A DNA stretch of 64,000 nt from Ruminococcaceae bacterium R-25. Lineage in GTDB: Bacteria > Bacillota > Clostridia > Saccharofermentanales > Saccharofermentanaceae. The notes beneath the pieces were generated by a model. The model worked only from the letters and a program-made list of their open reading frames with translations. It was not told the origin of the DNA and did not search any database. Location of the stretch: the NCBI GenBank assembly GCA_003149065.1, contig QGFZ01000001.1:62001-126000 (forward strand). Reading direction: 5' to 3'. Below, one piece after another: positions 1-64,000 of this stretch. Made by a program: the position numbers and the translations under genes. Position 1 is the first letter of the stretch. The number at the start of each line of letters is the position of its first letter.

Positions 1-2
1 TG

Positions 3-1106
3 TTCTCGGCAATCGGAGTTATCCTGCTCTTCTTTACGGATGCACCGCTATTAGCCAAAGTAATGCTGCCGTTTTCATTTTTCGCCGTTTACCAGAACAG
101 CGCTGTAGCGAGACAGTATGCACTGGTTTTCCCGGCCATGATGCTTATCGTATTATTTTATAAGAAGCGTTTAGAGATGCCCATCAGGTATCATCTGTCT
201 TTGTTCTTGCTCGCAATAACCAGCTCATACGGAATGGTAATTTCGTGCTCATTTATGCTCTGGGATTTCATATGTATGCTGAAGAGCATGTTCAGAGATA
301 CTGCTTACAAAAAATTCAAGATCCCGTTTTTCGCAACAGGAATCGTAATCCTGATCGTAACTTTCCTGTCATTGCCGCCGGATGATTCTGCTCCCGGTCT
401 GGTGCTGACATCTTTTTCGAAAAATGCTACCACCGCATTGCTGTTCAATATAAACAGCACGATAGGCCAGTATTTATTCCTGATCTTCATGCTGGTATTC
501 CTTGCTTACTATTTCAGGCACAACCTTATCCAGGCAGCCGTTATAGCTGCACCGCTCGTGCTGTTTATGGCCTTTTTCTACCAGCGGGAATGGCATATGA
601 CATATCTGTTCTTCCTTGTAGTCTCGCTGATGATCATTTTCCGTGACGAATCGAAAAGAACGAAGCACAAGTTTGAGAACGGCTTAAATATTGCGGCTAA
701 TTGCATTGTGGTCTTGCTGCTTGCGGTACAGTGCTATACCGGTTTCTATTCTGTCTATTATGATTATCAACATGCATATTCTTCGGCTAAAGAAATAGCC
801 GAGTTCTTAAAACCGTATGCTGAATCCGGCGCAAGTATAAACAGAAAAGGTTTTGATGCTGTTGCCATTTCGCCTTACTTTGATGACCATTTATATTCGA
901 ACGATCCTAACGGCAAATCGTTTTTTATATGGAGCTCATCTGTTTCGAATGATGTTTTTTCAGAAGAATATCCGGATGTAGTCGTTACGCCGGAATATAT
1001 CGAAGGGTTTGATTCAAAATACGATGTGCATTTATTCAACAGCCACATGATATTTAAGCTGGACGAAGTTGAGTCAGCCCCTTGCGTAGTCTATGTGAAG
1101 AAATAG
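3..1106 (+). CDS. Polytopic membrane protein, 5' end outside window
   Basis: The reading frame is open from base 3, so the gene starts upstream of the window; the first ATG in view (position 63) is internal. About eight hydrophobic segments lie in the first 230 visible residues, followed by an extracytoplasmic-looking tail of about 130 residues ending in CVVYVKK. The overall look, long membrane part plus a soluble C-terminal tail, resembles GT-C-type glycosyltransferases or cell-surface polymer proteins, but the catalytic N-terminal loop would be outside the window and no diagnostic motif is visible, so no function is assigned. A good sigma-A promoter for rpsU follows directly, so the gene ends its own transcription unit. 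Confidence 0.7.
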   Translation, partial: FSAIGVILLFFTDAPLLAKVMLPFSFFAVYQNSAVARQYALVFPAMMLIVLFYKKRLEMPIRYHLSLFLLAITSSYGMVISCSFMLWDFICMLKSMFRDTAYKKFKIPFFATGIVILIVTFLSLPPDDSAPGLVLTSFSKNATTALLFNINSTIGQYLFLIFMLVFLAYYFRHNLIQAAVIAAPLVLFMAFFYQREWHMTYLFFLVVSLMIIFRDESKRTKHKFENGLNIAANCIVVLLLAVQCYTGFYSVYYDYQHAYSSAKEIAEFLKPYAESGASINRKGFDAVAISPYFDDHLYSNDPNGKSFFIWSSSVSNDVFSEEYPDVVVTPEYIEGFDSKYDVHLFNSHMIFKLDEVESAPCVVYVKK

Positions 1107-1131
1107 GCTGATACAGGTCTGTCCATAATGT

Positions 1132-1160
1132 TTGACTTATCGGCAGTCGTCCTATATAAT
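1132..1160 (+). promoter_or_regulatory. Sigma-A-type promoter of rpsU
   Basis: TTGACT at 1132-1137 and a perfect TATAAT at 1155-1160 are separated by 17 bp, about 40 bp upstream of the rpsU start. This is one of the best promoter matches in the window and fits a highly expressed ribosomal protein gene. Confidence 0.85.
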
Positions 1161-1200
1161 ATGCGAGTTTTAATTCCACGCGAAGAGAGGGGGGATAAAG

Positions 1201-1374
1201 ATGTCTGAGATTAAAGTTAAGGAAGGCGAGTCCCTTGACAGTGCACTTCGCAGATTTAAGCGTTCTTGCGCAAAGTCAGGCGTTCTTGCAGAAGTTCGTA
1301 AGAGAGAACATTACGAGAAGCCTTCTGTAAAGAGAAAGAAGAAGTCTGAAGCAGCTCGTAAGAGAAAGCATTAA
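1201..1374 (+). CDS. rpsU: Ribosomal protein bS21
   Basis: A 57-residue basic protein beginning [20 protein letters not shown] and ending in a Lys/Arg-rich tail, the normal size and pattern for bS21, the small-subunit protein that helps mRNA base-pair with 16S rRNA at initiation. The Lys-rich N-terminal strand, the [10 protein letters not shown] helix and the basic C-terminal helix ([14 protein letters not shown]) are all visible. A very purine-rich Shine-Dalgarno (GAGAGGGGGG) sits upstream of the ATG. It has its own promoter at 1132-1160 and an intrinsic terminator right after the stop, so it is monocistronic here. Confidence 0.95.
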
Positions 1375-1388
1375 TAAGACTTAAATGA

Positions 1389-1416
1389 GGCCACCTGAAA
1401 AGGTGGCCTTTTTGTT
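1389..1416 (+). terminator. Intrinsic terminator of rpsU
   Basis: GGCCACCT, loop GAAA, AGGTGGCC, then TTTTTGTT: a perfect 8-bp stem with a tetraloop and a U tract, 14 bp after the rpsU stop. Confidence 0.95.
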
Positions 1417-1451
1417 GTCCGAACGGGCAACCTCTTTTTTTGTGAGTTCTG

Positions 1452-2252
1452 CTATAGCAGGTACCTGCGTATCTTCTCCTCTATAACCTTCGTGTTCAGC
1501 GGGTGATTGTCCGTCTCAAACGTCAGTATCAGGTGTGACTCATCGAAATCCTTTGAGAGCGTGTAATTTTCGAACTTATTGGCATTCCGATTCACATAAT
1601 CCTGATCTCCGAGCTTACCCAAATGCTCCCAATAGAAAACCTTGCGCAGCCTCACATTCAGACACTTGAAGTCCGGCGCCGCAAATATCACGCCGTTATC
1701 GTATACTGGAAATTCGCAAAGGTACGGCACCTTATTCCTAAACATGGCATTCGCGATCAGTATCTCCGACTTCGACCTTACACGCTCACCATTGTCCGTA
1801 TAGAATTCCGGGTCAGTACTCTTGAACCCCGGCCTTGTGTATGGCTGGCTCAAAAACTGTCTGATAAACTCCTCATCGCTCAAAAACTCAGGTGTGACCA
1901 GTTCCTTTCTGGGATCAGTCAGCTTCTCGTAGACCTGCTGCGCCGCGTCCGGGTCGTAATCTTTAAGGAACCGGTCAATAGCCCTCTTTTGTTCTTCCAA
2001 AACCTTAAGCAGTTTATTGTCATAGTCTTTTTGCGCGAGGCGGGCAGCGAGTGGGCGGTCTTTGCGATGAATGTATTTTCCTGGCTGATATAACTCTGTT
2101 TTGATATAGAATTGTGGTTTTCCATGTGTCTTCGATACGCGCAAAGAACCTTCAGGAGCCTTTTCTAAACGCTTGCTTATCTTTTTAATTCGTTTCTCTA
2201 TTTCGTTCGTTATTTTCTCAAGATCATCAAACCAAGCTATATTTTCCTTCAT
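1452..2252 (-). CDS. PD-(D/E)XK-like nuclease-fold protein beside a hairpin array
   Basis: A 266-residue cytoplasmic protein. Residues about 1-120 are charged and helical, with many Lys/Glu pairs that could form a coiled coil. The C-terminal half (about 150-266) carries a pattern typical of restriction-endonuclease-like folds: RSKSE (the helix Glu), a C-E-F-P strand, then APDF and, about 13 residues later, FYWEHLG. The candidate metal ligands are the Glu of RSKSE, the Asp of PDF and the Glu of WEHLG; the usual Lys of E-X-K is replaced by His. I recognise the fold pattern, not a named family. The start has an excellent Shine-Dalgarno (GGAGG, 6 bp before ATG). Only about 20 bp separate the ATG from a four-unit hairpin array (2275-2533), so its mRNA leader probably contains array units. 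It could act on those repeats, but that is inference; a housekeeping or defence nuclease is equally possible. Confidence 0.6.
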   Translation of the reverse strand: MKENIAWFDDLEKITNEIEKRIKKISKRLEKAPEGSLRVSKTHGKPQFYIKTELYQPGKYIHRKDRPLAARLAQKDYDNKLLKVLEEQKRAIDRFLKDYDPDAAQQVYEKLTDPRKELVTPEFLSDEEFIRQFLSQPYTRPGFKSTDPEFYTDNGERVRSKSEILIANAMFRNKVPYLCEFPVYDNGVIFAAPDFKCLNVRLRKVFYWEHLGKLGDQDYVNRNANKFENYTLSKDFDESHLILTFETDNHPLNTKVIEEKIRRYLL

Positions 2253-2274
2253 CTTATTCCTCCTTTTTTCTCTA

Positions 2275-2533
2275 TGACGGACTAATAATCAAAAAGCTGT
2301 ATTTAGTACGTAATTTTTTCGATATAAAGGCTTATAAAGTTCAGAAATTACGGACTAATAAACGATTTTTCGATATTAGTACGTCGAAAAACATGCGTTA
2401 GGGTGTTTGGTGACCTCAAAATTACGGACTAATTTGACGTTGTCGAAAATTGGTCCGTAAAGGACTAGCGATTAACTACTTTTACACTTGAAAATTACGG
2501 ACTAAAACAGGAAATTAAATTATTAGTACGTCG
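2275..2533 (+). repeat. Periodic hairpin array, locus 1 (4 units)
   Basis: Four 39-bp inverted repeats. Left 11-bp arms start at 2275, 2348, 2422 and 2495 (core GACGGACTAA or TTACGGACTAA); right arms start at 2303, 2376, 2450 and 2523 (TTAGTACGTAA, TTAGTACGTCG, TTGGTCCGTAA, TTAGTACGTCG). The arm offset is 28 bp every time and the steps are 73, 74 and 73 bp. Loops are 17 bp and loosely share an A-rich start and a TTTTTCGAAAA-like centre; the 34-35 bp spacers are unrelated to each other. The array fills the gap between the divergent nuclease gene and recJ. The same element occurs at 7491-7748 and 19041-19370. Confidence 0.92.
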
Positions 2534-2606
2534 CACATCCCAAACAACCTTCATACACTTCATATCCTAGTGCCCGGCACGCACTTTTCAACACTTTTAC
2601 ATCAAG

Positions 2607-2729
2607 TTGAGACTATCAGGCATAGATTGAGACTGGTCTCAATTTTAAAGAGCGCTTTTCAAAAGGCTTTCCTTTGTAAATAACTGCCAATTCGGCTATA
2701 ATAAAGTCAATAAAGATAAAGTTGAGACT
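2607..2729 (+). promoter_or_regulatory. recJ promoter with repeated TTGAGACT boxes
   Basis: A promoter with TTGTAA at 2674-2679 and TATAAT at 2697-2702 (17-bp spacer) precedes recJ. Three TTGAGACT boxes surround it at 2607, 2627 and 2722. The middle one is half of an almost perfect dyad, ATTGAGACTGGTCTCAAT at 2626-2643. The third falls in the early transcribed region. This layout looks like an operator set for an unknown regulator; the promoter call is stronger than the operator call. Confidence 0.6.
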
Positions 2730-2734
2730 AGTAT

Positions 2735-4888
2735 ATGTTGTTGACCGGTAAGAACTGGCGCTTATCGGCATCCCAAAAAGTGGAGGATGCTGATGAGCTC
2801 CTTGGTGTTTTGCTTAAGAATCGCGGTATAACCGAAGGACAATCAGTAGAGCAGTTTTTGTCTGAGGATGACGGTATCTGGCACGATCCGTTCCTTTATA
2901 ATGACATGCGAAAAGCTGTCGACATTATCGTTGAGACGATGGAGCGCCACGGCAAGATCCTGGTTTATGGCGACTACGATTGTGACGGCGTTACCGCTAC
3001 TTCCATTCTGGTAAGGTATTTCAGGAGTCACTCTGTTAATGTGCAGTACATCGTGCCGCACAGAAGTGAGCACGGTTATGGCCTGACCGAAAAGATCATG
3101 GATAAGGTCATCGAAAAGAAGCCGGACCTTGTTATCACTGTTGACTGCGGCGTTACCAATGTTGATACGGTTCAGGAGCTTAAGCACAGAGGCATTAAGG
3201 TGATCGTTACTGACCACCACAATGTTAAGGACGAGCTGCCGCCGGCTGACTGTGTTATTTGCGCGAAAAGGCCTGACAACACTTATCCTTTCATTGATCT
3301 TTGCGGCGCGGGTGTTGCGTTAAAAGTTGTTGAGGCTTTAGGCAAAGACGGCAGGTATAAGGTGACAGGCAATATCTGGCGCCAGGCAGTGGAGCTTGCG
3401 GGCCTCGCAACTATTGCGGATCTTGTATCAGTCACCAATGAGAACAGAACGATAATCAAGCGTGCTTTTAAGAGCATGAAGAATCCTTCAAATGTCGGCG
3501 TCGGCGTTATGAACGAGATGCTTTTGGCACCGGGCAAATCTTTGGATGAGACGTTTATTTCATTTAACTTCGTGCCCAGGATCAATGCGGCAGGAAGACT
3601 TTACGATTCGGCGGATGCTTTAAAGCTCTTTCTCGAAAACAACCCGACTGAGGCTAAGAATGCTGCCCAGGACCTTACGAGGCAGAATGATGAGCGTAAG
3701 GAGATCGAGGCCAAGGTTTTCGAAGAGGCGAGGGCACAGTTAGAAAGTCCGACAAGACCTGACAGGTGGTCACTTACGAATACCTGCGGTCCTATCGTAG
3801 TATATGGCAAAGACTGGCACCAGGGTGTTTTGGGAATTGTTGCCGGCAAGCTCTCGCAGTTCTATGGAAGATCCGCGCTCGTTTTTACTGACGATGCGAC
3901 TGAACCCGGATGCGCAAAGGGTTCGGGCAGGGCGTTTGGCGACTTCGACCTTTACGAGTGCCTGGAACGCATATCTGATAAGCTCGTTAATTTCGGAGGC
4001 CATAAGAAGGCTGCCGGACTTCTCGTAAGAAAGACCGAGATGGGCACATTCATGGAAGCTTTGGAGACTGAGTCTGCAAAGATCTATGAAGAGAAGGGCC
4101 AGTCTGGCGAGGATAACGAAGAGGACGCTATTCAGGCTGAGTGCGAGATCGATCCTAAGGGCTTGGACTTCGATTCCTATAATGAAGTAAGTAAATTGAG
4201 GCCTTTCGGCATCGGCAACCCGAAGCCGGTTTTCGTTACCAGAGGACTTGTTATCTCGGGCATCGCACAGATGAGCCAGGGCGCGCACATCAGGCTCGAC
4301 CTGACGGATGCTGAAGGCAAGGCAAATATCTCTGCTGTCGGTTTTGGCATGGGAGATTATTTCAATATTTTGAAGGCGGGCGACAAGGTCGACATCGCTT
4401 ATACATTGAACGAATATTGCTACAGGGGCGAGACTTCGCTGAGCCTGCATTTAGAGGATATCAGGCCTTACATGGGCGACGGATTCATGTGGAAGAAGGC
4501 TGAGATCGCGGAAAAGCTTTATACGAGCGGGCTTGCTATGGATCAGATCGCGAAAATGGCTCCCGGCGAAGATATCAGGGGCCAGATGAGGCCGACTTCG
4601 GAGCAGTATGGCGCTTGCTATAAGGCAATCGAGCGTTTCGGAGGCACGGCCATGTCGACGGTCGATCTGGACCTCCTTGCAAGATTGGTAACTAACAATT
4701 ATGATGTAGCGGTGACTCCGTTCCAGCTCAAGAGGTGCCTCGAAGTTTTCGCCGACTGCAAGCTTATAAGGCTCAGGACGATAAAACCGATGAGAGTCTG
4801 CTTCAACATTTTGAGAACGGGCGACAAAGTCAAACTCAGTGATTCTGAGGTTTATAGGAGAATACAAGGTGACCAGGGGCAAGAATGA
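2735..4888 (+). CDS. recJ: Single-stranded-DNA-specific exonuclease RecJ
   Basis: A 717-residue DHH-family 5'-3' exonuclease acting on single-stranded DNA in recombination and repair. Motif DYDCDG with Asp80, 82 and 84, a TVDCG strand near 135-139, and DHH at 160-162 supply the metal ligands; DHHA1 features GSGRAFGDFD and NFGGHKKAAG are at about 390-430; the OB-type domain follows, around 470-580. The extra C-terminal region of about 140 residues is seen in many Firmicute RecJ proteins. The N-terminal KNWRL matches the family start, so ATG 2735 is kept although no clear Shine-Dalgarno precedes it. The stop overlaps relA by 20 bp, so the two are translationally coupled. recJ next to relA is a common Firmicute arrangement, often with apt between; apt is absent here. 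Confidence 0.95.
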   Translation: MLLTGKNWRLSASQKVEDADELLGVLLKNRGITEGQSVEQFLSEDDGIWHDPFLYNDMRKAVDIIVETMERHGKILVYGDYDCDGVTATSILVRYFRSHSVNVQYIVPHRSEHGYGLTEKIMDKVIEKKPDLVITVDCGVTNVDTVQELKHRGIKVIVTDHHNVKDELPPADCVICAKRPDNTYPFIDLCGAGVALKVVEALGKDGRYKVTGNIWRQAVELAGLATIADLVSVTNENRTIIKRAFKSMKNPSNVGVGVMNEMLLAPGKSLDETFISFNFVPRINAAGRLYDSADALKLFLENNPTEAKNAAQDLTRQNDERKEIEAKVFEEARAQLESPTRPDRWSLTNTCGPIVVYGKDWHQGVLGIVAGKLSQFYGRSALVFTDDATEPGCAKGSGRAFGDFDLYECLERISDKLVNFGGHKKAAGLLVRKTEMGTFMEALETESAKIYEEKGQSGEDNEEDAIQAECEIDPKGLDFDSYNEVSKLRPFGIGNPKPVFVTRGLVISGIAQMSQGAHIRLDLTDAEGKANISAVGFGMGDYFNILKAGDKVDIAYTLNEYCYRGETSLSLHLEDIRPYMGDGFMWKKAEIAEKLYTSGLAMDQIAKMAPGEDIRGQMRPTSEQYGACYKAIERFGGTAMSTVDLDLLARLVTNNYDVAVTPFQLKRCLEVFADCKLIRLRTIKPMRVCFNILRTGDKVKLSDSEVYRRIQGDQGQE

Positions 4889-7463
4889 CAAAGAATTTAA
4901 TGCCGTAACCGAGGAAGAAGTGCAGGCTGAGGCCGAACGCGCTTATCTTCAGGACGACAGTATTAAGCCCGAGATCCCTTCGGAACTGGAAGAGAAATTC
5001 CAGGAAATATTGAAGCTCTACGACGAGTATGCGAGGGCTGCAAATCTCGATGAGAAGGATATCGAAGAAGATAACGCCGAGATGGAAAAGGCGTTCATTT
5101 TCGCATACAAAGCTCACCGCAACCAGAAGCGTAAGACAGGCGAGCCCTACATTACGCACCCTGTAGCAGTCGCACTTATCCTCGCTGACCTTAAGGTCGA
5201 TTCAGCTACCATTGAGGCCGCGCTCCTTCACGACACGATCGAAGATACAATTGTCGACGACCAGATGGTCACGGAGAAGTTCGGTTCAGTCGTATGCAGC
5301 CTTGTTGACGGCGTTACAAAGCTCAATTTGAGCCTCGATAATGTTGTTTATAATTCAAAGGTCGATATCCAGGCGTCGAATGTTCGAAAGATGTTTATCG
5401 CCCTGACCGACGATATCCGCGTAATCTTTATCAAGCTCGCTGACCGTCTGCACAACATGAGAACGTTAAAGTCCATGAGCCCTGAAAAGCAGATCGAAAA
5501 GGCTCAGGAGACACTTGATATCTACGTTCCTTTCGCAGGCAGATTCGGTATCTACAAGATCAAGTGGGAATTGGAAGACCTCTGCTTGAGATATCTCCAT
5601 CCGGACGATTACTATGAGCTCGTAAAGCTCGTAAACGGTAACCGTGCCCAGAGAGAAAACTTCATGGAGGAAGTTGTTTCCGAGATCCGTGGAAAGTTAG
5701 AAGAGAACGGCATTGTCCATTACGATATTGAAGGACGCCCGAAGCACTTCTACAGTATTTACAAGAAGATGCACGAAAAGGGCAAAACGATAGATGAGAT
5801 CTACGATCTTTTCGCGTGCCGTATTATCGTCGACGAAGTCATCGAGTGCTATCAGGTATTAGGTATCATCCACGAGATGTACCAGCACGTTCCCGGCCGT
5901 TTTAAGGACTATATCGCGATGCCTAAGGAGAACAAGTACCAGTCGATCCATACGACGGTCGTAAGCCACACGGGCACGCCTTTCGAAGTGCAGATAAGAA
6001 CATTCGCGATGCACCAGATCGCGGAGTTCGGTATCGCTGCGCACTGGCATTACAAGGAAGCCGGCAATTCACAGGAATTCAAGGCTGACAGATACGACAC
6101 GAAGATCAACGAGATGCGCCAGATCATTGACTCACAGAACGAGCTTACAGACTCGGGCGAGTTCATGGAAGCGTTCAAGATGAATATCGCACCGGACGAG
6201 ATTTTCGTATACACGCCTAAGCACGAAGTCATTAAGCTTCCTAAGGGTTCATGCCCGATCGATTTCGCTTATGCGATTCACTCAGGCATCGGCAACCACA
6301 TGCACGGCGCCAAGGTCAACGGCCGTATCGTTCCTTTGTCTTACGAGCTCAAGAACAGCGATATCGTTGAGATCCAGTCCTCTGCAAAGCTCGTTAAAGG
6401 CCCTTCGCGCGACTGGGTAGCGATCGCACGCACAGCGAACGCAAAGTCCAAGATCAATTCCTGGTTCAAGCGTGAGGCACGTGCCGACAACATCACGACA
6501 GGCCGTGAGCTTTTGACAAACGAGATCACCAGAAACGGCTTTGATCCGTCTAAGCTCCTGATGCATAAGTCCATCGAGATGATCCTGAAGCGCAACAACT
6601 TCCAGAATCTCGATGACATGTTCGCTGCATTGGGCTACGGTTCCATCAGCGTCAGCAAGGTTTTCTCACGTCTCCGTGACGACTATATCCGCAATATTTC
6701 TGAAGAAGAGCGCCGTGCTCTGGGCTACCGTGTAACTGCTGACGGCAACGTCGCTTACAGCCCGAACGAGCTCCCGATCGAACTCGGCAAGGCTGACCAG
6801 ACACGTAATTCCAAGAGCTCGAAAACAAAGGCTCCGGAGACTTCCAAGCAGGTGCTTGATTACGATGTCGCTAAGATAAACGCCCTGAGCATCGATCCTC
6901 ACCAGACAGGTGTCGACCTTCAGAATGCTGCTTCTGGCAACGCTAAGCCTACAAGAAGTGCCAGGACCGATGCCGCAAGAAGAGCGCACAGCAATGACGC
7001 TGTCGTCGTTAACGGCCTCGACACGATTGCTACGCACATTTCCAAGTGCTGCCATCCTGTTTTCGGCGACGAGATCATCGGATATGTCACGCAGGAAAAG
7101 GGTGTTGGCATCCACAAAGTCAACTGCAAGAATATTCTTAATATCATCAAGAACCGCGGCAATTCCGAAAAGGACGAGCAGAAGTACCAGCGCCTCGTTG
7201 CCGTCAGGTGGCTATCAAAGGCGAAGTTTTCCAGCTACGATGTCCAGCTTGTCGTTGTTGCCATGGACCGCAACGGCCTTCTCATCGACGTTCTCGATAA
7301 GATCAATGAAGAGAAGATCAACATCGTCAAGCTCAACACAGTCGTTGACGGCCCTGAAGCAAGAATCTTCGTAACGATCAACGTTTCAGGCAGAGAGCAG
7401 CTCGACCGTACCTGCGATCGCATCATGCGCGTCAAGGACGTTGTTGACGTAATCAGAAACTGA
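4869..7463 (+). CDS. relA: Bifunctional (p)ppGpp synthetase/hydrolase
   Basis: An 864-residue long RSH enzyme that makes and breaks the alarmone (p)ppGpp. Domains in order: HD hydrolase (about 75-230; THPVAVA, LLHDTIEDT with His121-Asp122, RLHNMRT); synthetase (about 275-400; GRPKHFYSIYKKM, DLFACRIIVDE, KDYIAMPKENKYQSIHTT); TGS (about 465-525); a zinc-finger-like segment with HISKCCHP (about 710-750); and a C-terminal ACT domain. Both catalytic domains keep their key residues, so both activities are expected. A polar Ser/Thr/Lys-rich insert (about 640-710) is longer than usual. I chose the GTG at 4869 because AGGAG lies 8 bp before it; an in-frame ATG at 4839 would overlap recJ by 50 bp and has no ribosome binding site. 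Confidence 0.93.
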   Translation: MTRGKNDKEFNAVTEEEVQAEAERAYLQDDSIKPEIPSELEEKFQEILKLYDEYARAANLDEKDIEEDNAEMEKAFIFAYKAHRNQKRKTGEPYITHPVAVALILADLKVDSATIEAALLHDTIEDTIVDDQMVTEKFGSVVCSLVDGVTKLNLSLDNVVYNSKVDIQASNVRKMFIALTDDIRVIFIKLADRLHNMRTLKSMSPEKQIEKAQETLDIYVPFAGRFGIYKIKWELEDLCLRYLHPDDYYELVKLVNGNRAQRENFMEEVVSEIRGKLEENGIVHYDIEGRPKHFYSIYKKMHEKGKTIDEIYDLFACRIIVDEVIECYQVLGIIHEMYQHVPGRFKDYIAMPKENKYQSIHTTVVSHTGTPFEVQIRTFAMHQIAEFGIAAHWHYKEAGNSQEFKADRYDTKINEMRQIIDSQNELTDSGEFMEAFKMNIAPDEIFVYTPKHEVIKLPKGSCPIDFAYAIHSGIGNHMHGAKVNGRIVPLSYELKNSDIVEIQSSAKLVKGPSRDWVAIARTANAKSKINSWFKREARADNITTGRELLTNEITRNGFDPSKLLMHKSIEMILKRNNFQNLDDMFAALGYGSISVSKVFSRLRDDYIRNISEEERRALGYRVTADGNVAYSPNELPIELGKADQTRNSKSSKTKAPETSKQVLDYDVAKINALSIDPHQTGVDLQNAASGNAKPTRSARTDAARRAHSNDAVVVNGLDTIATHISKCCHPVFGDEIIGYVTQEKGVGIHKVNCKNILNIIKNRGNSEKDEQKYQRLVAVRWLSKAKFSSYDVQLVVVAMDRNGLLIDVLDKINEEKINIVKLNTVVDGPEARIFVTINVSGREQLDRTCDRIMRVKDVVDVIRN

Positions 7464-7490
7464 TAAATAAGCACCCTGTCGGTTTGGTTT

Positions 7491-7748
7491 TTACGTACTA
7501 AAAATCCATTTTCCCGGATTAGTACGTAGTTTGCGCGCTGCAATTCGCGTTCTTTGCAACGATTTACGGACTGATTTATTGTTTTCGAAAATTAGTACGT
7601 AAAAAAGCTGCATCAGACCGGCCAGAACCTCAAAAAATACGGACTAAAAATGGATTATTGAAAACTAGTACGTAAATTCAGCCTTCAGTGATGCCACATC
7701 CTGAAAAATTTACGGACTAAAAAAACTATTCCGCATTTTAGTCCGTAA
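7491..7748 (+). repeat. Periodic hairpin array, locus 2 (4 units)
   Basis: Left arms start at 7491, 7564, 7637 and 7710; right arms at 7519, 7592, 7665 and 7738. The offset is exactly 28 bp in every unit and the step exactly 73 bp each time. The last unit has TTACGGACTAA paired with TTAGTCCGTAA, a perfect complement; the first has TTACGTACTAA with TTAGTACGTAG. So both the G-T and the G-G variants of the arm occur with matching partners. The array fills the whole gap between the convergent 3' ends of relA and rnjA, so no promoter is needed here. There is no U tract after the stems, so they are not ordinary terminators. Confidence 0.92.
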
Positions 7749-7792
7749 GTTATTAGTCAATAGTATATTAGTCGGCAGATTAGTAAACTGAA

Positions 7793-9550
7793 TTACCTGT
7801 CCCCGTAGTAAGTGTCGTCGTCGCTGTATCCGCCGACGTAGCTGATGTTGAATATTATCATCGGGCGGCGGCCGGACTTGGAGTAAACGAAGTTCTTGAT
7901 CTGTTCCCTGAAATTGCGCTTCTGAAGGAAAGCTTCGACGCTGCCTGCCTTGTTGCTGGCCTGCTTTAAGAGGTCGTCGACCTTGTCGGAAATAAGCTCA
8001 TAGAGAACGCTCTGATTCTCGTCGTCATCGAAGCATCCAATCGAATTGACGGCAGGGGAGCACGCGAGGTCGCCGGACTCTTCATCGACCGTGATGGCGA
8101 TCGCGAGGCATCCGTCTTCACTCAAATGAATACGGTCTGTCAGGACCCTGTCGTCAGCGTCTACCGTGTTGGTGCCGTCGATGAGGACAGGCGCTGCAGG
8201 AACATGATCTGCGATCTTTGCTTCATCGGAAGTGAGTTCCAGAACTGCGCCGTTTTCGAGAATGCAGATATTCTCTTCGTTCATGCCGAGGCTCTCTGCC
8301 ATTTCCTTGTGGAGGCAGAGCATACGGTATTCGCCGTGAACGGGGATGAAGAACTGAGGCTTGATAAGGGTGTGGAGCATCATGAGCTCGTCCCTGTAAG
8401 CGTGGCCGGAAACATGGACGTCAGCCAGGGACTGGTAGATAACGTGCGCGCCCTTTTTGTAGAGCTCGTTGATCACTCTGTATATAGGCTTTTCGTTGCC
8501 CGGGATAGGGTCAGCGGAAATGATGACCGTGTCGCCCTTGGTGATGTCGACTGAGCGGTGGGACGAATAAGCCATACGTGTGAGCGCGCTCATCGGTTCG
8601 GCTTGAGATCCTGTCGTCAGCACGACGATCTTGTTGTCGGGATAATTGTCGATAGCATCGATGTCAATCAGCGTGTCGGGCTTGATATCGATGTAGCCCA
8701 ACTGATTGGCGATATTGAAAACCTGGACCATCGAGCGGCCGGAGAGGCAGACGTGGCGGCCGTATTTTTCGGCAGCGGTGATGATCTGCTGCATTCTGTG
8801 AACGTGTGATGAGAATGTTGCAACGATGATGCGGCCTTCAGCTTTTCTGAAATAGTGCGAAAATGCCTCGCCGACATGCTTTTCGGAGGGTGAGAATCCT
8901 TCGATCTCAACATTTGTGGACTCGCACATGAACATCAGGACGCCTTCTTTTCCGAGCTCGCCTAAGCGCTGGAGATTAATGGTCTTGCCGTTGATCGGGG
9001 TGTAGTCGATCTTGAAGTCGCCCGAATGGACGATCCTGCCGGCAGGCGTGTTGATGCAGAGCGCGTAGGAGTCGGCGATCGAGTGGTTGACTCTGATGAA
9101 TTCGACCGAGAATGAGTTGCCGAATCTTATGATGTCGCCGTTCTTGCATGTAGAGAGCTTAAGGCCTTCCATCGGAACGTTCTTGTCCTGGAGCTTTAAC
9201 TTGATGAGCTCTATTGCCATTGTGCCGCCGAAAACAGGGCACTTGAATTCTCTTAAGAAATAGGGGAGTGCGCCGATGTGGTCCTCGTGACCATGCGTAA
9301 TGACGATGCCCCTGAGCTTTTCGTGATTGCGCCTGATGTATGTGAAATCGGGGATGACGCAATCAACGCCCGGCATGTTTTCTTCAGGAAAGCTCATACC
9401 GCAGTCAACGATAATTATGTCGTTGTTGTATTCAAAGGCGGTCATGTTTTTGCCGATCTCGCCGATACCGCCTAAGGGAATGATCTTTACGGGATTTGTG
9501 TTCTTGTACTTAGGGTCTTTGTAACTGTGTCTTTTCGAATTGCTGCTCAT
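7793..9550 (-). CDS. rnjA: Ribonuclease J
   Basis: A 585-residue metallo-beta-lactamase/beta-CASP ribonuclease with 5'-3' exo- and endonuclease activity in mRNA turnover. The N-terminus has PLGGIGEIGKNM, the zinc motif THGHEDH (His86, His88, Asp90, His91), further beta-lactamase motifs (VNHSIADS, HSGDFKID), the beta-CASP segment with ATFSSHVHRMQQI, the SGHAYRDELM motif and HGEYRML. It is 20-30 residues longer than typical RNase J, mostly a basic N-terminal tail of about 20 residues. It lies 69 bp downstream of the 3D-domain protein gene on the same strand; ATG 9550 is preceded by AAAGGAACAATT. RNase J1 and J2 cannot be told apart from sequence alone. Confidence 0.93.
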   Translation of the reverse strand: MSSNSKRHSYKDPKYKNTNPVKIIPLGGIGEIGKNMTAFEYNNDIIIVDCGMSFPEENMPGVDCVIPDFTYIRRNHEKLRGIVITHGHEDHIGALPYFLREFKCPVFGGTMAIELIKLKLQDKNVPMEGLKLSTCKNGDIIRFGNSFSVEFIRVNHSIADSYALCINTPAGRIVHSGDFKIDYTPINGKTINLQRLGELGKEGVLMFMCESTNVEIEGFSPSEKHVGEAFSHYFRKAEGRIIVATFSSHVHRMQQIITAAEKYGRHVCLSGRSMVQVFNIANQLGYIDIKPDTLIDIDAIDNYPDNKIVVLTTGSQAEPMSALTRMAYSSHRSVDITKGDTVIISADPIPGNEKPIYRVINELYKKGAHVIYQSLADVHVSGHAYRDELMMLHTLIKPQFFIPVHGEYRMLCLHKEMAESLGMNEENICILENGAVLELTSDEAKIADHVPAAPVLIDGTNTVDADDRVLTDRIHLSEDGCLAIAITVDEESGDLACSPAVNSIGCFDDDENQSVLYELISDKVDDLLKQASNKAGSVEAFLQKRNFREQIKNFVYSKSGRRPMIIFNISYVGGYSDDDTYYGDR

Positions 9551-9619
9551 AATTGTTCCTTTATAAAATGCAAATACTTTCCGCTGTTTAGTTCGCGAAA
9601 AGCATTTGGAGATAGCTGT

Positions 9620-10726
9620 TTACTTCACTACGGAAACGTTGCGGTAGCAGGTAGCGTGGCTACCTGTCTCACCGTCTTCTGCGTAGATGTCTATGATGTA
9701 GCCTTTAACTGCGCCGCCCTTATCTTCAACAGTATAATAGCCGTCGCCACCCAAGGGGTCGTTTTCGATGTAGATCTTGGTGCCCTTAGGGAAGATGGAC
9801 CAGTCTGCTGCAACAGTACGGCCTTCCGTGCAGGTCGTTCCGGAAGCGGTGGCCTTGCTGTAAGAACCGTCCTTCATCTTCTGGGGACCGTAGAAAGTGA
9901 TCTTGCATCTTACTGCCTCGCCTGCAGACTTGGGTGCAGGAGTGCTGGTAGCCTTGGGCTTAGGTGTTGCCGTTGCCGATGAATGTTTGGGCTTCGGAGT
10001 AGGTGTATTAGTAGCCTTTGCCTTCGGCTTGGGTGTTGCAGTTGCCTTGGGCTTGGAGTCAGTTGTAAGAGACTTCTTTACATAGTTGCCGTTAGCTGTC
10101 TTGTACCAGCCGTTGGAAGTAACTGCAACAACATCGATCTCGTCACCGGAATATACCTGCTTGACCTTGTCGTAATCGGTGCCTGGACCTTTTCTGACAT
10201 TGACAGTAGTCGTTGCGTAAACTTTCTTATATTCTTCGGACTCTGTGACCTTTTCGGTTTCTTTTGTAGTAGCCTTAGTGGTTTCCTTAGTTGTCTCTTT
10301 GGTGGTTTCTTTTGTGGTATCTTTTGTAGAATCTGTCGTTGATCCTGATGTTGATCCTGATGTTGATCCTGATGTTGATTCAGAAGTGCCGGGCGTAGTT
10401 GTAGCTCCGGATGTGCCGGATGTCTCTGTAGAGCCTTCTGATGTAGATGTCTCGGAAGTCTCTGAAGTGTCAGAAGAAGATTCGCCGGCAGATTCTGAAG
10501 TGTCGGTGGGATCCGGATTATCGGGATCGTAACCTTCAGGATAGGAAACAATGGTAATAGTAACTTCAGTCTCAGTCGGCTGAGGCATGGTGTCATTGCG
10601 GTCAATAGCGGAATCTACTGCAAATGTAGCTGTTGCGCAGAGCGAAACAACGATGCAGCAATTAACGGCCGAGATCATCTTGGCGCGTGTAATATTATAG
10701 AATTCCTTTACTCCAACCAGTTTCAA
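9620..10726 (-). CDS. Secreted SH3b/3D-domain cell-wall protein
   Basis: 368 residues. A hydrophobic N-terminal segment (about 15-37) fits a signal peptide or membrane anchor. Residues about 50-165 are a Ser/Thr/Glu-rich linker with tandem ETTK and GSTS repeats; in the DNA the GSTS part is a 15-bp tandem repeat around 10336-10380. A bacterial SH3 domain follows (about 165-220; TVNVRKGPGTDYDKV), then a Lys/Pro/Thr linker, and a C-terminal 3D domain (about 275-368) with ASGTTCTEGRTVAADWS, FPKGTKIYIE, VEDKGG and the IDIYA aspartate. The 3D fold is shared with MltA/YocH-type murein-active proteins and uses three Asp residues. Likely role: secreted peptidoglycan remodelling; the exact activity is unproven. 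It is transcribed ahead of rnjA. Confidence 0.85.
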   Translation of the reverse strand: MKLVGVKEFYNITRAKMISAVNCCIVVSLCATATFAVDSAIDRNDTMPQPTETEVTITIVSYPEGYDPDNPDPTDTSESAGESSSDTSETSETSTSEGSTETSGTSGATTTPGTSESTSGSTSGSTSGSTTDSTKDTTKETTKETTKETTKATTKETEKVTESEEYKKVYATTTVNVRKGPGTDYDKVKQVYSGDEIDVVAVTSNGWYKTANGNYVKKSLTTDSKPKATATPKPKAKATNTPTPKPKHSSATATPKPKATSTPAPKSAGEAVRCKITFYGPQKMKDGSYSKATASGTTCTEGRTVAADWSIFPKGTKIYIENDPLGGDGYYTVEDKGGAVKGYIIDIYAEDGETGSHATCYRNVSVVK

Positions 10727-10958
10727 AATCAGATTTCTCCTTGCATTTTTGCCGCAATATCTGCGGGCATAATTACAACATTATTATATCATAACGATAT
10801 TGTTGGCTATCCCGTGGCGAAAAATGGGCATTTTTGTAAGTTTATTCTCAACTTTTCTCATTTGCCCTTTACCGCAAAAGTGATTTTGAGTAAAGCGTTT
10901 TTCGAAATTTGTCAATTGATTGTCACAAGGCTGCAAGGTATGACATATTCTAAGCGTC

Positions 10959-10964
10959 TATAAT
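10959..10964 (+). promoter_or_regulatory. -10 box before small membrane-protein gene
   Basis: TATAAT at 10959-10964, 44 bp before the ATG at 11008. No good -35 hexamer is seen at the usual distance, so only the -10 element is claimed. Confidence 0.45.
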
Positions 10965-11007
10965 CTAGACACCTGCAAGGGGAAAAGTAATAGGGGGGTG
11001 AGAGCAA

Positions 11008-11172
11008 ATGTCGTTGGGACGTGTCCGCAAACCGGCCAAGAGAGCAAGTTACGGAACAACTGAGCACGATGTCGAAAAGAAACGTGCGAGAATCCTCATA
11101 GTATGTGCTCTGATCCTTATTCTCTGTGGCATTTTAGACGTAATCTTCCTCGTTGGAATACTTGATTTATAA
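11008..11172 (+). CDS. Small membrane protein, 54 aa
   Basis: A short gene with a strong ribosome binding site (AGGGGGGTGAG about 8 bp before ATG). The first 27 residues are basic and polar (MSLGRVRKPAKRASYG...), then one transmembrane helix of about 24 residues rich in Ile/Leu/Cys, ending ILDL. Single-pass, probably N-inside by the positive-inside rule. An intrinsic terminator follows at once, so it is a stand-alone gene with a -10 box upstream. Function unknown; I do not recognise a family. Real coding status is supported by ribosome binding site, promoter element and terminator rather than by homology. Confidence 0.7.
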   Translation: MSLGRVRKPAKRASYGTTEHDVEKKRARILIVCALILILCGILDVIFLVGILDL

Positions 11173-11181
11173 GCTTTTTGA

Positions 11182-11216
11182 GGCTGTCACTTTAGGTGGC
11201 AGCCTTGGTTTTTTGT
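11182..11216 (+). terminator. Intrinsic terminator after small membrane-protein gene
   Basis: GGCTGTCAC, loop TTTAGG, TGGCAGCC, followed by TTGGTTTTTTG, starting 10 bp after the stop codon. Confidence 0.9.
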
Positions 11217-11296
11217 CTTGCTTAATGTTGCGGAAAATCCGCCAAAAATCCGAGTGCGCCTGACTTTTGCACGAATTTTCATGACCAGTTGCATAT

Positions 11297-11556
11297 GAGC
11301 GGCAAAATGAGCGGCTATAGCCGTTCAAATAACCGCTCAAATTGGCATAATGGGCCAAAATGACGGTAAAACGGACGGCTATAGCCGTTCAAACCGCCGC
11401 TCGTTTTCTATACGGCACTTGATACGGCAGCTGCCATGCCAGTTGCCGTATTTTCGGGCGTTTTTGGCTAAAAATATGGCGTTCGATATGGCTACTACCG
11501 CATTGACTGCCGTGTTTACAGGTCATTTCGACCCAAAACACGGCATTTAATAAGGC
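11297..11556 (+). repeat. Cluster of four-box 42-bp palindromes
   Basis: Four 42-bp dyads share one geometry: 7-bp box, 5 bp, 7-bp box, 4 bp, inverted box, 5 bp, inverted box. They span 11297-11338 (GAGCGGC boxes), 11361-11402 (GGACGGC boxes), 11410-11451 (ATACGGC boxes) and 11474-11515 (ATATGGC boxes). A half copy (ACACGGC at 11538, ATAAGGC at 11550) follows. In every case the two boxes on a side are 12 bp apart. Centres are 64, 49 and 64 bp apart. Box sequence varies between copies while spacing stays fixed. The cluster lies upstream of the proS promoter and is unrelated in sequence to the arrays at 2.3, 7.5 and 19 kb. Apart from it, 11217-11603 contains nothing I can assign. Confidence 0.8.
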
Positions 11557-11603
11557 AGCAACCCGATCATCCGCCCTATCCATTACATTCATTTTCAAGG
11601 AAA

Positions 11604-11632
11604 TTGCAAAAACAACCCCTCTCGTATATACT
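11604..11632 (+). promoter_or_regulatory. Promoter of proS
   Basis: TTGCAA at 11604-11609 and TATACT at 11627-11632 with a 17-bp spacer. A perfect 16-bp AT palindrome (ATATTATTAATAATAT, 11643-11658) follows in the leader, just before the Shine-Dalgarno GGGAGC. No T-box is present ahead of proS. Confidence 0.75.
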
Positions 11633-11670
11633 TACACCCGTAATATTATTAATAATATAGGGAGCAGAAT

Positions 11671-13365
11671 ATGAGAGTTTCCGAATTGTTTTTGGCTACA
11701 CAGAGAGAGATTCCTGCAGATGCAGAGATTCCTTCACACAGATTGATGCTTAGGGCGGGCCTGATCCGCAAGATGGCATCCGGCGTTTATTCCTTCATGC
11801 CGATGGGCTACCGCACCTACAGAAAGGTTGAGGCAGTTATCAGGGAAGAGATGGACAAGGCAGGAGCGCAGGAGCTCATCATGCCGGCACTTCTTCCTGC
11901 TGAGGCATATCAGGGTTCAGGCAGATGGGAAAAGTTCGGCCCCGAGATGTTCAGACTTACTGACCGTGGCGGCAGATCTTTCTGCTTAGGTCCTACACAC
12001 GAAGAGCCTTTTACTGAGGCTGTAAGAGATTCGATCAGATCTTACAAGCAGCTCCCTGTAACTCTTTATCAGATCCAGCACAAGTACAGAGACGAGAAGC
12101 GTCCGAGATTCGGCGTTATCCGTGCACGTGAGTTCGTTATGAAGGATGCTTATTCCTTCGACGTTGACGAGGCAGGTCTCGATATCTCCTACAAGAAGAT
12201 GTATGACGCTTACAGAGCGATCTTTGACAGACTCGGCCTGGACTACACGATCGTTGATGCTGACTCAGGTGCAATGGGCGGTTCCGGTTCACAGGAGTTC
12301 ATGGTAAAGAGCGAAGTCGGCGAAGATGCTATCTGCTTCTGCGACGAGTGCGGCTATGCTGCTAACGAAGAGAAGGCAGGCTGGACAAGAGGTGCTGCTG
12401 ATACAGCTGAAGAGCTCGCTATTGAGAAGATCCACACACCTGATGTTAAGACTATTGAAGAACTCTGCGGTTTCATGAACTGCGGAGCTGACGCATTCGT
12501 TAAGACTATCCTTTATAACATTGACGGCAAGTTCGTTGCTGCTATGTGCAGGGGCGACCGTGACATCAACGAGACAAAGCTCGGCAACCTCTACGATGCA
12601 ACAGAGATGGAGCTTGCTGCATTTGCTGACGTTGAGATGATCACAGGCGCTAAGGTCGGTTTTGCAGGCCCTGTTAACCTTAAGCAGAAAGTCGACATCG
12701 TTGTTGACCCTGAAGTTGCAGGCATGAAGAACTTTGTAGTAGGCGCTTGCGAGACTGATTACCACTTCAAGAACGTTAATATCGGCAGAGATTTCGAAGC
12801 TGATAAGATTGCTGATATCACAAATGCTAAGGCCGGCGATATCTGCCCCAAGTGCGGCAAGGGCAAGCTCGGAATGGCTCGTGGCGTTGAGGTTGGACAT
12901 ATTTTCAAGCTCGGCACAAAGTATTCTGACGCATTGGGCTGCATCTATCTTGATAACAACGGCAAGGAACACAGCATGGTAATGGGATGCTACGGCATCG
13001 GCGTTTCCAGAGTTCTTGCTGCAATCATCGAGCAGTATCACGATGACGACGGAATCATCTGGCCTACGATCGTTGCTCCTTACGAGATCATCGTTGTTCC
13101 TACAAAGGCTAATGACGAAGAGCTCATGAGCGTTGCAAACAAGATCTATGACGATCTTACAAAGGCAGGCTGTGAAGTTCTTATCGATGACAGAAATGAG
13201 CGTCCCGGTGTTAAGTTCAAGGACGCTGACCTCCTCGGAATTCCGCTCAGGATCACTGTCGGAAGAAGAGCAGGCGAAGGCATCGTAGAAGTTAAGAGAA
13301 GAGATTCAGCTGAAACATCAGAGATCACGGTAGAAGAAGCTATTAATCTTGCCAAGGAGATCTGA
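11671..13365 (+). CDS. proS: Prolyl-tRNA synthetase, bacterial type
   Basis: A 564-residue class II synthetase that charges tRNA-Pro. The N-terminus ([20 protein letters not shown]) and length match the bacterial (ProS type 1) form. Motif 2 is visible as [17 protein letters not shown], motif 3 as YGIGVSR. Residues about 225-400 form the inserted YbaK-like editing domain that hydrolyses Ala-tRNA-Pro; two CPKCG/CDECG-like Cys pairs (about residues 223-226 and 392-395) flank it. The C-terminal anticodon-binding domain ends the protein (IIVVPTK..., [17 protein letters not shown]). The Shine-Dalgarno of the next gene lies within the last codons, and only 2 bp separate them, so the genes are co-translated. 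Confidence 0.96.
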
Positions 13366-13367
13366 TC

Positions 13368-14858
13368 ATGATCCCAAGGGTAATCTTATCCGTAGTGCTT
13401 TGCGCTGCAATTACCCTCGGATCATTTCCCGTCATGGGAAAGCAGGATAATTTTGCGCCTGCAGAATATGACACATATGACATAACGCTCGTCGACGGAG
13501 GATCATTAACGGTCAAGCTCCTCGGCGGGCGTTGTTTTTTCGTATCGAGCAAGAACCAGAAATATTATGTGACGCTCTCGAAAGCAAAATCCACAAGAAC
13601 AGTAAGGACTTTCACGGTGAGCGGCGAGACCTTCGATGTCGAGCTCGCAAGCATCATGGACGAAGATGTTCTCTACAACGTCACCGTTTCCTATGAAGCT
13701 TACGGAATGGAAGTAAATAACGGTGATAACATCATCTTCAAAAGAGGCGGCAACATTTATTTCTGGAAGTCCGCAAACTACGAATATAATCTCGAGACTG
13801 CGGCTGAGCTCTGGACCGATGAGCAGTCTTTGAAGGAGTGCTTGGAACCCCAGAACGATATTGAATGCGATGATCCCGTGCTGATCGCATACTCGGACAG
13901 GATCGTGGGCGATGCAAAAGATGACTGGGAAAAGGTCTTCCGCATCTACAAATTTGTCTCGAGCGAGATGGCTTATGACGATACTGAGGCTGAGACTTCG
14001 TCTGCAGGATTCCAGGACAGTGCAGTTACTGTGATCAGGGCCGGAAGGGCAATCTGCGAAGGCTTTGCGAATGCTTTTGTTGCGCTTTGCAGGGCGCAGG
14101 GGATCCCCGCTGCTGTCGAGTTCGGAATAGGATTTTCGGACTATAAGGCTATGACCACGAAAAAGCCCGCTTCGACTGATATTGCTGATCACGCATGGGC
14201 GGCTGTCTATCTGGGCGGCAAGTGGCTTTTCGTAGATCCCACATATGACATGTCGAGGTTTTATCACGGACCCAAAGATATCAGGGTTTATGAGGAGAGC
14301 ACGAAATACTATCTCCTGTCTTTGGAAGCTTTTTCAAATGACCACATGATCTACGATGCCGACACGAGGCACGGACTGCCGAAGGCCGGTTACTGCGGCG
14401 ATAAGACATCAGGAACAAGATTTGAGATAACCAGAGACGGTGTCTGCCACATCATGGGTTCCGGCACGGTTGCTCTGCCTGCGGGCATTACAGGTTTCCA
14501 CACCGTTGTTTTCGAGGAAGGCAGCAACATCACTGACATCGGATACGGGTGCTTTTTCGACTGCGACCTGCTTACTACGGTGATCCTTCCCGATACGGTG
14601 ACTTCGATATCGGACTATGCTTTCTGCACGTGCGAAGACCTGCAGTATGTTTACATTCCTGATTCCTGCGGCTACATCGGCGAAAATGCTTTCATGGGGT
14701 GTGACGAGCTAAGTTATGTGAAGGTTCCAAACGCTTGCTGGAAGCTTGGCGATAAGGCTTTTGACGGTTGTCCGAGACTTTATATAAGCGTTCCGACAAA
14801 AGTGTCGGATTTCGCTGATGATTATAGTACGAAGCCGATGTATATTGAGAACAGGTAA
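13368..14858 (+). CDS. Secreted transglutaminase-like protein with leucine-rich repeats
   Basis: 496 residues. A signal peptide is likely at 1-24 (VILSVVLCAAITLGSFPVMG). The middle (about 185-300) is a transglutaminase-like core: GRAICEGFANAFVALCRAQG supplies the Cys, ADHAWAAVYLGGKW the His and FVDPTYD the Asp of a Cys-His-Asp triad. The C-terminal part (about 370-480) is a run of BspA-type leucine-rich repeats (VILPDTVTSISDYAFCTCE, YIPDSCGYIGENAFMGC). Such proteins are extracellular and act in protein cross-linking, proteolysis or surface binding. AAGGAG in the last proS codons serves as its ribosome binding site, so a surface protein is coupled to a tRNA synthetase gene, probably by operon chance rather than function. 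Confidence 0.85.
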   Translation: MIPRVILSVVLCAAITLGSFPVMGKQDNFAPAEYDTYDITLVDGGSLTVKLLGGRCFFVSSKNQKYYVTLSKAKSTRTVRTFTVSGETFDVELASIMDEDVLYNVTVSYEAYGMEVNNGDNIIFKRGGNIYFWKSANYEYNLETAAELWTDEQSLKECLEPQNDIECDDPVLIAYSDRIVGDAKDDWEKVFRIYKFVSSEMAYDDTEAETSSAGFQDSAVTVIRAGRAICEGFANAFVALCRAQGIPAAVEFGIGFSDYKAMTTKKPASTDIADHAWAAVYLGGKWLFVDPTYDMSRFYHGPKDIRVYEESTKYYLLSLEAFSNDHMIYDADTRHGLPKAGYCGDKTSGTRFEITRDGVCHIMGSGTVALPAGITGFHTVVFEEGSNITDIGYGCFFDCDLLTTVILPDTVTSISDYAFCTCEDLQYVYIPDSCGYIGENAFMGCDELSYVKVPNACWKLGDKAFDGCPRLYISVPTKVSDFADDYSTKPMYIENR

Positions 14859-14907
14859 GGGTAGTTTTTTAGCGTGCCCGAAAAGAGTACGGTTCAAGGA
14901 GATTTCT

Positions 14908-15609
14908 ATGGCTTATATAGAATTTCGCGATGTAAAGAAGATTTATAAGACTGGTACGGTCAATGTTACAGCGTTAGACGGCGCCGATTTCTTTATCGAT
15001 AAAGGCGAGCTCTGCGTAATCGTCGGACAGTCAGGTGCCGGCAAGACCACGCTTCTTAATATCTTAGGCGGCATGGACAGGCTTACGTCCGGCAGGGTTT
15101 TTCTGGATGGCAACGAGATCTCAAAGCTTAATTCCAATGAGCTCGCGCTTTTCAGAAGACAGAATGTCGGATTCGTATTCCAGTTCTACAACCTGATCCC
15201 GAACCTTACTGCATATGAGAATGTCGAGATGGCAGCCCAGCTCGTAAAAGATCCTATAAGCTGCGATCTTCTGATGGAAGAAGTCGGTCTCGCGGATCGT
15301 AAAAATAACTTTCCCGCGCAGCTCTCGGGCGGCGAACAGCAGCGGGTCGCAATAGCAAGAGCGATCGCCAAGAACCCGAAACTCCTTTTGTGCGATGAGC
15401 CGACAGGTGCTCTGGACTATCAGACAGGAAAAGCAATACTCAAACTTTTGCAGTCTTTAAGCACCGAAAAGGGCATGACTGTAGTTATCATCACGCACAA
15501 CTCTGCGCTCACCGCAATGGCAGACAGGGTGATCAAGGTCAAGAACGGAAAGATCACCAGCAACATCATTAACAAAGACCCTGTTAACGTAGAAAAGATT
15601 GAATGGTAA
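14908..15609 (+). CDS. ABC exporter ATPase, MacB/LolD type
   Basis: A 233-residue ATPase subunit. Walker A is [11 protein letters not shown], the Q-loop [11 protein letters not shown], the signature [16 protein letters not shown], Walker [13 protein letters not shown] and the H-loop ITHN. The pattern matches the LolD/MacB/SalX group that powers lipoprotein or peptide export and stress sensing with FtsX-type permeases. ATG 14908 was chosen because AAGGAGA lies 7 bp upstream; an earlier in-frame ATG at 14818 would run into the previous gene. Its stop overlaps the permease start, so the two form an operon and surely one transporter. Confidence 0.93.
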
Positions 15610-18600
15610 TGAAGCCTTACGCTAAAACGATATTAAGATCCATAAAAATGACACTTCCGAGGTTTCTCGCGATCTTCGCGATAATCGCCTTGGGCGTGGG
15701 CTTTTTTTCGGGCCTCAAGGTAACCACTCCATCCTTCGTTCACACGGCGGATATCTATACCAAAGAGTATTCGATGTTCGACTTCAAGTTCTTATCGACT
15801 ATAGGCTTTGAACAGGAAGATATCGATAAGATCAGGGAGCGTACGGGATGCATTGTCGAAGGCGCTTATTCTGCTGACTGCTCAGCTGTTATGGGAAGCA
15901 GCGTCAGCACCGACACGGTCCGTTTTATATCGATCACCAAAGACGTCAACAAGATAAGCATGGAAGCAGGCAGGCTCCCGGAAAAGCCTGATGAGATCGT
16001 TATCGATGCATATAAATTTCCAAATCTTGAACTCGGAACAAAACTCGTGATCTCCGACGAGACCAGCGAGAGTGCAATGAAGATGTTTAAGTATAAGGAG
16101 TTCACTGTCGTCGGAAGGGGCAGGTCGCCTATATATCTGAACTTCCAGAGGGGCACTTCCGATGAAGGTTCGGGCAGCGTTTCTTACTATGTCTGCGCAC
16201 TTCCCGAAGCATTCGATTCCGAGTATTTCACAGAGGCTTATCTTTACGCAAATACCGGACTTTACATTTATTCTGATGAGTATAAGGCCTGGGCAGAGTC
16301 AGCCGAAACCCAATATGGCGATATTGTAGAGAACGTTATCGGCGAGAGGTTCGATAAGCTCTTAAAAGATGAGTATCAGAAGCTTTACGACGGCTTTGAC
16401 GAATTCAACGACAAGATCGGTGATGCATGGGATGAGATCTCTGACGGCCGCAAAGAATTAAATGACGGCAAAAAAGAACTCGAAGATGCCCAAAAAGAGA
16501 TAGACGACGGCAGAAAAGAACTTGCCGACGCAAAGAAGACTCTGGATGATTCGAAAAAGAAACTTAATGATGCGAGCAAGAAACTCAATTCTGCAAAGGT
16601 CGAGATCAATGCCGGAAAGGTCCAGCTCGACAATGCAAAGAAGCAGTTAGACAGCTATAAGGCTCAGCTCGACGGTTACCAGCAACAGATAAATGACGGC
16701 AAAGCTAAACTCAGCGAAGCAAGGGCTAATGCGCCTTCACAGATCGCAAGTCTAAATTCTGCGATCACCGGCTTAAGAGGCCAGATAGCTGACTTAGAGG
16801 CAGGGATCGTCAACAACCAGGAAAGGCTTGCCCAGGCGGCCGATGAAGATGAGAAAGCCGAGATCCAGGCTCAGATCGAAACTCAGCAGAAAAACAAGAG
16901 TGCTCTCGAATCCAAGCTTTCCGAGGCTGAGCAGCAGCTTGCAACCCTTGAGACTATGGTCGCTTCAGGCTTTGATGCCCAGGAAGCTGAGCTCAATTCA
17001 CAGCAGGAACAGTTAGACGCCCAGTATTCCGCATATACAGAGAACTACCAGAAATACGATCTGCAGAAAGACGCTTACGATAAGGGCGTTAAGGAGTACA
17101 ACAAGGGTAAGGCCGAATACGATTCAGGCTTAAAAAAGTATAATGACGGTCTCAAGAAATATAACGAAGGCGTCAAGAAACTGGACGATGCCCAGAAGGA
17201 AGTAGATGACGGCTGGAAAGAATACAATGACGGCGTTTTCGAGCTCTGGCAGGGTTATTCGGAGTTTTCTTATGAGGCGCAAACGGCTTTCAGTTCCGAA
17301 CTCGTCTACGGTTATGTTCTGCTCGAAGCAGTCGATACGCCTGACACTTATACTTTGGGCCGCGACAAGAATACAGGTTATGTATGTTTTGATAACGATG
17401 CGAAGATCGTCGACGGCATCGCAGCCGTTTTCCCGATCTTCTTTTTCGCGATCGCTGCACTCGTATGCTCAACAACGATGAGCCGTATGGTAAGTGACGA
17501 ACGCGGCATCATCGGCACGATGAGGGCTCTCGGATTTACTGATACCGCCATCGTCATGAAATACGCTATCTACGCAGGCTCCGCGTCCGTGCTCGGAGGC
17601 GTTCTGGGATTTTTGGGCGGAACGAAACTCTTCCCGGCGGTAATCTGGGAAGTCTATGCGATGATGTACGGCTTTACGGAACTTTCATTTACGACCAGCG
17701 TACCGTTGTTCATCATCGCGCTCGGCGTAGCGCTCATCTGCACGGTCGGCGTTTCCGTAGTGACTGCATTATCAGCCCTGACCGGAATGCCCGCCGAGCT
17801 TATCAGACCTAAGGCGCCGCTTCCGGGCAAGAGAATTCTTTTAGAGCGCATCGGCTTTATCTGGACAAGAATGAAGTTCCTGCATAAGGTTTCCGCGCGC
17901 AACGTCTTCCGCTTCAAGAAGAGAATGTGGATGATGATCGTCGGCATCGCAGGCTGCACCGCGCTGCTCCTTACTGCGTTCGGTCTCTACGATTCGATCT
18001 GCAACGTCGTAAACATCCAGTACGACGACATCATGAAATACGACCTCCAGGTCATGTTCGATGACAAGTACAGGCAGTATGAGATCGAAGATGCCGCAAA
18101 GGCCGCTGCCGAGAATGCCGGTGTAAACTGCGAATATGCCATCGTCAAAGATGATATGGCAAAGAACAACGGCTCAGGTTACGTCAGAGATCTCGAAATG
18201 TTCATCTCCGACGACCCTAACACGAGTAAGATCTTCGGCCTCACAGACATCAAGACAGGGGAGACTCTTTCCTGGCCCGCTGACGGCGAAGTAGCCATCT
18301 CCGGCAAGCTCGCTGAAAAGAACAACGTCAAGGCCGGCGACAGTGTAACATTGTTATACGGCGACGATGAGCACGAAGTAACGCTCAAAGTCGGCTCGGT
18401 CTTCACCAACTATACCTTCCACTATGTCATGATGACGCCCAACACCTACAGAGAGGCATTCGGCAAACCGTACACGCCCGAATCGGTCCTTTTCAAGACA
18501 GAGACAAAGACTTCCGCCGACTCTTACAAGATCGCATCGTACCTGACGAATAACTACTCTATCAAGACATGGTCTTCCACAAACGATTCCAGAGAGAGCT

Positions 18601-19022
18601 TTGCCAAGACCATGGAACGTATGAATTATGTCATCGTCCTGGTCATCACCTGCGCTGCTGCTCTGGCCTTCATCGTGCTGTTCAACCTCAATAACATCAA
18701 TATCACTGAGAGAATCAGAGAGATCGCCACGCTTAAGGTCATGGGCTTTAACAAGCGCGAGACCGGCGCCTACGTCACCCGTGAGAACGTCATTCTGGTC
18801 TTGCTCGGTTTCGTTGTCGGCATCCCGCTTGGCTTCCTTTTGCACCGCTACGTCATGGCGCAGATCGCCATGGACATGGTCACATATCAGGTAAGGATCG
18901 TGCCTTTGAGCTATTTCTACTCACTTGCGTTTGTCCTGCTGTTCTCAACGATCGTAAACCTCATCATGCGCGCCAAGATCGAAAAGATTGACATGGCCGA
19001 GTCGCTGAAGAGCGCAGAGTAA
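15603..19022 (+). CDS. FtsX-family ABC permease with long coiled coil
   Basis: 1139 residues. The first helix is at about 18-38, followed by a large extracytoplasmic part. Residues about 260-540 are a striking coiled coil built from repeats such as DGRKELNDGKKELEDAQKE and, later, YNDGLKKYNEGVKKLDDAQK. Three helices at about 605-720, then a second extracytoplasmic domain (about 800-1000) and three helices at about 1010-1130 give the usual FtsX/MacB duplication. Such long-hairpin permeases of Firmicutes partner with SalX-type ATPases; substrate unknown, possibly a lipid, peptide or cell-wall hydrolase activator. Start may be ATG 15603 or ATG 15609; the overlap with the ATPase supports coupling either way. 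Confidence 0.85.
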   Translation: MVMKPYAKTILRSIKMTLPRFLAIFAIIALGVGFFSGLKVTTPSFVHTADIYTKEYSMFDFKFLSTIGFEQEDIDKIRERTGCIVEGAYSADCSAVMGSSVSTDTVRFISITKDVNKISMEAGRLPEKPDEIVIDAYKFPNLELGTKLVISDETSESAMKMFKYKEFTVVGRGRSPIYLNFQRGTSDEGSGSVSYYVCALPEAFDSEYFTEAYLYANTGLYIYSDEYKAWAESAETQYGDIVENVIGERFDKLLKDEYQKLYDGFDEFNDKIGDAWDEISDGRKELNDGKKELEDAQKEIDDGRKELADAKKTLDDSKKKLNDASKKLNSAKVEINAGKVQLDNAKKQLDSYKAQLDGYQQQINDGKAKLSEARANAPSQIASLNSAITGLRGQIADLEAGIVNNQERLAQAADEDEKAEIQAQIETQQKNKSALESKLSEAEQQLATLETMVASGFDAQEAELNSQQEQLDAQYSAYTENYQKYDLQKDAYDKGVKEYNKGKAEYDSGLKKYNDGLKKYNEGVKKLDDAQKEVDDGWKEYNDGVFELWQGYSEFSYEAQTAFSSELVYGYVLLEAVDTPDTYTLGRDKNTGYVCFDNDAKIVDGIAAVFPIFFFAIAALVCSTTMSRMVSDERGIIGTMRALGFTDTAIVMKYAIYAGSASVLGGVLGFLGGTKLFPAVIWEVYAMMYGFTELSFTTSVPLFIIALGVALICTVGVSVVTALSALTGMPAELIRPKAPLPGKRILLERIGFIWTRMKFLHKVSARNVFRFKKRMWMMIVGIAGCTALLLTAFGLYDSICNVVNIQYDDIMKYDLQVMFDDKYRQYEIEDAAKAAAENAGVNCEYAIVKDDMAKNNGSGYVRDLEMFISDDPNTSKIFGLTDIKTGETLSWPADGEVAISGKLAEKNNVKAGDSVTLLYGDDEHEVTLKVGSVFTNYTFHYVMMTPNTYREAFGKPYTPESVLFKTETKTSADSYKIASYLTNNYSIKTWSSTNDSRESFAKTMERMNYVIVLVITCAAALAFIVLFNLNNINITERIREIATLKVMGFNKRETGAYVTRENVILVLLGFVVGIPLGFLLHRYVMAQIAMDMVTYQVRIVPLSYFYSLAFVLLFSTIVNLIMRAKIEKIDMAESLKSAE

Positions 19023-19040
19023 GGGGTTCTCTGATTAGAC

Positions 19041-19370
19041 TTACGTACTAAAAATGTTTTTTCAAGTATTAGTACGTAAATTTCTCGCCTTTTACAGAGT
19101 TCGCCTATAAAATTACGTACTAAAATTGCTTTTTTGAGGATCAGTACGTAATTTTCGCTTCTTTAATAGTGCCTGCCAAACGAAATTACGTATTAAAAAA
19201 TGATTTTTGAAAATTAGTACGTAATTTCAGTGGCTTAAAAAGCTTTTGCCTAATAAAATTACGGACTAATAAAGCTTTTTCGAAATTTAGTACGTCAAGA
19301 TTATGTATTAGAATGATTTGAAGTTCTAAACCGACGGACTAATCATTCAGTTTACATTTTTAGTACGTAA
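19041..19370 (+). repeat. Periodic hairpin array, locus 3 (5 units)
   Basis: Left arms start at 19041, 19113, 19186, 19259 and 19332; right arms at 19069, 19141, 19214, 19287 and 19360. Offset is 28 bp in all five; steps are 72, 73, 73 and 73 bp. Units 1-3 carry the TTACGTACTAA form of the left arm, units 4-5 the GGAC form. In unit 2 the pairing extends through AAAATTACG and CGTAATTTT on the outside. It fills the gap between the convergent permease and araC-type genes, in the same orientation as the arrays at 2.3 and 7.5 kb. The spacers (33-34 bp) are not alike. Confidence 0.93.
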
Positions 19371-19395
19371 ACAAGAGTTCATACTTGGAATTTCC

Positions 19396-19426
19396 AAAAC
19401 AAATAAGGCTGCCCTTAAGGACAGCC
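19396..19426 (-). terminator. Intrinsic terminator of AraC-type gene
   Basis: Read on the minus strand: GGCTGTCCTTAAGGGCAGCC followed by TTATTTGTTTT, about 25 bp past the regulator's stop. Confidence 0.85.
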
Positions 19427-19451
19427 CTCAATCAGTGCATTTAATTGGAGT

Positions 19452-20207
19452 TTACTCTTCGCTCTCGCCGTTCATCCAGCTCTGGTGATAGTTCCTGCGG
19501 CGGTATTCTTCAGGTGTAAGGCCTGTGGACTTCTTGAAAACCTGGATGAAGTGGGACTGGGATGAGAAGCCCAGGTAGTTTGCGATCGTCAATGAAGACT
19601 CGTCCAAGTGGCGGAGCATGTTGCATGCGACATTGATCTTTTGGTCTCTGATGTAGCGGCTTAACGTGATGCCCATTTCCTGCTTGAAGAGCTTGGAAAG
19701 GTAGCTGGAGTTAAGAGACAGGGAATCAGCGATTGATTCGACTGTGAGGTTCTCCTGGATGTGGGACCTGATGTAGTCGATGGCAACGACGATGTGGCGT
19801 GAGACGACGCGGTTCTTGGAAAGGTCGCTCATCTTTTTGCAGTAGGAGCGGAGCATGTCGTTCTGGACGTTGTAGACCTCGTCGACTGAGCTTGCAGCGT
19901 CGATAAGCTCGATGTATATGTCGCTCAAGTTGTAAGCAACAGAGATCTCAAGACCTGCCTCGATGCAGAAACGGCTGACGAGGGCGGTGAGGATGACTGT
20001 GTGGTATTTGACGTTGCGGAGCTTGTCAGGGCTTAAGACGCCGAGAGTCTGGGTTGAGCCGATCGTCTTGAGGGCTTCTTCCAGGCGGTGAAGGTTGCCG
20101 CTTGCAACGAGCTCGTAGAAGCTGATCTCGTGGTTATATGCGACCTGGCGGTTACCGGATTCGCCTTCGTCCATTAATCTCTTGGCAAGTTCTTTTTCGA
20201 TGTTCAT
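19452..20207 (-). CDS. AraC-family transcription regulator
   Basis: 251 residues. The C-terminal 100 residues are a complete AraC-type double helix-turn-helix: IRSHIQENLTVESIADSLSL NSSYLSKLFK for the first and LTIANYLGFSSQSHFIQVFK with KKSTGLTPEEYRR for the second. The N-terminal 150 residues are helical and lack an obvious cupin pattern; they resemble the sensor part of AraC-type regulators common in Clostridia, ligand unknown. Two ATGs compete; I prefer 20207 because GAGG lies 9 bp upstream of it, whereas the ATG at 20216 directly abuts that GAGG. It is convergent with the ABC exporter and divergent from the acyltransferase, so either could be a target. Confidence 0.88.
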   Translation of the reverse strand: MNIEKELAKRLMDEGESGNRQVAYNHEISFYELVASGNLHRLEEALKTIGSTQTLGVLSPDKLRNVKYHTVILTALVSRFCIEAGLEISVAYNLSDIYIELIDAASSVDEVYNVQNDMLRSYCKKMSDLSKNRVVSRHIVVAIDYIRSHIQENLTVESIADSLSLNSSYLSKLFKQEMGITLSRYIRDQKINVACNMLRHLDESSLTIANYLGFSSQSHFIQVFKKSTGLTPEEYRRRNYHQSWMNGESEE

Positions 20208-20428
20208 ATGCGTCATCCTCGTTTTTTGTAAAAAAGGGTTTTATATCAAATCTGTTATAAAAATTTTATATTTCTTTTTGAGTTGTGTAAAGCATATTGA
20301 CTTGGCGGGTTGAAAAAAGAATTGTTACAAACTCGCAGAATAGGGGATTTGAGCGCAAAATCTTATTGAGTTATTTCCCAAAAAGTAATAAAATTTTTAA
20401 GATAGCAAAAGTGGAGGTTTGTGCATTT

Positions 20429-21085
20429 ATGACTGATGAACTTAAAGACATTATATATGCCGATTTGTTCAGATACACCGGTAATGCACGCCGCTTTAAG
20501 AACATCTATGCATGCTATCTCGAAGAGCGAAGATCTTCCCCAGAATTCAGCTATATCAGCGTAATGAGACGTACGCGTTACTATGCTGACCAGATCAAGA
20601 AGTATGACGGCATCAGGAAAAAGCTCTATCAGCTCAAGTTCGCAGTCAGTAACTACAGACTCGACAGACTCAGCCGTAAGTATCACTTCCAGATCCCTTA
20701 TGACACGGATATCGGCAAGGGTTTCTATCTTGCGCATTTCGGCCGTGTCATCATCCACCCGAAGAGCGTTATCGGCCATAACGTTAACGTTTCCACAGGT
20801 GTTGTCATCGGAACACAGTTCAGAGGAAAGAGGAAGGGTTCTCCCCATATCGGTAATTACGTATGGATCGGCGCAAATGCCGTAATTGTTGGTAATATCA
20901 GGATCGGCAACAACGTCCTTATCGCGCCAGGCGCATATGTCAACTTCGACGTACCGGACGGCTCGATCGTAATCGGTAACCCCGGCCTCATCAGAAGATC
21001 ACCCGGTGCTACGCTCAATTACATCAACAATACTATTCTTTTCGACGAATATAATGTTCGTTCGGACGGAGTCAAGCAGTGGTAA
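20429..21085 (+). CDS. Left-handed beta-helix acetyltransferase, CysE-like
   Basis: 218 residues. An N-terminal helical part of about 85 residues (DELKDIIYADLFRYTG...) is followed by hexapeptide repeats (about 90-185): PYDTDIGKGFYLAHFGRVII, IGHNVNVSTGVVIG, IGNYVWIGANAVIVGNIRIG, IGNNVLIAPGAYV and a closing VIGNPGLI. The pattern GKGFYLAHFG matches serine O-acetyltransferase relatives, but the short N-terminal domain also fits sugar or polysaccharide O-acetyltransferases, so the acceptor is left open. GGAGG lies 11 bp before ATG 20429. The next gene starts within its last codons, with a GTG inside ...CAGTGGTAA, indicating translational coupling. Confidence 0.8.
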   Translation: MTDELKDIIYADLFRYTGNARRFKNIYACYLEERRSSPEFSYISVMRRTRYYADQIKKYDGIRKKLYQLKFAVSNYRLDRLSRKYHFQIPYDTDIGKGFYLAHFGRVIIHPKSVIGHNVNVSTGVVIGTQFRGKRKGSPHIGNYVWIGANAVIVGNIRIGNNVLIAPGAYVNFDVPDGSIVIGNPGLIRRSPGATLNYINNTILFDEYNVRSDGVKQW

Positions 21086-22320
21086 ATTCTTCATTTTATA
21101 TAAACAACAGAGAGCGCTTTGCCGCCGCGTTGCCGGACCGCACCGCGGCTTTACTTTTCTCAGGCGAAGAAAAGCCCATGTCCCTGGATTCCAATTACAG
21201 GTTCTTTGCTGACCGCAATTTCTTTTACCTGACCGGCCTTGAGCGTTCAGGCCTTATTCTCGTGATCGAAAAGAACGACGGCGCGGTATCCTCTAAGATC
21301 TATGCTCCTGCCCACGATTCCATGAAGGAGCGCTGGCACGGCAAGCGCATGGACTTTTCCGATATCGCTTCCATAGCAGGCCTTGATGAAGAGGACATTC
21401 TCGATCTCGAAAAGTATGAGGAAAAAGAGTTTGAGCTCATCAGCAACACTGACATCAATATCTTCCTCGACAGTTCGTCTGTGATGGATAAGCCCAAAGA
21501 GCTTAAAAAGAAGATCGAAAAGGACGGCCGCAAGGCTTCTGACCTCTCTGGGATCACGACTCCGATGCGCCTTGTAAAGCAACAGAACGAGGCTGATTCC
21601 ATAAAGGAAGCTGCAAGGATCACGGAAGAAGCGATAGATGAGATGAAAAAGCTCATCAGGCCGGGCGTTTCCGAGTATGAGCTTTACTTAAAGCTCGAAT
21701 ATGAGATGGCGAAAAGAAGCTCCATGAGCTTTGCTTTTGAGACGATCGTCTCATGCGGCATGAATGCCTTTTATCTCCATCACTCCGACCCTGAGAGGGA
21801 TGGCGACGGAATTGCCGAAGAAGGATCGATCGTCCAGATCGACTGCGGCGCGAGATATAACGGCTATTGCGCTGATATTTCGAGGGTTTTCTTCGTTGGA
21901 AAACCGGACGGCGAAGACGACAAGAGGATGCTGCTTTTGGGGCTCATTCAGGACTTGAGGAAAGCTGCTTTTGACTATATCGCACCCGGAAAAACCTTTG
22001 CCGGGCTTAATTCACAAATGTATGACATCGCAGGCAAATGGCTTGCAGGACAAGGCTTAATACCCGATAATTTTACAAATGAGGATGTAAAATGCTACTA
22101 CTGGCACAATACGTCCCATTATCTTGGTCTGGACGTTCATGACGTCGGTCCGAGGGACAAGGAATTTGAAGTGGGTAATTGCCTTGCTGTCGAGCCCGGT
22201 GTTTATATCCCTGAGTGGAACATCGGTTTCAGGATCGAGGACGATTGCCAGGTTATAGAAAATGGCTGTCAGCTCCTGAGTTCCGGGTGTGACAGCCCGG
22301 AGGGAATAATTGTCGGATAA
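21079..22320 (+). CDS. pepP: Xaa-Pro aminopeptidase (M24B)
   Basis: 413 residues. N-terminal creatinase-like domain (about 1-165; RNFFYLTGLE) and C-terminal pita-bread domain. Metal ligands are visible as IVQIDCGARYNGYCADISR (two Asp), HNTSHYLGLDVHDVG (His), AVEPGVYI (Glu) and FRIEDDCQV (Glu). It removes N-terminal residues ahead of proline, a cytoplasmic peptide-recycling role. It starts with GTG at 21079, overlapping the upstream stop, with GGAG 7 bp before it. A TTG-started hydrolase-fold gene overlaps its 3' end by 11 bp, making a three-gene coupled run. Confidence 0.93.
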   Translation: MVNSSFYINNRERFAAALPDRTAALLFSGEEKPMSLDSNYRFFADRNFFYLTGLERSGLILVIEKNDGAVSSKIYAPAHDSMKERWHGKRMDFSDIASIAGLDEEDILDLEKYEEKEFELISNTDINIFLDSSSVMDKPKELKKKIEKDGRKASDLSGITTPMRLVKQQNEADSIKEAARITEEAIDEMKKLIRPGVSEYELYLKLEYEMAKRSSMSFAFETIVSCGMNAFYLHHSDPERDGDGIAEEGSIVQIDCGARYNGYCADISRVFFVGKPDGEDDKRMLLLGLIQDLRKAAFDYIAPGKTFAGLNSQMYDIAGKWLAGQGLIPDNFTNEDVKCYYWHNTSHYLGLDVHDVGPRDKEFEVGNCLAVEPGVYIPEWNIGFRIEDDCQVIENGCQLLSSGCDSPEGIIVG

Positions 22321-23323
22321 CGGTTCGGGATACACCGCTGTTCTCGTTGCGGTTCTTATAGTGCTCGTATTGATCCTCGTAGGGGGAGTTCTTTATGCGC
22401 TGTTCATCTCATATACCGACAAGATCTTCAAAAAGCTTTTCAAGAGACCGAAGCCGCTTCCGCAGGTCGACAGGTCACCCAAAAAAATCGACAGATCCAC
22501 TATCAACGGACGCGGAAAGAACTGGTTTTATACATTCCATAACGAGTGGCTTGGAGTAAGGACGAATACCTTTGACGGATGCCAGCTCTCAGCTTATTAC
22601 AGGCCATCTTCTGACAGCACTTGCCCTAATATGGTCATCCTGGTCCACGGCTACGATGAGTCTCCTGCCGAGATGGCTGCATATGCGCGCCTCATGATGA
22701 GAAAAGTCCAGTGCCACTGCCTCATGACACATATGAGAGGCCACGGCATGAGCGGCGGAAAGACATATACATGGGGACTTATGGAGAGCGTCGATCTCGA
22801 TTCATGGATCACATTTACGAAAAGGCGTCTGGGTAATAACTGCAGGATCTATCTTGTTGCAAGAGGAGCAGGGGCTACCGCATGTCTTCTCGCTGCACAG
22901 CAGAAGGGCTTTGATGAGTGTGTCTGCGGAATCATTGCTGACTCTCCGATGGCATCTCTTACAGGCTTTATGAAGGCCACTCTCCCTCAGAGCACGAGCA
23001 TCAATCCTGACTGGATCATCGGCCAGGTAAGAAGGCTCGCCCAGCGCAAGTACAAGTTTGATATCAACCGTTGTGACTGCGCACTTCACGCAAGCGCTAT
23101 CAAGGTTCCTGTCCTTATTTTCCAGGGCGGGGAAGATGACATAACACCGCCTTCAGGTTCGCGCGAACTCTACGATAACTTAAGATCCCGTAAGAGAATG
23201 GTCATCGTCAACAATGCCAAGCACATGGAATGCTACGAGAGATCGCAGGCGATGTACGAGCGCGAGGTCCAGAAATTCATTGAGTCTTGTGTAGTGCGAC
23301 TCGTAAAGATCGGTCGTCTATAA
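22310..23323 (+). CDS. Membrane-anchored alpha/beta-hydrolase fold protein lacking the Ser nucleophile
   Basis: 337 residues starting at TTG 22310, 6-7 bp after GGAGGG. One N-terminal transmembrane helix (about 9-34) anchors it. The rest is an alpha/beta-hydrolase of the group often seen in Clostridia (VILVHGYDESPAEM, HMRGHGMSGG). The residues corresponding to the acid and base are present: FQGGEDDITPP and NAKHMECYERS. The nucleophile elbow, normally G-x-S-x-G, reads ARGAGAT (positions about 22858-22878), with Gly where Ser is expected. Either this is a pseudoenzyme or another residue serves. It overlaps pepP and is followed 78 bp later by a MATE gene. Confidence 0.8.
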   Translation: MSDNGSGYTAVLVAVLIVLVLILVGGVLYALFISYTDKIFKKLFKRPKPLPQVDRSPKKIDRSTINGRGKNWFYTFHNEWLGVRTNTFDGCQLSAYYRPSSDSTCPNMVILVHGYDESPAEMAAYARLMMRKVQCHCLMTHMRGHGMSGGKTYTWGLMESVDLDSWITFTKRRLGNNCRIYLVARGAGATACLLAAQQKGFDECVCGIIADSPMASLTGFMKATLPQSTSINPDWIIGQVRRLAQRKYKFDINRCDCALHASAIKVPVLIFQGGEDDITPPSGSRELYDNLRSRKRMVIVNNAKHMECYERSQAMYEREVQKFIESCVVRLVKIGRL

Positions 23324-23401
23324 ATCACTTTTGTTTATTTTCTTAATATGAGAATCGCGAAAAAGGTGATATAACCTTCTAGTTTGTTCGCGAGGATTCA
23401 T

Positions 23402-24772
23402 ATGAACGCCAAGAAGTTGAAAAAACAATCCATGACAGAAGGAAGTCTCTGGAATAAGATCCTGGGATTTGCTTTTCCATTGGCAATGACGGGAATCCTG
23501 CAGCAGGCTTTCAACGCCGCTGACATCGCAGTAGTAGGCAACTTCACAGGTAACCTGGGTGAAGCCTGCATGGCTGCCGTCGGCGCGAACACACCTATCA
23601 TCAATTTCATTATCAACGGATTCCTCGGAATATCGCTCGGTACAAATGTCGTCATCGCAAATGCTGTCGGAAGCAAGGATGACGAGACAGTACAGAAGGC
23701 AGTGCACACTTCCATGATCGTAGCCGTGATCGGCGGCGTTATCGTTGCGCTGTTAGGTGAGCTTATTGCCGAACCACTCTTCAGGATGCAGAACATATCC
23801 GAAGAGTCATTCGGCATGGCGCTGCTTTATTTCCGCATCTATATTGCAGGAACTCCGGTCATCCTTCTTTATAACTTCGAAGCTGCGATATTCAGGGGCA
23901 TCGGCAATACGAGGATACCGTTCCTTGCGCTCGTAATAGCAGGCCTTATCAATGTCGGTCTCAATGTGTTCTTTGTCGTATTCATGGGCAGGACTGTTGA
24001 CGGTGTTGCGACCGCGACGGTAATATCCAACATGATAAGCGGCATAGTGCTGCTGCTCTTCCTGAAGAAGTCCAAGACACCTGCAAAGTTCGATGAGAAG
24101 AAGCTTAGGATCAGCGGGTCCGTGCTTAAGAAGATACTTAAGATCGGCATTCCTTCAAGCCTTCAGGCATGCGTTTTCTCAGCTGCGAACATCATCATCC
24201 AGTCAGCCATAAACAGCCTCGGAACCCTTGTCGCTGCTGCATCTTCAGCTGCATTTAATATCGAGATATTCTCTTACTATGTGCTTAACAGCTTCGGCCA
24301 GGCATGCACGACATTCACGGGCCAGAACTATGGCGCGAGGAAGTTCGACAGATGCAAGAAGTCACTAAAGCTCTGCCTTCTTGAAGGCATCGTCATAGAG
24401 GGCCTGATGGTTGTTTTCCTGCTGTTCTTCGGCAGGAACCTTATCGCGATCTTCAAGCCAGGCAATCCTGAGCTCGTTGAGATCGGTTATGTCCGCGTAA
24501 TGTTCATTACCACAGCGCACCTCCTCTCGCTCTTCTACGATGTTATGAGCGGCTACATGAGAGGTTACGGTATATCGCTGTCTCCTGCGCTCGTTACGAT
24601 GTGCTGCATCTGCGGAATAAGGATCATCTGGATCTATACTGTTTTCGAGCAGTTCAAATCGTTTACGAGCATCATGGCGGTTTATCCTTTGAGCCTCGGT
24701 GTAAATGCCCTGGCGATCGGTATTTTGCTCCTTATCAAGCGCCCTGCGAAAAAGTACAGTGCGAAGGCCTGA
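23402..24772 (+). CDS. MATE-family multidrug/cation exporter
   Basis: 456 residues and about 12 transmembrane helices in two related halves. The first half begins EGSLWNKILGFAFPLAMTGILQQAFNAADIAVVG, a typical DinF/NorM-like opening, and the second begins LKKILKIGIPSSLQACVFS. It should exchange Na+ or H+ for organic cations or drugs across the cytoplasmic membrane; substrate unknown. ATG 23402 is used because GAGG lies 6 bp upstream; an in-frame TTG at 23384 has no such site. A TPP riboswitch follows 60 bp after the stop, so it does not share a control signal with the next gene. Confidence 0.9.
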   Translation: MNAKKLKKQSMTEGSLWNKILGFAFPLAMTGILQQAFNAADIAVVGNFTGNLGEACMAAVGANTPIINFIINGFLGISLGTNVVIANAVGSKDDETVQKAVHTSMIVAVIGGVIVALLGELIAEPLFRMQNISEESFGMALLYFRIYIAGTPVILLYNFEAAIFRGIGNTRIPFLALVIAGLINVGLNVFFVVFMGRTVDGVATATVISNMISGIVLLLFLKKSKTPAKFDEKKLRISGSVLKKILKIGIPSSLQACVFSAANIIIQSAINSLGTLVAAASSAAFNIEIFSYYVLNSFGQACTTFTGQNYGARKFDRCKKSLKLCLLEGIVIEGLMVVFLLFFGRNLIAIFKPGNPELVEIGYVRVMFITTAHLLSLFYDVMSGYMRGYGISLSPALVTMCCICGIRIIWIYTVFEQFKSFTSIMAVYPLSLGVNALAIGILLLIKRPAKKYSAKA

Positions 24773-24835
24773 TTTTTTGGGCAGTTTTATAATTGTAATC
24801 ACTCAAATCAAGTAGTATATTTTGGGCGACAAACG

Positions 24836-24990
24836 GAAATCGGGGAGCTTTAAAAAGCTGAGAGGGATCAAACATCCGACCCGCTGAACCTGACGGATAA
24901 TGCCGGCGTAGGGAACCTTATATATATTCATTTTGGCCTCCTGTAATTGGTGTGATCTAAAAGGATCAGAAATCCATTTGACGGAGGTGT
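24836..24990 (+). promoter_or_regulatory. TPP (thiamine pyrophosphate) riboswitch with SD-sequestering platform
   Basis: The aptamer runs from about 24836 to 24916: ACGGAAATCGGGGAGC, then GCTGAGAGGG, ACCCGCTGAACCTGA, GGATAATGCCGGCGTAGGGAA, all conserved THI-box elements in order. Downstream, CCTCC at 24937-24941 can pair with the ribosome binding site GGAGG at 24983-24987, so ligand binding probably blocks translation of the ORF at 24995. No U-tract terminator is seen between them. Confidence is very high for the aptamer and moderate for the mechanism. Confidence 0.95.
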
Positions 24991-24994
24991 TTTT

Positions 24995-26335
24995 ATGTCC
25001 AAACAAACAATCAAATCGAACCGTGAGTATATCCTGAGAGTATCCACGGGCGGCGTATGCCTTGCACTGGCATTCGTACTTTCACAGTTAAAGCTTTTCG
25101 AGATGCCAATGGGCGGAACAGTTACACCGGCATCGACATTGCCTATCATCGTTTACGGCGTAGCATTCGGACCTGTATGGGGCTTCGTGCTCGCTTTCAT
25201 CTTCAGCCTTTTGCAGCTCATCGGCGGCTGGCTGGTAACTCCTTTCCAGGTGTTCTTAGACTACACGCTCGGCTATACGGCACTTGGCTTTGCAGGCTTT
25301 GCGGCACTTAAGGCTGATTCGAGATCCAAGCTTTCCGGCGCTCTCAACAGATTCAGAAATGCGTCACTCCTTAAGATCATAGCTTTCACATATGTTGCTT
25401 ACTTCGTAAGGTGGCTCGGATCAGTTGCTTCCGGCATTATCTTCTATTCCGAATATGCAGCTGAAGCAGGCTACGACAGTGCGCTCGTTTATTCCATGGT
25501 CTACAACGGTTCATTCCTTTTGGCTGACCTCGCGATCCTTGCAGTCGTTCTCGTTGTACTCTACATGGTTATCCCTTCTTCAAAGGAAGATACAACACTC
25601 GCATCTATCCAGAAGTTTACTGCAGAATTCATCGGCACATTCGTCCTCGTATTTGTCGGATGTGGCACTGCAATGGCAGTAGGCTGTGACGCTGAAAACG
25701 GCAGCGGATATATCCTCACAGCTTTTGCTTTCGGCCTTGTTATCGTAGCTATGGCTTACTGCATCGGAAACGTTTCAGGCTGCCACATCAACCCTGCGGT
25801 TTCTCTTGCTATGCTCATCTCGAAAAAGATGACCATCACTGACTTCTGGGGCTACATCGTTTTCCAGACTCTCGGTGCGATTTCAGGTGCAGGCCTTCTT
25901 CAGTATCTTTTCAAGGCTGCCGGAAAAGTTGACAAGACAGGCGTCTTCGATAAAGATGTCGGCGAAATGACAAAGTGGGGACTCGGTGCTAACGGCCTTG
26001 CTGGCGTAAACGGAAGCTGGCTTGCAGGACTCATTATTGAAGTTGTTCTTACATTTATTTTTGTAATGACTATCTTGGGTGTTACTGACGCTAAGTTCAA
26101 GCATGGTTCATTTGGCGGAGTTGTTATTGGCTTTGCTCTCGTTCTGGTACACATCCTCGGAATCAGCTTTACAGGAACATCAGTTAACCCTGCACGTTCT
26201 ATCGGTCCTGCGATCTTTGCAGGCGGCGCAGCTCTTGCTGACCTCTGGATCTTCATCGTAGCTCCTATGGCCGGCGCAGCTCTTGCAGCAGTTGTTTATA
26301 AGGCTATTACAAGAGCCAAGGAAGAAGTTAAATAA
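24995..26335 (+). CDS. ThiT-aquaporin fusion protein
   Basis: 446 residues in one uninterrupted frame. Residues about 12-195 resemble ThiT, the thiamine-binding S component of ECF transporters: six hydrophobic segments, ALAFVLSQL in helix 1, PASTLPIIVYGVAFGPVWGF, LDYTLGYTALGFAG and VASGIIFYSEYA. After a short linker (PSSKEDTTLASIQ), residues about 203-436 are a full aquaporin with HINPAVS (Asn266) and SVNPARSIGP (Asn398, Arg401); His386 also matches the AqpZ-type selectivity filter. The TPP riboswitch upstream ties it to thiamine. ThiT alone normally needs the shared EcfT/EcfA module; none is in this window. The Shine-Dalgarno GGAGG is 7 bp before ATG. The fusion suggests a pore linked to vitamin uptake, but water or glycerol flux or a chance fusion are alternatives. 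Confidence 0.9.
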   Translation: MSKQTIKSNREYILRVSTGGVCLALAFVLSQLKLFEMPMGGTVTPASTLPIIVYGVAFGPVWGFVLAFIFSLLQLIGGWLVTPFQVFLDYTLGYTALGFAGFAALKADSRSKLSGALNRFRNASLLKIIAFTYVAYFVRWLGSVASGIIFYSEYAAEAGYDSALVYSMVYNGSFLLADLAILAVVLVVLYMVIPSSKEDTTLASIQKFTAEFIGTFVLVFVGCGTAMAVGCDAENGSGYILTAFAFGLVIVAMAYCIGNVSGCHINPAVSLAMLISKKMTITDFWGYIVFQTLGAISGAGLLQYLFKAAGKVDKTGVFDKDVGEMTKWGLGANGLAGVNGSWLAGLIIEVVLTFIFVMTILGVTDAKFKHGSFGGVVIGFALVLVHILGISFTGTSVNPARSIGPAIFAGGAALADLWIFIVAPMAGAALAAVVYKAITRAKEEVK

Positions 26336-26337
26336 TA

Positions 26338-26410
26338 AAAGGTATCCGCTGATACCCTTTCACGTTAAAGCCGGCCGGACCAGGTGGATGGTCCGGCCGG
26401 TAATTTTATT
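26338..26410 (+). terminator. Two consecutive hairpins after the ThiT-aquaporin gene
   Basis: First hairpin GGTATC-CGCT-GATACC flanked by AAAA and CTTT (26337-26360). Second, stronger hairpin at 26371-26400: CCGGCCGGACCA, GGTGGA, TGGTCCGGCCGG, then TAATTTTATTG. Either can end the transcript; the second has the longer stem. Confidence 0.8.
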
Positions 26411-26472
26411 GTTTACGCTTATTATTTAAGTGGTAAAATAAATATGATTTTTGAATAGGGGAGTATTCTAAG

Positions 26473-27039
26473 TTGCCGTCAGATAACAGCATTTTATCTT
26501 ATGCGATCAAGAAGAACACCAAGCGCCAGGCGTGGGAGCTGGGCGCAGGTTCTGACATGGAAAAGCAGCTCATCGAAAACGGCAAGCTGATAGCTCACCC
26601 TGACGGTATCTATGAAGTATTTACGAAGGAAGCGACAGAAGGCAAAGGACAGATCGCAAATGCCGGTGACTTCGTAAAGGTAGATACTGACGGTTTTCCT
26701 TCTCCTTGTGAGAGGAACTGGTTTTTCGCAAACCATAAGCATGTTGAAGGCGACTGGTATGAGCAGGTTGCAAAGCCTTTGAAGATCTGGCGCAAGGACG
26801 ATCCCGAATCAGAAGAGATCAAGTTCCTGATAGACAGCGGCGCGCTCAACATCCATTCTGAAGACCTCAATAAATACTATTCGGCTTATCTGTGGGGAAC
26901 AATGGAAACGGCAGCGTCCGATGCGGTGATCGTTCTCTATTCTGTCGATAAGGATGAGCAGGGAAAGATAGAAGCGATAAGTTTCAATTTCGTAGAGGCG
27001 GATTATTTCAAAGCAAACTACAAGATAATAGATTCTTAA
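26473..27039 (+). CDS. Hypothetical soluble protein, 188 aa
   Basis: Starts at TTG 26473 with GGGGAG about 10 bp upstream. A soluble acidic protein with no signal peptide. The first third contains YEVFTKEATEGKGQIANAGDFVKVDTDGFPSPC, a pattern reminiscent of PGDYG-like phosphopantothenoylcysteine-synthetase-related domains in fungal/bacterial proteins with 'A..GDFvkvd..G.pyPc' motifs, suggesting a small beta domain. The rest has no motif I know. A likely promoter (TTTACG, 16 bp, TAAAAT) lies at about 26413-26440. Gene reality is supported by length, ribosome binding site and codon use like its neighbours; function is unknown. Confidence 0.7.
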   Translation: MPSDNSILSYAIKKNTKRQAWELGAGSDMEKQLIENGKLIAHPDGIYEVFTKEATEGKGQIANAGDFVKVDTDGFPSPCERNWFFANHKHVEGDWYEQVAKPLKIWRKDDPESEEIKFLIDSGALNIHSEDLNKYYSAYLWGTMETAASDAVIVLYSVDKDEQGKIEAISFNFVEADYFKANYKIIDS

Positions 27040-27075
27040 ACAGTTTTTCATTAACGGAATAAGGGGGAAATCATT

Positions 27076-27792
27076 ATGAAAAAAGCTGTTAAACTTGCGG
27101 CACTTATTATGGCCGGCCTTATGATGGTCTCTGTTTGTTCATGCGGAAACAAACAGGATAATTCAGGCGGTAAGACGGGCAAAGTAACTGTGGAAGAGGA
27201 TGATTCCGGCAGCAGTGAAAGTTCGGAAGATACTAAGGCTAAATCTTCCGGCAACTTAGGACAACTCATTGAGTTATCTCACGATGCTTTAGGAAAAGAT
27301 GCAGAGACAGCCGAAAAGATGATCGGCGAATTCTTTGGCGTTGAACTTGAAGACAGATTAAACGGCGTCATGACTAATACGAGAAACGATGTCGTTACAG
27401 TAATGCGTGTCTATATTCAGATGCTCCAAAAAGATGATCTCAGATTCAACGGAATGGAGATGTGGGTTGACCAGAATGACGGCCATGTCAGAAGGATCGA
27501 ATACAGCCTTAGTCTCGATAGCTATAATAGTGTTCCGATAGACGATTCGCCCGAGTTCAGAGAAGAGATCAAGAATCTTTACAAGAGCTCAAAAGATGAA
27601 CTCGAAAATGCCTACGGAGACGCTTTCATGGCGGATAAAATAGAATGGGATGAGGACTCATTTTTCTGTGCATTCAACACACCGGGTAATCTCTATGCTT
27701 ATACAGAGATCCGCGATTTTACCGAGCCTGGCGGAAACGGTCTTTTGGAAACGTCTATGGTCTTTGCAGATGAAAAGTTCCTTTTGGATTAA
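27076..27792 (+). CDS. Putative lipoprotein, function unknown
   Basis: 238 residues. The N-terminus MKKAVKLAALIMAGLMMVSV ends in the lipobox VCSC, with the modified Cys at about position 22, followed by a Gly/Ser/Asp/Glu-rich linker of about 40 residues that lets the folded domain stand off the membrane. The C-terminal 180 residues are acidic and alpha/beta-like with no recognised motif. AAGGGGGAAATC precedes the ATG. It lies 36 bp after the 188-aa hypothetical gene and 5 bp before the tautomerase gene, so it is probably in one operon with the genes up to 29155. Confidence 0.75.
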   Translation: MKKAVKLAALIMAGLMMVSVCSCGNKQDNSGGKTGKVTVEEDDSGSSESSEDTKAKSSGNLGQLIELSHDALGKDAETAEKMIGEFFGVELEDRLNGVMTNTRNDVVTVMRVYIQMLQKDDLRFNGMEMWVDQNDGHVRRIEYSLSLDSYNSVPIDDSPEFREEIKNLYKSSKDELENAYGDAFMADKIEWDEDSFFCAFNTPGNLYAYTEIRDFTEPGGNGLLETSMVFADEKFLLD

Positions 27793-27797
27793 ATAAT

Positions 27798-28157
27798 ATG
27801 CCTGTAGTAAAAGTTTCGATGTTAAAAGGGAAGACTCCCGAATATAAGAAGACAGTTCTTGACTGCATTCACGAAGGATTAGTCCAATCGATCGGAATCG
27901 AAGACTGGGACCGCTTTCAGCGCATTTCCGAATACGAAAAAGCTGATTTCGAAAAGCCTGATTTTAAGTCAGATGATTTCATGATCATTGAGCTCTCGCT
28001 GTTTCCCGGAAGGACAAAAGAGCAGAAGGGCAGACTCATAGACTGCATTTGTGGTAATCTTAAGAACAGATTGTCTGTAGACCCTGCTGATGTGTTTATA
28101 GTCATTAACGAACCGCCGCTTGAAAATTGGGGAATAGGCGGAAAACAAAGAGGATAA
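27798..28157 (+). CDS. Tautomerase-superfamily protein
   Basis: 119 residues beginning MPVVKVSMLKG, so processing exposes Pro1, the catalytic base of 4-oxalocrotonate tautomerase relatives. The repeat of two beta-alpha-beta units (VKVSMLKGKTPEYKKTVLDCIHEGL and IIELSLFPGRTKEQKGRLIDCICGNL) matches the double-length subgroup. C-terminal VFIVINEPPLENWGIGG is typical. Substrate unknown; in this subgroup enzymes include dehalogenases and many orphan tautomerases. It sits between a lipoprotein and a nucleoside phosphorylase gene with 5-bp and 1-bp gaps. Confidence 0.85.
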   Translation: MPVVKVSMLKGKTPEYKKTVLDCIHEGLVQSIGIEDWDRFQRISEYEKADFEKPDFKSDDFMIIELSLFPGRTKEQKGRLIDCICGNLKNRLSVDPADVFIVINEPPLENWGIGGKQRG

Positions 28158-28158
28158 T

Positions 28159-28917
28159 ATGATCACAGATTCTTTTGATACAAGTGAAGCAATAGTCTCT
28201 CCGGAGCCGTTTTTCGGAGAGCAGAAGCATATATGTGATATTGCGATAGCTACTTTTTCGCGTGAGATATTTGCAGCTGTTTTAGAGAAGTATCCGCACG
28301 AGGTAATTACCAAGTTAGGTTCAGTCAACAAGATCAGACAGGTATTTCTTGTCGATGCTGACGGAGTGAAGTTTGTTTTCTATCTTTCAGAGATGGGCTC
28401 GGCACAGGCGGCCACGGATGTCATTGAGATCAACTGGCAGACAGGCGCAGAGAAGTTCATCCTGTTCGGTTCCTGCGGCGCTTTGGATCCTGAGAAGACA
28501 AAGGGCAAATATATCATCCCGGCATCTTCATACCGTGATGAGGGCATGAGCTATCACTATGCTCCGCCTGCTGATTATATCGACATGAAGAATGCGGATT
28601 TCATGGGTTCGTTCTTTGAAGAAAAAGGTTACCCTTATGTCAAGGGAAGAGTGTGGACCACGGATGCGCTTTACAGAGAGACCAGAAATAACGTCAAAAA
28701 GCGCAAGGATGAAGGCTGTATCGCAGTAGAGATGGAACTTGCGGGGGTTCAGGCTGTATGTGATTTCCACGGGCTTGAGCTTTACGATTTCCTTGTTGCA
28801 GGCGATGTTGTCGACCAGCCTGATTACACGCCGGACGGTTTAAGCGAAGCTAATCACTCTTTCGATAAATTCGACATAGCAGTAGAGATCGCAAAGCGGA
28901 TCAAAGGCATTTCATAA
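28159..28917 (+). CDS. Nucleoside phosphorylase family protein
   Basis: 252 residues of the PNP/UDP phosphorylase fold. Seen: GSVNKIRQVFLV, SEMGSAQAATDVIE (phosphate/ribose region), LFGSCGALDPEKTKGKYIIP, and the signature Glu in CIAVEMELAGVQAVCDFHG that contacts the ribose. Expected reaction: reversible phosphorolysis of a purine or pyrimidine nucleoside; base specificity is not readable. It follows the tautomerase gene by 1 bp (TAATATG junction) and is followed 10 bp later by a small membrane protein gene. Confidence 0.85.
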   Translation: MITDSFDTSEAIVSPEPFFGEQKHICDIAIATFSREIFAAVLEKYPHEVITKLGSVNKIRQVFLVDADGVKFVFYLSEMGSAQAATDVIEINWQTGAEKFILFGSCGALDPEKTKGKYIIPASSYRDEGMSYHYAPPADYIDMKNADFMGSFFEEKGYPYVKGRVWTTDALYRETRNNVKKRKDEGCIAVEMELAGVQAVCDFHGLELYDFLVAGDVVDQPDYTPDGLSEANHSFDKFDIAVEIAKRIKGIS

Positions 28918-28927
28918 GGAGAAAAAC

Positions 28928-29155
28928 ATGGATAACAAATATACGGTTTCAGCTTTTGCGTGTTTTATTGCAGTGCCTTTTTTCGGATGGCTGATGTTTT
29001 CTCTTTACGATTATCTTGCTCATCAAATGGGACGTCCTGATAACTTCCTGGTTAACCTCACGGGTATAGCAGGAATTGCAGGCGTCGTATTCCTTATTGT
29101 TTACGGGATCGTAAATCTCGTTAAGGGTAAGAAATACAAGAACAAGAAGAAATAA
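28928..29155 (+). CDS. Small two-helix membrane protein, 75 aa
   Basis: Starts 9 bp after AAGGAG, so translation signals are good. Two predicted transmembrane segments (about 8-26 and 42-62) are joined by a short polar loop, and the C-terminus is very basic (KGKKYKNKKK), which places it in the cytoplasm. No family recognised. It ends the gene run starting at 26473 and converges on metH with a 9-bp gap. Confidence 0.65.
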   Translation: MDNKYTVSAFACFIAVPFFGWLMFSLYDYLAHQMGRPDNFLVNLTGIAGIAGVVFLIVYGIVNLVKGKKYKNKKK

Positions 29156-29164
29156 CAGGAATCT

Positions 29165-31564
29165 TTATTCTCCGAAAACCGAATCGCAGTATCTTACGGT
29201 CGCCATTGCATCTTTTGCATATGCGTCAGCACCGATCTGCTCTGAATATTCGGGTGTCATTACAGCGCCGCCTACAACGACTTTGGTGTCAGGCTTTCTC
29301 TCGCGGAGCTGCTTTATTGTCTCTTCCATTGAAGCAACAGTTGTTGTCATAAGGGCAGAAAGGCCAACTACCTTAATATTGTTTTCGATTGCACAGTCAA
29401 CGATCACTTCAGGCGGTACGTCTTTGCCTAAGTCGATTACATCGTAGCCGTAGTTTTCGAGCATTACCTTTACGATGTTCTTCCCGATGTCGTGGATGTC
29501 GCCTTTTACGGTTGCAAGGATAACCTGTCCCTTGGTCGTTCTGGGCTTATCTGCCATTGCTTCCTTGACGACTGCGAAAGCTGCCTTTGCGGCATCCGCG
29601 CTCATGAGAAGCTGGGGAAGGAATACGGTTCCTTTCTCAAAGCCTTTTCCGACTTTGTCGAGAGCGGGAATCAATTCAGCATTTATTATCTCCAACGAAT
29701 CCCTGCCGGAAGCGAGTTCTTCTTTCATAGCTTCGGCGGCACGTCCGACGACGCCTCTTTCGATCGATTCAGCGAGTGTTAATACTGCATTGGATGTGGA
29801 AGAAGCAGCTTTCGAGCCGGAAGAAGACTGAGCTGATCCTGCCACATAGTCCTTATATGCATTGATGTATTCTGAAAGATTGGGGTCAAGGTTCATCAGC
29901 GCATTATATGACCTGTAAGAAGCCATCATTGGGCCGTTGCAGGGGTTTATGATCGCGCATGAAAGACCGTTCTGCATTGCCATCGTAAGGAAGTGCGAGT
30001 TGACTAATTCCCTGGCAGGAAGTCCGAAAGAGATATTCGATACACCGAGGATCGAATGACCGTTAAATTCATCTCTTACACGCCTTACGGTGTCGAGTGT
30101 CGCGATAGCGGAATTGGGGTCAGAAGATACTGTCATTGCGAGGCCGTCGATAACGATATCCTTTCTCGGAATACCGTATTTGTCAGCTGCTTCGTAGATG
30201 CGCTTTGCAATTGCGATACGTCCGTCTGATGTCTCAGGAATACCGCTCTCATCCAAAGGAAGTGAGACTAAAACACCGCCGTATTTTGCGACCAGGGGCA
30301 TAACTGCCTTGATGTTTTCTTCCTTGCCGTTTACGGAGTTGATCATGGGCTTGCCGTTATAGATGCGAAGGCCTCTTTCCAATGCTTCGATATTGGTCGT
30401 ATCGAGCTGCAGGGGGAGGTTTGTAACTGACTGGATCTTTAAAACAACATCTTCCATCATGGAAGGCTCATCGATCTCAGGAAGACCGACGTTGACGTCA
30501 AGAATGTGCGCGCCTGCTTCTTCCTGGTTTAATGCTTCGGTCAGAAGATAATCGATATTGTTGTCACGGAGAGCCTGCTGGAGTTTTTTCTTGCCGGTAG
30601 GATTGATCCTCTCACCGATTATAACGGGCTTTCTGCCGATCTTAACGCAGTCTGCAAAGCTCGTAACATAAGTCTCGTTCTTTGTTGTCGGCGCAATGAA
30701 GGGAAGAGTCTTGACCGTGTTGATCATCCTGCTTATGTGAGCAGGTGTCGTGCCGCAGCAGCCACCCATAACGTGTACGCCCAGCTTCGCGATCTGTTCC
30801 ATAACAGCAGCGAAATCATCAGGATCGACATCGTAAACTGTCTGTCCGTTTTCCGTTCTCGGAAGGCCTGCGTTAGGGTTAACAACGATAGGGAGGGAGC
30901 AGCACTTAACGAGACGCTCAGCGATAGGGAGCATCTGCTTAGGACCGAAGCCGCAGTTGATGCCGATTGCATCTACCTTAAGGCCTTCTAACATTGCGAC
31001 AGTTCCTTCAACGCTGCCGCCCGTAAGGAGCTTACCTGTCTCGTCGTATACCATCGTAACGATGATGGGCAGGTCGCAAACTTCTATTGCAGCAACGACA
31101 GCAGCCTTGGCTTCGTATGAGTCACTCATAGTCTCAATGACAACTACATCGCCGCCGGCCTCATAGCCTGCCTTAATGATCTGCGAGAAAACCTCAACGG
31201 CCTCATTGAACTTCAGGTCGCCCATGGGTTCCAAGAGCTTTCCTGTAGGGCCTACGTCGATAGCAACATAAGCATCGTCTTCGCGGCCTGCGTCTTTTCG
31301 AGCTTCCTGGCAGAGCTTAACGCCTGCTTTTACGATCTCCTCGACGTTGTCGAATTTAAACCTGTTCGCACCGAAAGTGTTTGTGTTTACGATATTTGAG
31401 CCTGCTTCGAAATAGCCTTTGTTAAGATTCCTGATATCGTCAGGTCTTGTGAGGTTCCATGTTTCAGGGAGCTCGCCGCCTTTAAGGCCGAGCTTTTGAA
31501 GTATCGAACCGGTACCGCCGTCACAGAATAACCATTCTTTGCCAAGTCTTTCACGTAAACCCAT
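29165..31564 (-). CDS. metH: Cobalamin-dependent methionine synthase (without activation domain)
   Basis: 799 residues. It moves a methyl group from methyl-tetrahydrofolate to homocysteine through B12. Domains: homocysteine-binding barrel (about 1-290; INCGFGP and VMGGCCGTTPAHI, the zinc Cys residues), folate-binding barrel (about 310-560; IIGERINPTGKKKLQ, ILDVNVGLPEIDE), cap (about 590-660) and B12-binding Rossmann domain (about 665-799; GDIHDIGKNIVKVML with the cobalt-ligating His). It ends at the B12 domain: the usual C-terminal reactivation domain is the separate upstream gene. The ATG at 31564, preceded by AAAAGGAAAA, is preferred to a GTG at 31591 inside the previous gene. Confidence 0.94.
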   Translation of the reverse strand: MGLRERLGKEWLFCDGGTGSILQKLGLKGGELPETWNLTRPDDIRNLNKGYFEAGSNIVNTNTFGANRFKFDNVEEIVKAGVKLCQEARKDAGREDDAYVAIDVGPTGKLLEPMGDLKFNEAVEVFSQIIKAGYEAGGDVVVIETMSDSYEAKAAVVAAIEVCDLPIIVTMVYDETGKLLTGGSVEGTVAMLEGLKVDAIGINCGFGPKQMLPIAERLVKCCSLPIVVNPNAGLPRTENGQTVYDVDPDDFAAVMEQIAKLGVHVMGGCCGTTPAHISRMINTVKTLPFIAPTTKNETYVTSFADCVKIGRKPVIIGERINPTGKKKLQQALRDNNIDYLLTEALNQEEAGAHILDVNVGLPEIDEPSMMEDVVLKIQSVTNLPLQLDTTNIEALERGLRIYNGKPMINSVNGKEENIKAVMPLVAKYGGVLVSLPLDESGIPETSDGRIAIAKRIYEAADKYGIPRKDIVIDGLAMTVSSDPNSAIATLDTVRRVRDEFNGHSILGVSNISFGLPARELVNSHFLTMAMQNGLSCAIINPCNGPMMASYRSYNALMNLDPNLSEYINAYKDYVAGSAQSSSGSKAASSTSNAVLTLAESIERGVVGRAAEAMKEELASGRDSLEIINAELIPALDKVGKGFEKGTVFLPQLLMSADAAKAAFAVVKEAMADKPRTTKGQVILATVKGDIHDIGKNIVKVMLENYGYDVIDLGKDVPPEVIVDCAIENNIKVVGLSALMTTTVASMEETIKQLRERKPDTKVVVGGAVMTPEYSEQIGADAYAKDAMATVRYCDSVFGE

Positions 31565-31565
31565 A

Positions 31566-32243
31566 TTAAGATTTTCCTTTTGAATATTCACAAGTATTTT
31601 TCATGCTGCATCCGCCGCATCCCGAACCTGAGCATTTGCACTTATCTCCGCCGATGCCGATGATCGCGGTAACCGATTTTGTAGGAACCATCAGAAGGGA
31701 GTCGGTAAGTTCGATACCGACCTGTTTTGAAATATCTAAGAGTCTGAACCAGTCTTTCTGGTGGTCAAGCTTTAAGTCACCGTAACCTGGCGAAAAGCGG
31801 GGCCTCAGATAAAGATCTTCTGCTTCATATTCTTTCTTGAGTCTGTCGTTTTCATTGTCTAAAAAAGCTTCGATCGCAGCAGCTCCGGCAGCCTGATAAA
31901 CAGCTGCATCAACAGCAGATTTAACGGAAGCTCTTCTTACCAGCATGTCGCATGAAGGACCGATCGTGCAAGCTAACAGAAGCGCTCTTTTGCAGCCCGA
32001 AAGATTCCTGCAAAGAGATTCGGATTCCAAAGTGACGTCTTCGTTTTCGGCATGGATCACAACGGTCTTATCGGAAACGCTGATCCTGAATTCCTTGATC
32101 AGGAGCCTGGGATGAGACTGTGAACTTACCTGGTCGATTGCCTTATCGATGCGCTCCTGAATATCAGGCGCGATCTCGTTGATACCGTGGTATCCCATGT
32201 ATCTTTGGACTTCTTTTACAGGTATGTCTACTCCTAAAGGCAT
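31566..32243 (-). CDS. Stand-alone methionine synthase activation-domain protein
   Basis: 225 residues. It matches the SAM-binding reactivation domain normally fused to MetH: RPRFSPGYGD is the hallmark motif, preceded by the AACTIGP and AVYQAAGAAAIEAF segments. In split systems this protein re-methylates oxidised cobalamin on MetH using SAM and a reductant. The C-terminus carries a Cys-rich tail (GGDKCKCSGSGCGGCSMKNTC) that could bind a metal or cluster. It overlaps metF by 1 bp and ends 1 bp before metH, so all three are one tightly coupled minus-strand operon. Confidence 0.9.
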   Translation of the reverse strand: MPLGVDIPVKEVQRYMGYHGINEIAPDIQERIDKAIDQVSSQSHPRLLIKEFRISVSDKTVVIHAENEDVTLESESLCRNLSGCKRALLLACTIGPSCDMLVRRASVKSAVDAAVYQAAGAAAIEAFLDNENDRLKKEYEAEDLYLRPRFSPGYGDLKLDHQKDWFRLLDISKQVGIELTDSLLMVPTKSVTAIIGIGGDKCKCSGSGCGGCSMKNTCEYSKGKS

Positions 32244-33106
32244 TATCCGATGATCCCCTTGAGGTTGTAGAGAATATCGGAAGCAACGTCAGGCTTGTTC
32301 ATTGAATAAACGTGAATGTGCGTGATGCCGTTTGCGATAAGGTCGATTATCTGTTCGCTTGCATAAATGATGCCTGCCTGGCGCATAGCGACAGGGTCAT
32401 CGCCGAAGCGGTCGACTATTGCCTTGAAACGCTCAGGAACACTTGTGCCTGAGAGCTGGACTGATCTTGATAACTGCTTTGCAGTAGTGATAGGCATGAT
32501 GCCCGGAACGATCGGAACATTGATGCCGACGTCCTTAACCCTGTAAAGGAAGTTATAGAAGATGTTGTTGTCGAAAAACATCTGTGTTGTAAGGAAGTCA
32601 CAGCCGGCATCGACCTTTTCCTTGAGGAAGTGGATGTCGTCAGACTTGTGTGCGCACTCGATGTGTCCTTCGGGATAGCACGCGCCGCCGATGCAGATGT
32701 CGGGATCTAAGGATCTGATCTCTCTTACGAGGTCTGAAGCGTGCTCGAAATCGTGGCAGACATTGCCATCCTTAGGGAGGTCGCCTCTAAGAGCCATTAC
32801 ATTGTCGATATTGTTTTCGCGAATTTGACGGATCATGTTGGCTACGTGCTCTTTGGTGGAGGCAACGCAGGTGAGGTGGGGCATTACGGGAACGCCGTGA
32901 AGATTTTGGATGTCAGATGCGACTTCGACAGTGAGCTTGGAAGTAGAGCCTGCAGCACCGTATGTTACGGACATGAATGAAGGACCCAGAGCTGCGATGG
33001 CGCCTGCGGCTGTCTTAACGTCATTAAGGCCTGTCTCAGCCTTAGGCGGGAATACCTCGAAAGATATCGTAGGAGTCTTGTCTGCAAGTATCTTGTTAAT
33101 CTTCAT
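32243..33106 (-). CDS. metF: Methylenetetrahydrofolate reductase
   Basis: 287 residues, the usual bacterial size. It makes 5-methyl-THF, the methyl donor for MetH encoded just downstream. The beta8-alpha8 FAD barrel shows SFEVFPPK (with the catalytic Glu), FMSVTYGAAG, PHLTCV, NVMALRGDLPK, DFLTTQMFFD and VPGIMPI, all standard. It is the first gene of the metF / activation-domain / metH operon. Its ATG at 33106 is preceded by AAGG about 9 bp upstream. The 142-bp gap to the divergent gene at 33249 must hold promoters for both directions. Confidence 0.95.
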   Translation of the reverse strand: MKINKILADKTPTISFEVFPPKAETGLNDVKTAAGAIAALGPSFMSVTYGAAGSTSKLTVEVASDIQNLHGVPVMPHLTCVASTKEHVANMIRQIRENNIDNVMALRGDLPKDGNVCHDFEHASDLVREIRSLDPDICIGGACYPEGHIECAHKSDDIHFLKEKVDAGCDFLTTQMFFDNNIFYNFLYRVKDVGINVPIVPGIMPITTAKQLSRSVQLSGTSVPERFKAIVDRFGDDPVAMRQAGIIYASEQIIDLIANGITHIHVYSMNKPDVASDILYNLKGIIG

Positions 33107-33248
33107 AATAATTTACCTTGTTTGCGCATAGATTTTAGATATAGAACAGTTGCCAATAAGTATACCTCAAAAGTGGGTTGAATATTATAATTTAGTCGAA
33201 TAAGAAGACAATAGCAGTTTTGCGTTGTTTTAGGAGGTTTCACTAAGA

Positions 33249-34325
33249 ATGAAGAAGATTATTTCAATAATCCTTGCTGCCGCAGCTACATTGGCACTCG
33301 CTACAGGTTGTAGCAGCACAAATGTTACGGTTCCTTCTGTAACAGTTCCTTCCGAGATCGAGTCACTCGTATCCGAAGGCAAGGAGATCGTTGACGAATT
33401 GAATGTTGCGATCCCTACAAAGGACCGTGCAGGCAATGACATCAAGGTTCCTGAGACGGTCGAGAATATCGTATCCATGGCACCTTCCACAACACAGTTC
33501 CTTATCGACTTAGGTCTTGCTGACAAGATCATCGGTATCGACACAAACTCTGCTACTTATGCGGATAAGCTTAAGGCAGACATTCCCCAGTTCGACATGA
33601 TGAACCCTGATAACGAAGCTATCGCAGCACTTGCTCCCGATATCGTTTTCGTTTCCGGTATGAGCTCTGTCGGCGGCACATCACCTTTCCAGTCTCTCGT
33701 TGACAGCGGAATCTGCGTTGCAGACATTCCTTCACCTTCTTCCATCGAAGGCATCTGCGAAGATCTTGAGTTCATCGGCGCATGCGTAGGTAAGGGCATG
33801 GAAGCTCTCGCTTATTCAAAGGGTCTTACGGCTTTCATGGCAGGCATTGAAGAGATCGGCAAGAACATCCCCGCTGAAGAGCAAAAGACAGTCCTCGTTA
33901 TGATGAACGTTCCTTCTGCTGAATATCCTACGATCTACACATTCGGCAAGGGCACTTACATGAACGAGATGCTCGAAGCAATCGGCGCTAAGAACGCTTT
34001 CGGCGATCAGGAAGGCTGGCTTTCTGTTTCCGTTGAGGATGCTATCAAGGCTAACCCTGATGTAATCCTTATGGACTGCAACTGGCTGCCTGATGCAGCT
34101 GACCAGGTCAAGGCTCTTGCAGGCTGGGAAAACGTAAATGCAATCAAGAACGGTGCTGTTTATGCAGTTAATGAAGACCTCTGCTCACGTCCTAACCAGC
34201 ATGTTGCTGAGGCAACACTTGAGTGGGCTAAATTCATCTATGCTGACAAGTTCACTGATTTCTCTTTGGGCGACGAATTAGGTAACGCAGTCAAAGATGG
34301 CGTAGACAAGGTTTCGGATAATTAA
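33249..34325 (+). CDS. ABC substrate-binding lipoprotein, siderophore/cobalamin type
   Basis: 358 residues. Signal peptide MKKIISIILAAAATLALATG and lipobox TGCS, then a Val/Pro/Ser-rich linker. The mature part is a class III binding protein: RAGNDIKVPETVENIVSMAPSTTQFLIDLGLADKIIGID, a second lobe with NPDVILMDCNW and RPNQHVAEATLEWAKFIY. This family binds Fe-siderophores, heme or cobalamin. The metH operon next door would make cobalamin attractive, but no cobalamin riboswitch is visible before it, so the ligand stays open. AGGAGG precedes the ATG by about 9 bp. It is the first gene of a three-gene importer. Confidence 0.88.
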   Translation: MKKIISIILAAAATLALATGCSSTNVTVPSVTVPSEIESLVSEGKEIVDELNVAIPTKDRAGNDIKVPETVENIVSMAPSTTQFLIDLGLADKIIGIDTNSATYADKLKADIPQFDMMNPDNEAIAALAPDIVFVSGMSSVGGTSPFQSLVDSGICVADIPSPSSIEGICEDLEFIGACVGKGMEALAYSKGLTAFMAGIEEIGKNIPAEEQKTVLVMMNVPSAEYPTIYTFGKGTYMNEMLEAIGAKNAFGDQEGWLSVSVEDAIKANPDVILMDCNWLPDAADQVKALAGWENVNAIKNGAVYAVNEDLCSRPNQHVAEATLEWAKFIYADKFTDFSLGDELGNAVKDGVDKVSDN

Positions 34326-34336
34326 TATCCCAATAA

Positions 34337-35377
34337 ATGATTATGACTAAGAAGGGCACAGGACTAAAGATAGCGATATCGGCAGTCCTGTGCCTTTTTA
34401 TATTGCTCCTGGCGATCAGGCAGGGAAGCGTATACATCTCGCTCAAAGACCTCTTCGGCATAATCGGAGGCCACATTACAGGCAAGGGAACACCTGATGA
34501 TATTGAACCGATGCTCGATTCCATCTTCTGGACCATCAGAATGCCGAGAGCCCTTATGGCGTTTATGGTCGGAGGCGCGCTCTCGATAAGCGGCGCGTGC
34601 ATGCAGGCTTTGCTCCAAAACCCTCTGGCATCTTCTTACACTTTGGGTGTATCGTCCGGCGCTTCTTTAGGCGCTGCATTTGTAATAATCTTAGAAATTT
34701 CCATCCCTGTTCTGGCAGGATTCATGCTTCCTTTCGCAGGTTTTGTATTCGGCCTCATAACAGTTGCAGGAGCACTTCTTCTGGCGTCCGCGATCGACAG
34801 GAGCGTATCTAACACGACAGTCGTCCTGATAGGTATGATCCTGTCGCTTTTCGTAAACGGCATAATGAACCTTTTATCGACACTTTATTCAGACAACTCC
34901 AAGCAGCTCCACCTCTGGATGATGGGCTCTTTCTCCGCAAGAAGCTGGACACACTGCGCTATCATGCTTCCGGTCTGCATTTTAGGGTTGTTGTTCTTAA
35001 TGCTGATGTCCCGAAAACTGGACATCATGAGCTTCGGTGATCTCCAGGCCCAGGCTATGGGTGTTGATTCGAAAAAGACGAAGATCGTCGCTATCCTTAT
35101 CTGTGCACTTTTGACCGGCGTATCCGTTGCATTCACTGGCGTCATCGGATTTGTCGACCTCGCTGCACCTCATGTGGTTAGAAGGATCTTCGGACCTTCA
35201 CACAAACTTGTTATCCCTATGTCATTTATCTACGGTGGCGCATTCATGGCGCTCTGTGATCTCATATCAAGAACTCTGTTATCGCCGAGAGAGATCCCCG
35301 TCGGAGCAGTTACGGCCCTTATCGGTGCACCGTTCTTTGCTTATGTTTTCTTCGCTTCAAGGAGGAAACGCGCATGA
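34337..35377 (+). CDS. FecCD/BtuC-type ABC permease
   Basis: 346 residues with about nine to ten membrane helices. Family motifs seen: RMPRALMAFMVGGALSISGACMQALLQNPLASSYTLGVSSGASLGAA near the start and FTGVIGFVDLAAPHVVRRIFGPSHKLVIP near the end, the coupling region for the ATPase. It works with the lipoprotein before it and the ATPase after it. Two ATGs (34337 and 34343) are possible. Its stop overlaps the ATPase ATG by 4 bp. Confidence 0.92.
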   Translation: MIMTKKGTGLKIAISAVLCLFILLLAIRQGSVYISLKDLFGIIGGHITGKGTPDDIEPMLDSIFWTIRMPRALMAFMVGGALSISGACMQALLQNPLASSYTLGVSSGASLGAAFVIILEISIPVLAGFMLPFAGFVFGLITVAGALLLASAIDRSVSNTTVVLIGMILSLFVNGIMNLLSTLYSDNSKQLHLWMMGSFSARSWTHCAIMLPVCILGLLFLMLMSRKLDIMSFGDLQAQAMGVDSKKTKIVAILICALLTGVSVAFTGVIGFVDLAAPHVVRRIFGPSHKLVIPMSFIYGGAFMALCDLISRTLLSPREIPVGAVTALIGAPFFAYVFFASRRKRA

Positions 35378-36135
35378 ACATAATCTGTAAAAACATGAGC
35401 GCCGGCTACGGCAAGACAGAGATCCTTAAGGATATAAACCTTGAGATAAATCCCGGCGAAAAGGTCTTTATCGGCGGCGCTAACGGCTCCGATAAGACTA
35501 CTTTGCTCCGTGTGCTTGCAGGTATAATTCCTCACGCCGGAGAGGTCCTTATTGACGGCAAAGAAGTCTCTTCGATGAAGCGTAAAAATATTGCAAAACT
35601 TATCGCTCTCATGCCTCAGACAAATGAGATCTATTTCCCTTATACGGTCAATGAGACAGTGCTCTTGGGAACATATGCTTCTATAGGAAATTCTTTGTTT
35701 GGCAGTAATGCCAAAGCAGCACAGTTTGCGGTTAAGTGCATGGAAGACTGCTGCGTTCTTGAGTTTAAGGACAGACACTTAGATGAACTCTCCGGCGGAC
35801 AGCTCCAGCGCGTGCTTTTAGCAAGGACATTCGCGCAGGGTTCACCGTTCCTTTTCTTAGACGAACCCGGCAACAATCTTGATATCAAATACAGGGCAGA
35901 ACTATGCGACAAGTTGAATACCTGGTCGGCAGGAAAGACCGGTGATATCGATAACACACTGGTCGCTGTTTTCCATGATTTGGAACAGGCTAAAAGATGC
36001 TGCACAAGGGCGGTTATGCTTAAAGATGGCTGTATCGTTTTTGACGGTGATATAACCGATGCGATGAAGCCTGAAATGCTTATGAATATCTATGATTTTG
36101 ACGTAGCATCTTACGTTAACGGATACTCTTCTTAA
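35374..36135 (+). CDS. ABC importer ATPase with substituted Walker A
   Basis: 253 residues of the FepC/BtuD type. Signature LSGGQLQRVLLARTFAQ, Walker B LFLDEPGNNLD, H-loop VFHDLEQA are intact. The P-loop, however, reads GGANGSDKTT: the Gly directly before the catalytic Lys (G-x-x-x-x-G-K-S/T) is Asp. At base level this is GAT where GGT would restore the consensus (35489-35499). In well-studied ATPases this Gly is critical for phosphate binding, so the importer may be inactive, altered, or the base could be a sequencing error. The fold is otherwise complete and the gene overlaps the permease gene. Confidence 0.88.
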   Translation: MNIICKNMSAGYGKTEILKDINLEINPGEKVFIGGANGSDKTTLLRVLAGIIPHAGEVLIDGKEVSSMKRKNIAKLIALMPQTNEIYFPYTVNETVLLGTYASIGNSLFGSNAKAAQFAVKCMEDCCVLEFKDRHLDELSGGQLQRVLLARTFAQGSPFLFLDEPGNNLDIKYRAELCDKLNTWSAGKTGDIDNTLVAVFHDLEQAKRCCTRAVMLKDGCIVFDGDITDAMKPEMLMNIYDFDVASYVNGYSS

Positions 36136-36249
36136 ACCTAAAACGCCCTTTTTAATTCTCCAGAAGTTATGCAATATGCAATTTCCTTTGAGAATCTTTT
36201 GTACATTCAGCACATTGAATGTTCGATTCCAACCCTTGTAGAATACACG

Positions 36250-36277
36250 ATGGCAAAAAATGTAACAAAATTGCCAT
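36250..36277 (+). other. Inverted repeat in leader of the lectin/Rhs gene
   Basis: ATGGCAA at 36250-36256 and TTGCCAT at 36271-36277, 7-bp perfect arms with a 14-bp loop, 35 bp before ATG 36312. It could be a leader hairpin or an operator. The rest of 36136-36311 shows no clear promoter. Confidence 0.4.
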
Positions 36278-36311
36278 AAATCTATTATTTTATTGGGGGA
36301 GAGGTAATTAT

Positions 36312-38159
36312 ATGCGTTACTCTATTAAGCATGTCATTAAGCTCATCAGCTGTGTGCTAATTGCTGCTTTTGTTGTGGGAACTATCCCGTGGCAAGAATT
36401 AAGCGCAGCTTCCAACACTCACGGCGATTACAAGTCTGATCCTTTCAAGATCACTTACGATCAGAACTCTTCCTGGGGCTACAGCACTCAGGGACAGTAT
36501 CAGATCAAGAACACGACTGAATATGCAGTTAATTCGTGGACTCTTGAAATCGATTATTCAGGTGATGTCAGAATTTCCAATATCTGGAATGCCAAAGATA
36601 TCACGAACTATGATACTGATGACAAGATAATCGTTTCCGGCAATTCAAGGATCGAAGCCGGACAAACTTATACTTTCGGACTTATTGCAGAAGGCAAGGA
36701 TAATGCTCCTGTTGCTCCGAAAAGCGTAACTACCATTAACTATACGTCTGACAAGCCTGTCAGCACTCCTACATCTACCCCTACTGCAACCCCGGAAACA
36801 GAAGTTACAGTTACAAATACAGTTACTCCCACCTCAACCCAGGCGGCTGCAACTTCTACAGCTACATCAACAGCTACTCCAACTCCTACTCCGAAACAGG
36901 AGGAAGAAACTGAGATTTTCCCTTACGCTATTTTTGCTGCAAGCAGATCTTCTGATTTTACTTTCAGCGGCTGGAAATCAACTATTGTCGGAGATATCTA
37001 TACCGGTAAGGACTTTGTTTATCAGGGTTCTGAACTTTACATGGATGGTTATGTAAGAACTGCGGGAACGATCAGAACTTCCGGATGGAAGATCAACATG
37101 ACAGGTTCCGAAAAGCATATTACTCCGCTTACGATTCCTGACTGGTCTGCTGCCATAAAAGCAAAAGAGAAGGAATTACCCTCAATCTCCAAAAACACTC
37201 TTACTTCAAAAGATAAAGTTGTTGCTAACGGTTATTACTATACCAATGGCGACCTTTCTATCAACGGCACCGATTTTACAGGTGACGCTGTTATTGTTGC
37301 TAAGGGCAACATCACTTATAACGTAGACAGCTTAAACGCTGAATCCGGAAGAGTATTGCTCTATTCCGAAAATGGAAACATCACAATTAACGGAACAAAG
37401 ATAGGCATTAACGGAATTCTTTATGCACCTAAGGGCAAAGTATCCATTAATGCAAATGAGGTAACATTAAACGGACGAATCGTAGCAGATAAATTCAGCT
37501 ACAGCGGATCTATTTTAAACGTTACTGCAGATCCTTCAGATCTTCAGTTGTTTTCTGAACTCCCTGATGTAAAAGTAACGGCTTCAAAGAATCAGGTGTT
37601 TGTCGGAGAAACGGCATTCTACACGATCGAGATCCCGAAGAATAATGTATTTGAGATCCTCTACAGACTTAACGGATCTGACGTTACAGTCGTATTGCCG
37701 GCTAATGATAAGGATCCTGTCAAATACGATTTGGATACACGTCTTGCAGGCACATATGTATTAGAGGCATATGTTAAGCTGCCTTATGGCGAGTTTGTTT
37801 TAGACAGCGACAGAATCGTAGTAAGCGCAAAGCCTACAGTTTCACCTACAAACACGCCTACATCAACACCTACTAACACACCTACGGCAACATCTACACC
37901 TACAAGTACGCCGACATCAACTCCTACGAATACACCTACGGCGACACCTACACCTACAAAAAAGCCGACATCAACACCTACGAATACATCTACGGCGACA
38001 CCTACACCTACAAAAAAGCCGACATCACACCTACGAATACACCTACGGCGACTTCCACACCTACAAGTACGCCTACATCAACACCTACGAATACACCTAC
38101 GGCGACTTCCACACCCACAAGTACGCCTACATCAACACCTACAAATACACCTACGGTGA
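36312..38159 (+). CDS. N-terminal fragment of giant secreted lectin/Rhs protein (frameshifted)
   Basis: From ATG 36312 (GGGGGAGAGG upstream). Signal peptide [20 protein letters not shown]...AAS, then a CBM2-like beta domain (about 40-150; [38 protein letters not shown]), a Thr/Pro/Ser linker, a beta-helical segment rich in N-G-T-x-I turns (about 200-410), one Ig-like segment, and a long TPT linker. A one-base deletion at about 38028 shifts the frame; the last 40-odd residues ([16 protein letters not shown]...) are out-of-frame translation of the same Thr/Pro repeat. The continuation is the ORF ending at 45550. The intact product would be about 3,080 residues. Confidence 0.8.
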
Positions 38160-38312
38160 CACCTTCACCTACAAGCACACCTGTAGTAACATCAACACCT
38201 ACAGGCACACCTACATCAACACCTACGAATACTCCTACGGCGACATCCACACCTACAAGTACGCCTACATCAACACCTACAAATACACCTACGGCAACTC
38301 CTACGCCTGCGC
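37840..38312 (+). repeat. Thr/Pro-coding tandem repeat with one-base slip
   Basis: DNA built from ACACCTACx-type 9-bp steps, organised in 54-bp higher-order units. The marker GGCGAC occurs at 37940, 37994, 38047 and 38101: steps of 54, 53 and 54 bp. The 53-bp step contains GACATCACACC where its neighbours have GACATCAACACC, so one A is missing near 38028. Confidence 0.92.
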
Positions 38313-41300
38313 CGTTATCAGAGAATTATAAGTTCTTCTCACAGGGCGATCCTGCGTTTAAGTACAAGGAACCGTTTAAGACAGAACAGTGGGTCGGAGA
38401 TGGTAAAACGTATATAACACCTCATTATATTGGCGATTCAAGCGATATTTGGTGGTGGTATGGAAATATTGTTTCAACATCTTATATTGAATTCTCTCCT
38501 GATTATTCATTCAATATGAGATACACCTATTACAATTGTTACAGCAGCGGAAATACTTACAGATTTGGTTTGAGAAATGCTGACGGCTCCAGATCTATTG
38601 AATTCAAGGTTAGGAAAAGTAATCAAACTGTATGCATAAACTTGAATGGCAAAACTGGAACTGATTACGAAGTTACCGAATATCCTGCATTAGCACGAGA
38701 TAATCTGTATACTGATTTCTGGGTTGAATATGACGGCAAGACAGAGACATTAAATGTTTATGTAGCGCCTTATGAAAACGGTGTGGCTATTAAACCGCCG
38801 GTCCCCACAATTACATATAACATCAGTTTGTCTGAATTGTTCAATAATGATCATAAGATTTATATTGAATCATTAGGTGATGTTGGTTCTGCACGAACAA
38901 CTGAATACATCTATGGTATCGAGATTGATCCTTATCCTGAACTTCACCAGACAACACCTACTCCTACTCCCACAATGAGTTTGCCTTTCTCAGAAGGTAA
39001 TACTGAGTATGGATATAAAAAGTCATTTGCTAAGAGCAGTTGGAATTATACTGGTGAAAGTGATTTCTCCGGAAAAGCACAGGGTATCCTCGATAGTAAT
39101 TATTCACACCATAGCGGCGATACATTTACTTCAATGCCTTTAAATGTCGGAACTGATTACAAATTCTATACGAGGTTCTCATATACACTGAAAAACGATT
39201 TTGCAAATGGCGTTGCTTTTGTAATCGAACCCTATGGTAACGGAAAGTCCTTGGGTTATTCAGGAGCCAATGGTTACGACAACCACACAAACAGTGTGAT
39301 CGTAGAGATGGACTTCGATGCCCAGAAGGGCATGTCCAAGCTCAACAAGAATAAGTTTGAGAACTATGATGAGAGCAACGCACATGTAAGTGTTGTAGTC
39401 GATGGTAATGAAAAGCGCCATTATGTAGTAGCAGACTACAAAGCAATGCGTGAACTCGGATTGCGCACAGACTGCTGGGTAGATTATGACGGTCATACAT
39501 TGAGAGTCTATATTTGCACGATCAATAAATTCGGACATCTTTATAAGTATGAAGAACCGATTCTCACACTTGATATTGACCTCAAAGAACACTTTGGCGG
39601 AGATACAAACCTCAGATTCGGTTTTGTCGCAGCAGATGGCAATAAAGCCTCTGGTGTTGAGATCAACGGTTTTGAGATAGCTAAAACACCGTTCAAAACA
39701 CCGCTTCCTCAGGATCTTCCTGTAGAAGAACAGGATGGCGCACAGATCATCTCAATGGGTGACGCCAAGTATGGATATAAGACTAGATATGATTCAAAAG
39801 AGTGGTCCAGTGGCGGCGTTAAGCCTGACAGCCTGACCGTAGTATCTGGCGTATATGAAGTTTCAGAGAAATTCTACGCTCATCCTGTAGAGCTTTCTGA
39901 AGACTATTCATTCTCAGGAAGAATGACGATGAGTTATTACATGGGAATGGATTGGGGCCATTACATGGATTTCGTCATAATGCCTGAGTACGGACATCGA
40001 GAGAAGTCAGTCGCCATTATTATGGACTTGTCGAAGACCGGACAGTGTTACTGGAGAAATGAGTTCGGCGATCCGGTTGAAGGCACCGAAAACGGCTTTA
40101 ACTACGGAATGGAACCGTTTGACGCCACAGTCGCGATTGATACTAACGGAAACGACAGATGTTTCTATGCTACTGGAGAATATCTGGACTTCCTTAATAG
40201 CGGAGCAGTTCACGAGATCTGGTTCAATTATGATGGCGCAGAGAAGAAATTCTATGTTTATGTTGCCACCTACGATGAAGATGGAAACGTAACTAAACCT
40301 GACACGCCTTTGCTCGTATGCCCAATCGATCTTGAACAAGTATTGGGTTCCCGTAAGGTTTACATTGGAACATACGGAAATAACGGTATTTGGATCAACG
40401 GTACATTCTATCTTTATGGAATCGAGTTCGATCCTCGCCCTGATGTCCATAATGACTTTAACGGTACGCTTCAGGTTCTGGCACCTCAGGATAAGAGAGA
40501 ATACATTATCGGCAAGACAATTGATATTTCAGGCAGAACAGGTCCTTTGGCTGATCCTGATACTGATATATCTGTTGTTGTTAAGGATTCTACAGGAAAA
40601 GAAGTATATAAAAAGACCGGAGATGTATCTGATGAATTCGGATATATCGACAGGATACCTACGGATCAAATGGATCCTGGAGCATATACGGTTGTCCTGA
40701 CGGTAACCGATAAAGACGGCAAGGATTATGTCAAGGAAATAAATATCACACTTAAGAAGCATGTAGATCTATCAGCTGTGCTTGAAGGTGTTCAGTTGGT
40801 AGACGGCGGAGTAGCTTTCAAAGGCAGTATTGAATGCAGTGAAGACTCTTCATATGAGCTCCAGATCCTTACAGTAAAGGATGATGGCACGGAAGAATGG
40901 ACAACATTTGCTTCCGGTAATGGTAATAAGAGCAAAGAAGTCTTGGGCATTCTCTCCGACGAAGGTCTCGCAACCGGCACATACAGCATAAGACTTGTTG
41001 TTACCAGCGAGTCTGGTGTCACATGCGAAAAGATTACAGAGATCGATTATGTTGCTCCTGAGAAACAGTTCGATCCGGGAGAACTCTTTGCTGATGTTGA
41101 TGACAGCTTTAACGGCGTTGAGATTACCTTTATCAGGGATATCTATGGAACTGTAACTGGTACAGAACTCAAGAGCTATACGTTTGAAGTTATTTCTGTA
41201 GATACAGGTGCTGTTGTCTATTCCCAGACCGGAACCGGTCCTGTGGAAGGAACAGCTGATCAGAAGGGAATTGTCGGCAAATTAGATCCGACACTCCTCA

Positions 41301-44300
41301 TGAACGGCTACTACAGGCTTGTTCTTACTGCTAATGCAGAAGAGGGTTCAACATCTGATGAAGCAATAGTTCTTGTTACCGGTCAGGCAAAGATCGGCAA
41401 CGTTTCCATGACCTTCAATGATATGACTCTCCCTGTTGCAGGCCTTCCTGTAAATATCTATAGAACATATGACAGCAGGCAGAAAGATCAGGTTGGTGAA
41501 TTCGGTTATGGCTGGAATATGTCTTTCGGCGGCCCCACTATCCATGTAAGTGCGGATCTTGGCAAGGGCTGGAGCTTCTTAAGACAGCAGGCACTCCCAG
41601 GCAAAGCTTACTGGGCACCTGATTACTCACATGAGATCTATATTGATTGGGGTAATGGCTCAAAGGATAAGTTTGTGCTGAAACTTACACCTAACGAATG
41701 GATGGATCCGCCGGTATATACGATCGAGGCATATTTTGAGAACAAGACCGGCAACGGAAACGTTCTTACTATCCTTGATGACCATACCAGCATGACATAT
41801 GATCCTGTGGCAGGCTCACTCTTAGATGGCAATCTTGAGAAGTTTGCTCCGAAGAATTTCATGCTTACAAAACCCGATGGAACGAAGTATTACTTCAATC
41901 TCGAAAAGGGTCTTTATAAGATTGAGGATAGCTACAAGAGAACAATAACTCTTGGCGAGAACGGCATTATATACAATGACGGCTCAATCCAGAAGATCGC
42001 ACTTTTTGATAAGGATGACGAAGGAAGAATTACAGCAATCTCATATGCAAATATGAAGGTTGAATATAATTATGACGATAAGGGTGACCTTGTAAAGGTT
42101 ACAGATATCGGCGGTTATAAGACTACATTTGAATATGATGATCATTACGTTGTAAAGGTTCTCGATGACCAGGGTAATGAGGTTGCATTAAATGAGTATG
42201 ATGACGGCCGCCTGAAATCAACAACTGATGCCAATGGTAATAAGATCACCTTTGACCATGATCTTACTAACCGCAAAGAAGTGGTATTTGATCGTCTGAA
42301 TAACAAAACAACTTATACATATGATGAAAGAGGTAATGTAATATCTATTGTTGATGCTCTCGGTCATGAGACCAAGTACGAGTATGATGGCAATAACAAC
42401 AAGATTTCTGAAACATCAGCTGACGGAAGAAAAAAAGTAACTTATAAGTATGATACTAAAGGTAACGTGATATCTGGCACAGATAACAAAGGAAGAACAT
42501 TAGAAACTGTTACTAACGATAAGGGCGTTATTACCAAAGTTAGTGTAATGGGCAAAGATGAGTTGTTCCTTACTTATGATTCACACTTAAATCCTACAAA
42601 AGCTAAAGATGCAGATGGAAACTATCAGAGTTACACATATGATAATAAAGGCAATTTAACTGGTGTTACTGATAATATCGGCAGAGTCATGACTATGACA
42701 TATCAGAACGGAAATGTGACCTCAATAGTCGACGCCGAGAATCAGAAAACAACGTTTTCTTATGATGATAAGGACAGAGTTAAAACCAGGTCGTATTCTT
42801 ATGGTAATAAACAAAGAACAGATACTTACATTTACGATAATTCAAACAGAGTAATCGAAATTGTAAGTGCTAATGGCACATCTGTTAAGTATGAGTATGA
42901 TCAGGCAGGTAATGTAACTTGTGCTACTGATAGTCTTGATAGAAAGACTTTATATGAGTATGACGTTTTTGGAAACTTAACGAAAGTAACCTATCCCGAC
43001 AAGACCACAGAGTTGTTTGATTATAACGCTGAGGGCTGGAATATATCTGCTACCGACAGACTCGGAAGAAAGATTACATTCACTTATGATAAGGTTGGAA
43101 ATGTTGTCCAGAAAACATATCCTAATAAAACATATGAGAAGTATGAATACGATAGTTGTGACAGATTAGTTAAGGAAACCAGTGTTTATGGCGCCGTTAC
43201 TAAGTATGATTATGATTATCTTGGAAGATGTACGAAGATAACTGATCATAATGGTGATTCTGTTTCATATGTATACGATGACAGAGGAAATGTAACGTCA
43301 ATAACTGATGCTAAGAATAACAAGTATGAGTTTGATTATGATCTTAACGGCAATCAGACATCTGTAACATATCCGAATGGAAGCAAATTCGAATATGAGT
43401 TTGATGGAAGGAATCGTTTAGTATCAGAGAAGGATGCTTATGGTCACAAAACGACGTATAGCTATGATGGATTAGACAGATTAGTTTCTGTAACGGATGC
43501 TTTAAACGGTACTTGGAAATATGCTTATGATGTTCTTGGAAATGTTACAAGGGTAACGGATGCAAAGGGCAATGTTACTTCATATAATTATGAATTCACT
43601 GATACTGGCCTTGTTGTTACAGTAACAAATGCCCTGAATCAAAAATCAATAACCAAGAATGATCTGTATGGACGAGTAAGTTACACTACTGATTTCGGCG
43701 GTACAACGACTGAATACGAATATGATGAGTATGACAGAGTCAAGAAAGTTACTACTGGTAGTGAAGAAACAACTTACACCTATGATGCAAAGGGCAATAT
43801 TATCAAGGTAGAAGGTCCGTCCGGAACTGTTAAGTATGATTACAATTCATTGGGCTACCTAACGCTTGTAACTAATGCTAAGGGTGAGAAGATATCTTAC
43901 GAGTACAATGACGGATATCAGCTCTCCAAGGTATCCATTGATAATCAGGATATCAGCTATGGTTACGACAAACTGGGAAGGCTCACATCCGTAACAGACA
44001 GCAAGGGTACAACTAAATATGCCTATGATGACAACGGTAACAGAAAGAGAATGGAATATCCCAATGGTGTTATTACAACTTACAGTTATAACAGCCAGAA
44101 TATCCTTACTGAACAGGTAAGCAAGGATAAAACAGGAAAAGTTATTGCAAGTTATGAATACACGATTGGATTAAACGGTGAGAGGCTTGCATGCAAAGAA
44201 CTCGGCAGAACTGTTGAGTATGAGTATGATGAACTTGACAGGTTGATTACAGAGACGGTAAAAATCGGAACGCAGGTTTCTGTAACATCCTATACTTATG

Positions 44301-45550
44301 ACAAAAACTCTAACCGTATATCCATGACGAAGGACGGCTCAAAAACGACATATGCATATAACAAGCTTAATCAGATAACGAGAGCCGGGGATATCAATTA
44401 CACATGGGATGATGCTGGTAACCTTGTAAGCCAGACAACCACAGCCGGTGTTTTGGTTGCTTCATACACATACGATAGTCAGAACAGGATGATCTCAGCA
44501 AATGTAAGTACAAATGCTGCACCTTTAGTTGAGACATACGAATATGACTATCTCGGAAATAGAACAGCAAAAACATCCAATGGGGTAAAGACAGAGTACA
44601 CAACAGATCTGTCAACAGGATATTCTCAGGTTCTCAAGGCAACGACAGGAACCAAGGCTGTTTACTACACTAGAGGTTTTGAGCTGATTTCCAAGAGCGA
44701 AGGTTCTTCTGCATCCTACTATCTCTATGACGGTGGTCTTTCTTTCAGAGCTTTGACAAACGAGGCAGGTTCAGTTACAGATACCCTTGTATTTGATGCC
44801 TTTGGTAATGAGATAACAAAGAGTGGAACTACAGATAACTCTTATGGTTTCAAGGGTGAAGAAAAGGATGAAACAGGTCTCTACTACTTGAGAGCAAGAT
44901 ACATGGATCCTGTTACAGGCACATTCACCTCTATGGATACCTATGGCGGTTCTTTGACTGATCCTATGAGTTTGCATAAGTATTTGTTTGCAAATGCTAA
45001 TCCAGTTATGAATTCGGACCCAAGTGGGCATTTTACATTAACTGAAGAAAACATATGTGCAGCTATTGATTCAGCGCTTCAAACTGCAGTGATGGATTGT
45101 CTTGAGTGGTTAGTAACAGATCCTGAATGCGAGAAACAGAGTTTTTGGGAGCATGTTGGAGGAATTTTCGTTGATAGTATCATTTCTGGTATTTTGGGAG
45201 GTGCGTTTAACGTGCTTACTACAAAGTTAAATCCTGGAGTTGACGGTTTGTGGGATAAATTAAAGGGTAACTACAAGTCGAAATGCCCCAAAAAACTATC
45301 ATATAATGAAAAAATGGCTTTAGTTGCAATCCCTATATGGGGAATGATTGCAATACCTGTCGGTTATGCGTTTAAGGAAGCTGCTCAAGAAGAAGATGAT
45401 GTTTTCTATAGTAATTTCTTAAATTCATTGGGAGACTTGTTTTTGGATCCGTATTATAATTTTTTAGCAGCTGTGTTCAATTGCCCGCCAGGTGTTGTGT
45501 CTGGATATTTTGATGGTTTATTGATGGTCAAAAATATCGGAAAATCATAA
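38156..45550 (+). CDS. Giant lectin-like/Rhs YD-repeat protein, main part
   Basis: 2464 residues as read from GTG 38156, but this is only the first start codon after the frameshift; the frame is open back to about 38028. After the TPT linker come three related modules of about 210-240 residues each (ends near 38940, 39710 and 40440). Module 2 has [25 protein letters not shown] and [13 protein letters not shown], which resemble L-type lectins. Ig-like domains follow (to about 41380), then the Rhs shell start ([28 protein letters not shown]) and about 35 YD repeats. The core end is [19 protein letters not shown]...[10 protein letters not shown]. The last 173 residues (from about 45029) are a variable tip with two hydrophobic segments. 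Likely a cell-surface or secreted glycan-binding Rhs protein, possibly a toxin carrier. Confidence 0.85.
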
Positions 45551-45576
45551 TTGTGAACAAAAGAGTGTAATTGCCT

Positions 45577-45616
45577 AAGAGGCCTTCTGTGCAAGCATAG
45601 AAGGCCTCTTATGATT
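45577..45616 (+). terminator. Terminator after the Rhs gene
   Basis: AAGAGGCCTTCT, 10-bp loop, AGAAGGCCTCTT: perfect 12-bp arms, 27 bp after the stop. The U tract is weak (ATGATTTAAG), so it may also act in reverse. Confidence 0.8.
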
Positions 45617-45957
45617 TAAGTGTTAGAGTTTCTTTCACTTAATACATCTCTTAATACATAACAGTGTATAGACTGTGATTCTTTGTTAATGAAATAGATT
45701 GAGCATATCGTAGTATACTTATTGATTTATTAGTTTCCTCCATATCTATTTAATTTTGGTGTACCAATTTCATAGTCGAAAAAGCCTGTTATCTTCTTGT
45801 TCTTCAATAGATATAGAGCAATTTGGCTTGCTTGCTTTGTGCAACTTACACCCTTTAGGCGGTCTGGTGGCTGTTTAAAATGGGAAATGTAATATTACAC
45901 ATCAAATATAGGCAATGATATTATCTTCTCAATAATTTATCCGGGAGGGGTTGGAAC
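45617..45957. other. Non-coding gap after the Rhs gene
   Basis: 341 bp, AT-rich. I find no convincing ORF, in particular no recognisable immunity gene for the Rhs tip, and no repeat from the three intergenic families. CGGGAGGGG just before 45958 is the ribosome binding site of the next gene. Confidence 0.6.
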
Positions 45958-47058
45958 ATGGGTAAATCCAAGGCAAAGAAGAAGAGAACCTTTAAAGAGT
46001 TCGCGGCTTCTAAGGATATCAAGTTTTCCGCAAAGACTTATTTTGTTGATGCCATGGGCGGTATGGCTCAGGGCCTTTTCGCATCACTTCTTATCGGTAC
46101 GATTCTTTCTACTATCGGTAAGTATCTTGCAATGATCGATGTCGAAGCTATCGGCAGACTCGCTCATTTCATTTCAAAGGCAGGTTCACTTGCTTCCGCA
46201 GTAACCGGTGCTGCAATCGGTGTCGGTATCGCTGCTGCTCTTAAGGCGCCTATGCTCGTTATGGCATGTGCTGCAGTTGTCGGTCAGTTCGCTAATGCTT
46301 ATCCCGGCAAGCCTTATGCTGCAGGCCCGTTGGGAGTTTTCTTTGCAGTTATCATCGCTGTTGAATTAGGTAAGCTCGTTTCCAAGGAGACAAAGGTAGA
46401 TATCCTTGTAACTCCTATTGTTACTTTAGGTTTTGGTTTCCTTTCCGGATACCTTATCTGCCCCCCGATCGCAGTCGCTATGAACTGGCTCGGAACATTT
46501 ATTAACGAAGCTACAAAGCTTCATCCGTTCTCAATGGGTATCGTTATCTCCGTTGTAGTCGGTATCATCCTCACACTTCCTATTTCTTCTGCTGCTATCT
46601 GTGCTTCGATCGGTATTGCAGGTATCGCAGGCGGCGCTGCTCTTGCAGGATGCTGCGCTCAGATGGTCGGCTTTGCTGTCGCATCTTACAGAGAGAATAA
46701 GTGGGGCGGACTTGTTTCACAGGGTCTCGGCACATCAATGCTCCAGATGCCTAACATCGTAACCCACCCTCAGATCTGGATCCCTGCAACTCTTGCTTCT
46801 GCGATCACAGGCCCTATGGCTACCATGATCTTCAAGCTCGAGTGCAACGGTGTTGCTGCAGGTATGGGTACATGTGGTCTCGTTGGTCCTATCGGATGCT
46901 TCTCAGCAATGTCTGAGTCCGGCACACTTAACTGGTATGCATGGCTCGGTATGTTCTGTATCTGCATTTTCACTCCTGCAGTGCTTTCACTCCTGTTCAG
47001 TGAGATCATGCGTAAACTTGGCTGGATCAAGCCTGGTTACATGAAGCTCCAGGGCTGA
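45958..47058 (+). CDS. PTS IIC-like sugar permease family protein
   Basis: 366 residues, about ten transmembrane helices rich in Gly/Ala. The opening KFSAKTYFVDAMGGMAQGLFASLLIGTILSTIG and the later PPIAVAMNWLG and GTCGLVGPIGCFSAMSESG match the EIIC_2-type membrane family annotated as PTS system IIC. No phosphoryl-transfer IIA/IIB domain is fused or adjacent, so it may not act as a true PTS enzyme; transport of a small carbohydrate or anion by another energy source is possible. Strong ribosome binding site (GGGAGGGG, 7 bp from ATG). It stands alone. Confidence 0.8.
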   Translation: MGKSKAKKKRTFKEFAASKDIKFSAKTYFVDAMGGMAQGLFASLLIGTILSTIGKYLAMIDVEAIGRLAHFISKAGSLASAVTGAAIGVGIAAALKAPMLVMACAAVVGQFANAYPGKPYAAGPLGVFFAVIIAVELGKLVSKETKVDILVTPIVTLGFGFLSGYLICPPIAVAMNWLGTFINEATKLHPFSMGIVISVVVGIILTLPISSAAICASIGIAGIAGGAALAGCCAQMVGFAVASYRENKWGGLVSQGLGTSMLQMPNIVTHPQIWIPATLASAITGPMATMIFKLECNGVAAGMGTCGLVGPIGCFSAMSESGTLNWYAWLGMFCICIFTPAVLSLLFSEIMRKLGWIKPGYMKLQG

Positions 47059-47397
47059 TTTTCTGCATATTTGCGGGCATTTTTAGCCTAAAATTGCTTT
47101 GAAAATCGAATTAGTGAATCGGTATATTTTCGCCTAAAGTTTGCCCGAAAGATAAGGGCAGTTTGACACAATTGAAATTGGACGAAATAACATATAATTT
47201 TTACAAGGGAACTTCAATAGGAACCCTCGACATTTAAGTAAGTTTTAAATGTTTTTTGTTTCTCATAGGCGCGGCTTCCGGTTAGGGAGCCGCGCTTGCA
47301 TTGTAGAGGTATTTTGTTTTTTTATTTTTCTGTGGTAAAAGTAGCGTATACACTACTGAAGGTGTAGGTTTATCAGCGCGAAAAGGAGACATACCAT
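47059..47397. other. Intergenic region with a GC-rich hairpin
   Basis: 339 bp. A hairpin GCGCGGCT (47269-47276) with AGCCGCGC (47288-47295) is followed about 25 bp later by TTTTGTTTTTTTATTTTT, so it may terminate transcription. Upstream are inverted snippets (TGCGGGCA, TTTGCCCG) with no clear order. TATAAT at about 47193 lacks a well-spaced -35. GAAAAGGAGA before 47398 is the next ribosome binding site. Confidence 0.55.
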
Positions 47398-49299
47398 ATG
47401 CCACCAGGAGGAAGGATGGGCGGCCCGATGGGCGGGCAGTACCTGACAGAAGAAGAGAAGAAGAACCAGCCTAAGGTAACGCCTGAATTATTGAAGCGCG
47501 TTTTCTCATATCTGAAACCATATACGAAGCAGTTTATACTGGTGCTTCTTTGCATAACCGTATCGTCATTTTTTTCGCTCCTGCCTTCAATCCTTACCGG
47601 TAAGATCTTAGATGACGGTCTCATGAAAAAGGACTTCAAGATGCTCCTTTTTTACATCGGACTGTCTCTTTTGGTCACGCTGTTTTCGAGCCTTATCGGC
47701 GTTGCTGAAACCTACATAAATACGTGGATCGCACAGCACATTACTTTCGATATGAGAAACCAGATGTATGCGCATCTGCAGAAGATGAGCCAGAAGTTTT
47801 TCACTTCGAATAACCAGGGCGACATCATCACCAGAATGACAAGCGATATCGACGGCGTTAAGGCAGTCATAACGAATACTTTCAGCAGCATCTTATCGAA
47901 CTCGATAACACTCGTTATCGCCATGATCGCTATGTTCCAGAAGAACTGGATCCTTGCATTGGTCGGCATCGTTATCGTTCCTTTGTTTACGCTCCCGACG
48001 AGAAAAGCAGGTAAGCAGAGATGGAAGCTTACCAACGAATCGCAACAGGTAAATGATGAAGTAAACGGCATCTTAAATGAGACTTTGTCTGTAAGCGGAC
48101 AGCTTCTGGTAAAGCTCTTTGGTAAGGAAAAATATGAGTATGCCAGATACGAAAATGCTAACCGCAAGATGATCAGTCTTAACATCAAAGAGAGTATGGC
48201 AGGACGCTGGTTCAGAGTTATCCTCACGACCTTCACGACAGTAGGACCGATGCTGATTTATCTCGCCGGCGGTATCCTCATGATGAAATACGATTCTGAC
48301 CTCACGATCGGTGATATCACGGTGCTTGTTTCACTCCTTGGCAGGATGTACATGCCGGTCAACAGCCTCCTTAATATCCAGGTCGAGTGGATCAGATCAA
48401 TGGCACTTTTTAAGCGTATCTTTGATTACTTCGATATTCCTGTTGATATCAAGAATGCTGACGATGCGATTACACCTGAGACAGTTACAGGTGATGTTGT
48501 TTTCGAGCACGTTGAGTTCTCTTACGATGAGTCGAAGAAGATTTTGAAGGACATCAACTTCACTCTGAATGCAGGCAAGAGTATCGCTATCGTCGGACCT
48601 TCAGGTTCAGGTAAGAGTACCATCGTAAATCTCATTCCGCGTCTTTATGATGTTGATTCCGGAAGCGTTACTTTCGACGGTATTGACGTCAGAAAACTTG
48701 ATCTCACGTTCCTGAGAAACCAGGTCGGCGTCGTATCGCAGGAGACATATCTCTTCAACGGAACCGTAAGGGACAATCTCTTGTATGCAAAGCCTGACGC
48801 GACTGAGGAAGAGATGATCGAGGCCCTCAAGAAAGCCAATATCTGGGACTTTATCGAGAAGCAGGAAAAGGGCCTTGATACCGAAGTCGGCAACCGTGGC
48901 CTTAAGCTCTCGGGCGGTGAGAAGCAGCGTATCTCTATCGCGAGAATTATCTTAAAAGACCCTACGATCTTTATCTTCGACGAGGCTACTTCAGCACTCG
49001 ATTCGATTTCCGAAAAGAAGATCCAGGATGCGATCGATCCGATTATAAAGAGCAAGACAAGTATCCTCATCGCGCACAGATTATCTACGATCCTTGCTGC
49101 CGATGAGATCCTGGTCGTTAAGGACGGCACGATCGCCGAGCGCGGTACCCACAAGGAACTCCTGGGCAGGGAAGGCGTCTACAGGGAACTCTATGAGACA
49201 CAGTTCTCAAAGGCTCTCATGGAGGAGGAGACCGTGTCAGAACTCGAGAAATATATCTGGGGTGTCCAGCCCGGAGACGAGCCGCACGAGGACGAGTAA
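47398..49299 (+). CDS. ABC multidrug/lipid exporter (half-transporter)
   Basis: 633 residues. A Gly/Met/Pro-rich N-terminal tail (PPGGRMGGPMGG) of about 25 residues precedes a six-helix transmembrane domain (about 40-340) and a nucleotide-binding domain (about 370-605): Walker A IVGPSGSGKST, Q-loop VVSQETYLFNGT, signature LSGGEKQRISIARIIL, Walker B IFIFDEATSALD, H-loop IAHRLST. All catalytic residues are intact, including the Glu after Walker B. MsbA/BmrA-like; it should dimerise. AAAAGGAGA lies 6-7 bp before ATG. Single gene with its own leader. Confidence 0.92.
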   Translation: MPPGGRMGGPMGGQYLTEEEKKNQPKVTPELLKRVFSYLKPYTKQFILVLLCITVSSFFSLLPSILTGKILDDGLMKKDFKMLLFYIGLSLLVTLFSSLIGVAETYINTWIAQHITFDMRNQMYAHLQKMSQKFFTSNNQGDIITRMTSDIDGVKAVITNTFSSILSNSITLVIAMIAMFQKNWILALVGIVIVPLFTLPTRKAGKQRWKLTNESQQVNDEVNGILNETLSVSGQLLVKLFGKEKYEYARYENANRKMISLNIKESMAGRWFRVILTTFTTVGPMLIYLAGGILMMKYDSDLTIGDITVLVSLLGRMYMPVNSLLNIQVEWIRSMALFKRIFDYFDIPVDIKNADDAITPETVTGDVVFEHVEFSYDESKKILKDINFTLNAGKSIAIVGPSGSGKSTIVNLIPRLYDVDSGSVTFDGIDVRKLDLTFLRNQVGVVSQETYLFNGTVRDNLLYAKPDATEEEMIEALKKANIWDFIEKQEKGLDTEVGNRGLKLSGGEKQRISIARIILKDPTIFIFDEATSALDSISEKKIQDAIDPIIKSKTSILIAHRLSTILAADEILVVKDGTIAERGTHKELLGREGVYRELYETQFSKALMEEETVSELEKYIWGVQPGDEPHEDE

Positions 49300-49372
49300 C
49301 CGTTGAGCAGCCGCCTGGCGGTCATCCGGCATCCCAAAACTATGCAAAATCCCTATGGAGATTTCCATGGAA

Positions 49373-49412
49373 GCCCCCGATTCGTACAAATGACGAGGGG
49401 GCACTTTTATTT
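49373..49412 (+). terminator. Terminator after the ABC exporter
   Basis: GCCCCC, G, internal loop and GGGGGC (49373-49402), with a secondary TCG/CGA pairing inside, followed by ACTTTTATTT. TATAAT at 49430-49435 just beyond is a probable -10 for the P-type ATPase gene. Confidence 0.75.
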
Positions 49413-49478
49413 AAACCTCAAAAATATAGTATAATTTCTTCTTGGGTAACCCCCAGAAAATGAGGATAGAAATATAAA

Positions 49479-52265
49479 ATGACAAAACCATATTCGGCAA
49501 CCGCTGAACAGATTGCAAAAGAGATAGACACAGACCTGGTCAAGGGTCTTACTTCAAACGAGGCATCCTTAAGACTTGCCAAGAACGGTCCGAACTCTCT
49601 TGGTGAAGAGAAGAAGGTTCCGCTCTGGAAGAGATTCCTGCAGCAGTTCGCGGATGCGATGGTAATAATCCTTATCGCTGCGGCAGCCCTCTCGGCATAT
49701 ATGGCATTTAAGAGCGGCGGCGGATTCGAAGAGTGGATCGACGTTATCGTCATCCTTGCTATCGTAATCCTTAATGCATGCCTTGGCGTTTACCAGGAAG
49801 GTAAAGCTGACCAGGCACTTGCAGCATTGAAGAAGATGAGCTCACCCCAGACAAAGGTCATTCGTGACGGCAAGCTCCACATGGTTGATTCAGAAAATGT
49901 CGTAGTCGGTGACGTCATCGCTATCGACGCCGGCGACTCGATCTCGGCAGACCTGAGACTTATCGAATCAAGCTCTCTGAAGGCTGAGGAAGCATCCCTT
50001 ACAGGTGAGGCAGTAGCAGTCGAGAAAGACGCTTCTGTTGTCCTTCCTGAAGACTGCACACTCGGCGACCGCAAGAACATGCTCTACATGGGTACTGCAG
50101 TTACATACGGAAGAGCAAAGGGCGTCGTTGTTGCAACGGCAAGGGATACCGAGCTCGGTAAGATCGCTACAAAGCTTACGACCATGGAAGACGAGGAGAC
50201 ACCTCTCCAGAGGAGCTTAAATAAGCTCGGCAAGATCCTTGCAGTTGTCTGCATCGCAGTTTGCATCATCGTTCTTCTTGTTGATATCTTCGTTCAGAAG
50301 CAGCCTTGGGAAGACGCTCTCATGACAGCCGTATCACTCGCAGTTGCAGCTATCCCTGAAGGTCTTGCAGCAGTCGTAACGATTGTTCTTTCGATCGGCA
50401 TGACAAAGATGGCAGAGAACAACGCTATCGTAAAAAGGCTCCTTGCAGTTGAGACTCTTGGCTGCGTAGACGTTATCTGCTCCGATAAGACAGGTACACT
50501 TACACAGAACCAGATGACAGTTAAGGTCCTCTATGACGGTGAGAAGAAATACAACGTTGAAGGCGGCGGATATGCCCCTGTCGGCAACATCGTCGACGAA
50601 GGCGGCAAGCCCGTTAAGATCGAAGGTGTTCTCAACACATTGATTCTTTCTTCCGTTCTTTGTAATGACGCTTCTATCGTAAAGCAGGGTGAAGACTATT
50701 CCTGCATCGGTGACCCTACTGAGGGCGCGCTTACGACTCTCGGCATGAAGGCAAAGATGCTCCGTGAGGAGACGATGCACACATATCCCAGAGAGACAGA
50801 GCTTCCTTTCGATTCCGACCGTAAGATGATGACCACATATCATTCAGGCATCGACGAGGGCAAGTGGATCAGCTTCACAAAGGGCGCTCCGGACATCGTT
50901 CTTTCACGCTGCTCTTCGATCCTCACAGCTTCAGGCGTTCAGAAGATGACACCCGAAAAGCTCGCTGAGATCCGTGAAGTAAACCACAACTACGCTATCC
51001 AGGCTATCCGTGTTTTAGCCTTTGCAACAAAGGAGCACGGAGACGGTTCCAAGGCAACATTTGCCGATGAAGAGAACATGACATTCTTAGGCCTCATCGG
51101 TATGATTGACCCTGCACGTAAGGAAGCAAAGGATGCAATCGCCGTATGTAAGGAAGCAGGCATCAGAGCCGTCATGATCACGGGCGACTTCAAAGATTCT
51201 GCAGTCGCTATTTCCGATAATCTCGAGATGCGTGACCCTGAGCATATGGGCGCATACTCAGGCGAAGAACTGGACAAGCTCTCAGATGAAGCTCTCCAGC
51301 TCACAGTCGAGACAACCAGCGTTTATGCTCGTGTATCTCCTGAACACAAGGTAAGGATCGTAAACGCTCTTAAGCACAACGGACATATCGCTTCAATGAC
51401 AGGTGATGGCGTTAACGATGCCATGGCATTGAAGTCAGCTGATATCGGTGTCGCAATGGGTATCACAGGTACAGACGTATCAAAGAACTCTGCAGACATG
51501 ATCTTGATGGACGACAACTTCGCTACGATCGTTAAGGCAGTAGAGCAGGGCAGAACGATCTACTCCAACATCAGAAAGTTCGTAGGATTCCTCCTCTCAT
51601 GCAACGTAGGCGAGATCCTCGTAATCTTCCTGCTCTCGCTCGTCCCGAAGACGCTGGTACCCGGCATCGCAGCACCTCTGACCGCGATCCAGCTTCTCTG
51701 GCTCAACCTCATCACTGACTCGTTCCCGGCTCTCGCATTAGGCCGCGAAAAGGCCGAGCCCGGTATCATGAAGGTCCCGCCGAGATCAAAGCACGAGCCC
51801 ATCATCAACAAGTCCATGATGCGCCACATCGCAATGCAGTCCATCGGCCTGTTCGTAGCAGTAGCAACATCATTCATCGTTGCCCTCATGATGACGAACA
51901 ACGGAAGCACGTTCTTCTTCTCCGGTGCTCTGGCTGAAATCGGCGTTAAGGGCGTCCATCCGATCGACATCGCACGTACGGTAGCTTTCGCAACACTGAT
52001 CCTCGCTGAGCTCTTCAGAGCATTTGCCGCAAGATCAGAGAGCATCTCCGTATTCAAGCTCGGACTCTTCTCCAACAAGATGATGAACATCGCCGTAGGC
52101 ATCTCACTCGTATTGCTCGTTGCAGTCATCTACATCCCGGGCGTTAATACGATCTTCAACAACGTGGCACTTAACCCCATGGCATGGCTCATTATCCTGC
52201 CTCTGGCGATTGTCCCGTTTGCCGTAAGCGAGATATCCAAGCTCATTAAGGGCGCAAAGAAGTAA
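49479..52265 (+). CDS. P-type Ca2+-transporting ATPase (PMCA/SERCA-like)
   Basis: 928 residues, P2-type. Actuator domain with SLTGEAVAVEK, phosphorylation motif CSDKTGTLTQNQM (invariant Asp), nucleotide domain FTKGAPDIV, hinge MTGDGVNDAMALKSADIGVAMG. The membrane part shows AIPEGLAAVVTI in M4 (Glu ligand) and LLWLNLITDSFPALALG in M6 (Asn/Asp ligands), the calcium-site pattern, with a six-helix C-terminal region. Expected role: ATP-driven export of Ca2+ from the cytoplasm. ATG 49479 follows a GAGGATAGAAATATAAA leader. Followed by a terminator and the secG promoter. Confidence 0.92.
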   Translation: MTKPYSATAEQIAKEIDTDLVKGLTSNEASLRLAKNGPNSLGEEKKVPLWKRFLQQFADAMVIILIAAAALSAYMAFKSGGGFEEWIDVIVILAIVILNACLGVYQEGKADQALAALKKMSSPQTKVIRDGKLHMVDSENVVVGDVIAIDAGDSISADLRLIESSSLKAEEASLTGEAVAVEKDASVVLPEDCTLGDRKNMLYMGTAVTYGRAKGVVVATARDTELGKIATKLTTMEDEETPLQRSLNKLGKILAVVCIAVCIIVLLVDIFVQKQPWEDALMTAVSLAVAAIPEGLAAVVTIVLSIGMTKMAENNAIVKRLLAVETLGCVDVICSDKTGTLTQNQMTVKVLYDGEKKYNVEGGGYAPVGNIVDEGGKPVKIEGVLNTLILSSVLCNDASIVKQGEDYSCIGDPTEGALTTLGMKAKMLREETMHTYPRETELPFDSDRKMMTTYHSGIDEGKWISFTKGAPDIVLSRCSSILTASGVQKMTPEKLAEIREVNHNYAIQAIRVLAFATKEHGDGSKATFADEENMTFLGLIGMIDPARKEAKDAIAVCKEAGIRAVMITGDFKDSAVAISDNLEMRDPEHMGAYSGEELDKLSDEALQLTVETTSVYARVSPEHKVRIVNALKHNGHIASMTGDGVNDAMALKSADIGVAMGITGTDVSKNSADMILMDDNFATIVKAVEQGRTIYSNIRKFVGFLLSCNVGEILVIFLLSLVPKTLVPGIAAPLTAIQLLWLNLITDSFPALALGREKAEPGIMKVPPRSKHEPIINKSMMRHIAMQSIGLFVAVATSFIVALMMTNNGSTFFFSGALAEIGVKGVHPIDIARTVAFATLILAELFRAFAARSESISVFKLGLFSNKMMNIAVGISLVLLVAVIYIPGVNTIFNNVALNPMAWLIILPLAIVPFAVSEISKLIKGAKK

Positions 52266-52276
52266 ATTATGTGATC

Positions 52277-52306
52277 ATTGCCGTTTTCCCCGCGGAAAAT
52301 GGCAAT
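52277..52306 (+). terminator. Terminator of the P-type ATPase gene
   Basis: ATTGCCGTTTTCC, loop CCGC, GGAAAATGGCAAT, 12 bp after the stop; 13-bp stem with one mismatch. Confidence 0.85.
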
Positions 52307-52315
52307 AATTGCAGT

Positions 52316-52344
52316 TTGCATAAGTAAAAACCATGTGTTATTAT
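52316..52344 (+). promoter_or_regulatory. Promoter of secG
   Basis: TTGCAT at 52316-52321 and TATTAT at 52339-52344, 17-bp spacer, 36 bp before the secG start. Confidence 0.75.
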
Positions 52345-52379
52345 TCATAGGCTTAACTATAAAAGGGGGCATAGAACAG

Positions 52380-52631
52380 ATGACAACTTTGAATATCGTT
52401 CTTACTGTTATAGATATAATCCTGGCAATTGCCATCATCATTCTCTTCCTCGTTCAGGAAGGTAATGACCAGGGTATCGGCGTAGTTGCAGGCGGTTCAT
52501 CCGATTCATACTACAGCAAGGCTAAGGGCAGAACATTGGAAGAGCAGCTCAAGACATGGACAGTTATCTGCTGCGTTTTGTTCGCTGCAGTTTCTATCGT
52601 TCTCTACCTGTCTATCGTAAAAGCCTGGTAA
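52380..52631 (+). CDS. secG: Preprotein translocase subunit SecG
   Basis: 83 residues with two transmembrane helices (about 5-26 and 58-80) separated by the family loop LVQEGNDQGIGVVAGGSSDSYYSKAKGRTLEEQL. SecG assists SecYEG-mediated protein export. Start ATG 52380 follows AAAAGGGGGCATAGAACAG; earlier in-frame starts would lie before the promoter. In Clostridia secG is usually just upstream of rnr, as here. Confidence 0.93.
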   Translation: MTTLNIVLTVIDIILAIAIIILFLVQEGNDQGIGVVAGGSSDSYYSKAKGRTLEEQLKTWTVICCVLFAAVSIVLYLSIVKAW

Positions 52632-52656
52632 GAGACTTAAGAACATGAACTTCAAG

Positions 52657-52690
52657 GCCGTCTCTGTGAAGAGGCGGTCTTTTAATTTGC
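52657..52690 (+). terminator. Terminator of secG
   Basis: GGCCGTCTCT, loop GTGA, AGAGGCGGTC with G-U pairs, then TTTTAATTT, 26 bp after the stop. Confidence 0.85.
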
Positions 52691-52732
52691 TTAGCGGTGG
52701 GCTTTGTTTTTGGCGTTTGGGGACTTTTTTCT

Positions 52733-52916
52733 CGAGCTCGGCACTGCTCACTATCGCAAGTTCGGTGCCGTTTTTCGAGCCCGGCACTGCTCACTATCGC
52801 AAATGCCCGAAAAAATGGCAAAAGCGATAGAAAATCGCCTTTTTCTATCGCATTCGCCCAAAAAAAGGCCGTTTGCGATAGCCAGAGGCTCTGGCGGCCG
52901 TAGGGGATGCGATAGC
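52733..52916 (+). repeat. GCGATAG-box repeat cluster
   Basis: Two 27-bp direct copies (52733-52759 and 52776-52802), 43 bp apart with one mismatch, each ending ACTGCTCACTATCGCAA. Further GCGATAG boxes occur at 52824, 52875 and 52910 and CTATCGC boxes at 52751, 52794 and 52845; 52824-52851 forms an inverted pair. CGGCAC (52739) can pair with GTGCCG (52765). The cluster fills most of the secG-rnr gap and matches neither of the other two repeat families. Confidence 0.8.
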
Positions 52917-53012
52917 CCGTGGCCCATGCAGGTGCGGGAGATGCTATAAACTTTAGGACCAGCGCCGCAAACATTGTAGTAAGATATAGAAAATGAAAAG
53001 AGGAATAAAGAG

Positions 53013-55073
53013 ATGGAAAGTAAACAGAAAAGATCCGGCTTCGCTGAAAGAATGAGCGAGAGCCAGCATAAGAGAAACAGAGTAATAAAGGCAAAGGAAA
53101 TAAGCGCAGCTCTTCCTGAGACTTTGGCTGACCAGGCGCCGAGAGGACCTCTGCAGGTAAAGAACCAGGTGATCGGCATATTGAGACAGACCCCTACGGG
53201 TGCTGCCGTTATTCCTGATCCTTCATTCAGGAGCACTGATTACGGCGCAATCGAGATCGACAAGAATCACTTGAACGGTGCGCCTTTCAATATGGTCGTA
53301 GTCTGCGAAGTCTTAAACCCCAATGACAACAAGGGCGACTTAAGAGGAACCATTACTGAAGTATTGGGCGATTACGGCAATAATGACGTCAGGATGATGA
53401 CTGTCTTAAGGCAGTTCGGCCTTTCGCAGACTTTCCCTGATAAGGTTTTGAAGGAAGTTGAGCCCTTGCCGGTAAATCCTGATCCAGAGCTCATCATTAA
53501 GGAGATTGCAGGCGGCAGACGCGATAAGCGTGACCTTCTTACGATCACGATTGACGGTGAGGACGCTAAAGACTTAGACGACGCTATCTCGATCGAGAAG
53601 CTCAGGAACGGCAACTTCAAACTCTATGTCCACATAGCTGATGTATCTAATTATGTAAGGGAAGGCACGATGCTCGACGCTGAGGCATTCTCCAGAGCTA
53701 CATCCGTATATCTCGTTGACAGGGTTATCCCGATGCTACCGCCGAAGCTCAGTAACGGACTTTGCTCGCTTAACCCCAATGTCGACAGGCTCGCCATGAC
53801 CGCTGAGATGCTGGTTGACAGGGAAGGCGGCATCTATGGCGGCGAAGTTTATGAGAGTGTCATAAGATCCGACAGGAGAATGAGCTATAAGGAGTGCTAC
53901 AGGATCCTCACAGATCCCCAGCCTGAGGACGAAAAGGAATATGGCGAGATCGTTCCGATGCTTATTAAAATGAAGGAACTCGCAGAGATCTTAAAGTCCA
54001 TGCGTGAGAGACGCGGCGCTATCGGCTTTGAGATGCCTGAAACAAAGGTCATCTTAAATGACGACGGCACGGTTAAGGACATCATGGCTTACCCCATTAA
54101 CTTTACGAACGGCATCATCGAATCTTTCATGATCTGTGCGAACGAGTTCATCGCTAAGAAGTTCTTTGACTTAAAGTACCCTTTCGTTTACCGTGTTCAC
54201 GAAGATCCCGATCCGATCAAGATCGCGAGATTTTCCAATATTGCAAGGTATTTCGGCGCATCAGGAAGGCTCTTTGGCAGGATCAAGCCTTTGGACGTCC
54301 AGCGCTTCATGGATACGATCGGCGACAAGACTGCGCTTCCTGCATTAAACGAACTTCTGTTGCGTTCAATGGCAAAGGCGAGATACTGCTCGGACAACTT
54401 AGGCCACTTTGGTCTTGCTTCGAAGTACTACTGCCACTTCACGTCTCCTATCAGACGTTATCCTGACCTTTATATCCACAGGATAATAAAGAGCTATCTG
54501 CATGGCGAGAATTCCAGGAGCCACTTCGCGGGCCTCGTAGATAATGCAGCAGAGCACTCTTCCGACATGGAGAGAAATGCAGTCGACGCTGAGCGCGCAT
54601 CTGATGATATCAAGATCTGCGAATACATGGCAGACAAGATCGGTGAGCATTACGACGGCGTCATCTCATCGATCATCGATGCAGGCGTTTTTGTAAGGCT
54701 CGAAAACACAGTCGAGGGCTTTGTTCCGTTCAGAACATTAAGAGACCACTATTTCTTCGATGACAGGACATACAGGGCAATCGGTGCTCACGGCGGAAAG
54801 ATCTTATCTATCGGAATGCCTGTCACGATCGTGGTCGAAAAGGTCGACACCGAAGAAAACAAGATCGACTTCTCTTTCGAGTACGGATTCGAAGAAGAGA
54901 GGACAGACAGGGGCGGTGCGAGACCTCCCGTAAAGAAGGGCAGAAAGGGCAAGACGCCAAGAGGAAACAAGCATTCGTCGGTAAGCAGACCAGGAAGAAA
55001 AAGCAATCCAAGTGCTTCTCTCGGCAAGGCCGGAAGGTCTAGGTCTTTTGGAGGAAGAAGAGGAAAGAGATAG
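53013..55073 (+). CDS. rnr: Ribonuclease R (RNB-family 3'-5' exoribonuclease)
   Basis: 686 residues. Cold-shock-like region (about 45-140), RNB catalytic domain (about 170-500; TIDGEDAKDLDDAISIE with the metal-binding Asp cluster, YLVDRVIPMLPPKLSNGLCSLNP, HFGLASKYYCHFTSPIRRYPDL), S1 domain (about 545-625; YDGVISSIIDAGVFVRLE), and a very basic Gly/Lys/Arg/Ser C-terminal tail. It degrades structured RNA and in many Firmicutes works with tmRNA. The N-terminal region is about 50 residues shorter than in E. coli RNase R. AAGAGG precedes the ATG. secG-rnr adjacency is typical. Confidence 0.94.
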   Translation: MESKQKRSGFAERMSESQHKRNRVIKAKEISAALPETLADQAPRGPLQVKNQVIGILRQTPTGAAVIPDPSFRSTDYGAIEIDKNHLNGAPFNMVVVCEVLNPNDNKGDLRGTITEVLGDYGNNDVRMMTVLRQFGLSQTFPDKVLKEVEPLPVNPDPELIIKEIAGGRRDKRDLLTITIDGEDAKDLDDAISIEKLRNGNFKLYVHIADVSNYVREGTMLDAEAFSRATSVYLVDRVIPMLPPKLSNGLCSLNPNVDRLAMTAEMLVDREGGIYGGEVYESVIRSDRRMSYKECYRILTDPQPEDEKEYGEIVPMLIKMKELAEILKSMRERRGAIGFEMPETKVILNDDGTVKDIMAYPINFTNGIIESFMICANEFIAKKFFDLKYPFVYRVHEDPDPIKIARFSNIARYFGASGRLFGRIKPLDVQRFMDTIGDKTALPALNELLLRSMAKARYCSDNLGHFGLASKYYCHFTSPIRRYPDLYIHRIIKSYLHGENSRSHFAGLVDNAAEHSSDMERNAVDAERASDDIKICEYMADKIGEHYDGVISSIIDAGVFVRLENTVEGFVPFRTLRDHYFFDDRTYRAIGAHGGKILSIGMPVTIVVEKVDTEENKIDFSFEYGFEEERTDRGGARPPVKKGRKGKTPRGNKHSSVSRPGRKSNPSASLGKAGRSRSFGGRRGKR

Positions 55074-55115
55074 TTTTGATTACGATTAATGAATGGTCTG
55101 AAAGGAAATCCCAAA

Positions 55116-56492
55116 ATGGTGTCAATTAACGATAGAACAAAGAAATGTGCAGGCATAATACTATTAGTTTCAGCCATAGCATTGATACTGGGATTGATGC
55201 TTTATTGTAATCTGCATACTGGCTTGATGGCAGATGACTATTCTTACAGTTTTTCTTTCAGTAACGGCCAGAGAATAACCAACGTATCTCAAATCTTCGA
55301 TTCTATGCGGGCGCACAGACAACTTGTGAACGGCAGAGTAATTACGCATTCTTTCGTTCAGCTTTTCCTTATGATACCTCATGTAATCTTTGATATTGTT
55401 AACTCTTTAGTTTTCATATTGGAAATTTTGATGGTCTTATTTTGTTGTGGTGCAGTAAAAAAACACAATTGGATATCAATGGCATTATCTGTTTTCTTTG
55501 CGTTCAGCTGTTTTTGGTTATTCCAGCCCAGTTTTGGTGAAGCAAATCTCTGGTTGGATGGATCGATTAATTACCTGTGGCCATCGGTGCTGTTTTTGTT
55601 TTATTTGCTGGGCTTCTTAAAGCTGAATGTTGCCGGCAAGATATCAGATAAAACTAATATTAATATATTTTATATTTTAGTTAGTATTGTTGTAGGTGCA
55701 TCGCATGAGATAGTCGGCATAACTTCAGTTGGTCTTTTTGCCTTTACATTACTTAGATTTATCGTAAAGAAAATGAAGTTCAATGTCTGGATGTTCTTGT
55801 CATTTGCATGCAATCTTGCAGGCTTCTTATTCGTTGTGTCTTCACCTGGAGAATTAAATAAAAAACTGATGTTAGACTTTAGCTTTGAGAATATTAAATT
55901 CTTTTTGTGGAAAACAATGGTGTGGATTGATATCGCTAATAGAATGCTTCCACTTGTTGTAATCTATATAATTTTGTTTCTCATTGCAGTTCTTATGCAT
56001 GTCAGAAAGGATATACTTGAAATTGCAGTCATGCTTTTCCTGCTTTCAGGAATAGCTTTCTTCCCATTTTTATTCGGAGCTTATCTCGCAGGCAGATGTG
56101 CATTCCTGGTAACTGATATTCTTATTGTCGGGTCTATTGTCCTGTTAAGAGAGATTGCAGTACAGAAAAAGAAGGGAAAAGCTATTGCAGCTGTTTTTAT
56201 TGCCGGCGTTTTTGTCTACATGATTCCTGTGACTATAACCGGCATCAAAGATCTTAACGCAAGTTACCGTTTCAGTCAGAATAATGTAGAAACAATACTT
56301 AAAGCCAAGGCCGAAGGTGTTTCTGTTGTTGCAATACCAGATATCTCACACGAAAATGTCAGCGATATCAGTTCTCTTTGTAATATAGGGTTTGTTGGTC
56401 ACGAATCAATTGACGATTGGCCGAATACGGATATTGCCAAATACTATGGCGTTGAAAATGTATATTACAGTGGAGTGGACATAGAAATCTAG
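55116..56492 (+). CDS. DUF6056-like polytopic membrane protein
   Basis: 458 residues, about ten to eleven membrane helices. Near the N-terminus, after the first helix, comes HTGLMADDYSYSFSFSNGQRITN and then LVNGRVITHSFVQLFL; this 'ADDY...NGR..H' pattern is found in GT-C-like membrane proteins (DUF6056 group) and suggests a polyprenyl-phosphate-sugar glycosyltransferase, though this is unproven. SHEIVG is another family-like motif. The C-terminal soluble stretch is short. ATG 55116 is chosen for the AAAGGAAA 9 bp upstream; ATG 55089 has none. The gene is noticeably more AT-rich and uses different codons than its neighbours, hinting at transfer. Confidence 0.75.
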   Translation: MVSINDRTKKCAGIILLVSAIALILGLMLYCNLHTGLMADDYSYSFSFSNGQRITNVSQIFDSMRAHRQLVNGRVITHSFVQLFLMIPHVIFDIVNSLVFILEILMVLFCCGAVKKHNWISMALSVFFAFSCFWLFQPSFGEANLWLDGSINYLWPSVLFLFYLLGFLKLNVAGKISDKTNINIFYILVSIVVGASHEIVGITSVGLFAFTLLRFIVKKMKFNVWMFLSFACNLAGFLFVVSSPGELNKKLMLDFSFENIKFFLWKTMVWIDIANRMLPLVVIYIILFLIAVLMHVRKDILEIAVMLFLLSGIAFFPFLFGAYLAGRCAFLVTDILIVGSIVLLREIAVQKKKGKAIAAVFIAGVFVYMIPVTITGIKDLNASYRFSQNNVETILKAKAEGVSVVAIPDISHENVSDISSLCNIGFVGHESIDDWPNTDIAKYYGVENVYYSGVDIEI

Positions 56493-56531
56493 CAAATTGG
56501 ATTTTTGTGGAAATATACAGTTCCAGCGAAG

Positions 56532-56569
56532 TTGACAACGGACGAGGCAATGATGTACTATTGCCTCGT
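56532..56569 (+). promoter_or_regulatory. aspS promoter overlapped by a 10-bp inverted repeat
   Basis: TTGACA at 56532-56537 and TACTAT at 56556-56561 (18-bp spacer). ACGAGGCAAT (56542-56551) and ATTGCCTCGT (56560-56569) are perfect inverted arms with an 8-bp loop that cover the -10 region. It could be an operator, or the terminator of the upstream gene read before the promoter. Confidence 0.65.
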
Positions 56570-56793
56570 TAATTGCGATGACGGAGACCCTAGTAGTCGT
56601 GGTAAGTCGCCTTCAGAGAGCTTTGTCCCCAGGCTGAAAGACAAGCGGAAAGAGGCCATTGACGAATAACAACTCTAACAGCATACCGGTATAAAGAGAT
56701 TTCGCTTTATTTGGCGAAGTAAATCAGGTGGCACCGCGGACATGTATTGTTCGTCCTGAACTTAAAGGAGATTTAAGTTCGGGGCGTTTTTTG
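56568..56793 (+). promoter_or_regulatory. T-box leader of aspS
   Basis: The T-box bulge sequence AGGTGGCACCGCGG is at 56726-56739, preceded by the stem III hairpin (GAGATTTCGCTTTATTTGGCGAAG). The terminator hairpin CCTGAACTTAAA with TTTAAGTTCGGGG and GTTTTTTG is at 56755-56793. The antiterminator would form between the T-box and TGTTCGTCC-type sequence overlapping the terminator. Stem I occupies about 56570-56690; the likely specifier codon is GAC (Asp) in CCATTGACGAATAAC near 56660. Uncharged tRNA-Asp should thus allow read-through into aspS. Confidence is high for the T-box, moderate for the specifier. Confidence 0.93.
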
Positions 56794-56817
56794 TTTCCCC
56801 GAAGAAAGGATTGGAAT

Positions 56818-58566
56818 ATGGCAAACCAGTACAGAGACAGGATCATCAGCTCGCTGTCCGAGAAGGACGTAGGTCAGGAACTCAGAGTATGCGGCTGGAT
56901 CGAGAACATCAGAGACCACGGTGGCGTATCTTTCATCGACTTGAGAGATATGTACGGCACACTGCAGGTCGTTATGCGTGATACATCTCTTCTCGACGGA
57001 CTCGTAAAAGAAGAGTGCATCTCCATTCAGGGTAAGATCGAGCACAGAGACGAAGAGACATATAACCCCAAGATCGCTACAGGTACGATAGAGCTTGAGG
57101 CTCATTCAGTTGATGTTCTTGGTAAAGTTTACAGCCAGCTTCCTTTCGAGATCATGACATCAAAGGAAATCAGAGAGGACGTAAGACTTAAGTACCGTTA
57201 TCTCGACCTCAGAAACCAGAAGGTTAAGGACAACATCATCTTCAGATCCAATGTTATTGCTTTCTTGAGACAGAAGATGACTGAGATGGGATTCCTCGAA
57301 ATCCAGACTCCTATCCTTACCTCATCTTCACCCGAGGGCGCAAGAGACTATATCGTTCCTTCCAGAAAGTGGAAGGGCAAGTTCTATGCGCTCCCGCAGG
57401 CTCCTCAGCAGTTCAAGCAGCTTCTGATGGTTTCAGGATTTGATAAGTATTTCCAGATCGCTCCCTGCTTCAGAGATGAGGATGCAAGAGCAGACAGATC
57501 ACCGGGAGAGTTCTATCAGTTAGACTTCGAGATGTCTTTTGCTACACAGGAAGACGTCTTCAGAGCAGGTGAGGAAGTCCTCACAGCAACATTTGAAAAG
57601 TTCGCACCTGAGGGCGCAGTTGTTACATCTGCACCTTATCCGGTAATCTCCTACAAGCAGGCTATGGAAGAGTTCGGTTCAGATAAGCCCGACCTCAGAA
57701 ACCCTCTCAGGATCAAGGACGTTACAGAGTTCTTCTCCAGATGCACATTCAAGGCTTTCCACGGAAAGACAGTACGTGCTATCAACGTTCACGCAAAGCT
57801 CTCAAAGGGCCAGCATGAGAAGATGCTCAAGTTCGCTCAGGATGACCTCGGAATGGGCGGCTTAGGTTACCTCGAAGTCCTCGAAGATATGAGCTACAAG
57901 GGACCTATCGACAAGTTCATTCCTGATGAAATGAAGGCTGAACTTAAGGATCTTGCAGGCCTCCAGGCAGGCGATACGATCTTCTTCATCGCTGATAACG
58001 AGGCTCGTGCAAACGAGTGCGCAGGCAAGATCAGAAACGAGCTTGGCGCAAGACTCGACCTCATCGAGAAGAACGCTTTCAGATTCTGCTTCGTCAACGA
58101 CTTCCCTATGTATGAATGGGATACAGAGACAAAGAAATATATCTTCACTCACAATCCTTTCTCAATGCCTCAGGGCGGCCTTGAAGCTCTTAATACAAAG
58201 AAGCCTGAAGAGATCCTCGCTTACCAGTACGACATCGTATGCAACGGTATAGAGCTCTCATCCGGCGCTGTAAGAAACCACGACTTGGAGATCATGAAGA
58301 AGGCTTTCGAGATCGCAGGATACTCCGAAGAAGAACTTAAGACCAAGTTCGGCGCGCTCTACGGCGCATTCCAGTTCGGCGCTCCGCCGCACGCTGGTAT
58401 GGCTCCGGGCGTTGACCGTATGATCATGATCCTCCGTGGCGAAGAGAACATCAGAGAAGTAATCGCATTCCCTATGAACGGTAATGCCCAGGATCTCCTC
58501 TGCGGCGCTCCGGGCGAAGTTACAGAACAGCAGCTCAGAGAGACACACATCAAGATCAGACAGTAA
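56818..58566 (+). CDS. aspS: Aspartyl-tRNA synthetase
   Basis: 582 residues, class IIb. OB-fold anticodon domain (about 1-110; RVCGWIENIRDHGGVSFIDLRD), catalytic domain with motif 2 CFRDEDARADRSPGEFYQLD, GAD insertion (about 280-420), ITHNPFSMP-like loop and motif 3 GMAPGVDRMIMILRG near the C-terminus. Bacterial form. ATG 56818 follows GAAAGGATTGGAAT and lies beyond the T-box terminator; an in-frame ATG at 56728 is inside the T-box itself and is rejected. Its stop overlaps the mtaB start (TAATG), so both are under the T-box. Confidence 0.96.
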   Translation: MANQYRDRIISSLSEKDVGQELRVCGWIENIRDHGGVSFIDLRDMYGTLQVVMRDTSLLDGLVKEECISIQGKIEHRDEETYNPKIATGTIELEAHSVDVLGKVYSQLPFEIMTSKEIREDVRLKYRYLDLRNQKVKDNIIFRSNVIAFLRQKMTEMGFLEIQTPILTSSSPEGARDYIVPSRKWKGKFYALPQAPQQFKQLLMVSGFDKYFQIAPCFRDEDARADRSPGEFYQLDFEMSFATQEDVFRAGEEVLTATFEKFAPEGAVVTSAPYPVISYKQAMEEFGSDKPDLRNPLRIKDVTEFFSRCTFKAFHGKTVRAINVHAKLSKGQHEKMLKFAQDDLGMGGLGYLEVLEDMSYKGPIDKFIPDEMKAELKDLAGLQAGDTIFFIADNEARANECAGKIRNELGARLDLIEKNAFRFCFVNDFPMYEWDTETKKYIFTHNPFSMPQGGLEALNTKKPEEILAYQYDIVCNGIELSSGAVRNHDLEIMKKAFEIAGYSEEELKTKFGALYGAFQFGAPPHAGMAPGVDRMIMILRGEENIREVIAFPMNGNAQDLLCGAPGEVTEQQLRETHIKIRQ

Positions 58567-59885
58567 TGAAAGTTTATTTCCTGACATTAGGATGCAGAGT
58601 TAATCAATACGAAACAGATGCCGCAAGGCGTCTGTTTCTTGATAATGGGCACGAAAATGCAGACACTCCCGAAGAGGCTGATGTCTGCATTGTAAACACC
58701 TGTTCCGTAACAGGCGAAGCCGACAGGAAGTCGTCCCAGATGTTAAGGAGAATGGCCAAGAATAACCCGAATGCGGTTATCGTTGCGATGGGATGTGCTT
58801 CGGAGTTAAAGAACGGTGATGTTGCAGCCGACATCGTTATCGGAACCAGGGACAAGAATACTGTCGTATCAAAGGTCGAAGAGTTTCTCGCAGCGCGCGA
58901 AAACAAAGAGTTAAACCACATTACCAGCCACACAAGGCCTGAAGTCAGCAAGACCGATACTTACCACGATTTCGGCACAGTCTTGTCTCCTGAAGGAACA
59001 AGGGCGTTCATAAAGGTAGAAGACGGCTGCAACAACTTCTGCACATACTGCGTTATCCCTTATGCAAGGGGCAGGGTCGTCTCGCGTTCTGAAGAGTCAT
59101 GCATCAGGGAAGCAGAGTATCTTGTTGAGAATGGCTTTAAGGAGATAATCGTCTCCGGTATCCACCTTTGTTCTTACGGCAAGGACCAGGGCAGGGACAT
59201 AACTGCACTTCTGGATCTTTTGAAGAAGATAGATGCAATTCCCGGTCTTGAGAGATTAAGACTCGGCTCATTAGAACCCAAGTCCATGACCCCTGAATTC
59301 ATCAGCGGTCTTAAGGAACTTAAGTACCTTTGCCCGCACTTCCATCTCTCGCTCCAGTCAGGATCGGATACGGTCTTAAGGCGCATGAACAGGAAGTATA
59401 CGACATCTGAATACGAAGACAGGGTAAAGGCTTTAAGAGCCGAATTTCCTGACATGTCGCTTACGACTGACATCATCACAGGGTTCCCGGAAGAGACTGA
59501 AGCAGAGTTCGAAGAGACCATTGAATATGCTAAAAAGCTTAAGTTTGCCAAGATCCATGTTTTCCCGTATTCGGTAAGGGAAGGCACAAAGGCGGCAGAT
59601 ATGCCCCAGATCGACATGAGCATAAGAAAAGCCCGTGCCAAGAGGCTCATTGAGGTATCTTCAAAGCTCGAAGCAGAGTTTGCTGCTTCCATGATTGGCA
59701 AGGAAGCCGAGATCCTGATAGAGAAGATCGAAGATTTGGACGGCAGGCTGACAGCCGAGGGCTATACGGCCAATTACATAAGGGCTTTCCTGGATGTTTC
59801 CGGCAGGGATCTTAAGCGCGGAGACATTATCAGGGGCGTTGTTACAGGTTCTGAAAACGAGACTTGTACCTTAAGTTTTTCTTAA
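58566..59885 (+). CDS. mtaB: tRNA N6-threonylcarbamoyladenosine methylthiotransferase
   Basis: 439 residues. Converts t6A37 to ms2t6A in tRNAs. N-terminal methylthiotransferase domain with Cys10, Cys46 and Cys77 for the auxiliary cluster; radical SAM motif CNNFCTYC (Cys155, Cys159, Cys162); then the usual LRLGSLEPKSMTPEF and HFHLSLQSGSDTVLRRMNR segments; C-terminal TRAM-like domain (about 375-439). It overlaps aspS by one base, linking a tRNA modifier to a tRNA-Asp-sensing T-box. Confidence 0.93.
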   Translation: MKVYFLTLGCRVNQYETDAARRLFLDNGHENADTPEEADVCIVNTCSVTGEADRKSSQMLRRMAKNNPNAVIVAMGCASELKNGDVAADIVIGTRDKNTVVSKVEEFLAARENKELNHITSHTRPEVSKTDTYHDFGTVLSPEGTRAFIKVEDGCNNFCTYCVIPYARGRVVSRSEESCIREAEYLVENGFKEIIVSGIHLCSYGKDQGRDITALLDLLKKIDAIPGLERLRLGSLEPKSMTPEFISGLKELKYLCPHFHLSLQSGSDTVLRRMNRKYTTSEYEDRVKALRAEFPDMSLTTDIITGFPEETEAEFEETIEYAKKLKFAKIHVFPYSVREGTKAADMPQIDMSIRKARAKRLIEVSSKLEAEFAASMIGKEAEILIEKIEDLDGRLTAEGYTANYIRAFLDVSGRDLKRGDIIRGVVTGSENETCTLSFS

Positions 59886-59975
59886 TTTCGCGAATTTTTC
59901 CTAAATCTTAATAACTTTTTACTTTTACTGTGATAGAATGAAAACATCGGAGATTACTTCGTTTGGAGGTTCCCT

Positions 59976-60224
59976 GTGGACAGCAACACGGCAAAATTCG
60001 ATTTATCAGGTGATAGAACGGCTGATGTACACGCACTCATGTCGTATGTTTTGAGCGCGCTTAAGGAGAAGGGTTATAACCCTATCAATCAGCTTGTCGG
60101 TTACTTCATTTCCGGCGATCCTACCTATATCACCAACTATAAGGGCGCCAGAGGCCTCATCAAGCGCATTGACCGTGATGAGCTTTTGGAGGTAATCATC
60201 AACGATTATTGCTCCAGACTGTAA
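59976..60224 (+). CDS. ireB: IreB family regulatory phosphoprotein
   Basis: 82 residues, UPF0297. GGAGG lies 6 bp before GTG 59976. The sequence FDLSGDRTADVHALMSYV and KEKGYNPINQLVGYFISGDPTYITNYKGAR is diagnostic. In Enterococcus IreB is a substrate of the Ser/Thr kinase IreK and affects cephalosporin resistance. The order ireB, ruvX, DUF1292 is conserved in Clostridia and occurs here. Confidence 0.95.
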   Translation: MDSNTAKFDLSGDRTADVHALMSYVLSALKEKGYNPINQLVGYFISGDPTYITNYKGARGLIKRIDRDELLEVIINDYCSRL

Positions 60225-60253
60225 AAGAGCATAGATAACAAGTATAATTATGA

Positions 60254-60279
60254 GGCGGCGTGAAAGCCGCCTTTATTTT
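60254..60279 (+). terminator. Terminator after ireB
   Basis: GGCGGC, GTGAAA, GCCGCC, TTTATTTTT at 60254-60279. It would separate ireB from ruvX, or attenuate. Confidence 0.9.
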
Positions 60280-60306
60280 TCGAATAAATTTCGGGAGGAA
60301 GACTTG

Positions 60307-60735
60307 ATGGGCAAAGCAGCCGGCAGGGTAATGGGCATAGACTTCGGTACAAGGCATATTGGTATCGCGGTTTCCGATGAATTGAGGGTAATAGCCAAGG
60401 GCATTGAGACCGTTAACTGGAACGGAGAAGATCCCGAATGGGCTTTAAACCGTATCTGCGAGATCATCAAGGAGATGGAAGTAAATGCCATCGTGCTCGG
60501 AATGCCTGCCAGGACTGACGGAACTAGGTCTGCCACACAGGACAAGGCCGAAGAATTCGGAGCTGAGCTTGCCAAAAGATGCGGCATCGAACCTATCTAT
60601 AAGGATGAGCGCTTTACGACGGTCTTAGCTTCCAGATACCTTCACGAGAGCAATATCAAAGCCAAGAAGCAGAAGAAGGTCATAGACCAGGTGGCAGCAG
60701 AGATAATTCTTCAGGACTACCTCAATGTGCTGTAA
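60307..60735 (+). CDS. ruvX: Putative pre-16S rRNA nuclease (YqgF/RuvX)
   Basis: 142 residues. RNase H-fold protein: VMGIDFGTRHIGIAVSD with the catalytic Asp, VLGMPARTDGTRS, KDERFTTVLASRYL and a final DQVAAEIILQDYL with the last Asp. It processes the 5' end of 16S rRNA. ATG 60307 has GGGAGG 8 bp upstream, better than the ATG at 60250, which lies before the terminator above. Confidence 0.94.
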   Translation: MGKAAGRVMGIDFGTRHIGIAVSDELRVIAKGIETVNWNGEDPEWALNRICEIIKEMEVNAIVLGMPARTDGTRSATQDKAEEFGAELAKRCGIEPIYKDERFTTVLASRYLHESNIKAKKQKKVIDQVAAEIILQDYLNVL

Positions 60736-60769
60736 CCATAATATGCTATAATAAAATATTATGGTTTTC
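60735..60769 (+). terminator. AT-rich hairpin after ruvX
   Basis: ACCATAATAT (60735-60744) and ATATTATGGT (60756-60765), followed by TTTTCG. The loop carries a TATAATA that could also serve as a -10 for the next gene. Confidence 0.65.
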
Positions 60770-60801
60770 GCTAACTTTTAAACCAAAACAAGGAGAATAA
60801 C

Positions 60802-61170
60802 ATGGCTGATAATAACAATTTCGAAGAGATCGGACCTAAGGATGAGCTTATCGATGCAATCGCACAGTTGGATGACGAGGGCGACAGAATCATCGAGCTC
60901 AAGGACGAAGAGACAGGCGAAGTAACAAAGGCTGTTGTCGAGAGCACATTCCTTTTCAACGGCAGCACTTATGTTGTTTTGATCGTAGATACAGACGAGA
61001 AGGACGAAGACGGAGAGCTTATCTCTGCTTACGTCATCATGCGTTTCGTTGAAAAGGACGGCGAAGTCCTTTTAGAGAACCTCCCCGAGAAAGAGGAAGA
61101 AGTAATCTACGACTATTACGATAAGCTCTGCGATGAGCTTTACGGCGACGATGAAGAATCAGAAGACTAA
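60802..61170 (+). CDS. DUF1292 family protein
   Basis: 122 residues, strongly acidic (many Asp/Glu, tail DDEESED). The core RIIELKDEETGEV, STFLFNGSTYVVLI and AYVIMRFVEKDGE is the DUF1292 pattern. Function unknown; by position it belongs to the conserved ireB-ruvX neighbourhood. AAGGAG is 8 bp before the ATG. Confidence 0.9.
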   Translation: MADNNNFEEIGPKDELIDAIAQLDDEGDRIIELKDEETGEVTKAVVESTFLFNGSTYVVLIVDTDEKDEDGELISAYVIMRFVEKDGEVLLENLPEKEEEVIYDYYDKLCDELYGDDEESED

Positions 61171-61573
61171 TAACAAGCCGGCGGGATTAAAGAAGAAGAT
61201 CGCCCTTGAGAAGGACCGCAAGGCTAAGCTTGCGGGAGAGCACCTCAAAGAGAGCAGGGGCGATGAGCTTCTTGTAATGCGTGATCCTTATTCGAAGAAG
61301 GATTACTATATGTCGCGCATCGATGCTTTCACGCTTCAGAAGACCGAATATGTGGTCATGTATAACTATGTGCCCGATGACGGCAGCCACGCCAAGCCTG
61401 AGCTCGTTATCATGCGTACGGCTATAGGCGAGAACGGCGACAGAGTCTATTATTCGATCAAGGACCCTGATGAGCTCGAAAAGGCTTTCGTTTACTTCAT
61501 GAGAAGGTATTACGGCTCACAGGCGCTTGAGTCCAGGGCAAAGAACGGAGTAGCTTCCGGAGACCAGAAATAA
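61151..61573 (+). CDS. DUF1292-like basic paralog
   Basis: 140 residues from ATG 61151 (an ATG at 61133 is also in frame; neither has a good ribosome binding site, which points to translational coupling with the overlapping gene before it). The N-terminal 45 residues are very basic (KNQKTNNKPAGLKKKIALEKDRKAK), opposite in charge to its neighbour. The rest, DELLVMRDPYSKKDYYMSRIDAFTLQKTEYVVMYNYVPD and ELVIMRTAIGENGDRVYYSIKD, has the same strand pattern as DUF1292. It may form a complex with the acidic gene product. Followed 2 bp later by the CPBP gene. Confidence 0.75.
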   Translation: MKNQKTNNKPAGLKKKIALEKDRKAKLAGEHLKESRGDELLVMRDPYSKKDYYMSRIDAFTLQKTEYVVMYNYVPDDGSHAKPELVIMRTAIGENGDRVYYSIKDPDELEKAFVYFMRRYYGSQALESRAKNGVASGDQK

Positions 61574-61575
61574 AT

Positions 61576-62550
61576 ATGAGTTTGGGAAAGAAAGTCCTGA
61601 GGAAATTAGGAGCAATCGGAAAAGCTTTGATCTGGCTGCTCTATTTCCTTTGCGCTGACGGCGCGATCTATTACGCTTTTGACCTTTTGGGCCTTGACCG
61701 CAAGATCTATAAAGGACTTTTCTCATTGTGCAGCTGCCTCGCGGTATTTGCCACCATGTTTGTAATAGCAAAGCTCCTTTCGATCAAGAAGGAGCCTTTG
61801 ATAAAGATAAAAAAGCTCGATCCTGGCCAGTTTATCGCACTGATAGTAATAGCTCTGGGAATGCTCGGATTTGTAACTCTCTACATAATAGTTGCAGACA
61901 AGATCGCGGCATATCTCGAATCGCTCAAAGGTGTGATGGAAGAATATAGAGAGAGCGTAGACAGGTTCTCTGATACCCCGCAGATCGTGGTTCCGGCCTG
62001 GGACACTATCCTTTATGTCATTGCGCTTTCCTTTGTCGTTCCTCTTTCGGAGGAGATGACATTCAGAGGCGTCGTTTTCGGGCAGCTGAGAAGAGAATTC
62101 GGACCCTGGATTTCGGTATTTATCAGTGCCATCCTGTTTGGAATCCTGCACGGGATCTCAGTTCATATCGGATATGCGATCGTCTGCGGAATAATAATCG
62201 CAGCGAGCTACCACCTTACTGACAGCCTCATCGCACCTATACTGCTTCATGCGATATTTAATATTTTCGGATCGGGAATTCAGAATTTAATGCAGTTTGA
62301 AGCCTTTGGAATTCCGGATGAAGTCAGGATGGATTTCATGGTCGGATCCAATACCGTTTCGCTGATGATGATGCCTGTTGCAGTAGTTGCATTTGCTTAT
62401 CTTGTAAGCGTTAAGAGGAAGAAGGAAAAAGCGGCTTTAAAACTTGAAGAAACAAGTGAGATTCAAGTAGAATTAACCGGAGAAAATAATGAATCTTCAG
62501 AAGCAGTTTCTGAGGTTCCGGAAGATAACACAGCAGAGGCTAAGGAATGA
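61576..62550 (+). CDS. CPBP-family intramembrane protease
   Basis: 324 residues with about eight membrane helices. The CPBP motifs are complete: SEEMTFRGVVFGQLRR (Glu-Glu-x3-Arg), FISAILFGILHG (Phe-x3-His) and LLHAIFNIFG (His-x3-Asn). Such glutamic proteases cleave within the membrane; in Gram-positive bacteria relatives are linked to bacteriocin self-immunity and protein processing. The acidic cytoplasmic tail of about 45 residues (EETSEIQVELTGENNE...) is low complexity. It overlaps the next gene by 4 bp (ATGA). Confidence 0.88.
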   Translation: MSLGKKVLRKLGAIGKALIWLLYFLCADGAIYYAFDLLGLDRKIYKGLFSLCSCLAVFATMFVIAKLLSIKKEPLIKIKKLDPGQFIALIVIALGMLGFVTLYIIVADKIAAYLESLKGVMEEYRESVDRFSDTPQIVVPAWDTILYVIALSFVVPLSEEMTFRGVVFGQLRREFGPWISVFISAILFGILHGISVHIGYAIVCGIIIAASYHLTDSLIAPILLHAIFNIFGSGIQNLMQFEAFGIPDEVRMDFMVGSNTVSLMMMPVAVVAFAYLVSVKRKKEKAALKLEETSEIQVELTGENNESSEAVSEVPEDNTAEAKE

Positions 62551-64000
62551 AGAAACACGGCCGTCCGATATTCGGAATAACCAAGAGAACGCGTTTTGCG
62601 GCGGCAATGGTCGTCGTTGCAGTCGTACTTGTTCTGGCCATCGTTGTCTTAGGATACGTCGGTGTATTCGGCTTGAGATCTGAGCTTTGTGAGGTTTCCG
62701 CAACTCCCGATAAGGCTGATGACACATATGGCGGCACAGGTATCAACTGTGACGTTATCCCCAATATAAATCTTGTAAGAGATGCATCTTTCGAGAGCTC
62801 GACACAGTATTCAAGTATGCTGGTGGCAGGCGCTTCCGAAAACAGTGTGTTCCTGACACCTGATGCAGTTGCTTCAGCAGGTTACGATACGACCAATTGT
62901 GCAGGCGATACCGCAAGAATCATATCGATCGACAGCGAAGGTGTCATGAGCGAAAAGTTCACGGGCATCGTTACAGGCTATAAGCCCGCAAAGCTCGGCG
63001 CAGTAAGCCTTATAAAGGATGAAAAGTCACTTTGGGATGAAGACCGCATAAAGGAAATGGCCTTCTATGGCAACACGGCTCTGGCCCTGACCGACAGCGG
63101 CAGACTTATATATGACCTTACGAACAGCCAGCTCACAGGCGTTGTAAATGCCAAGGACAGGTTCGCACTTATCGATTCCAATGATTCAGGCGTTGTTGCT
63201 GTCGCTACGGACGGCACGATCTATTATTCACAGGACGGCAAGAACTTCTCGAGCGTCTACGAACCCGAAAACCTTACTCTCGGCCAGAAAGTCTGCGGTA
63301 TCGGAAGTTCCGGGCAGATCTCCGTTGTCTGCTATAAGGACGGTACTGTAGTTACTGTTGCAGCCGGCAATATTGCCCAGTCAAACCTCCCAGGTTACGA
63401 TGCGACTTCTTTTGTTTCTGACGGAAAAAGGTTTCTCGCAACTGACAGCAGGGGAAATGTTTATTCTTCCACCAACGGAATGGTTTTCGAGAATATCGGC
63501 GTGTCCGAAATGATCAAGGACAAGACAAATATATTGACAGCTGCCACTTCAGGCGTTTTCTGCTTTGTTTCTGACAACTCAAATGCAGTTATCGTTAAGT
63601 CAGAAGATAAGGATTTCCGATTCGAGGAGATCGAACTCGCAAAAGCAACAGGATCTCCCGTAAGCTCCGTATACCTTACCAATTCCGGACTCATAATCGC
63701 CGGAACTACTGACGATAAAGCTTATGCAATTAATATCAAGACAGCAAGGACCGTAAATCTTACTTCTGAAAACGTTGTTGTCGAAAATATAATCGGCGTA
63801 AACGGTGACAAGGTCTACTACGATTCAGGCAAGGGGATCTATAAGTCCCAGATCCTCTCGGAATTATCACTCGAAGGCAACCTTGAAGGCATCGACATCA
63901 TTGCTGACGACATCCTTGTCGCAGGACATTTAGGAAGGGCAGCAGGCGGTGTGATCAGCTCATCTGACAGCAGGGATTATGCTTGGTCAGTATCAGATGA
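62547..64000 (+). CDS. Membrane-anchored propeller-like protein, 3' end outside window
   Basis: The frame is open from ATG 62547 to the window end, giving 484 residues without a stop. One N-terminal helix (about 18-42; AAAMVVVAVVLVLAIVVLGYV) after a basic start (MKKHGRPIFGITKRTR) makes it a type II or secreted protein. The external part has repeated short blocks such as VAVATDGTIYYSQDGKNFSSVY, VSDGKRFLATDSRGNVYSSTNG and TSGVFCFVSDNSN, alternating with Asp/Gly turns, a beta-propeller-like pattern reminiscent of BNR/Asp-box repeats. No enzymatic motif is seen. It is coupled to the CPBP protease gene and could be its partner or substrate. Confidence 0.8.
   Translation, partial: MKKHGRPIFGITKRTRFAAAMVVVAVVLVLAIVVLGYVGVFGLRSELCEVSATPDKADDTYGGTGINCDVIPNINLVRDASFESSTQYSSMLVAGASENSVFLTPDAVASAGYDTTNCAGDTARIISIDSEGVMSEKFTGIVTGYKPAKLGAVSLIKDEKSLWDEDRIKEMAFYGNTALALTDSGRLIYDLTNSQLTGVVNAKDRFALIDSNDSGVVAVATDGTIYYSQDGKNFSSVYEPENLTLGQKVCGIGSSGQISVVCYKDGTVVTVAAGNIAQSNLPGYDATSFVSDGKRFLATDSRGNVYSSTNGMVFENIGVSEMIKDKTNILTAATSGVFCFVSDNSNAVIVKSEDKDFRFEEIELAKATGSPVSSVYLTNSGLIIAGTTDDKAYAINIKTARTVNLTSENVVVENIIGVNGDKVYYDSGKGIYKSQILSELSLEGNLEGIDIIADDILVAGHLGRAAGGVISSSDSRDYAWSVSD

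Follow-up and report, generated by a model that had tools for sequence, protein, structure and literature searches.

The window analysed here, a 64-kb stretch of the genome of Ruminococcaceae bacterium R-25 (C1:62001-126000 of a 3.07-Mb assembly in seven contigs, hereafter G000), contains three intergenic arrays that together hold thirteen 39-bp units, each composed of two inverted 11-bp arms (half-site TTACGKACTAA in this genome) whose starts lie 28 bp apart around a 17-bp loop, often with an A-tract (CGAAAA/TTTTCG) at the unit centre. The preliminary description of this DNA had listed thirteen such units, and all were refound with a pattern allowing up to three mismatches (13 places per strand); 100 dinucleotide shuffles of the window gave none. 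Array 1 (2275-2533; units at 2275, 2348, 2422 and 2495, steps of 73, 74 and 73 bp) lies between a minus-strand ORF without a Pfam match (start 2252) and recJ (2735, plus strand). Array 2 (7491-7748; units at 7491, 7564, 7637 and 7710, all steps 73 bp) separates a relA/spoT-type gene from the convergent RNase J gene, and array 3 (19041-19370; units at 19041, 19113, 19186, 19259 and 19332, steps of 72, 73, 73 and 73 bp), which alone occupies the interval first described, lies between a plus-strand 1139-aa ORF (an ABC permease by eye) and a convergent AraC-type regulator gene. Of the ten steps, eight measure 73 bp, one 72 and one 74, as originally reported. The claim that all three arrays share one direction carries little weight: the unit is almost symmetric, and among the units listed its CGAAAA/TTTTCG loop occurs in both orientations or is absent; we assign no strand to these arrays or to the two described next. 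Orthologs were found for all three: an array in G060 aligns with array 1 and has the same adjoining ORF start, array 2 is matched in G060 (four units) and G064 (three units), and array 3 in G064 (five units).

Palindromes with other arms are also present in the window. A second arm family, CTATCGC..GCGATAG, is represented by two 37-bp palindromes at 52794 and 52845 (52794-52881, step 51), which in the surrounding region (52751-52915) show long A-tract centres. The same family recurs at two more loci of G000, namely C2:769042/769094 (C2:769k, step 52) and C2:55164 (C2:55k, step 51); its control pattern matched once in this genome, and a further hit at C2:842818 is probably due to chance. A third kind of array (11313-11544) combines GGCTATAGCC dyads at 11313 and 11377, 64 bp apart, with 36-bp palindromes of the form GCCGTRTTT..AAAYAYGGC at 11445 and 11509, again 64 bp apart, so that the long intergenic gap at 11297-11575 has a 64-bp periodicity made up of both dyads and palindromes. 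The only Rfam family reaching its gathering score in the window is a TPP riboswitch at 24831-24931 (RF00059, 63.7 bits).

Across G000, the pattern at up to three mismatches finds 27 units, and its reversed control finds none. The preliminary description had raised random spacing of the two 11-mers elsewhere in the genome as the observation that would speak against it; with the gap left free between 8 and 38 bp, all 19 exact arm pairs have a gap of 17 bp (17 pairs) or 18 bp (two pairs). Beyond the window, arrays lie at C1:1106k (six units, one of them with four mismatches; steps 52, 52, 74, 52 and 52), C2:187k and C3:33k, a module at C4:55k has two units 180 bp apart, and an eighth array at C3:184k has three units with steps of 73 and 74 bp. 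This last array lies upstream of a 1314-aa ORF whose length and first residues suggest rpoB; a pair at C3:183940 had been considered as an autoregulated operator, and turned out to be this three-unit array. The proposed near-invariant period of 73 bp holds for the three arrays of the window; the genome as a whole also has one array stepped at 52 bp and one two-unit module at 180 bp. The genes next to the arrays, which serve housekeeping, transport or regulation, are unrelated to one another and include recJ, relA/spoT, RNase J, AraC, an ABC-type permease and CTP synthase, as well as a sodium symporter, a histidine kinase, RtcB and TetR. On a map of longest ORFs, which is not a curated annotation, four of the eight arrays lie between convergent ORFs, three between tandem ORFs and one in a divergent gap, and seven of the eight have one or more ORFs ending beside them. 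Several arrays come after what appears by eye to be a terminator.

The same architecture is kept with different arms in relatives and at other loci of G000, the variants including TTACTTACYRR, TTACGTACC, CTACMGAC, GGGATAA and CTATCGC. Units of 40 bp with TTACGTACC..GGTACGTAA arms are confined to three of the 85 genomes of the genus (G007 with 16 places, G068 with 28 and G082 with five; control 0) and are stepped at 74 bp, with one array type at 63 and 84 bp, and 39-bp units of the form TTACTTACYRR..YYRGTAAGTAA occur in G007 and G068, mostly stepped at 73 bp and in part mixed into TTACGTACC arrays. The relA-RNase J gap, the site of array 2 in G000, carries CCTACMGACAA-type palindromes in G010, G066 and G072, TACAGACAAT palindromes at a step of 74 bp in G002, and GGGATAA palindromes at a step of 52 bp in G063. 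In G075 (L134) the same gap contains a mixture of GCATACC, GGACAC and GGTGAC palindromes without clear phasing, and in G007 (L135) it is filled, by eye, with small helix-turn-helix and PIN-type genes and has no palindrome array; the gap in G068, G069 and G082 resembles that of G007. Beyond the family, G271, from another family of the class, carries long arrays with ACGGAC arms stepped at 53 bp (L099, L109; four and three pattern matches, control 0). A single match in G261 was set aside as background, the reversed control having matched in seven genomes of that scan.

The steps of these arrays fall on multiples of one helical turn. Among 127 non-redundant pairs of neighbouring palindromes with like arms, drawn from all fetched DNA, centre distances cluster at 51-54, 61-64, 73-74, 84, 94, 104-106, 115.5 and 126 bp, with a few others (44.5, 60, 66.5, 68, 107.5, 108.5 and 124.5 bp). 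The vector strength is greatest at a period of 10.5 bp (R=0.86), and once the 73-74 class is left out the remaining 46 pairs peak at 10.5 bp as well (R=0.70), values that overstate independence since the pool contains dyads across linkers and arrays of common descent. Reduced to 15 hand-picked step classes, so that each combination of arm family and step counts once, the data fit best at a period of 10.45 bp, a fit reached by none of 3000 uniform simulations with a free period. The 15 classes exclude off-phase pairs at L034 (44.5 bp), L098 (60 bp), L120 (66.5 and 61 bp) and L075 (68 bp), which we took to be chance or miscalled (those at L034 and L098 are in coding sequence), and also omit unit-skipping and longer distances (104-126 bp), the mixed palindromes of G075, a possible 61-bp step at L049 seen by eye, and the 178-181-bp module. 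Palindrome pairs at 44.5, 60, 66.5 and 68 bp are off phase, the G075 palindromes fit poorly, and the 178-181-bp module corresponds only roughly to 17 turns. Shared ancestry weakens the pooled figures, and the stronger evidence is that steps of 51-54, 63-64, 73-74, 84 and 94 bp, or, restated as linkers, about 13, 23, 34, 44 and 55 bp, recur among unrelated arms. With the steps of several arm families all falling on multiples of roughly 10.5 bp, a platform for proteins along one side of the helix is supported, an arrangement that the first reading had suggested from the 73-bp period.

The linkers carry a helical signal of their own. Information content is 1.55-1.89 bits per position in the arms, 0.55-0.85 in the loops and 0.14-0.29 in the linkers, and yet the linkers of the genus arrays have in common an anchored wave of A/T and G/C with a period of about 10 bp. 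In the symmetrised profile of 44 linkers of exactly 34 bp, the A/T fraction starts from 0.95 at the ends, falls to 0.39-0.50 over positions 6-9, rises to 0.67-0.72 over positions 10-15 and drops to 0.32-0.33 at the centre. Against shuffles, the wave reaches z -9.1 at 10.5 bp and is strongest, among the periods tried, at 9.5 bp (z -10.4), in a set of 61 of 119 linkers from which lengths outside 33-35 bp and linkers more than 65% identical to a kept one had been dropped, and with four bases omitted at each linker end. Fourier analysis of the whole unit places harmonic 7 (10.4-10.6 bp) on top in two of three families (A and B2), and third in family B1, behind harmonics 6 and 10. The spacers were first described as unrelated, which is not entirely so: they share this wave, and some arrays elsewhere in G000 and in a related genome are copies of one another, linkers included.

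A wave of fixed phase and helical period is as in curved or wrapped DNA, and it raises the question of gyrase, for which the arrays could be wrapping sites of the BIME kind, the linker wave serving as the wrapping signal and the arrays absorbing the supercoils of transcription. Gyrase is a conserved enzyme, whereas the arms described here are sequence-specific, vary among lineages and change in concert (see below), and the 13-bp linkers of some arrays are too short for the gyrase arm. The dimensions and position are nonetheless suggestive: a 39-bp core is flanked by 34-bp linkers whose wave has a period near 10 bp, mostly near the 3' ends of ORFs. The arrays share with the Escherichia coli gyrase motif and BIME-2 gyrase sites (PMC6379681) a central core of some 36-39 bp bordered by a GC wave of 10-11 bp. 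In E. coli the central part of the motif (-16 to 19) lies between regions with a wave of 10.75 bp (the strongest linker period tried here was 9.5 bp), and gyrase sites are over-represented in BIME-2. On balance we regard a gyrase-wrapping function as improbable.

Folding of the arms as a single strand offers another explanation, in which the units would be structured RNA or single-stranded DNA hairpins acting as terminators, stabilisers of mRNA ends or recombination sites such as attC. Six pieces gave RNA folding z-scores of -1.1 to -3.8, showing that the units can fold, although such energies are uninformative, as any palindrome folds; the apparent terminators ahead of arrays and the compensated arm changes between lineages would also fit. 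Position 6 of the half-site, which takes G or T, is more telling. In 100 non-redundant units of family A (units more than 85% identical merged; up to four mismatches, which admits some TTACTTAC and TTACCTAC units), the pairs at this position are TA 51, TC 19, GA 19, GC 10 and TG 1; the two arms are independent (Fisher p=0.48 for the first four combinations), and a G.A or T.C mismatch is present in 38 of the 100 units, as independence predicts. The 45 units that can be oriented by their loop (TA 28, TC 10, GC 4 and GA 3) lean to pairing, but not significantly (odds ratio 3.7, p=0.18). The structured RNA allowed for in the preliminary description thus loses ground, and we judge an RNA or cruciform stem unlikely in family A, because the two arms vary at position 6 without regard to each other and linker lengths differ by whole DNA turns, holding the 10.5-bp phase of B-DNA. 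Moreover, the family A consensus has no T-run after the stem beyond the A/T-rich start of the linker, and at the window's arrays every Rfam family stays below its threshold. All 15 oriented units of family B2 have full complementarity over the first ten positions of their arms, so that a stem may form there. Overall, hairpins acting as RNA or as single-stranded DNA strike us as a very improbable account of the arrays.

Comparison of orthologs indicates which parts of the array are constrained. In arrays 1 (G000/G060) and 3 (G000/G064), substitutions affect 13 of 198 arm positions and 90 of 390 loop and linker positions (p=1.6e-7), such that arms diverge about 3.5 times less than loops and linkers. 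In the third set of orthologs, that of array 2, a higher conservation of the arms is not evident (2/88 in arms and 6/170 in loops and linkers for G000/G060; 0/66 and 7/119 for G060/G064), these sequences being too similar to tell. Arrays also move and change in size. A block of 333 bp is common to C21 and C4 of G060 at 97.3% identity, one of 210 bp to the C2 and C3 arrays of G000 at 96.7%, and array 2 has lost or gained units in register (four in G000, four in G060 and three in G064). Further, a 180-bp module of two palindromes stands before the same TetR-type ORF in G000, G060, G007, G068 and G069, and in G007 and G069 also at a second, unrelated locus. In this one orthologous module the arms are TTACGTACTAA in G000 and G060 and TTACCTACTAA in G007, G068 and G069, and, barring single departures, the change is found on both sides of both palindromes. 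In three loci (L038 8109-8360, L078 6652-6920 and L074 6048-6300), palindromes 180 bp apart form a module of about 250 bp together with ATACCCCCTGGGGGTAT or a close variant, a sequence that resembles a CsoR-type operator.

Such copying is also what would be expected of selfish, REP-like miniature mobile elements, whose arms would be read by a transposase, whose phasing would reflect the geometry of the transposase complex, and which would have no function for the host. The block copies in G060 and G000 and the duplicated module in G007 and G069 agree with this, as do arm families that differ between species, a pattern paralleled by the coevolution of REPs and RAYTs in the part of PMC2817692 drawn on here. 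Y1/RAYT transposases (PF01797), the only transposase family tested, occur in 21 of 85 genomes of the genus but are unmatched in 11 of 12 array-bearing genomes, and the matches in the twelfth, G068, are two of 22 positions in 69-residue frames, barely above the cut-off. RAYT mobilisation was accordingly rejected for G000, which has no PF01797 match, and the original view that the arrays are not RAYT-driven REPINs stands for this genome. The two copied pairs that were aligned have, by eye, neither constant ends nor a certain target-site duplication, and arrays 1 and 3 keep their arms while loops and linkers drift, unlike decaying selfish copies. We consider a purely selfish origin possible, if rather unlikely.

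At up to two mismatches, 11 of the 85 genomes of the genus match (one control match, in G047), G011 and G076 among them, with 41 units in G060; a scan of the family with the looser TTANNNACTAA form matches 11 of 115 genomes, all in one genus of five, its control matching once each in ten other genomes. Both scans combined give 12 array-bearing genomes. Nine of them fall in one subclade by RNase J identity (at least 94%), which also includes G072, G002, G075 and G073, genomes without these arms; of the bearers outside it, G011 and G076 have identities of 91% and 64%, and G009 has no RNase J gene match. Matching contigs are labelled as rumen Saccharofermentans or Ruminococcaceae MAGs, with a few given as Lachnospiraceae, Clostridiales, Clostridia or Paludibacteraceae, and those in G011, G076, L053 and L062 (the last two titled Paludibacteraceae or Lachnospiraceae) may be contamination from binning. 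The exact pattern occurs in no stretch of IMG/VR, and a blastn search with array 3 gave no phage or plasmid match.

Several known systems resemble these arrays in part. The closest working analogue, by position and behaviour, is the BIME/REP group, although we do not file the arrays there because the defining transposase is missing. REP/BIME elements and REPINs are likewise short intergenic palindromes, regularly spaced, species-specific and dispersed, as described in the consulted parts of PMC2817692 and PMC3733652. The arrays differ from REPs and REPINs in their 17-bp loop, their spacing by helical multiples, the presence of several arm families in one genome and the lack of a RAYT match in G000. 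They are dispersed, with 27 units in G000 at up to three mismatches and 41 in G060 at up to two, where PMC2817692 gives usually more than 100 copies for REPs; in the excerpted text of PMC3733652, on tagged REPs, the words Firmicutes and Clostrid- do not occur. A repeat of 39 bp and a spacer of 34 bp have the dimensions of CRISPR, but the repeat centre varies and linkers range from 13 to 55 bp, in place of the constant repeat and one-size spacer that define such loci. Similar in architecture are the PurBoxes of Bacillus subtilis PurR, where inverted half-sites 16-17 bp apart support cooperative assembly and DNA wrapping. PurR itself was rejected as the reader, as its PuR_N domain (PF09182) is absent from all 85 genomes of the genus (the control picked it up in all three of E. 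coli, B. subtilis and L. lactis, exceeding the cut-off in two of them), and no purine gene is among the flanking genes scanned. The sopC centromere of plasmid F also consists of tandem inverted-repeat units, bound by a partition protein, whereas the arrays lie at many dispersed chromosomal loci and have several arm families. The suggestion that this is an undescribed periodic element is in keeping with a literature search in which no title or abstract opening gives an account of such arrays, a result that is not proof of their absence from print.

We favour, with moderate confidence and from sequence features, a reading of the arrays as helically phased, double-stranded sites for a cooperative, DNA-bending candidate protein. 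Each 39-bp unit would be an operator-like site in double-stranded DNA, with a dimeric or tetrameric protein probably seated on both half-sites and bending the DNA between them; linkers of about 13, 23, 34, 44 and 55 bp would keep successive complexes on one face of the helix, and the A/T-G/C wave of the linkers would let the DNA curve round the assembly. The arrays would grow as whole units duplicate in tandem and spread as blocks are copied to other intergenic gaps, after which the arms would be conserved as loops and linkers drift, and in sister lineages the arms would switch together, as if the cognate protein had changed its specificity or been replaced by a paralogue. We infer a likely architectural or boundary role similar to that of BIMEs, in supercoiling or in the insulation of transcription ends, because seven of the eight arrays in G000 adjoin the 3' end of an ORF. 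The more specific proposal of a nucleoid-protein or nuclease platform is unproven: a search of 418 ORFs at 46 loci gave no cognate protein, and what recurs there is orthologous neighbourhoods and generic families only, such as ABC ATPases, response regulators and an Xre-type helix-turn-helix group. Four of the seven loci with the latter (L036, L041, L043 and L046) form a single orthologous neighbourhood; L040, L047 and L087 are grouped with them by the shared domain.

More broadly, and as a tentative possibility that we would put somewhat below an even chance, several lineages of Clostridia may carry intergenic platforms built on one blueprint, namely a half-site dyad with a bent centre that recurs at intervals of whole helical turns. 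Their arms would be interchangeable, each recognised by its own member of a putative protein family, and the platforms would organise or insulate the chromosome in a lineage-specific manner. The blueprint would be conserved while the arm code changes in concert across the genome. Helical phasing across arms that are unrelated in sequence is direct genomic evidence of an ordered protein-DNA assembly. If the cognate protein were found, the arrays would offer a system for following how the specificity of a binding protein changes jointly with dozens of scattered sites, and a test of whether bacteria mark the ends of genes or domains with wrapped DNA, and extragenic palindromes would be shown to spread and persist without a Y1/RAYT transposase.
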